NCBI GenBank assembly: GCA_025463565.1
Contig: JAODAT010000152.1
Span: 1-32,206, forward strand
From: Microbacteriaceae bacterium
GTDB taxonomy: Bacteria > Actinomycetota > Actinomycetes > Actinomycetales > Microbacteriaceae
Direction of reading: 5' to 3'
Length of the DNA stretch: 32,206 bases
Shown: in pieces, positions 1 to 32,206 of the stretch
How positions within the stretch are numbered: position 1 is the stretch's first letter
Layout of the letters: every line of letters begins with the position of its first letter
The notes under the pieces: model-generated
The model's input: only the letters and a program-made list of their open reading frames with translations
The model's database searches: none
Told to the model about the DNA's origin: nothing
Position numbers and translations under genes: made by a program

Positions 1-544
1 CGACGGGATCGAGGGTGGCGAACGGGTAGCTCGGAGCTGACACCACCACCAGTGCGACGTCGTCGGCCAGCGCGGCGACGAGGGCCGCGACATCCAGCAC
101 CCCGTCTGGAGAGACCGGGATGAGGTCCAGTTCCAGGCCGAAGTAGTGCGCGGCCTTCTGGAAGGCGGCGTGCACCGTCACGGGCGCGACCAGCCTGGGA
201 GTGCCGGTGCCTCGCCAATTGTCGCGTGCCGTCTTGACGGCGAGCAGGCAGCTCTCAGTGCCGCCCGTCGTGACCGAGCCGACCACGTCATCCGAACCGT
301 GCAGCATCGTGCGGGCGAACCCAACGACCTCGCGTTCCATCACCGCCACCGAGGTGAACGTGGTCGGGTCGAGGCCATTGACCGGCTGCACCAGCCGAAT
401 TGCGGATGCCGCCAGCTCGTCGAGCTCGGCGAGTCCCGAATCGTAGACATAGGAGAGCACGTGCCCGCCGTGGGTGGGGGCGTCCGCTTCGCGAAGCTCT
501 TCGAGGGCGGCGAGGATGTCGGACGGGCTCTGCTCGAACCTCAC
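1..544 (-). CDS. PLP-dependent decarboxylase, sphingosine-1-phosphate-lyase-like (partial, 3' end outside window)
   Basis: The first about 181 residues of a fold-type I pyridoxal-phosphate enzyme are present and the frame stays open to the window edge. The segment GGTESCLLAVKTARDNW matches the phosphate-binding GGTES motif of the group II decarboxylase / sphingosine-1-phosphate lyase branch. The stretch VNGLDPTTFTSVAVME and the HAAFQKAAHYF region also fit that branch. The catalytic lysine would lie beyond the edge, so activity cannot be checked. The GTG start overlaps the TGA stop of the upstream transporter by 4 bp (GTGA, 541–544), so the two are very likely translationally coupled and co-transcribed. 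Substrate is not evident: amino-acid decarboxylation or lyase cleavage of a phospho-amino-alcohol are both possible. The pairing with a transporter suggests uptake followed by catabolism (inference). Confidence 0.84.
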   Translation of the reverse strand, partial: MRFEQSPSDILAALEELREADAPTHGGHVLSYVYDSGLAELDELAASAIRLVQPVNGLDPTTFTSVAVMEREVVGFARTMLHGSDDVVGSVTTGGTESCLLAVKTARDNWRGTGTPRLVAPVTVHAAFQKAAHYFGLELDLIPVSPDGVLDVAALVAALADDVALVVVSAPSYPFATLDPV

Positions 545-1923
545 GCGGCTGCCTCCGACTGCGCGGCCACGACCTGAGCTGCGTCGATGTCGGCCTTGCG
601 CAGGCGATAGCGCCTCAGCGAGACGAGGCTCGCCGCCATGAACACGGCCGGAACCACACTGAACCCGAGCACGATCGCGGCGACGGCCGACGGCGGCTGC
701 CCGACGCTGTGGCCCGCGGTCGTGGCGATGTAGCCGCCGATGGCGAGCGTAATTGTCAGCACAGCGGCGCCGATCGCCGTGCCCATGGTTTCGCCGGCCG
801 TCCACACGCCGCCGAACGACCCGGCCCGTCCCTCACCGTTCGCTCGCGCGTCGTGCGAGATCACATCGGGGAGCATTGACATCGGCAGCGACTGCATGCC
901 CGCGTAGGCAGCACCGGCAAGGGCGACGGGCGCGTACACCCAGGCGCCCGGGAACCAGACCAGCAGCACCATGCTGAGCGCGGCCAGCCCGAAGAGGATC
1001 GACGCGAACACGAAACTGCGCTCCTTGCCGATGCGACGGGCGATCACCGCCCAGATCGGTGCGGCAACCAGCGCCGGAGCGATGAGGGCGACGAACAGGA
1101 ACGTGACGGCATCCTCGCTGTGCAGCACCCAGGTGGCCACATACTGCGCACCACCGAGCATCAGGCCGGTCGCGAGAGCCTGCAGGAAGAACGTGAACAG
1201 CAGCGCACGGAACGGCTGGCTGCGACGGAGCGCGCCGAAGCCCTCCACATAGTTCGCCCGGATGGACGCTCGTTTCAGCGCGGACGGTTCGACCAGGCCG
1301 CGCTTCGCCGTGAAGCTCGACACGAACATCCCGATGCCGATCACAAGTCCCGCAACGACCGCCATCAGCAGGTAGCCGAGATGTTTGTCGGCGCCGCCCA
1401 GCTCACGCAGGGCCGGGCCGCCACCACCGAACAGCAGGATGGCGAGCGTCAGCACCACCACGCGCCAGGAGAGCAGGCGGGTGCGCTGGTCATAACCCTT
1501 CGCCAGTTCCGCCGGGAGGGCGATGTACGGCACCTGGAACAGGCTGAACGCGGTGGCGGTGAGGATGAACGCGACCAGCACCCACAGACCCGACACGACA
1601 GGGTCGAGGCCACTCGGCACCGCGAACGTGATGATGAAGAAGACCGGAAGCAGCACCGCTCCGAGCAGCATGTACCGGCGGCGCGAACCCGTCACCGCAA
1701 GACTGTGATCGCTGCGTGCACCGATGATCGGATCGATGATGACATCCCAGATCTTCGCGCCGGTCACCAGGGCGCCTGCGGCGATCGCCGCCACACCGAG
1801 GGTGTCCGTCAGGAAGTAGATCAGCACCAGCCCTGGCAGGGTCGCGAAACCGCCGGTGCCCAGCGAACCGATCGCGTAGCCGGCCACGGTCTTGCGGGTG
1901 AGGACTCCGTCGTCGTTGCTCAT
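541..1923 (-). CDS. MFS transporter of the glycoside-pentoside-hexuronide (GPH, MelB-like) type
   Basis: A 460-residue membrane protein with about twelve hydrophobic segments, the usual length for GPH cation symporters. Early in the protein KIWDVIIDPIIGARSDHS carries the family's DPxxGxxxD loop motif, and PYIALPAELAKGYDQRTRL matches the second family motif (PYxAL..E...Y..RT). These transporters move sugars or related small molecules with H+ or Na+. The start at ATG 1923 is chosen because a TACACT box (1930–1935) lies exactly 6 nt upstream and no Shine-Dalgarno is present, so the mRNA is probably leaderless. The open frame continues upstream to about 2502, but that part is antisense to the TIR gene and is not believed. 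The gene is coupled to the PLP decarboxylase downstream. Substrate unknown. Confidence 0.9.
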   Translation of the reverse strand: MSNDDGVLTRKTVAGYAIGSLGTGGFATLPGLVLIYFLTDTLGVAAIAAGALVTGAKIWDVIIDPIIGARSDHSLAVTGSRRRYMLLGAVLLPVFFIITFAVPSGLDPVVSGLWVLVAFILTATAFSLFQVPYIALPAELAKGYDQRTRLLSWRVVVLTLAILLFGGGGPALRELGGADKHLGYLLMAVVAGLVIGIGMFVSSFTAKRGLVEPSALKRASIRANYVEGFGALRRSQPFRALLFTFFLQALATGLMLGGAQYVATWVLHSEDAVTFLFVALIAPALVAAPIWAVIARRIGKERSFVFASILFGLAALSMVLLVWFPGAWVYAPVALAGAAYAGMQSLPMSMLPDVISHDARANGEGRAGSFGGVWTAGETMGTAIGAAVLTITLAIGGYIATTAGHSVGQPPSAVAAIVLGFSVVPAVFMAASLVSLRRYRLRKADIDAAQVVAAQSEAAA

Positions 1924-1929
1924 TGCGAG

Positions 1930-1935
1930 AGTGTA
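1930..1935 (-). promoter_or_regulatory. -10 box of leaderless MFS gene
   Basis: TACACT on the minus strand, 6 nt before ATG 1923. No convincing -35 hexamer is seen 16–18 nt upstream. Confidence 0.6.
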
Positions 1936-1946
1936 TCGGGGTGTTT

Positions 1947-2042
1947 CTCGTGGGCGTCGGGATGTCAGCGGTCGAAACGGAAGCGGAGCTTCGCAAGCTT
2001 CCTTATTCGACCGCTGACACCCCGACGCCGCTTGCCCACGAG
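1947..2042. repeat. Long imperfect inverted repeat / hairpin between MFS and TIR genes
   Basis: The outer arms CTCGTGGGC (1947–1955) and GCCCACGAG (2034–2042) are perfect complements. The next 21 bp (1956–1976) pair with 2006–2026 with one mismatch, leaving a 7-nt bulge (2027–2033) on the right arm. An inner stem GGAAGC (1979–1984) / GCTTCC (1997–2002) closes the top. The whole folds as one hairpin of roughly 95 nt. It lies upstream of the divergent MFS and TIR promoters, so it is not a normal terminator for either. It could be a MITE-like remnant, a structured RNA or a regulatory cruciform. No target-site duplication is seen at the ends. Confidence 0.75.
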
Positions 2043-2178
2043 CTGCGCCGTGATCACGGTGAATCGGCGTCGACGACGGGACGAGCCACGAATACACCTC
2101 GGACTGACAGGACGTGGTCAGCGCACTGAACTGCAAACATTTCGACCAAGTCGCGGTGGCATGATGAGCAGTCTTCAA
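2043..2178. other. Upstream region of TIR gene, no gene seen
   Basis: About 135 bp between the inverted repeat and the TIR promoter. I see no coding potential, RNA gene or clear operator here. An ATG at 2161 in frame with the TIR gene lacks a ribosome-binding site. Confidence 0.4.
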
Positions 2179-2184
2179 TATCAT
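2179..2184 (+). promoter_or_regulatory. -10 box of leaderless TIR gene
   Basis: TATCAT with 6 nt (2185–2190) before ATG 2191. It is the same layout as in eight other genes of the window and decides the start. Confidence 0.6.
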
Positions 2185-2190
2185 GACTGC

Positions 2191-3255
2191 ATGCCCGAAA
2201 TAACAACGAAGTGTTTCATTAGCTACCACCGCCCAGACAACAGCGATTTTTTGGGTGTCGTCGACAGACTCAAGTCCGAAATTGGTGGTCGATTCGCGGC
2301 CCGGACGGGTCGCTCCCTTGAGATGTTCCTCGATCGCGACTCGATCGGCTGGGGTGCAGATTGGCGCGAGCAGATCCGCGCAAGCGTTCTGGGCGCAACC
2401 TTCTTCATGCCCGTAATTACTATGCGCTTCTTCCAAAGTGACGCGTGCCGGGAGGAGCTGACAGCTTTCTACGAGAACGCTCGCGAACTGGGTGTGACGC
2501 AACTAATCGTCCCAATCGTGCTCGCTGGATCTGCGCAAATTACCCCGGATCACCCTGACGAGTTAGTTCGGCTCGTGGAGGGCCTCAACTACATTTCGAT
2601 CGAAGGCGAGTGGGAGGCGGGCTACGAATCGACCCAGTGGGTCACTGCGATAAACCGAATGATTGAAAGTGTGTCGGGCTATCTCGAGGATGCGGAAACC
2701 CTGCTCACCGCGCGGGAAACGGAATTGACCGATGACCGAGATGCTGACGAGGGAGCTGACCTGGAAGCCCTAAACACGGAGGTGAATTTCGCGAGCGAGA
2801 GCCTCATAGAAGCCACTTCATCAATGTCCGCACTTAGCGCTGCTTTGAATGAAGTGACGGAGGAGGTCAACAATGAACCTTCACCTTCGGCGAAACGCGC
2901 TAAGCAAGTTCGTGGTTCTCTTCGCATCAAGCAGGCCGCGGAGGACTTCGCATTGAAGGCGTCAACGATGGAGCGTCGAGTTGCGTCGACCGACGTTCAA
3001 CTTCGGGCAGTCATTTCGGAATTGCGCGACATTGGGAATGAACTCGCGCTTAGCAATCTTGCAAAGCTCACTACTCCCCTGCAAGACTTCCCGACTCAGT
3101 TACCGCCCCCGTCCGTTATCGATGAAGCAATTTCCGGCCTGCGCTTCGCCTCGCTCGGGAATATCCACATGAGACGCGCCCTGGAGCCAGCGCTAAGAGG
3201 AATGCAGTCGATGAGGGCAGGGATGGGAACGGCCCGTCTCTGGGCTTCGCTCTAG
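2191..3255 (+). CDS. TIR-domain protein with C-terminal helical region; candidate anti-phage NADase effector
   Basis: 354 residues. Residues about 6–155 form a bacterial TIR domain: CFISYHRPDN (8–17), LEMFLDRDSIGWGADWREQI (43–62), and SDACREEL (83–90). E89 is in the position of the catalytic glutamate of NAD-cleaving TIRs (SxxCxxEL motif). Residues about 160–290 are rich in A/E/L/S and look like long amphipathic or coiled-coil helices. A proline break (PLQDFPTQLPPP) leads into a last helical segment. No signal peptide or membrane segment is seen. Base composition differs from its neighbours: 2221–2280 has 32 G+C of 60 and 2821–2880 has 29, against 43 of 60 at 1021–1080 in the MFS gene. This suggests transfer. 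It stands alone, convergent to tatB, with no ThsA, NLR, pAgo or CBASS partner visible. Bacterial TIR proteins often deplete NAD during phage defence; that role here is inference. Start chosen by the leaderless -10 box; ATG 2161 is the alternative. Confidence 0.9.
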   Translation: MPEITTKCFISYHRPDNSDFLGVVDRLKSEIGGRFAARTGRSLEMFLDRDSIGWGADWREQIRASVLGATFFMPVITMRFFQSDACREELTAFYENARELGVTQLIVPIVLAGSAQITPDHPDELVRLVEGLNYISIEGEWEAGYESTQWVTAINRMIESVSGYLEDAETLLTARETELTDDRDADEGADLEALNTEVNFASESLIEATSSMSALSAALNEVTEEVNNEPSPSAKRAKQVRGSLRIKQAAEDFALKASTMERRVASTDVQLRAVISELRDIGNELALSNLAKLTTPLQDFPTQLPPPSVIDEAISGLRFASLGNIHMRRALEPALRGMQSMRAGMGTARLWASL

Positions 3256-3272
3256 AGTTGCGCGGCACAACT
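3256..3272 (+). terminator. Weak possible terminator after TIR gene
   Basis: AGTTG (3256–3260) pairs with CAACT (3268–3272) around a 7-nt loop, followed by TTGGCTCTTT. The stem is short, so this is only a candidate. The remaining 64 bp before the tatB stop hold nothing clear. Confidence 0.25.
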
Positions 3273-3336
3273 TGGCTCTTTACCTGAATTGGCAACAGAG
3301 CTCGGGAAGTGAAGACGCGGACAGCAGTCGGCTGAG

Positions 3337-3699
3337 CTACGTCGCCTCACTGTCGTACGGCGCGACCGCACCGGGAGCCATCGGACTACTCGGCTTCACT
3401 GTCGACCGGGCCGCAGGACGCACTATAGGTGCGCTGTCACCTGAACCGTCGTCCAGCAGAGCATCGCGAATGATGCGGCGCGGGTCGTACTGGCGCGGGT
3501 CGAGCTTCTGCCAGTCGACATCGTCGAACTCCGGGCCCATCTCTTCACGCAGCCGATCACGAGCGCCGTTGGCCATCTCACGAAGAGAACGAACGAGACG
3601 CCCCAGCTGGGCGGCATATTTGGGCAGGCGCTGCGGACCGAGGATGATCACGGCGATAAACCCGATCACCAACAGCTTCTCGAAGTCGAGCCCGAACAC
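3337..3699 (-). CDS. tatB: Sec-independent protein translocase subunit TatB
   Basis: 120 residues with the TatA/B architecture: a short N-terminal VFGLDFEKLL, a single transmembrane helix to about residue 20, the GP hinge (G21–P22), an amphipathic helix (about 23–55) and a hydrophilic, unstructured tail. The F-G-L-D-F-E start and acidic E7 favour TatB over TatA. It works with TatA/TatC to export folded proteins with twin-arginine signals; the EfeB peroxidase in this window is a likely client. The GTG at 3699 is preceded by TATCCT with a 6-nt gap, indicating leaderless initiation. It is divergent from the O-methyltransferase. In M. tuberculosis the same two families flank sigE, rseA and htrA, and those three are absent from this interval. 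Confidence 0.92.
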   Translation of the reverse strand: MFGLDFEKLLVIGFIAVIILGPQRLPKYAAQLGRLVRSLREMANGARDRLREEMGPEFDDVDWQKLDPRQYDPRRIIRDALLDDGSGDSAPIVRPAARSTVKPSSPMAPGAVAPYDSEAT

Positions 3700-3705
3700 C
3701 CGTTC

Positions 3706-3711
3706 AGGATA
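3706..3711 (-). promoter_or_regulatory. -10 box of leaderless tatB
   Basis: TATCCT on the minus strand with 6 nt (3700–3705) before GTG 3699. Confidence 0.55.
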
Positions 3712-3735
3712 GTCCCCCGCGTTGCGAGCCTCCCC

Positions 3736-3741
3736 TACGCT
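3736..3741 (+). promoter_or_regulatory. Possible -10 box of O-methyltransferase gene
   Basis: TACGCT on the plus strand would place transcription start near 3748, about 30 nt before the start codon, leaving room for the AAGGAG ribosome-binding site at 3767–3772. The match is short, so confidence is low. Confidence 0.35.
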
Positions 3742-3778
3742 TGTGCATAACAGGCTCGAGGGGAGCAAGGAGAACCAC

Positions 3779-4417
3779 GTGTCCGATAAAGAGGCGAGCT
3801 GGAAGTTCGCGGAAGACTTCATCGTCGAACGACCCGACATCGCCGAAGCACGCCAGCACTCGGTAGAACTCGGCATCGACGCGGTCAGCCCCGCAACGGG
3901 TGCGCAACTCGCTGTGATCGCCGCCGCGACGATTGGTTCAGCCGTCGCCGGCAGCATCATCGAGGTGGGCACCGGCGTTGGGGTGAGCGGGCTCTGGATG
4001 CTCGCCGGCGCCCCGCAGGCGACCCTGACGACAATCGACGTCGAGTCGGACTACCAGGACTCCGCGCGCCGCGCATTCCTCGAAGCCGGCATCGCCGCCA
4101 ACCGCATGCGGCTCATCGCCGGTGATGCGGGTGAAGTGCTGCCCCGGATGAACGAGGCGTCCTACGACATCGTCCTGGTCGACGCAGACCCGAAGTCGGT
4201 GATCGAGTACGTCGAACACGCACTACGGCTGGCACGAATCGGTGGGACGGTTCTCGTCGCACACGCCCTGTGGCGCGATCGGGTGGCTGACCCCGTTCAA
4301 CGGGGCGACGCCGTGACCGGCTTCCGTTCCCTGCTCAGGGAGATTGCGGCATCCGATGCCGTGATCAGCGCCCTGTCACCGGTCGGCGACGGGCTGCTGC
4401 AACTGACGAAGCGCTAA
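3779..4417 (+). CDS. SAM-dependent O-methyltransferase (COG4122, catechol/caffeoyl-CoA OMT-like)
   Basis: 212 residues. SAM-binding motif I is IEVGTGVG (about 61–68); the acidic end of the next strand is TIDVES (about 85–90); VLVDADP (132–138) supplies the D-x-D typical of metal-dependent small OMTs. The start is GTG 3779 because a near-ideal AAGGAG lies 6 nt upstream; an ATG at 3722 would bury that site inside the gene. Members of this family methylate hydroxyls of small aromatic or other acceptors, and the substrate is unknown. It is divergent from tatB (gap 3700–3778) and convergent with the DUF3117 gene, with 19 bp between stops. Orthologous placement next to sigE/tatB in mycobacteria suggests an old actinobacterial neighbourhood. 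Confidence 0.9.
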   Translation: MSDKEASWKFAEDFIVERPDIAEARQHSVELGIDAVSPATGAQLAVIAAATIGSAVAGSIIEVGTGVGVSGLWMLAGAPQATLTTIDVESDYQDSARRAFLEAGIAANRMRLIAGDAGEVLPRMNEASYDIVLVDADPKSVIEYVEHALRLARIGGTVLVAHALWRDRVADPVQRGDAVTGFRSLLREIAASDAVISALSPVGDGLLQLTKR

Positions 4418-4436
4418 CGACGCAGCGCGGAGCGCA

Positions 4437-4610
4437 CTACGCGGTAGCGACCACTCCGGCGAGCGCATCGTGCAGTTCCTTGGCCTCGGCGTCGTTGACC
4501 GACACGACCAGACGACCACCACCTTCGAGCGGAACGCGCACGATGATGAGCCGGCCCTCTTTAACAGCCTCCATTGGCCCGTCTCCGGTCCTCGGCTTCA
4601 TGGCTGCCAT
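4437..4610 (-). CDS. DUF3117 micro-protein
   Basis: 57 residues. The N-terminus MAAMKPRTGDGPMEAVKEG and the core RVPLEGGGRLVVSV are nearly invariant features of DUF3117, a small cytosolic protein found across Actinobacteria and encoded in the dapE/OMT neighbourhood of many of them. The start ATG 4610 is preceded by AAAGGGA about 7 nt upstream. No function is established. The short beta-rich core and its size suggest a binding partner or regulator rather than an enzyme (inference). The gene stands alone between the convergent OMT gene and the mannosyltransferase, 66 bp downstream of the latter's stop codon. Confidence 0.9.
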   Translation of the reverse strand: MAAMKPRTGDGPMEAVKEGRLIIVRVPLEGGGRLVVSVNDAEAKELHDALAGVVATA

Positions 4611-4676
4611 GAGTGATCCCCTTTCGTGGAATTACCTCCATTATCCCGTACCCGCAGGCCAGAAACGAATCGCGGG

Positions 4677-5891
4677 TCACGGCGGAGTCCAGTCGTAGCC
4701 GTTCACCCACCAGCAGATGTAGAGCCAGCCGAACTGCCCGGCGATCATCAGCACCACCAGCGACACCCGATAGATCCTCGAAACTGGCTGAGCGACTGCA
4801 CCGAGGAGAGGGAACATCGGGATGAGCAGGCGGAAGGTGCTCGACTGCGGAAAGAAAACGGCAAGCAGGTAGACGGCATAGCTGACGAGCCACAGGCGCA
4901 GGTCCGCACCGAGCCGACGCACCGCCGGCAGGAAAAGCACGAGGGCGAAGCCGACGATCACGACGGCGAGCAGCACGTACGCCCAGACGCCGATCCCCCA
5001 CTGGCCCGCCCAGAATCCGGCCGCCTGCAGCCAGGAACTGAACGGCGCGAGCCCAGCCTGCCAGCCCACATAGTCCGAACGCCAGGCGAGCTCGGTGTCC
5101 GTATAGGCATTGATGTTGCCGGTGACGAGCCACGCGGTGATCGGCCAGGCGAACCCCATGATGAGCGCGAACAGCGTGGCACCGATCGACAGCACTGCCT
5201 CGTTCGCCGTGAATGGATCCCGACGACGAATGAACCAACGGTGGATGACGTGCAGTCCAAGAGCGAGGGCGAGTGCAAGACCGCTCGGGCGCGTCAGCGC
5301 GGCGATCGCGATCACCGGCAGCAGCACCACGTAGTGCCGCCGCACCAGCAGGTAGAGCGCGAGCACCAGCAAGAACAGGTACATCGACTCGGCGTACGAC
5401 ACCTGCAGGATGGGCGACAGCGGTGCGAAACAGAACAGCACCACCGAGAACATGACCGCCCTGGCCGGCGCGGTGACCCTCATCAGCCGGTAGAACATCA
5501 GGGCAGCCGCGAGCGAGAACAGGAAGGAGATGACAACGGAGACGATCGGCCACGACAGAGTGGTGACCAGCATGAAGATCCGCACCAGGAGCGGATACGC
5601 CGGCAGGAAAGCCCACGCGTTCTGTGTGACGTGCCCGGCCGCATCATGCGGGAGCGAACTGGGATAGCCGCTCACGGCGACGATGTGGTACCACGTGCTG
5701 TCCCAGAGCTGGGCGTACGAGAGATAGTCCGGCTGGGCGGTCGTCCACGGATTGTCGGCCTGCCAGAACGCGAAGAGCTGCAACAGGATGGTGGTGACGA
5801 TGCGCGACAGTCCCCAGATGATGAAGACCTTCACCCACCACGGTGTGACCCGGTAGCGGACGATCGCGCCCGTCAGGAACCGCTGAGCCAC
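4677..5891 (-). CDS. GT-C integral membrane mannosyltransferase, PIG-V-like
   Basis: 404 residues with about ten to twelve hydrophobic helices. Near the first periplasmic loop is QLWDSTWYHIVAVSGYP (W63–D64 and following). The acidic WD..WY..IA..GY pattern is that of PIG-V-type GT-C glycosyltransferases, which use polyprenyl-phosphate sugars on the outer face of the membrane. A second hallmark is FFPQSSTFRLLIPMFPLLG near the C-terminus. In actinobacteria such enzymes add mannose to lipids, lipoglycans or proteins; the acceptor cannot be told here. The GTG start lies inside dapE (19-bp overlap), so translation is coupled to dapE although the functions differ. Confidence 0.83.
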   Translation of the reverse strand: MAQRFLTGAIVRYRVTPWWVKVFIIWGLSRIVTTILLQLFAFWQADNPWTTAQPDYLSYAQLWDSTWYHIVAVSGYPSSLPHDAAGHVTQNAWAFLPAYPLLVRIFMLVTTLSWPIVSVVISFLFSLAAALMFYRLMRVTAPARAVMFSVVLFCFAPLSPILQVSYAESMYLFLLVLALYLLVRRHYVVLLPVIAIAALTRPSGLALALALGLHVIHRWFIRRRDPFTANEAVLSIGATLFALIMGFAWPITAWLVTGNINAYTDTELAWRSDYVGWQAGLAPFSSWLQAAGFWAGQWGIGVWAYVLLAVVIVGFALVLFLPAVRRLGADLRLWLVSYAVYLLAVFFPQSSTFRLLIPMFPLLGAVAQPVSRIYRVSLVVLMIAGQFGWLYICWWVNGYDWTPP

Positions 5892-6955
5892 GCCCGCAGT
5901 CCCCGCTCGCAGTCGACGATCTGCTCCACGGGTACGCGTTCGTCGTCCGCGTGCGCGAGCAGTGGGTCTCCCGGCCCGTAGTTGACGGCCGGAATGCCGA
6001 GCGCCGAGAACCGAGCGACGTCCGTCCAGCCGTACTTCGGCTTCGGTTCGCCACCGACCGCGGCGAGGAATTCGAGCGCGAGCGGCGCGTTCAATCCCGG
6101 TCGCGCGCCCTCGGCGCTGTCGGTCACCTCGAGCTCGAAACCCGCGAACACCTCGCGCAGGTGCTGCTCCGCCTCGGCGGCCGAGGCGTTTGGTGCGAAA
6201 CGATAGTTGACGGCCACCACGGCCTCATCGGGAATGACGTTCCCGGCGACACCACCGGAAATGCTGACAGCGTTCAGTCCCTCGCGATACACGAGGCCAT
6301 CGACCTCGACCTGTTTCGGCTCATAAGCGGCGAGGATGGCGAGAATCGGCGCGACATCGTGAATGGCGTTATGCCCGACCCACGACCGCGCCGAGTGTGC
6401 CCGGATGCCGTGGGTGCGAAGCTCCGCCCGCATCGTTCCGTTGCAGCCGCCCTCCACCTCGCCGCGGGTCGGCTCCCCGAGGATGGCGAACTCTCCGGCG
6501 AGAAGGTCGGGGCGATGGGACGCGAGCCGGCCGAGACCATTGAGATCGGAGGCCACCTCCTCGTGGTCGTACCAGATCCAGGTCACGTCGACCACTGGCG
6601 CCACCAGTTCCACCGCGAGCTTCAGCTGCACGGCGACGCCGGCTTTCATGTCGACCGTGCCGCGGCCCCAGAGGTAGTCGACATCATCCGCTGACTCGAA
6701 CCGCGTGGGCAGGTTGTGGTTGATCGGCACCGTGTCGGTGTGACCGGCGATCACCACGCGCCTGGCCCTACCCAGGTTCGTCCTGGCGACGATGGTGTCT
6801 CCGTCTCGAATGACCTCGAGGTGCTCGGCACCCGACAGCAGGTCGAGGATCGCCGACGTGATCGACGCTTCATCGCCGGACACCGACGGGATGTCGCAGA
6901 GCTGCCGGGTCAGGTCGATCGACGACGACGGGTCGAGGGCGCGGGCGTCTGGCAC
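5873..6955 (-). CDS. dapE: Succinyl-diaminopimelate desuccinylase DapE
   Basis: 360 residues of an M20-family metallohydrolase that removes succinate from N-succinyl-LL-diaminopimelate. Metal and catalytic residues are visible: HTDTVP (H72, D74), WGRGTVDMKAG (D102), YDHEEV (E132/E133, catalytic base and metal ligand), GEPT (E161) and the C-terminal LLAHADDERV (H335). The substrate loop GCNGTMRAEL and dimerisation segment GHNAIHD are intact. The frame allows GTG 6961, but TAAACT (6962–6967) abuts that codon, while it lies exactly 6 nt before the GTG at 6955. A leaderless mRNA would therefore start at 6955. The gene is divergent from dapD, the enzyme acting two steps earlier, and overlaps the mannosyltransferase downstream. 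Confidence 0.95.
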   Translation of the reverse strand: MPDARALDPSSSIDLTRQLCDIPSVSGDEASITSAILDLLSGAEHLEVIRDGDTIVARTNLGRARRVVIAGHTDTVPINHNLPTRFESADDVDYLWGRGTVDMKAGVAVQLKLAVELVAPVVDVTWIWYDHEEVASDLNGLGRLASHRPDLLAGEFAILGEPTRGEVEGGCNGTMRAELRTHGIRAHSARSWVGHNAIHDVAPILAILAAYEPKQVEVDGLVYREGLNAVSISGGVAGNVIPDEAVVAVNYRFAPNASAAEAEQHLREVFAGFELEVTDSAEGARPGLNAPLALEFLAAVGGEPKPKYGWTDVARFSALGIPAVNYGPGDPLLAHADDERVPVEQIVDCERGLRAWLSGS

Positions 6956-6961
6956 CCGCAC

Positions 6962-6967
6962 AGTTTA
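6962..6967 (-). promoter_or_regulatory. -10 box of leaderless dapE
   Basis: TAAACT on the minus strand, 6 nt from GTG 6955. It lies back to back with the dapD promoter, leaving only 16 bp between the two -10 boxes. Confidence 0.6.
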
Positions 6968-6983
6968 CCGACCCCGGTCTCGC

Positions 6984-6989
6984 TAACCT
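6984..6989 (+). promoter_or_regulatory. -10 box of leaderless dapD
   Basis: TAACCT on the plus strand, 6 nt (6990–6995) before ATG 6996. A short GGAG also occurs in that gap, but it is too close to the ATG for a normal ribosome-binding site. Confidence 0.6.
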
Positions 6990-6995
6990 TGGAGC

Positions 6996-7937
6996 ATGAC
7001 TGAACGCTCGGCCTGGGGTTATGGGCTCGCAACGACGGCCGGCGACGGCACCGTACTCGACACCTGGTTCCGGGACCCCGCTCTCGGCAGCTTCCCGGCC
7101 GGTCGCGATCCCCACATCGCCCCGGCGGACTTCTCGCTGATCACCGGCGCCGACTCGCGCCGCAACGTGACCATCGACTTCGTCACCGTCGAGATCGACC
7201 TCGACAGTGCACCGGCGTCCACACCGGACGCGTACCTGCGCCTGCATCTGCTGAGCACGCTCCTCGTGAAGCCGAACACGATCAATCTCGACGGCATCTT
7301 CGGGATGCTGCCGGTGGTCGCCTGGACCAATGCCGGACCGGTGCACCCTGACGACTACGCGGCGGAACGCCTCACCCTTCAGCGGGCCGGAATCGCAGCA
7401 CACTCCATCGACCGCTTCCCACGGCTCACCGACTACCTCTCGCCCGACCGCGTGCGCATCGCCGACACGTCGCGGGTGCGGCTTGGGGCGCACCTCGCGC
7501 CCGGAACGACCGTGATGCACGAGGGCTTCGTGAACTTCAACGCGGGCACGCTCGGCGCGTCGATGGTGGAAGGCCGAATCTCGCAGGGGGTCGTCGTTGG
7601 CGACGGCTCGGATGTCGGGGGCGGCGCATCCATCATGGGCACGCTCTCCGGCGGCGGCACCGAACGGGTGGCTGTGGGCCGCCGAGCGCTGCTCGGCGCC
7701 AACTCGGGCATCGGCATCTCGATCGGAGACGACTCGGTGGTCGAAGCCGGCCTCTACGTGACGGCGGGCACCAAGGTCGTCGTGATCCGTGACGGCGAGG
7801 AGCCGGTGACCGTGAAGGCGGTTACGCTCTCGGCCGTGCCCGGCCTGCTGTTCCGCCGCAATTCCGTCACCGGGGGCGTCGAGGTGCTGGCACGGCAGGG
7901 CAAAGGCGTCGAGCTCAACGCCGCCCTGCACGCGTAG
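6996..7937 (+). CDS. dapD: 2,3,4,5-tetrahydropyridine-2,6-dicarboxylate N-succinyltransferase DapD
   Basis: 313 residues, the length of the actinobacterial DapD class. An alpha/beta N-terminal domain (about 1–160) is followed by a left-handed parallel beta-helix with G-rich hexapeptide repeats. These include [34 protein letters not shown] and [20 protein letters not shown], and a C-terminal cap follows. It transfers succinyl from succinyl-CoA to tetrahydrodipicolinate, committing it to the succinylase branch of diaminopimelate/lysine synthesis; the enzyme is a cytosolic trimer. ATG 6996 is the clear start from the leaderless box. It faces dapE across a 40-bp gap, and its stop is 25 bp from that of the convergent citrate synthase gene. 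Confidence 0.95.
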
Positions 7938-7962
7938 CAGGCAAGTTAGTACGAGCGACGCG

Positions 7963-9261
7963 TTACGAAGTGGGCCAGCCTCGTTCGGGTGCTCCGATGT
8001 AGAGCTGCTGCGGGCGACCGATCTTCGTTGAGTGGTCCTCGTTCATCTCCCGCCAGTGGGCGATCCAGCCCGGGAGACGACCGATCGCGAACAGCACGGT
8101 GAACATGCGGGTCGGAAAGCCCATGGCCTTGTAGATGACGCCCGTGTAGAAGTCGACGTTCGGGTACAGCTTGCGCTCCACGAAGTAGTCGTCGGCGAGC
8201 GCGACCGCTTCCAGCTCCTTGGCGATGTCGAGCAGGTCATCCTGCACGCCGAGGGCGGTGAGAATCTCGTCAGCGCTCTCCTTCACCAGGCGGGCGCGAG
8301 GGTCGAAGTTGCGATAGACCCGATGGCCGAAGCCCATCAGGCGCACGCCGTCTTCTTTGTTCTTCACCCGCTGCACGAACTTGTCGACGCTGTCGCCCGA
8401 TTCCTTGATCTCGGACAGCATCGTGAGCACGGCCTCGTTCGCCCCACCGTGCGCGGGTCCGTACAGCGCGTTGATACCGGCGGAGATCGAGGCGAACATA
8501 TTCGCCTGGGTGGAACCGACCAGCCGCACGGTCGAGGTGGAGGCGTTCTGCTCGTGGTCTTCGTGAAGAATGAGCAGGCGCTCGAGCGCACGCGACACCA
8601 CGGGATTGACCTCGTACGGCTCGGCCATCGTGCCGAAGTTGAGCTTCAGGAAGTTGTCGACGAAGCTCAGGCTGTTGTCGGGATACAGAAACGCCTGCCC
8701 GAGGCTCTTCTTATGCGCGTATGCAGCGATCACCGGCAGCTTTGCCAACAGGCGGATGGTCGAGAGTTCGATCTGCTCCGGATCATGAATGCTGAGCGAG
8801 TCCTCGTAGAACGTCGACAGCGCGGAGACCGCGCTCGACAGCACCGACATGGGGTGGGCGTTGTGCGGAAGCGCGTCGAAGAACCGGCGAAGGTCTTCGT
8901 GCAGCAGGGTGTGGCGACGCACACGGTCCTCGAAGGCACTGAGCTCAGACGGGGAGGGCAGCTCGCCGTGGATGAGCAGCCAGGCCACCTCGAGGTAGGT
9001 CGACTTCGCCGCGACCTCTTCGATCGCGTAGCCGCGGTAACGAAGGATGCCGGCATCGCCGTCGATGTAGGTGATCGCGCTCTTCGTCGCCGCCGTGTTC
9101 ACGAACCCGTAGTCGAGGGTCGAGTACCCCGTCTGCTTCATGAGGGTCGACACGTCGATGCTCGACGCCCCGTCTGTGCTCTGAAGGATCGGGAACTCCG
9201 CCGTGCCGCCGGGGAACGAAAGGGTGGCCTTGGGGGCGTCAGATGTGGGTGAGTCCGTCAC
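7963..9261 (-). CDS. gltA: Citrate synthase (hexameric, GltA type)
   Basis: 432 residues, full length for bacterial type II citrate synthase. The catalytic triad is present: H271 in GPAHGGANE, H313 in FGHRVYRNFDPRA and D370 in YPNVDFYTG. Citrate-binding residues occur in LHEDHEQNASTSTVR. The N-terminal beta domain (about 1–60) that carries NADH allostery in Gram-negative enzymes is present but not diagnostic. The enzyme condenses acetyl-CoA and oxaloacetate at the entry to the TCA cycle. The GTG start at 9261 is preceded by TAGGCT with 6 nt between and no ribosome-binding site, so it is probably leaderless and separately transcribed from dapC, whose stop lies 57 bp upstream. Confidence 0.97.
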   Translation of the reverse strand: MTDSPTSDAPKATLSFPGGTAEFPILQSTDGASSIDVSTLMKQTGYSTLDYGFVNTAATKSAITYIDGDAGILRYRGYAIEEVAAKSTYLEVAWLLIHGELPSPSELSAFEDRVRRHTLLHEDLRRFFDALPHNAHPMSVLSSAVSALSTFYEDSLSIHDPEQIELSTIRLLAKLPVIAAYAHKKSLGQAFLYPDNSLSFVDNFLKLNFGTMAEPYEVNPVVSRALERLLILHEDHEQNASTSTVRLVGSTQANMFASISAGINALYGPAHGGANEAVLTMLSEIKESGDSVDKFVQRVKNKEDGVRLMGFGHRVYRNFDPRARLVKESADEILTALGVQDDLLDIAKELEAVALADDYFVERKLYPNVDFYTGVIYKAMGFPTRMFTVLFAIGRLPGWIAHWREMNEDHSTKIGRPQQLYIGAPERGWPTS

Positions 9262-9267
9262 GCTTAC

Positions 9268-9273
9268 AGCCTA
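9268..9273 (-). promoter_or_regulatory. -10 box of leaderless gltA
   Basis: TAGGCT on the minus strand, 6 nt (9262–9267) before GTG 9261. Confidence 0.6.
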
Positions 9274-9318
9274 ATTGGCCGCGGCGTCGACAGTTGCACC
9301 CGCCAACGACTGCAGGGA

Positions 9319-10431
9319 TTACTTGTGGAAGTCCGCCAAACGGCGCGCGGCTTCGGCGAGGTGCTCGTCGGTTGCGGTCAGTGCGATCCGCACGTACTGC
9401 GAGGCCGGGTCGCCGTAGAACGTTCCGGGCGCGACCAGGATGCCGAGATCCGCCAGACGACCCACCGTGGCGAGAGCGGGCTGGTCCGCGGTCGCCCAGA
9501 GGTACAGGCCGCCCTCGCTGCTGTCGATGCGGAGGCCTGCGGCTTCGACCGCCGGAATGAGTGCGTCGCGCCGTGCCCGGTAGAGCGCGCGCTGCGCGGC
9601 GACGTGCGTTTCGTCGGCGAGGGCGGCAACCATCGCGGCCTGCACGGGGAACGGCGGAATGAGTCCGAGGTTCTTGCGAACTTCGAGGATCTCGGCGATG
9701 AGATCGCTGCAGCCCGCGACGAACGCGGCCCGGTAACCGGCGAGGCTCGACTGCTTGCTGAGCGAGTAGACGCTCAGCACGGAGTTGCGCTCCCCGTGGA
9801 TGACTCGCGGGTCGAGAATGCTCGGGGCCGGTCCATCAGATTCCCACGCCAGCTCCGCGTAGCATTCGTCGCTCGCGATGACCGCACCCAGCTCGCGCGC
9901 CCGCGCGACGGCGGCCGCGAGCTGCTCGACGCCGAGGATGCGGCCGTCCGGGTTCGCGGGGCTGTTCACCCAGATAAGACGGGTGTTCTCCGGCCACTCG
10001 GCCGGATCATCGCTCGCGACGACAGTTGCGCCGACAAGCGCAGCGCCCACCGCGTAGGTGGGGTAGGCCTGTGAGGGCTGCACCACGACATCCCCGGGAC
10101 CCAGCCCGAGCCAGAGCGCGAGCCCGCCGATGAACTCTTTGGAGCCGATGGTGGGCAGCACGTTCGCGATGCTCAGGTCGTCGACACCACGGCGGCGGGC
10201 GTACCAGTCGACGATCGCCTCACGCAAAGGAACGCTTCCGGCGGTGAGCGGGTAGGCGTGCGCGTCCGTCGCTGCAGCGAGTGCATCGCGGATGACCGCC
10301 GGCGTCGGGTCGACCGGCGAACCGACCGACAGGTCGATCATGCCGCCCGAGTGTGCCTTCGCGCGCTCGGCGTACGGCGTGAGGGCATCCCACGGAAAGT
10401 CGGGGAGTACGAGCGGGACGCGAGCGGACAA
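9319..10431 (-). CDS. dapC: N-succinyldiaminopimelate aminotransferase DapC
   Basis: A class I/II fold-type I aminotransferase of about 370 residues. Visible motifs are the NSPANPDG strand (about 156–163), SDECYAE (188–193), and the PLP lysine K226 in YSLSKQSSLAGYR, with an arginine in QYVRIALT near the C-terminus for substrate carboxylate. It converts N-succinyl-2-amino-6-ketopimelate to succinyl-DAP using glutamate, between DapD and DapE. No ATG or GTG exists near the N-terminus; the best start is TTG 10431, 2 nt after the ferredoxin stop. This makes dapC the third cistron of mshB–fdx–dapC, probably translated by re-initiation. The same dapC–ferredoxin pairing is known in mycobacteria. Confidence 0.93.
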   Translation of the reverse strand: MSARVPLVLPDFPWDALTPYAERAKAHSGGMIDLSVGSPVDPTPAVIRDALAAATDAHAYPLTAGSVPLREAIVDWYARRRGVDDLSIANVLPTIGSKEFIGGLALWLGLGPGDVVVQPSQAYPTYAVGAALVGATVVASDDPAEWPENTRLIWVNSPANPDGRILGVEQLAAAVARARELGAVIASDECYAELAWESDGPAPSILDPRVIHGERNSVLSVYSLSKQSSLAGYRAAFVAGCSDLIAEILEVRKNLGLIPPFPVQAAMVAALADETHVAAQRALYRARRDALIPAVEAAGLRIDSSEGGLYLWATADQPALATVGRLADLGILVAPGTFYGDPASQYVRIALTATDEHLAEAARRLADFHK

Positions 10432-10433
10432 GG

Positions 10434-10760
10434 TCAGGCCGCTGGGCCCTGCGGAGGCAGGGCGTCGATCACGGCGTGGTCGCGATGCACCACGCCGACC
10501 TTGGCCGCACCGCCCGGCGAGCCGAGTTCCTCGAACCACTCGACGTTGGCCTTGTAATAGTCGGCCCACTTGTCGGGGAGGTCGTCTTCGTAGAAGATCG
10601 CCTCGACCGGGCAGACCGGCTCGCACGCGCCGCAGTCGACGCACTCGTCGGGGTGGATGTACAGCATCCGATCGCCCTCGTAGATGCAGTCGACGGGACA
10701 CTCGTCGATGCATGCTCTGTCTTTGACGTCCACACACGGGAGCGCGATGACATAGGTCAC
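10434..10760 (-). CDS. fdxA: 7Fe ferredoxin (FdxA/FdxC type)
   Basis: 108 residues. Cysteine pattern: C9, C17 and C50 fit a [3Fe-4S] cluster; C21, C40, C43 and C46 (DECVDCGACEPVCP) fit a [4Fe-4S] cluster. An extra C25 lies in ECPVDCIYEG. The C-terminal extension with DLPDKWADYY is typical of actinobacterial seven-iron ferredoxins, which donate electrons to cytochromes P450 and other oxidoreductases. The GTG start overlaps the mshB stop by 4 bp (GTGA), with a GAAGGGAA about 12 nt upstream. It sits between mshB and dapC with tight overlaps on both sides. The gene context is conserved in actinobacteria, though the partner of this ferredoxin is not known. Confidence 0.95.
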   Translation of the reverse strand: MTYVIALPCVDVKDRACIDECPVDCIYEGDRMLYIHPDECVDCGACEPVCPVEAIFYEDDLPDKWADYYKANVEWFEELGSPGGAAKVGVVHRDHAVIDALPPQGPAA

Positions 10761-11935
10761 GAGGCTTCTGGTTCCCTTCGGGTTGGTGCAGTAACCAGCC
10801 TATCGCGGCGGAACGGCCCCCGAGCCGGCCACGCCAGCACCACGATCGCGATGGCCGGCGTGCCGTAGACGAGCAGGTAACCGACCGGATTCGCCGGAAC
10901 GAGAAGGCCGCCGCCCGAGCCGGCGAGCGAGAGGACTCCGATCGCGCCGATCATGCCGATGGCCGCGAAGACGCCCACGATTCTGCCCTCGAATGCGAGC
11001 CTGGCGCCGACGAAGATCAGCGCGGCGATCAACAGGCTCACGACGATTCCGATCGGCAGCGGCACCCCGAAGGCAGGAACCGAGAACTGGTGGTCCACAG
11101 TGGCGATTGCTCCGACACCGGCACCGATCACGAGCGCGAGCACGCAGGCGAGAATCACGGCCCCGAATCCCTGCTCGCTCCAGGCCGACGCCCGGGGCTG
11201 CTGGTCGTGCACTCGACTGAACCGTTCGACGGTAGCGATCGGCCTGGCCGGACCGCTCGACAGGGCGAAGCGGTCGCCGTCCACGGTCACCTGGCTGCGG
11301 TACGCGGTGAGCGCTGCGGTCTTGCGGGCGATGACCGGAGCGACGTCGATCTCGATGTCGCCCTTCTCGTCGATCTCGAAGAATGGCACCTCCATCACCT
11401 CGGCGGCACGCTGCGCCGCCTCCCGCGCGCGGATGTGGTCCGGATGTCCGTAGCCGCCGCGAGCGTCGTAGCTGATCACCGCGGTCGGCTTCGTCGCCTC
11501 GATCACCGCGGCGATGTCGGCCGCGACATCCCCGAAGGGCGCAGCACAGAGCGAATCCTCCGGCAGGTGCTCGGTGGCCTCTGCCCCCGCGCTTCCCCAC
11601 TGCATCCCGGAGTCCGTGTATTTGCGCGGCGGCAGGGTTCCCCAGCGAGCGCCGGCGTCGCCCAGGAAACGGTGATCGCGAACTCCGAGGATGCCCATGG
11701 CCGCAGAGAGCTCGCGGGCCCGGTACGCGGCGAGCCGCTTCGACCCCTCCAGCTGCCGGATGTCTTCGGGGATGACCTCACCGAGTTCACCTCGCGTGCA
11801 GGTCAGCACGGTGACCGCGCTGCCGCGGTCGACGAGCGTCGCGATGGTGCCGCCGGTGGCGATGGTCTCGTCGTCCGGGTGCGCGTGTACGAACAGGATT
11901 CGTTCGAGTTCACTCAGGATTGGCGGGGTTTCCAC
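10757..11935 (-). CDS. mshB: PIG-L family deacetylase (MshB-like) fused to a four-helix membrane domain
   Basis: 392 residues in two parts. Residues 1–245 are a zinc-dependent LmbE/PIG-L deacetylase: HAHPDDE (17–23) with H19 and D22 as zinc/catalytic residues, and GHPDH (163–167) giving another zinc ligand. In actinobacteria this family includes MshB, which deacetylates GlcNAc-inositol in mycothiol synthesis. The position upstream of ferredoxin and dapC agrees with mshB order in other genomes. Residues about 255–370 form four hydrophobic helices, unlike the soluble 300-residue MshB of mycobacteria. They resemble the small membrane proteins (DUF6113-like) that I recall as separate genes beside mshB in Streptomyces. 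The start GTG 11935 follows TATCCT by 7 nt; the open frame further upstream is antisense to efeU. Substrate specificity is inferred from synteny. Confidence 0.82.
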   Translation of the reverse strand: METPPILSELERILFVHAHPDDETIATGGTIATLVDRGSAVTVLTCTRGELGEVIPEDIRQLEGSKRLAAYRARELSAAMGILGVRDHRFLGDAGARWGTLPPRKYTDSGMQWGSAGAEATEHLPEDSLCAAPFGDVAADIAAVIEATKPTAVISYDARGGYGHPDHIRAREAAQRAAEVMEVPFFEIDEKGDIEIDVAPVIARKTAALTAYRSQVTVDGDRFALSSGPARPIATVERFSRVHDQQPRASAWSEQGFGAVILACVLALVIGAGVGAIATVDHQFSVPAFGVPLPIGIVVSLLIAALIFVGARLAFEGRIVGVFAAIGMIGAIGVLSLAGSGGGLLVPANPVGYLLVYGTPAIAIVVLAWPARGPFRRDRLVTAPTRREPEAS

Positions 11936-11942
11936 AGTGGAC

Positions 11943-11948
11943 AGGATA
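11943..11948 (-). promoter_or_regulatory. -10 box of leaderless mshB
   Basis: TATCCT on the minus strand, 7 nt (11936–11942) before GTG 11935. The iron box lies just upstream, ending 26 nt from this hexamer. Confidence 0.55.
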
Positions 11949-11974
11949 TGCCGCGCCCGATACAGTCGACTGAG

Positions 11975-11993
11975 TAAGGTAAGCCTTACCAAC
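11975..11993 (+). promoter_or_regulatory. DtxR/IdeR-type iron box controlling efeUOB
   Basis: TAAGGTAAGCCTTACCAAC matches the 19-bp DtxR/IdeR consensus (TTAGGTTAGGCTAACCTAA) at 13 of 19 positions and contains the near-perfect dyad GGTAAGC/CTTACC. Its first six bases, TAAGGT, also fit an actinobacterial -10, so metal-loaded regulator would block efeU transcription. It is 30 bp before the efeU start and in the intergenic region shared with mshB. Confidence 0.8.
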
Positions 11994-12022
11994 ATCCCGT
12001 CCCACAATTCTGAAACGATTCC

Positions 12023-13615
12023 GTGCTCGCAACTCTTGTCATCGGCCTCCGCGAAGGTCTCGAGGCGGCACTCATCGTCGGAATCCTCGCCGCGTTCCTG
12101 CGCCGCAACGGCAGGTCGCTTCGGGCGATGTGGATCGGCGTCATCATCGCGATCGCCCTGAGCATCACGGTCGGCAGCGTGCTCGAGCTCGTGTCGCTGT
12201 CCCTCCCGCAGGCGCAGCAGGAGGGTCTCGAGACCGTCATCGGCGCGGTCGCGGTCGTCTTCGTGACCGGGATGATCGTGTGGATGAACACCCACGCCTC
12301 CGGCCTGAAGCGCGACATCGAGTCATCCGCCACGGCCGCTCTGGGCGAGGGAACGGCGCTCGCCCTCGCCGTCATGGCCTTCCTCGCGGTTCTCAAGGAG
12401 GGCTTCGAGACCTCCGTCTTCCTGCTCGCGACATTCCAGTCGTCCACGAGCGTCATCGCCGCGATCGCCGGCGCCGTGATCGGCATCCTCGTCGCCGTCG
12501 GCATCGGCGTGGGCATCTACCACGGTGGCGTGCGCATCAATCTCGGTCGGTTCTTCCGATTCACCGGCGTCTTCCTCGTCTTCGTCGCCGCCGGCCTCGT
12601 GCTCAGCGCGCTGCGCACCGCCCACGAGGCCGGCTGGCTGAACATCGGCCAGCAGCAGACGGTCGACCTGGCCTGGCTCGCGCCGAACGGGTCGATCCAG
12701 TCCGCGCTCATCACGGGAGTGCTCGGCATCCCGTCGGACCCACGGCTCGTCGAGGTGATGGGCTGGGCGATCTATCTCGTCAGCGTGCTGCTGTTCGTGC
12801 TCTGGCCCGCGCGCATCCGGCCGTCCGGCGTCGCCGCGATCAAGACGCGGCTCGGCATCGCCATCGGCCTGGTGGCCGTCGCGGCGATCCTCGGCCTCGC
12901 CGTGCCGCTCGCGGGAGCCGGCTCGGGCGATGGCACCCTTCGGCTGGCGAACGGATCCGGCGCGATCGGCGGGATCGTGTCGACCACCGCGTCACCCGAC
13001 CGCTTCACCCTCAACACCGGCTCCGGCTCGACCACGATGACCGCGTCGCGCTCGACCAGCACCGTGAAAGATGGCGTGGCAGCTGTCATGCACGTGGTGC
13101 CCTCGATGCGGGCCACGACCACCGCATCCGTCACCATCGACCAGCTCGCCGCCGATAACGGCGGCCGTCTCCCCATCGGGATGAGCCTGCAGCAGAGCCC
13201 GGGGCCGTTCAGCGTGACCACGATCACCAGCACCACACTGAGGGTCTGGACCGTCGGCTCGGGGCTCCTCAACGCATCGAGCGAGACCTCACACATCCTG
13301 CAAATCTCCGGGGGCGGCCTCAGCGGCAACCGTACGGTCTCGACCGCGGGCAACGCACTGTCCGGCGACTCGTCCGACGTCGCGAGTATCACCGCGCGCA
13401 TCGTGGCGGCGCAGTCCGCGAACGACGAGCGCCTGCTCTGGAAGCTCTGGCTTCCGGTCGCCATGCTCATCGCCGCGCTCGCCCTCGCGCTGTCGGCCGC
13501 TCGTGCCGCGCGCCGTCTCGAACCCGCCGCACTCCGAACCACCGCACTCAGCGCCTCCGCATCACAGACCCCGAAAAACAGAAACCTGAGGAACAGCACG
13601 AATGTCCCCCGCTAA
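12023..13615 (+). CDS. efeU: Iron permease EfeU (FTR1 family) with long extracytoplasmic C-terminal region
   Basis: 530 residues. The N-terminal ~290 residues form the seven-helix permease with the two iron-coordinating signatures: REGLE (10–14) and KEGFE (125–129, the REGLE variant). A hydrophobic helix near residue 290 is followed by about 170 residues rich in S/T/G, predicted to be outside the cell, and a last membrane helix (about 475–495). E. coli EfeU is only about 276 residues, so the second half is an extension, as in other actinobacterial members. EfeU imports iron delivered by EfeO/EfeB. The GTG start has only a weak ribosome-binding site. The iron box upstream implies iron repression. 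The gene overlaps efeO by 14 bp. Confidence 0.95.
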   Translation: MLATLVIGLREGLEAALIVGILAAFLRRNGRSLRAMWIGVIIAIALSITVGSVLELVSLSLPQAQQEGLETVIGAVAVVFVTGMIVWMNTHASGLKRDIESSATAALGEGTALALAVMAFLAVLKEGFETSVFLLATFQSSTSVIAAIAGAVIGILVAVGIGVGIYHGGVRINLGRFFRFTGVFLVFVAAGLVLSALRTAHEAGWLNIGQQQTVDLAWLAPNGSIQSALITGVLGIPSDPRLVEVMGWAIYLVSVLLFVLWPARIRPSGVAAIKTRLGIAIGLVAVAAILGLAVPLAGAGSGDGTLRLANGSGAIGGIVSTTASPDRFTLNTGSGSTTMTASRSTSTVKDGVAAVMHVVPSMRATTTASVTIDQLAADNGGRLPIGMSLQQSPGPFSVTTITSTTLRVWTVGSGLLNASSETSHILQISGGGLSGNRTVSTAGNALSGDSSDVASITARIVAAQSANDERLLWKLWLPVAMLIAALALALSAARAARRLEPAALRTTALSASASQTPKNRNLRNSTNVPR

Positions 13616-14819
13616 GAACGTCAGGTCGCTCGCGATCGTGGCGACCATCGCTGCCGCCGCCTTCGCGCTGGCCGGCTGCGCATCGACGACGACCGCCGAC
13701 ACCGCGTCGTCGAGCTCCGCCGCGACCCAGATCGCCGTCACTCTCAACGGAGGCTCGCAGGACACCTGCGAGCTGAGCGCAACAACCGCGAAAGCCGGGC
13801 CGGTGACCTTCACGGTCACCAACAAGACCTCGACCGCCATCACCGAGGTGGAGCTACTCAGCGCCGACCGCATCATCGGCGAGAAGGAGAACCTCGCCCC
13901 CGGCCTCAGCCCGGTGAAGTTCACGGTCACCCTCGGCGGCGGCAATTACCAGGTCTATTGCCCGGGCGCAGTGAAAGAGATGCAGACCCTCGTCGTCTCC
14001 GGCCAGGAGGCGGCAGCGCCGAAGGGCGGCGTCACGGGCCTGCTCAAGCAGGGCACGGATGGCTACGCCAAGTACGTCAGCGGCGTGCTGTCCAACATGA
14101 CCACCGCGGTCGCGAACCTCAACACCGCCGTGCAGTCGGGTGATGTCGCCCAGGCGAAAACCGAGTACGCCCTCGCCCGCCCGTACTACGAGCGCATCGA
14201 GTCCGACGTGGACGGCTTCGCGCTCCCCGGCTTCAAGGCCACCGACAACGCAGGCAATCTCGACTACCTGATTGACATGCGGGCATCCAACCTCGACCCG
14301 GTGGTCGGCTGGCACGGCTTCCATGCCATCGAGCGCGACCTCTGGCAGGGCGGCGCGATCACCGATTCCACGAAGCAGCTCTCCACCGAGCTGGTGTCGA
14401 ACGTCGCCAAGCTGAACACACTCGCCGCAAAGCTCACCTACAAGCCGGAGGACCTCGCCAACGGAGCGGCCAGCCTGCTCGAAGAGGTGCAAACCGAGAA
14501 GATCAAGGGTGAGGAGGAGGACTTCAGCCACCTCGACCTCATCGACTTCGCCGCCAACGTCGAGGGTGCCCAGCAGGCCTTCGCCTTCCTCGAGCCCGGC
14601 ATGAAGAAGATCGATCCCGACCTGACGAAGCAGGTGAACACGCAGTTCGCGAACGTGACCACCCTGCTCGACAAGTACAAAGACCCGACGGCGCCCGGTG
14701 GCTATGTCACCTACACGGCGGCGCTTAAGGCGACGGATGCCGCTACCCTGAGCCAGGCGGTCCAGGCACTGCAGGACCCGCTCTCCAAGATCGCAGAGAA
14801 GGTCGCAACAGCACAGTGA
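13602..14819 (+). CDS. efeO: EfeO: iron-uptake lipoprotein with cupredoxin and M75/imelysin-like domains
   Basis: 405 residues. The signal peptide ends with lipobox LAGC (C26), so the protein is anchored outside the membrane. Residues about 40–132 look like the EfeO cupredoxin domain, with C56 and C120. The rest is the helical M75 domain with the metal-site motif HxxE in WHGFHAIERDLW (H241–E244). It is thought to bind ferrous/ferric iron and copper and to pass iron to EfeU. Start ATG 13602 has AGGA about 9 nt upstream inside efeU and overlaps its stop. It also overlaps efeB by 4 bp, so the three genes form one tightly coupled operon. Confidence 0.95.
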   Translation: MSPAKNVRSLAIVATIAAAAFALAGCASTTTADTASSSSAATQIAVTLNGGSQDTCELSATTAKAGPVTFTVTNKTSTAITEVELLSADRIIGEKENLAPGLSPVKFTVTLGGGNYQVYCPGAVKEMQTLVVSGQEAAAPKGGVTGLLKQGTDGYAKYVSGVLSNMTTAVANLNTAVQSGDVAQAKTEYALARPYYERIESDVDGFALPGFKATDNAGNLDYLIDMRASNLDPVVGWHGFHAIERDLWQGGAITDSTKQLSTELVSNVAKLNTLAAKLTYKPEDLANGAASLLEEVQTEKIKGEEEDFSHLDLIDFAANVEGAQQAFAFLEPGMKKIDPDLTKQVNTQFANVTTLLDKYKDPTAPGGYVTYTAALKATDAATLSQAVQALQDPLSKIAEKVATAQ

Positions 14820-16087
14820 CTGTCGACCCAGACAGCACGGCTGATGCCGGGGCGAGTGATCGCCCCGGCATCAGCCGTCGTGGACTGTTCCTCGGCACCG
14901 CCGGCGGAGCGGTTGCCGGAGCGCTACTCGGCGGTGGCGGTGGCTACGCCATCGGCCACACCGTCGCGCAGGACGACTCCGACTCGGCGCTGGAGTACCC
15001 GTTCTACACCGGCCTGCACCAGTCCGGAATCGACACCCCGCCGCAGCGGTACTCGATGTTCATGTCGTTCGACATGGCGGACGGCACCACGCGCAGCGAC
15101 CTGCAGGTTCTGCTTGCCCGCTGGTCGGCGTCCATCGCCCAGCTCATGAAGGGGCTGCCGGTCGGCCAGGTGCAGCCGAACCGCACGGATGCCGTCGCAG
15201 GCGACACCGGCGAGGCACTGGATCTCGGCCCCAGCGGGCTCACCGTCACCCTCGGCCTCGGCCCCGGCATCTTCGACAGCCGTTTCGGGCTCTCCGCCAA
15301 GCGCCCGACGCACCTGCGCGACCTTCCGACCCTACCGAGCGACAACCTCACCGCGGCGACCACCGGCGGCGACCTCGGCCTCCAGGCGTGCGCCGACGAT
15401 CCGCAGGTGGCGTACCACGCCATCCGCGACCTGGCCAGGATGGCGCGGGGAACCGCGACCACCCACTGGACGGTGATGGGGTTCGGCCGGGCATCCGCGG
15501 GTCCGGCGCAGAAGACGCCGCGTAACCTGATGGGCTTCAAGGACGGCACGCGCAACATTTCGACGCCCGAGGACTACGCGAAGTTCGTCTGGACAGACGA
15601 CGACCAGGCCTGGATGCACGGCGGCAGCTACCAGGTGGTGCGCAAGATCCAGATGAACATCGAGATCTGGGACGCGGACGGCGTGCACGACCAGCAGTCC
15701 GTCTTCGGGCGCACCAAGACCGAAGGTGCACCGCTCAGCGGGCACCTCGAGCACGACACACCCGACTTCGCGAAGACCAAGGGCGGCGTTCCCGTCATCT
15801 CGCCGACCGCCCATATTGCGCTCGCCGCGCACGAGAACAACGGCGGAATCAAGATCCTGCGTCGCGGCTACAACTACACCGACGGGCTCGACCAGTACGC
15901 GCAGCTCGACGCCGGGCTACTGTTCGTCGCGTACATGAACAACCCGAAGAACTTCATCACGCTGCAGACGAAGCTCGGAGCATCCGACCGGCTGAACGAG
16001 TACATCTCGCACATCGGGTCGGCGTTGTTCGCGGTGCCCCCCGCCCCGAAGGCGGGCGGCTACATCGGCGAGAAGCTGTTCTCCTAA
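14816..16087 (+). CDS. efeB: EfeB: Tat-exported Dyp-type haem peroxidase
   Basis: 423 residues. The N-terminus carries a twin-arginine signal, ISRRGLFLG (R21, R22), followed by a glycine/alanine-rich hydrophobic core, so it is exported folded with haem. DyP hallmarks are GFKDGTRN (catalytic D243), proximal haem H333 in TAHIALAAHE and the arginine pair in ILRRGYNY (349–350). EfeB oxidises Fe(II) (or acts on haem) outside the membrane before uptake through EfeO/EfeU. The GTG start overlaps the efeO stop (GTGA). Residue 335 (A) replaces the arginine of the common HIRLA motif, a small deviation. The structured element at 16094–16204 follows directly. Confidence 0.95.
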   Translation: MTVDPDSTADAGASDRPGISRRGLFLGTAGGAVAGALLGGGGGYAIGHTVAQDDSDSALEYPFYTGLHQSGIDTPPQRYSMFMSFDMADGTTRSDLQVLLARWSASIAQLMKGLPVGQVQPNRTDAVAGDTGEALDLGPSGLTVTLGLGPGIFDSRFGLSAKRPTHLRDLPTLPSDNLTAATTGGDLGLQACADDPQVAYHAIRDLARMARGTATTHWTVMGFGRASAGPAQKTPRNLMGFKDGTRNISTPEDYAKFVWTDDDQAWMHGGSYQVVRKIQMNIEIWDADGVHDQQSVFGRTKTEGAPLSGHLEHDTPDFAKTKGGVPVISPTAHIALAAHENNGGIKILRRGYNYTDGLDQYAQLDAGLLFVAYMNNPKNFITLQTKLGASDRLNEYISHIGSALFAVPPAPKAGGYIGEKLFS

Positions 16088-16093
16088 AAAAAG

Positions 16094-16204
16094 GCGGGTC
16101 GAGCTTCGACGCGGGTAACAACCCGACGAAGCACAGCTTCGTCGGCGCTGGTGTCGCGCGATTGCGATGCAATCGCCATAGCTCCAGCGCGCAGCTCGAC
16201 CCGC
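16094..16204. repeat. Strongly structured intergenic element between efeB and lipoprotein gene
   Basis: The outer arms GCGGGTCGAGCT (16094–16105) and AGCTCGACCCGC (16193–16204) are perfect complements. Inside are CGGGT/ACCCG (16112–16116 / 16121–16125), CGACGAAG with TTCGTCG (about 16124–16145), GCGCTGG/CCAGCGC (16145–16151 / 16184–16190) and GCGATTGC/GCAATCGC around a 3-nt loop (16158–16165 / 16169–16176). It would fold as a branched hairpin. A run of seven A lies just outside the left arm (16086–16092), so on the minus strand it becomes a U-tract. It may end transcription of the lipoprotein gene as well as efeUOB, but is far larger than a simple terminator. Confidence 0.7.
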
Positions 16205-16210
16205 TTCACA

Positions 16211-16666
16211 CTACTTCGTGTTGTCGGTGCCGACCGTGTAGTTCGCCGTGGTCTTGTTGTCGGCCTTCGCCACCACCAGGATCACGCTGTACGTGCCGTT
16301 GTCGAAGCTCGCCGTTCCACCGTCATCCGACGTAGTGGTCAGGTCGCCCTGGTCCTTGAACCCGGCGCCAGTGAGGTCGCTCGCGAGGGATTTGAGGCTC
16401 TCGCCATCGTTCAGCTGGATCGTGACGTTCCAGACCTTGCCGCCCTTACCGTCGCCGATCGCCGCCCCCAGGATGACGGTGCCTTTCGCGAGCGGCACGG
16501 ATTTCGGGAAGTCGCTCGGGATGCTCTTGCCGGGCAGGCTGACCTTGCCGCCGGTGGCGCTGTTGATGATGCCCTGCACGGAGCAACCGGCCAGCGTAGG
16601 GCCAGCGATGACGGCGAGAGCGATGGCGATCGGAACGGTGACGCGGCGAGTACGGGTGGTGAACAT
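16211..16666 (-). CDS. Small secreted lipoprotein, paralogue of the upstream gene
   Basis: 151 residues. The signal peptide ends in lipobox LAGC (C28). A linker rich in G/S/K follows, then a ~95-residue domain beginning SIPSDFPKSVPLAKGTVILG. It ends in a strand-rich segment (GTASFDNGTYSVILVVAKA, then TTANYTV). Several positions match the neighbouring protein at 16700–17188, including FPK..VPL..GK/T, W.V.I, L.dAGF and the final Y.V..., so the two arose by tandem duplication. I do not recognise a named family or enzyme motif. ATG 16666 has AGGAG 5–6 nt upstream. Cell-envelope location is clear; function is unknown. Confidence 0.8.
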   Translation of the reverse strand: MFTTRTRRVTVPIAIALAVIAGPTLAGCSVQGIINSATGGKVSLPGKSIPSDFPKSVPLAKGTVILGAAIGDGKGGKVWNVTIQLNDGESLKSLASDLTGAGFKDQGDLTTTSDDGGTASFDNGTYSVILVVAKADNKTTANYTVGTDNTK

Positions 16667-16699
16667 GCTGTCTCCTGGTGTGATCGGGTGTGACGCGAA

Positions 16700-17188
16700 T
16701 TACTGCTTGGTGACGGTGTAGCTGACCGCCTTGCCGTAGGTGGCATCGGTGCCGGCCGTGACGATGACCTGGTATTTGTCCGTGGTGAACGCGGCGACGT
16801 CACCCTGGTCGGTGGCGACCTCCTGGCTCTTCGAGAACCCGGCGTCGGTCAGCTTTCCCGAGGCGTCCTTGTAGGCGTCGCCGAAGTCATCCGCCTTGAT
16901 GAAGACGATCCAGCCCGTGCCGAGGTCGGCCGTGTAGACGAGTTTTCCGTCGATGAGGGGAACGTCGTCCTTCGGGAACGTCTTGGGAAGGGTCGCGTCG
17001 GCGTCCGACGAGTCGGTGCCGGCGTCGTCGGACGACGCGCTCACCGACGGCGACGAGTGGCCACCCGATGACGAAGCGGCAGTCGACGACACGGCGGTCG
17101 GCGATCCGCCCACCGAGCATCCGGCCAGGGCGAAGCCTGCCGCGATCGCGATGGCAACGACGGTGAGGGTGGTGCGAGTGCCGGACAT
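16700..17188 (-). CDS. Small secreted lipoprotein, first of a tandem pair
   Basis: 162 residues. The lipobox is LAGC (C24). Then comes a long S/T/A/D-rich, probably disordered linker (about 25–65) and a ~95-residue C-terminal domain starting TLPKTFPKDDVPLIDGKLVY and ending in KAVSYTVTKQ. The domain aligns by eye with the next gene downstream, which lies 33 bp away on the same strand. A strong GGGAGGA ribosome-binding site lies just before ATG 17188. Two tandem paralogues with different linker lengths suggest an envelope or surface role; no function can be named. Confidence 0.8.
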   Translation of the reverse strand: MSGTRTTLTVVAIAIAAGFALAGCSVGGSPTAVSSTAASSSGGHSSPSVSASSDDAGTDSSDADATLPKTFPKDDVPLIDGKLVYTADLGTGWIVFIKADDFGDAYKDASGKLTDAGFSKSQEVATDQGDVAAFTTDKYQVIVTAGTDATYGKAVSYTVTKQ

Positions 17189-17242
17189 CGGTCCTCCCCA
17201 AGCCGAGGCGCGCCTGCAGGGCGGCTATGAGCCTCGCGCCAC

Positions 17243-17272
17243 AGCATAGGGGTCGCTGAAACCGCCCCACAA
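17243..17272 (-). promoter_or_regulatory. Candidate promoter for the lipoprotein pair
   Basis: On the minus strand TTGTGG (17267–17272) and TATGCT (17243–17248) are separated by 18 bp, about 55 nt before ATG 17188. Confidence 0.45.
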
Positions 17273-17281
17273 TAGGGGGTT
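17260..17281 (-). terminator. Possible typA terminator
   Basis: On the minus strand AACCCCC pairs with the GGGGCGGTT region with one mismatch, followed by TTTC. It overlaps the lipoprotein promoter candidate. It is a weak stem, offered as a candidate only. The nearby ACTAGT repeated at 17285–17290 and 17294–17299 has no clear role. Confidence 0.35.
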
Positions 17282-17298
17282 TGGACTAGTCGAACTAG

Positions 17299-19218
<1,920 letters not shown>

Positions 19219-19303
19219 GGCTGTACATCCTTGGGTTTGAGAGGGAGAAGTTGGCCAGTGATCTGGCGGAGGCAGGCGCGCGAATCTGGCGCGCCGCATC
19301 ACA

Positions 19304-19309
19304 AGTGTA
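19304..19309 (-). promoter_or_regulatory. Possible -10 box of typA
   Basis: TACACT on the minus strand, about 85 nt before ATG 19218, in the gap between typA and the upstream lipoprotein gene. It sits just beyond that gene's stop; no good -35 is seen. Confidence 0.3.
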
Positions 19310-19320
19310 CCGTGATCGGG

Positions 19321-21105
19321 CTATTTGCCCTGTACAACGGGCGTCCACGCCCAGATATTCCACAGCAGTGATGGTGGGAGGGGCGATCGGGAGACGCCGG
19401 AGACCCTGCCGTCAACCGCGGTGATCGCCGGAAACTGGTACAGCGGCGCTCCGTAGGAGTCCGCGAAGAGCCGGCTATCGATCTCGCTCATCAGCTGCTG
19501 CTGGGTCGCCGGGTCATCGGAGGCGTCCAAGCGTGCGATGAGTGCGTCGACCTGCGGGCTGGAGTAGAAGTTGTCGTTGTCGATCAGCGAATCCGAGGCG
19601 TAGGTCGCGCCGACCGCGCTGACGGCCAGGGAGGTCGGGCGGAAGGCGAACAGCGCGGCATCGTATGCACCCCGAGTACCGAGAAGCTGGCTCCAGCCGG
19701 GGCTCGAGCAGTCGGTCACCACGAACCCGGCGAGTGCGGCGGACGACTGGATGAGAGCGAACTCGGCAACCCGGCGTGGGTTGGACGGATCGAACAGGAT
19801 GCAGACCGTGGGCGCACTCACGCCGGCCTGGGCCAGCAGGGCCTTGGCGGCCGCGACATCCGTCTTCGCGATCGCCTTCGAGCCGTTCTTCGCGACTGCC
19901 TGGTCGTAACCGGCCGAACCGGGCAGGAACACCTGCGACGAGCGCAGCGCGGCCTTCTTCTCGAGAGGCTTCACCACCGTGTCGAGAATCTTCTGGCGCG
20001 GCACCACGTCGAGGAACGCCGCGCGCACGCGCGGGTCGTCGAAGGTGCCATTGCGACTGTGCGAGAACTGCAGGTCGAGATGCTCCCATGCACCGTCGAA
20101 CCCGCTGGTGGTCGTCACGCCGTGGATCGCGGCGATCGCCGAGTCGACATCGGCGGCCGGGGTGGGCGAGATCACGTCCACCGTTCCGGCCTTGAGCGCC
20201 TGCACCTGGGCGAGCGGGTCGCTGATCACCCGCAGCACGACGCGTGCGAACCGTGGACGATGGTCGCCCGAGTAGTGCGGATTCGCCGCAAGGGTGATGG
20301 CATCCTGGGTGATCGACGACACCGTATATGGGCCGTCGCTCACCAGCAGGTCGGTGCTCTTCGGCGTCGAGGTGAAGTCGTACGCGGTGTTCCAGACTCG
20401 GGCGAGTTTGGCCAGCGCGGCCGTATCGTTCGACCGCACCGCCTTCAACAGGGAATTCTCCGCCGATTGCACGGTCTTCGATCCGAAGGCGTGTTTCGCC
20501 ACAACATGAGCGGGCAGTCCGACACCGAATACCAGCTGCCAGTCGGCGAAGTATTTGTTATAGCTCAGGGTGAGCGATCTTCCGCCGTCCCCAACCACCG
20601 GGATGGCCGTGACCAGCTGCAGTCCCCCGCCGGTGAATCCGTCGAAGTGCACGACTCCCGCCGGCAGCGCGCTGGTGAATCGCCCCGAGTCGTCGGTGTA
20701 CTTGTCCACGTCGAAGCCCTTGGTATTGCGCACACCCGAATTGGCGACCCAGGACAGCATCAGGTCGGCCGCGTCCACGGGCGTGCCATCGGACCACTCG
20801 ACGCCCGGAGCGATCGTGTATTTCACCTGGAACGGTGACGTGGAGACGACGGTCGCAGACCCGAACGATGTGTCATGTACCAGCGCCGGCGTCGAGTCGT
20901 ATGAGGCGAACTGCGAACTAGTCGCCGCGGCCACTTCGGCGTTGGTTGGCTGGTTGCCGAAGGTCGTCGCGGGGTTGGCCGAGGTGAATGCGTCGCTCAC
21001 AGCAACGGCGACCGAAGTGCCCTTCACGAGCACCGGGGATGAGCATCCAGAGAGCAGCAGAGCCACTGCCGCCAGCATTCCGACAGCAATGATTCGTTTG
21101 CGCAT
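19321..21105 (-). CDS. LpqW-like family-5 solute-binding lipoprotein
   Basis: About 594 residues. The signal peptide MRKRIIAVGMLAAVALLLSG ends in lipobox LSGC (C21). The body is an SBP family-5 fold (DppA/OppA type): KYTIAPGVEWSDGTPVDAAD near 95–115, SDGPYTVSSI in the middle, and a C-terminal segment with YGAPLYQFPAI. The position directly upstream of typA matches M. tuberculosis LpqW, an SBP-like lipoprotein that controls phosphatidylinositol-mannoside/lipomannan synthesis instead of transport. Here it also lies downstream of a complete peptide ABC transporter, so a transport role is equally possible. Start ATG 21105 is chosen for its standard signal peptide; GTG 21117 is the alternative. 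Neither has a good ribosome-binding site. Confidence 0.86.
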   Translation of the reverse strand: MRKRIIAVGMLAAVALLLSGCSSPVLVKGTSVAVAVSDAFTSANPATTFGNQPTNAEVAAATSSQFASYDSTPALVHDTSFGSATVVSTSPFQVKYTIAPGVEWSDGTPVDAADLMLSWVANSGVRNTKGFDVDKYTDDSGRFTSALPAGVVHFDGFTGGGLQLVTAIPVVGDGGRSLTLSYNKYFADWQLVFGVGLPAHVVAKHAFGSKTVQSAENSLLKAVRSNDTAALAKLARVWNTAYDFTSTPKSTDLLVSDGPYTVSSITQDAITLAANPHYSGDHRPRFARVVLRVISDPLAQVQALKAGTVDVISPTPAADVDSAIAAIHGVTTTSGFDGAWEHLDLQFSHSRNGTFDDPRVRAAFLDVVPRQKILDTVVKPLEKKAALRSSQVFLPGSAGYDQAVAKNGSKAIAKTDVAAAKALLAQAGVSAPTVCILFDPSNPRRVAEFALIQSSAALAGFVVTDCSSPGWSQLLGTRGAYDAALFAFRPTSLAVSAVGATYASDSLIDNDNFYSSPQVDALIARLDASDDPATQQQLMSEIDSRLFADSYGAPLYQFPAITAVDGRVSGVSRSPLPPSLLWNIWAWTPVVQGK

Positions 21106-21149
21106 GACCGCAGCCACGTTACGCGGTCATGGCGCTAAATGCCGACGTT

Positions 21150-21707
21150 CTAGATACCGATGATGACTTCGACCACGACCGCGACCACGAGCACCACGCC
21201 GATTGCGAGCGGAACGACATCCCAATGACTCGCCACAGGATCGGCGCCGGGCGCGGCCGCGACGCGAACGCTGTCAAGCAGCTCCGCGTCCCGGGTAACG
21301 TCCTGCACCGGTCGCGTGCGGCGATCGAAGAAGCTGGCCACATTCCCGGTGCGGCGAGGAGGAGGCACTGCGACAGCCACGACGTGGCCGCCGTCGACCA
21401 GCTCGAACTGGAGCCCTATCCCCTGTCGGACGCGGGAGACCCGCGGCCAGGGCAGCACGTGGGTGCGGCCCATGTTGATGACAACGGCCCGGCTGCTGTC
21501 GTAGCGCACGGCGGGGCGGTACAGCGCGATCCAAAGCGCCCAGACAAGCAGGAGTGCGGGTGCTATCGCGAAAGCGGACACCCGCCACTGGCCGCTCACC
21601 AGGGGAACCACGACCACGATCCCGAGCACCACCGCGCCGATCCAGAAGATCACCGCGGACGAGCCCGAGCGCAGTGTGTACTCGCCCGAGCGCTTGTTAC
21701 GCGGCAT
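21150..21707 (-). CDS. PH-domain (bPH-type) membrane protein
   Basis: 185 residues. Two N-terminal hydrophobic helices (about 17–37 and 43–63) are followed by a cytosolic segment [20 protein letters not shown] with [18 protein letters not shown], which fits bacterial PH-like domains (PF10756 type) found in actinobacterial membrane proteins. A C-terminal helix (about 163–183) closes the protein. The ATG 21707 overlaps the ATPase stop by 11 bp, so it is coupled to the ABC transporter genes. No function is known. The LpqW-like gene follows 44 bp downstream. Confidence 0.75.
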
Positions 21708-22731
21708 TCCTGGCGGTGCTCACCGGTGTGTTGGCGTCTTCCGGGCTGGTGTTCTCGGGGAAATGGCACGCCACGATTCCGGCTCCGCCCTTCGGCTCGA
21801 GGGGCGGGGGCATCGTCGCGCAGATGTCCTGCGCTTTCCAGCACCGGGTGCGGAAGGGGCAACCGGACGGCGGGTTGATCGGGGACGGCACGTCACCGGT
21901 CAACCGGATGCGCTCGCGACGGCCGCCGGCGATCACCTGCTGGATGTCGGGCGCGGCCGACAGTAGCGCCTTTGTGTACGGGTGCTTCGGCGCCGAGTAG
22001 AGCTGCTCGCGCGGAGCCTGCTCCACGATCTTGCCCAGATACATGACCGCGATTTCGGGGCAGAAATGCCGCACGATCGCAAGGTCATGAGCGATGAACA
22101 GGAACGCGATGTTGAATTCCTTCTGCAGGTCCTGCATCAGGTTGATCACCTGCGCCTGGATCGAGACGTCGAGCGCCGACACCGGCTCATCGGCGACGAG
22201 CACCTTGGGCTGCAGGGTGAGCGCCCGGGCGATACCGATGCGCTGGCGCTGGCCACCGGAGAACTCGTGCGGGTAGCGGTTGTAGTGCTCGGGGCTGAGC
22301 CCAACGATCTCGAGCAGCTCCTGCACGCGAGCGAGTCGCTTGTTCTTCGGCACAAGGTTGTGGATCACCAGCGGCGCGCCGATGATCTCGCCAACCGTCT
22401 GGCGCGGATTCAGCGACGTGTACGGGTCCTGGAAGATCATCTGGATGTCGCGGCGAATCGGCTTGAGCTGGCGCGGGCTCGCGTTGGCAATGTCCTCGCC
22501 CTCGAACAGGATCTGGCCGCTCGTGGGCTTGTGCAGGCGCGTGATGAGGCGACCCGTCGTTGTCTTGCCACAGCCCGACTCGCCGACCAGCCCGAGCGAC
22601 TGCCCGGCATTGAGGGTGAAGGAGATGCCATCGACCGCCTTGACCTGGCCCAGCGTCTGGGAGATCACGCCCCGTGACTTGACGGGGAAGTGCATGACCA
22701 GGTCTTTGACTTCGAGCAACGGGGCGGCCAT
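21697..22731 (-). CDS. Oligopeptide/dipeptide ABC transporter ATPase (OppF/DppF type)
   Basis: 344 residues. Walker A is GESGCGKTT (50–58), the Q-loop [11 protein letters not shown] (99–109), signature SGGQRQR (158–164), Walker B VLVADEP (D181, E182) and the H-loop in [10 protein letters not shown]. The C-terminal extension with CPFRTRC and two further cysteines is the oligo_HPY domain of peptide importers. It powers import with the partner ATPase encoded just upstream. ATG 22731 overlaps the last base of the upstream stop (TGATG), a re-initiation junction. The PH-domain gene overlaps its 3' end. Confidence 0.95.
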
Positions 22732-23792
22732 CAGTGGGCTCCCGCTTCGACCGTAGCGGTATCGACGCGGTCGGCTTCGACACTCTCGGCATACATCACG
22801 GACACGTCCTCCAGGTGGCATCGCTTGAGATGGCCGGCTTCGATGGGCAGTAGTTCGGGCAGTTCGTGGGCACAACGGTCACCGGGGACGAGACTCGAGA
22901 AAGCGCAGCGACCGAAGAATGCGCACCCGGCCGGCGGTTGCACCAGGCTCGGCGGGCTGCCGGGAATCGGGCGCAGCGGCCGGTCTACCGGGCCGGTGAC
23001 GTCGGGCACCGACTGGATGAGGCCCCAGGTGTATGGCATCGACGGCTTGGTGAGCAGCGCCCGAGCTGAGCCGTACTCGACGGCGCGGCCGGCATACATG
23101 ACGAGCACGTCGTCGGCGACCTCGGCGATCACGCCAAGGTCGTGGGTGATCATGATGAGCGCCGTGTTGAATTCGCGCTGAAGGTCTTGCAGCAGGTCGA
23201 GGATCTGCGCCTGGACTGTCACGTCGAGCGCAGTGGTCGGCTCGTCGGCGATGAGCAGGGTCGGGTCGTTAATGAGCGCCATGGCGATCATCACGCGCTG
23301 CCGCATGCCGCCGGAGAACTGGTGCGGGTAGTCGTCAACGCGACGATCCGGCTGCGGGATGCCGACCCGGGCGAGCATCTCGATGGTGCGTGCGCGGGCG
23401 GCCTTCTTCGTCACGGTGTTGTGGGCCCGATAGGCCTCCGCGATCTGGTCACCCACGCGGTAGTACGGGTGCAGGGCAGACAGCGGATCCTGGAAGATCA
23501 TTGCGACCTCTTTGCCCCGCTTCAGGCGCATGTCATTGTCGCTGATCTGCAGGAGGTCGGTGCCGTCGAGCCAGATCTGGCCGCTGACGATGGCGTTCGA
23601 GTAGCGATGCAGCCCGAGGATCGCGGACGACGAGACCGATTTGCCCGAGCCCGATTCGCCCACGATTCCGAGCGTCTTTCCACGTTCGAGCGTGTACGAC
23701 AGGCTCTCGGTGGCGTGCACGATGCCATCCGGGGTCGGGAAGTTGACGGTCAGGTTCTCTACGGAGAGGAAGGGTCGGGAAATATCTGGCAC
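22731..23792 (-). CDS. Oligopeptide/dipeptide ABC transporter ATPase (OppD/DppD type)
   Basis: 353 residues. Walker A GESGSGKS (45–52), Q-loop [12 protein letters not shown], signature SGGMRQR (160–166), Walker B LLIADEP (D183, E184) and [13 protein letters not shown] for the H-loop. The C-terminal peptide-importer motif includes GCAFFGRC. The start is GTG 23792: AGGAA lies 5–6 nt upstream, and the codon sits 7 nt after the permease stop. Residues further upstream in the same frame would fall inside the permease gene and are not supported. It pairs with the OppF-type ATPase to form the nucleotide-binding heterodimer. Confidence 0.95.
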
Positions 23793-23799
23793 TGGGTTC

Positions 23800-24825
23800 C
23801 TATCGCAGACGCACGCGCGGGTCGACATACGCATAAAGGATGTCGACGATGATGTTCGCAAGAATGACCGCGGCCCCAGCCACGATCACAAGGCCGATGA
23901 GAACCGGCAGGTCGCTGTTTTTGTTCGCCGTGACGGCGAGCAGCCCGAGACCCTGATAGTTGAAGACCGATTCGGTGATGACCGCGCCCGCGAGCAGAGC
24001 GGCGAAGTCGAGGCCCGCCATCGAGAGCAACGGGGTGAGCGCGGCTCGAAGTCCGTGCTTGAACAGCACGACACGCGTTCGCAGGCCTTTGGCCCGCGCG
24101 GTGCGGATGTAGTCCTCGGTGAGCGACTCGAGCACGAAGGCACGGGTTATTCGCACGTAAGCGGCCATATAGAAGAGCGCCAGAGTGAGGGCTGGCAGGA
24201 ACAGGCTGCTGAACCAGCCGATCACTCCTCCGTCGGCTATCGAGACATAACTCGGATAGGGCACGAGTCGCCACTTGATAGCGACGAACTGGAGAAGGAA
24301 CGTGCCGATGAAGAATGTGGGGAGTGCGTAGACCACCAGCGTGATGCCGACGGTGATGCGATCAAGGGCTCTGCCTTTGAACACCGCCGCCAGTACGCCG
24401 ATCAGCACGCCGAAGAAGATCCACAGGACGAACGAATAGATCGACAGCGAGAGCGTGACGGGCGCGTATTTGACGATGTCCTGGTTGACGGTCAACGCGT
24501 CGTGCTGCGAATAGCCGAGGCAGGGGGCCGGGCAGTGGATGACGAGGTCGGGGTTGGATTTCGCCAGCGCCTCGCGGTACTTGTCATCGACCGGGTAGTC
24601 ACGGCCGACCACGAGGCCCTTCATGAAGAGACCGAACTGCTCGCTGATCGGCTGGTCATAGCCGTAGACCTGCGTCACCTGCTTGAGCTTCTCAGGGGTG
24701 CAGAACTTGCCGCACACGTCCCTGGCCGGGTTGCCCGCGGCGAAGAACAGGATGAACACCACGAGGACCATCGCCAGCAACATGACGATGCCGACGAGGA
24801 TGCGGCGGATGGCGAACGCGATCAC
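23800..24825 (-). CDS. Peptide ABC transporter permease (OppB/DppB type)
   Basis: 341 residues with about six transmembrane helices. The first helix (IRRILVGIVMLLAMVLVVFI) is followed by an unusually long extracytoplasmic loop of about 100 residues with cysteines (VCGKFC and CPAPC) that could form disulfides. The cytoplasmic EAA-type motif is DYIRTARAKGLRTRVVLFKH. The start codon is GTG 24825 with a weak purine-rich upstream region. The gene follows the binding-protein gene after a hairpin, so it is likely expressed at a lower level than that protein (inference). Confidence 0.93.
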   Translation of the reverse strand: MIAFAIRRILVGIVMLLAMVLVVFILFFAAGNPARDVCGKFCTPEKLKQVTQVYGYDQPISEQFGLFMKGLVVGRDYPVDDKYREALAKSNPDLVIHCPAPCLGYSQHDALTVNQDIVKYAPVTLSLSIYSFVLWIFFGVLIGVLAAVFKGRALDRITVGITLVVYALPTFFIGTFLLQFVAIKWRLVPYPSYVSIADGGVIGWFSSLFLPALTLALFYMAAYVRITRAFVLESLTEDYIRTARAKGLRTRVVLFKHGLRAALTPLLSMAGLDFAALLAGAVITESVFNYQGLGLLAVTANKNSDLPVLIGLVIVAGAAVILANIIVDILYAYVDPRVRLR

Positions 24826-24854
24826 TGATGGTTTCTTCTCTGTTGCGGTGGAGC

Positions 24855-24884
24855 GGGGGTGGGCCGCCGTGGCGACCCACCCCC
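24855..24884 (-). terminator. Hairpin between binding-protein and permease genes
   Basis: GGGGGTGGG (24855–24863) and CCCACCCCC (24876–24884) are perfect complements around a 12-nt loop. There is no U-tract, so it is more likely an attenuator or 3'-end stabiliser of the upstream lipoprotein mRNA than a full stop. Confidence 0.6.
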
Positions 24885-24904
24885 TTGTGGTTGGTGCTGA
24901 CTAC

Positions 24905-26677
24905 TTACTTCGAGACGTACATCGCCCCGAGGTCCGGGTAGTAGCTGGAAGCGACGTCCGGAAGGAAGCCGCCCAGCTTGGACCCATAGATGAAGTAGTT
25001 GTTCTGGTTGGCGAGCGGTACATACGCGCCATCCTTCGCAGCCGTGTCATCGGCCTGGTTCAGCAGCTTCTGCTGCGTCGCCGGGTCGGTCGATGCACTT
25101 GCCTGCTTGATCAGACCGTCAACCGTCTTGTTGCTGTAGAAACCGTAGTTGAAGCCGACACCGAAGGTGGCTCCCTTCGGGTTCGACTGCAGGATCGGCG
25201 GTACGACGGCGAACAGCGACGGCCAGTCAGCGGCCCAGCCGGCGAAGAACACGTCGAACGGCTTCGGGTCGGAACCAACCTGGGCGTAGTAGCCCGGCTT
25301 GGCGCTCTTCGAGATCGGGACGAGGGTGACCTTGAACCCGGCAGCTTCCCAGCTCTGCTGCAGCGTGGCTGCAACCTGCTCGATAACCGTCGACGTGTCG
25401 GAGAAGGCGAAGCGGATGGACGGCGTCTTGCCGGCCAGGAGCTTCTTGGCCGCGGCCGGGTCGCCGGCTGCGGGGATCTTCGACAGCGAGTTCTGCTGGA
25501 AGCCGGGGATGGCTCCTGCAACGATCGTCGACGTCGGGGTGCCCCACTTGCTGCCACCCTCTGCCTTGATCACGTCAGCCCGGTTGGTCGCCTCGATCAG
25601 CGCGCTACGAACCGTCGGGTCCGTGAGCGTGTTCGAGTTGATCTCGAGGAAGCGGGTGTACGGCGAGGTGCTGGTGACAACACGGCTCGACTGTGCATCC
25701 GAGATCTCCGAGTACTTGTCGGACGGGATGTTCAGCGGCGTGAAGGCCGACTGGTCCGAGCTCGAATCGGCGATCAGGCGCTCGGTGATGGTCTCCGGGC
25801 TGTCAACGAACTCGAACTTGACGGTGTCGGGGTATGCACCACGCGTCGTAGCCGGAGTGTCGGTCGATGCCTTGTACTCCGAGTTACGGACGAAGGTTCC
25901 ACCGGTCTGCGGGTCGAACGTACCGGACAGCTTGTACGGGCCGTCCGAGTTGACCGTGAACAGGTTGGCGGTGCCCTTGTCGAACGACTTCTCGTAAGGG
26001 TCGGTCGAGAACAGTGCTGCCGCTGCGCTCGGGAAGTCCGGCCATGCGTTCTGGAAGTGGTACGTGATGGTGTTACCCGAGCACGAAGCCGCCTTGTCGA
26101 AGTGCGCCTGCGCGGTTGCCGAGCCGGTCAGCGGACCGGTGTACTCGGTCGACAGGTCGTAGCTCGGGTCGCTCGGGTCGATGAGGTTGTAGCCGCCATC
26201 GCCGAAGTAGGTGAGGCCAACGCCACCGCCGCCAGCGACCAGGGACGCGTCATAGCCGCGTGAGAGGCCGTACTGGAGGTCGGCACAGGTGATGGTCGTG
26301 CCGTCCTGCCACTTCAGTCCGCTCTTCAGCGTGTACGACCAGGTCTTTCCCTTGTCCTTGGTGGTACCCGTGTTGGTGGCCAGATCGGCGACCGGGGTCG
26401 GGTTCTTGTCCTTGGTGATCGGGAACGCGGTGAGACCGCGGTAGACGATGCGACGGAAACCGGCGATTTCCTCACCGAGGTATACGCCCACCGGGTCGGT
26501 AGCTTCGAACTCGCCCGAGACGTCGAGCCAGGTGACCGTTCCACCCTTGACTGCTGTGCCGGAGCCGGCGCTGGGGGACGTTGTGCCGCCACCACCGCTC
26601 GAGCAGGCCGTGATACCTACGGCAAGGACGCCGATAACGGCGACCACCGCGGTTCGCGACAACCACTTTCTTGTCAT
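24905..26677 (-). CDS. Peptide-binding lipoprotein of the ABC transporter (SBP family 5)
   Basis: 590 residues. The signal peptide MTRKWLSRTAVVAVIGVLAV ends in lipobox ITAC (C25), then a G/S-rich linker. The family-5 core shows SYTLKSGLKWQDGTTITCAD, SDGPYKLSGTFDPQTGGTFV and a C-terminal half with AFSDTSTVIEQVAATLQQSW. It captures peptides outside the membrane and delivers them to the permeases encoded on each side. ATG 26677 has AGGAG about 9 nt upstream. The gene is flanked by hairpins on both sides (26704–26723 and 24855–24884), consistent with a higher stable transcript level for the binding protein than for the permeases. Confidence 0.93.
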   Translation of the reverse strand: MTRKWLSRTAVVAVIGVLAVGITACSSGGGGTTSPSAGSGTAVKGGTVTWLDVSGEFEATDPVGVYLGEEIAGFRRIVYRGLTAFPITKDKNPTPVADLATNTGTTKDKGKTWSYTLKSGLKWQDGTTITCADLQYGLSRGYDASLVAGGGGVGLTYFGDGGYNLIDPSDPSYDLSTEYTGPLTGSATAQAHFDKAASCSGNTITYHFQNAWPDFPSAAAALFSTDPYEKSFDKGTANLFTVNSDGPYKLSGTFDPQTGGTFVRNSEYKASTDTPATTRGAYPDTVKFEFVDSPETITERLIADSSSDQSAFTPLNIPSDKYSEISDAQSSRVVTSTSPYTRFLEINSNTLTDPTVRSALIEATNRADVIKAEGGSKWGTPTSTIVAGAIPGFQQNSLSKIPAAGDPAAAKKLLAGKTPSIRFAFSDTSTVIEQVAATLQQSWEAAGFKVTLVPISKSAKPGYYAQVGSDPKPFDVFFAGWAADWPSLFAVVPPILQSNPKGATFGVGFNYGFYSNKTVDGLIKQASASTDPATQQKLLNQADDTAAKDGAYVPLANQNNYFIYGSKLGGFLPDVASSYYPDLGAMYVSK

Positions 26678-26703
26678 TGTCAGATTCTCCTTGGTGTTGA
26701 GAT

Positions 26704-26723
26704 GAGGCGCCGGCAGGCGCCTC
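26704..26723 (-). repeat. Intercistronic hairpin upstream of binding-protein gene
   Basis: GAGGCGCC (26704–26711) and GGCGCCTC (26716–26723) are perfect complements with a 4-nt loop. It sits 27 nt before the binding-protein start, just upstream of its AGGAG. It may protect the 5' end of a processed mRNA. Confidence 0.6.
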
Positions 26724-26774
26724 CGATCCGCGACACGTCGCCGCGGAAGCTGAGGTCGTGCGGTGTCGAGCCGA

Positions 26775-27803
<1,029 letters not shown>

Positions 27804-27812
27804 CTGGCTGCC

Positions 27813-27854
27813 TTAGCGCGCGAACGCGTGAAGTGGAGTGTGCGAAGCCGACAT
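27813..27854 (-). CDS. Putative 13-residue leader peptide upstream of the peptide transporter operon
   Basis: The reading frame MSASHTPLHAFAR starts at ATG 27854 behind AAGGAGG (27864–27870), 9 nt away and the best ribosome-binding site in the window. Its TAA stop (27813–27815) is 9 nt before the oppC-type start and is part of that gene's AAGG site. Position and size fit a regulatory upstream ORF. The peptide has two histidines and one arginine but no run of a single amino acid, so a classical attenuation mechanism is not obvious. Confidence 0.55.
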   Translation of the reverse strand: MSASHTPLHAFAR

Positions 27855-27925
27855 GTGGAAGTTCCTCCTTGAGACAACCAGAACGAACACGTCGATGACG
27901 TAATCGCGCCCTGAGCAGTAAACAC

Positions 27926-27954
27926 ATATTAGATACGGAAGCGTTGCTAACCAA
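27926..27954 (-). promoter_or_regulatory. Promoter of the peptide transporter operon
   Basis: On the minus strand TTGGTT (27949–27954) and TAATAT (27926–27931) are 17 bp apart, in an AT-rich tract. It is the best sigma-70-like promoter in the window. Transcription would start near 27919, giving a leader of about 65 nt before the leader ORF. Confidence 0.65.
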
Positions 27955-28085
27955 AACCACAGCTCAATCATTTACATTGCGGAAATATTGCTCTCGGGAT
28001 TATTGCGTGAACGCACGAAACCTGCGCAGAAATCGCGTATTTCGGCGATATACCGCTAAACGTGGGTCTCGGGCAGAGGTTTTGG
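27955..28085. other. AT-rich upstream region of the peptide transporter operon
   Basis: No gene is seen here. The pentamer ATTGC occurs at 27976, 27987 and 28002, and TGCGT-GA-ACGCA (28004–28015) is a short palindrome. These could be regulator sites but match no consensus I can name. Confidence 0.35.
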
Positions 28086-28556
28086 CTAGAGCGGCTTTCT
28101 CATCTGGATACTAGTCGCCGCATAACCAAGTGACTCGTAGAGCCCCCGAGCGACAGCGTTCGACCCGAAAACGTTCAGCCCGATCTCGCTGTGGCCGTCC
28201 TCGCGCGCGAGACGGTCGGCTTCCGCCATCAGGGCGCGACCCCAGCCCTCGCCGCGCCGGGGCGCTACCACCTCGATGTCGTAGATCCACGCCGGGCCGA
28301 CGCCGTCGGGGTTGGGTCCGACCCACAGGATGCCGATTCGCCCGCCCGCCGTGTCCTCGCCGATGACGATGTGCGTTCCGGGGGTCGAGAGCCCCTCAGG
28401 AAGGAGGCGCCGATGGGTCTCCTCCGCGATCCGGCGCGCGTTTTCGAGCGGAATTCCGCGGGCGGCGCTGATATCGTGCGCGTATTCCTCGATCGCCTCG
28501 CTCTCCCACTCGACGAACTCCGCCGACGTCATCGGTCGTATCCCCAGGTCAGCCAT
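28086..28556 (-). CDS. GNAT family N-acetyltransferase
   Basis: 156 residues, a single GNAT domain. IYDIEVVAPRRGEGWGRALM contains strand 4 and the acetyl-CoA-binding RxxGxG/A motif. The C-terminal NVFGSNAVARGLYESLGYA is the standard GNAT motif B region (N..A..LY...GF/Y). The N-terminal helix pair (about 10–60) would form the substrate site. The substrate is not predictable: amines of small molecules, antibiotics or protein N-termini are all possible. ATG 28556 is chosen because TAGGAT lies 7 nt upstream without a ribosome-binding site. It is divergent from the DCC-family gene, with only 42 bp between start codons. Confidence 0.88.
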   Translation of the reverse strand: MADLGIRPMTSAEFVEWESEAIEEYAHDISAARGIPLENARRIAEETHRRLLPEGLSTPGTHIVIGEDTAGGRIGILWVGPNPDGVGPAWIYDIEVVAPRRGEGWGRALMAEADRLAREDGHSEIGLNVFGSNAVARGLYESLGYAATSIQMRKPL

Positions 28557-28563
28557 GGCCAGA

Positions 28564-28569
28564 ATCCTA
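28564..28569 (-). promoter_or_regulatory. -10 box of leaderless GNAT gene
   Basis: TAGGAT on the minus strand with 7 nt (28557–28563) before ATG 28556. Confidence 0.55.
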
Positions 28570-28585
28570 GAACGGGCGCGCGGCG

Positions 28586-28591
28586 TACGAT
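28586..28591 (+). promoter_or_regulatory. -10 box of leaderless DCC-family gene
   Basis: TACGAT on the plus strand with 7 nt (28592–28598) before ATG 28599. It is only 16 bp from the divergent GNAT -10 box. Confidence 0.55.
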
Positions 28592-28598
28592 AGCGACC

Positions 28599-28970
28599 AT
28601 GGCAGCTCTGCTGATTTTCGACGGCGACTGCGGTTTCTGCACGACGGCGGTGAACTGGCTGAAACGCACACTTCCGGCCATGCCGCCGTCGGCACCATTC
28701 CAGTGGACCGAACTCGAGAAGTACGGGCTCACCACGGCAGAGGCATCCGACCGGGTGTGGATGGTCGTCGACGGCCGCAACTACGGCGGTCACCTTGCCG
28801 TCTCGGCGCTTCTGCGGCATCAGCCCTCCGTCTTGTGGCGCTTTGCCGGATGGTTGCTCTGCACTCCGCCGTACTCGTTCGCGACGGCAATCGGCTATCG
28901 GCTGGTCGCGCGATATCGCTACCTGCTGCCGGGCGGAACGCCGGCCTGCGCCGTGCGGCCGCACGCGTGA
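28599..28970 (+). CDS. DCC-family thiol-disulfide oxidoreductase-like protein (DUF393)
   Basis: 123 residues. The N-terminal FDGDCGFCTTAVNWL (7–21) is the DCC/DUF393 signature, with a CxxC pair (C11, C14) in a thioredoxin-like setting. The middle has the family's WMVVDGRNYGGHLAVSALL (edge of the fold). No signal peptide is present, so it should be cytosolic or membrane-associated. The redox partner is unknown; in an organism with mycothiol, that thiol is a possible partner (speculation). ATG 28599 is supported by the leaderless -10 box. Its TGA stop overlaps the next gene's GTG by 4 bp. Confidence 0.88.
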   Translation: MAALLIFDGDCGFCTTAVNWLKRTLPAMPPSAPFQWTELEKYGLTTAEASDRVWMVVDGRNYGGHLAVSALLRHQPSVLWRFAGWLLCTPPYSFATAIGYRLVARYRYLLPGGTPACAVRPHA

Positions 28971-29746
28971 CGTTTCCCCAGCCGGCATTCGAGCTGCCGT
29001 CGCGTGGGCGCATTCGCGCGGAGATCCTGCTCGTTCTCGGTCTGTCGCTCGGCGCCTCGGCCGTCTACTCGATCGTCTCGCTGGCCGACAGCCTCACTCA
29101 GCCCAAACCGCTCTCCTCGCAGACCGCCACACTGAACGGCGCGCTCTCCAACCGCGAGGTGTTCGACTTCATCTACCAGTTCCTCGCGATCTTCTTCGAC
29201 CTGGTTCCCGTCGCCCTGGTCGCCTTTCTGCTCTTGAGCGTGGCGCGTCCGCATTTCGCCCGGCTCGGTCTCACCTTCGACCGTCCGCTGCGCGCCGTGC
29301 TGCTCGGGCTCGGACTCGCCCTGCTGATCGGCATTCCGGGAATCGGTGTCTACCTCGGCAGCCGCGCCCTCGGAATCGGCGTGACAGTCGACCCGTCACC
29401 GCTCGACACCTACTGGTGGACTATCCCCATCCTCGTGCTCTCCGCGCTCCGCTCGGCGCTGCAGGAGGAGATCATCGTCATCGGGTACCTGTTCGCCCGG
29501 CTGCGCGACCTGGGCTGGCGCACCTGGCCGATCATCCTCGTCGCGGCCACGCTGCGCGGCAGCTATCATCTCTACCAGGGCTTCGGCGCCTTCGCCGGCA
29601 ACTTTGCGATGGGTATCGTGTTCGGCTGGCTCTACTCGCGCTACGGGCGCGTGCTCCCGCTCGTGATCGCCCACTTCGTGATCGACACGGCGATTTTCGT
29701 CGGGTACCCGTGGGCGGCATCCGCGTTCCCCGGTCTCTTCCGCTAA
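28967..29746 (+). CDS. CPBP family intramembrane metalloprotease
   Basis: 259 residues with about seven hydrophobic segments. The CAAX-protease/bacteriocin-processing motifs are present: EE at 167–168 in SALQEEIIVIGYLFARL, H201 in LRGSYHLYQG, and HFVID (H236, D240). The common arginine of the EExxxR motif is absent (EEIIVI); R178 lies some turns later. These proteases act in the membrane; known roles include immunity to bacteriocins and protein maturation, with no substrate evident here. GTG 28967 overlaps the DCC gene stop (GTGA), so the two are coupled. Confidence 0.88.
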   Translation: MTFPQPAFELPSRGRIRAEILLVLGLSLGASAVYSIVSLADSLTQPKPLSSQTATLNGALSNREVFDFIYQFLAIFFDLVPVALVAFLLLSVARPHFARLGLTFDRPLRAVLLGLGLALLIGIPGIGVYLGSRALGIGVTVDPSPLDTYWWTIPILVLSALRSALQEEIIVIGYLFARLRDLGWRTWPIILVAATLRGSYHLYQGFGAFAGNFAMGIVFGWLYSRYGRVLPLVIAHFVIDTAIFVGYPWAASAFPGLFR

Positions 29747-29754
29747 TTTCGTCG

Positions 29755-29902
29755 TGGCGGGGGATACGCCGCGTCGCGGCGGTCTGACGAGCGCGTGGCG
29801 GGAGGCGTGCCTCCCTCCACGTGCTCTCAGAGCCGCCGCGAGAATGCGCGGCGGGCGTATCTCCCGCCGCGACATTTCGCGGTGTCGTAACTCCCGCCGC
29901 GA
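29755..29902. repeat. Cluster of REP-like GGCGGGAG repeats
   Basis: A related motif occurs four times between the convergent CPBP and gcvP genes. Two copies are on the plus strand (TGGCGGGGGATACGCC near 29755–29770; TGGCGGGAGGCGTGCC near 29796–29811). Two are on the minus strand (GGCGGGAGATACGCC near 29854–29868; GCGGCGGGAGTTACGAC near 29884–29900). A 12-bp piece CTCCCGCCGCGA is directly repeated at 29861–29872 and 29891–29902. The layout, two direct and two inverted, resembles REP/BIME clusters. No RAYT transposase is in the window. Confidence 0.65.
29794..29821. terminator. Hairpin between convergent CPBP and gcvP genes
   Basis: The 13-base arms 29794–29806 and 29809–29821 pair with one mismatch (C29799/T29816) around a 2-nt loop. 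Placed between converging genes it can terminate both strands, although no U-tract follows. It contains one of the REP-like copies. Confidence 0.55.
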
Positions 29903-29925
29903 AGGTGGCTGCGAGGTGAGCGCCG

Positions 29926-32206
<2,281 letters not shown>

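Follow-up and report, generated by a model that had tools for sequence, protein, structure and literature searches.

A diverged TIR protein with a conserved helical C-terminal domain: a candidate single-gene immune effector beside tatB in a Microbacteriaceae genome

TIR domains connect bacterial, plant and animal immunity, and for many of the bacterial TIR proteins the way in which infection is sensed is, to our knowledge, still open. According to the accessible part of PMC11312562, recognition of infection by bacterial TIRs was unknown before the finding described there. A short protein without a partner, in which the TIR is joined to one sensing or assembly domain, would be a simple model for trigger finding. 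The DNA analysed here, a stretch of 32,206 nucleotides that we call the window, carries a gene that may encode such a protein (Table 1). This raises the question of what its helical C-terminal domain (CTD) is, whether the gene was acquired, and whether its product could act alone. Pfam identifies TIR_2 in the window protein (E 6.8e-11, 43.1 bits compared to a gathering score of 28). Since near full-length homologues exist at 40-43% identity (L003, L045-L047), a chance ORF at 2191-3255 is ruled out.

Table 1. Features of the TIR-CTD gene and its surroundings, in window coordinates
Feature	Position	Strand	Remark
Divergent MFS transporter gene, upstream of the TIR gene	541..1923	-	accessory segment
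24-nt inverted repeat between MFS and TIR genes, 29 nt separating the arms	1953..2029		96% complementary
TIR-CTD protein gene	2191..3255	+	354 aa plus stop
TIR domain, residues 1-148	2191..2634	+	
E89 codon, candidate catalytic glutamate in C86-R87-x-E89 motif	2455..2457	+	invariance; alignment to solved TIRs and Cat1
Helical CTD, residues 149-354	2635..3252	+	structure model; CTD homology tests
W351 codon, invariant tryptophan close to the C-terminus	3241..3243	+	38/38 aligned members
tatB-like gene, convergent, downstream of the TIR gene	3340..3699	-	conserved edge of the site
O-methyltransferase-like gene beside tatB	3779..4417	+	conserved anchor

The TIR domain and the helical C-terminal domain

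E89 is located in S83-D-A-C-R-E-E89-L and aligns in a profile alignment with the glutamate of solved TIRs (4c7m) and of Cat1, a column which we take to be the catalytic glutamate of TIRs. It is invariant in 38/38 aligned members (35 of the 40 loci described below, two viral loci and the window; L060, L065, L071, L075, and L089 were omitted as broken, cut or partial), in agreement with the preliminary description, which had proposed E89 as candidate catalytic residue. F46, D48, W54, G55, T77, C86, R87, and W351 are likewise invariant, R328 is kept in 35 of the 38 members, and all 38 match TIR_2 at E ≤ 0.01. The TIR is probably an NAD-cleaving enzyme using E89.

In a structural comparison restricted to about residues 4-169, the window protein qualifies as a TIR fold, and adaptor TIRs, MyD88 among them, also match it. 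This match, together with the coiled-coil-like CTD and its low-level matches to chemoreceptors and designed helical bundles, would suit a catalytically inactive or non-immune TIR that serves as scaffold or regulator. We consider this improbable, since C86, R87, and E89 are invariant in 38/38 members from several phyla, from which we infer that the chemistry is likely needed, and since the spread is patchy, the window protein being matched in 13/398 genomes of the bacterial family, its own genome included.

The AlphaFold2 model of the window protein (mean pLDDT 89.3, pTM 0.67) is all-helical from about residue 148, with helices at 148-184, 191-227, 232-281, 284-299, 307-321, and 325-353. A helical tail had been claimed before from about residue 160, so that the model moves its start slightly forward. 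No membrane-like stretch was detected in the window CTD by hydropathy (maximum 0.75), and profile searches with Pfam on the window protein and with the aligned members returned no family match for the CTD, which places the tail, as anticipated, outside the known families of the databases searched by sequence.

In each of the 703 pairs of members the CTD is less similar than the TIR (median 22% compared to 43%). Controls were used to see if the similarity between CTDs reflects no more than coiled-coil composition. On a model of L045-L047 the window CTD scores 97.2 bits, while 300 shuffles reach at most 9.1. When the CTD model is built from the 33 distant members, excluding the window's clade, the three nearest relatives of the window protein score 42.3, 26.3, and 24.3 bits and its own CTD -0.6 bits; the highest score among 543 reversed or shuffled controls is 19.3 bits. 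Alignment of the clade profile to the CTD profile of the family by hhalign (96.1%, E 3.4e-9; reversed 0.9%) covers 158 columns as far as the tryptophan. Because of the 97.2-bit clade score and the clade-to-family alignment we place the window protein, on sequence grounds, within the TIR-CTD family, the other members of which it strongly diverges from. The CTD profile also matches chemoreceptors and designed helical bundles, and single members hit ZorA or SMC models; we rejected these matches as coiled-coil likeness, because reversed CTDs likewise reach up to 19.3 bits on a CTD model.

Distribution and architectures of the TIR-CTD family

A scan with a six-member alignment revealed TIR plus CTD in 40/48 loci of named genomes, with the CTD called by a 13-member profile at E ≤ 0.01 (five of the 40 proteins are themselves among the rows of this profile). 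The remaining eight loci (L076, L082, L086, L087, L088, L090, L091, and L092, with L087 and L090 cut by the contig end) contain the same TIR type without a CTD match. Of four viral contigs, two carry TIR-CTD, and the other two, L094 and L095, have no CTD match. The 40 loci with TIR and CTD belong mostly to many orders of Actinomycetota, with isolates of several genera among them, and also to Nitrosomonas. Further ones come from bins named Zoogloeaceae, Methylomirabilis, Planctomycetota, Chloroflexota, and Dormibacterota, several relatives being metagenome bins, with possible misassignment of contigs. In genomes sampled across the phylum, TIR-CTD was present in 2/396 at E ≤ 1e-15, including the window's own, and 50,697 phage records gave no match to three different members. 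The family is thus rare yet widely scattered. In the tree, members from Micrococcales are more clustered than shuffled labels, yet a minimum of 3 changes, counted by starred branches, is still needed, and members of far-apart clades occur in two Agromyces species. This pattern is no proof of transfer.

The AAA_14-DUF4143-type part precedes the TIR in five members (L010-L013 and L072; based on Pfam for L011, and for L072 on a model built from L010-L013, E 2.4e-66), and these fusions form one supported clade (100/96). The fusion proteins comprise ~800 residues. Additional, shorter matches to the model of this N-terminal part occur in L022-L024 and L038; a literature search for DUF4143 combined with a TIR domain returned nothing. 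When the CTD by itself was searched across the order (396 genomes, up to seven candidates scored per genome), no convincing CTD without a TIR emerged. Rejected as members were L025, the strongest hit of this kind, and its second match L041 (no TIR; E 4.9e-7, a protein of 1,120 residues in which partial matches recur), as well as L026-L037, L039, L040, and L042, which are CTD-only matches without TIR at E 1e-5 to 9e-4.

Going beyond the preliminary description, the tail is, by its sequence conservation, a domain of a scattered family residing partly on mobile elements, and it is also found behind an AAA_14-DUF4143 ATPase. No paper on this family was recognised in the open-licence PubMed Central literature. 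The data suggest that TIR-CTD proteins form an undescribed family, defined by the tail, that has probably moved horizontally.

A TIR of the same type with a different C-terminus is encoded by the Agrobacterium plasmid pAtCG920 (L133). Next to its gene are a DUF262 gene and another TIR gene; an integrase gene follows ~3 kb further, and this neighbourhood looks like a small defence island.

Base composition and the site beside tatB

The window gene has a GC content of 0.565 compared to a mean of 0.662 (sd 0.022; z -4.5) and a GC3 of 0.630 compared to 0.854 (sd 0.039; z -5.7) for the 21 other genes of the window, the borders of which were set by hand. The low GC described before is confirmed in direction, but the difference is smaller than stated there, since the gene contains on average 34.2 G+C per 60 bases (17 lines, range 29-40) and the sequence outside 39.6, instead of 29-32 and 43. 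Among the family, 30 of the 33 loci judged have a gene more than 3 GC points below the distant flanks.

In 12/12 genomes of the same genus (seven at least 90% complete, five below 90%) no match to the window protein was found at E ≤ 0.001. The tatB-like and O-methyltransferase-like genes stand together in 16/16 loci from 15 relatives, 13 of these loci coming from the same 12 genomes. The TIR gene is absent from all 16, three of which span just 1.8-3 kb on the side behind tatB, and none was matched by the queries for mobile-element or phage genes that were also used on the TIR-CTD loci. The MFS gene occurs in 1/16 of these loci (L112), ~6 kb away from tatB. Since it lacks a close homologue in 12/12 same-genus genomes and has homologues at 65-71% in three other genera, the TIR gene marks the edge of an accessory segment extending to the end of the contig. 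The sequence beyond tatB varies among the four listed relatives' loci (L097, L099, L105, and L112), two of which agree. By eye, SDR and LysR genes were noticed 3' of tatB in two genomes, an argininosuccinate-synthase-like gene in one and a large regulator gene in another.

The acquisition claimed before is upheld by the low GC and GC3, the absence of the gene from 12/12 same-genus genomes and the variable site behind tatB. As the comparison of the locus across relatives shows, the gene is not conserved at this place and differs in composition from its neighbours. None of the three observations named beforehand as speaking against an acquired effector was made, i.e. a conserved locus, a tail of a known non-defence family, or a misaligned E89.

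A prophage around the gene was rejected, as its neighbours read as housekeeping genes and no tRNA and no Rfam match at gathering scores were detected. The inverted repeat is not a dispersed element either: a pattern search tolerating up to 3 mismatches found a single match in the own genome and one imperfect match among four relatives.

Genomic context, proposed mechanism and known systems

Neighbours were clustered over 42 loci with up to 6 kb on each side, although several loci carry little flank, and no family recurs as partner gene. Genes were predicted by a home-made codon-usage caller instead of a standard gene finder, and the scan covered 121 neighbour genes in 38 loci, six of the 127 being omitted for length. 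Eight clusters include at least three loci; the two largest (five loci each) are dehydrogenase-like and ABC-ATPase-like and lie at least 1.8 kb away, while SLATT, Rep-like and integrase clusters comprise three loci each. A conserved partner gene was therefore rejected, and a same-strand predicted gene within 100 nt is missing in 22 of 32 judged loci. The claim that the gene stands alone is upheld: it is flanked by the divergent MFS gene and the convergent tatB-like gene, and no known partner adjoins it. An undescribed single-gene system is plausible on this sequence evidence.

Some gene neighbourhoods were noted in passing. In L045 (Agromyces seonyuensis, 6933-10250) the TIR gene lies directly behind a seemingly shortened T2SSE-type ATPase gene, and the gene after it has a sub-threshold HEPN match. 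In L068 (Lentzea californiensis) a DnaJ-NERD protein gene is located immediately upstream of the TIR gene, and the upstream gene in L070 (Lentzea pudingi) is equal to it in length.

Three of the 42 loci (L055, L069, and L083) encode a SLATT_3 protein within 0.5 kb of the TIR gene, which accounts for 3/121 scanned neighbour genes. Firmicutes phages carry TIR genes adjoining SLATT genes, as given in the available part of PMC9503650, and the TIR of phage AC1 has transmembrane partners according to the part of PMC9122126 at hand. The TIR could accordingly make a nucleotide signal, as in Thoeris, which opens or activates a separate effector such as a SLATT membrane protein, encoded elsewhere or lost here. 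In view of the three loci with SLATT and of the TIR-SLATT modules in phages, such signalling to a responder encoded apart from the TIR is the main rival explanation; we nevertheless regard it as unlikely, as 39/42 loci, several with little flank, lack a SLATT_3 neighbour. In the window's own genome SLATT_3 was not matched, a weak absence since 14 controls were also unmatched.

Mobile-element or phage genes lie near at least 9 of the 42 loci, a lower bound for which some queries originated from the same loci. They comprise an rve transposase (L045), a serine recombinase and Rep-like gene (L046), a TrwC relaxase (L049), Rep-like genes (L061 and L069), tyrosine recombinases by weak phmmer matches (L078 and L080), a prophage repressor, metalloprotease and integrase with the TIR gene directly behind the integrase (L093), and head, portal and terminase genes (L096). 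Few relatives are located in prophages, and the gene's own neighbours in the window are of the housekeeping kind, so that defence is proposed here as a likely role. Such integrase, replication initiator, relaxase, transposase and phage neighbours would also fit a factor for addiction, superinfection exclusion or plasmid or prophage maintenance, in which the same chemistry serves another beneficiary. There is little probability in this, as the genes of the window and of L047 (Microbacterium testaceum NS220) stand alone among chromosomal-type genes and no antitoxin-like partner recurs.

A horizontally acquired single-gene immune effector, in which a TIR NADase is combined with a CTD for sensing or assembly, is the reading that we prefer and to which we give about an even chance. 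It starts from what is observed, namely the two domains, a glutamate conserved in the TIR and a tryptophan invariant in the conserved tail, the patchy, partly mobile spread and the lack of a recurrent partner. Catalysis, sensing by the CTD, oligomerisation and protection against phages are proposed as follows. The helical CTD would probably hold the protein inactive until a trigger derived from a phage or another invader binds or displaces it. The TIR domains, probably NAD-cleaving through E89, would then assemble into composite active sites, which are known from other TIRs. NAD+ would be consumed or converted to an ADP-ribose signal, and the infected cell would stop growth or die ahead of phage maturation. 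The scattered two-part relatives, some on prophages and plasmids, suggest such a single-gene phage defence. A more specific version, which we put forward tentatively and with clearly lower confidence, regards TIR-CTD as a scattered, undescribed one-protein immune sensor-effector, the CTD of which would activate the TIR upon direct recognition of a phage product; this core would be reused in AAA_14-DUF4143-TIR-CTD and would occasionally stand beside SLATT membrane effectors.

Among named TIR models, FxsC (NCBIfam NF040588) is the nearest by score (E 1.2e-9 for the window protein, 1.2e-16 for L057), but membership was rejected at 38.4 bits compared to a cut-off of 130. The C-termini of the FxsC-type proteins examined have no CTD match except L125, itself a TIR-CTD member far below the FxsC cut-off. 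The alignment to the CRISPR-associated TIR Cat1 is confined to the TIR region, and the CTD is unmatched by sequence. As to SPARTA TIR-APAZ, Pfam detects neither an APAZ domain nor a short Argonaute in the window protein, and no Argonaute-like gene was seen among the ORFs of the window read by eye. Thoeris ThsB shares the TIR with a weak profile match (E 0.011), but since no ThsA-type effector adjoins the TIR gene, membership was rejected. The TIR-SLATT phage modules, as far as described in the available part of PMC9503650, resemble the three relatives with SLATT beside the TIR gene and differ from the window gene and the other 39 loci. The candidate model PDC-S66 of PADLOC-DB 2.0.0 is matched by 38/38 members at E ≤ 0.01, in the window protein by the TIR stretch only and not over the full length (profile positions 151-240 of 282, E 1.8e-6). 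With its match confined to the TIR stretch of a candidate model, the window protein may be missed or mislabelled in a defence survey.

Another close system is the TIR-NLR of P4-like satellites, a single-gene system with STAND NTPase and TPRs, which according to the part of PMC9122126 available shares with the window protein one gene, an N-terminal TIR, mobility and a putatively sensing C-terminal part. In contrast to TIR-NLR and AVAST-like proteins, Pfam finds no STAND/NACHT NTPase or TPRs in the window protein, and membership was rejected for the missing NTPase. The diverged CTD, the lack of a membrane stretch and the 22/32 loci without a close same-strand gene fit a one-protein abortive defence that, by analogy with the TIR-NLRs as far as PMC9122126 describes them, would work in the same way minus the NTPase.
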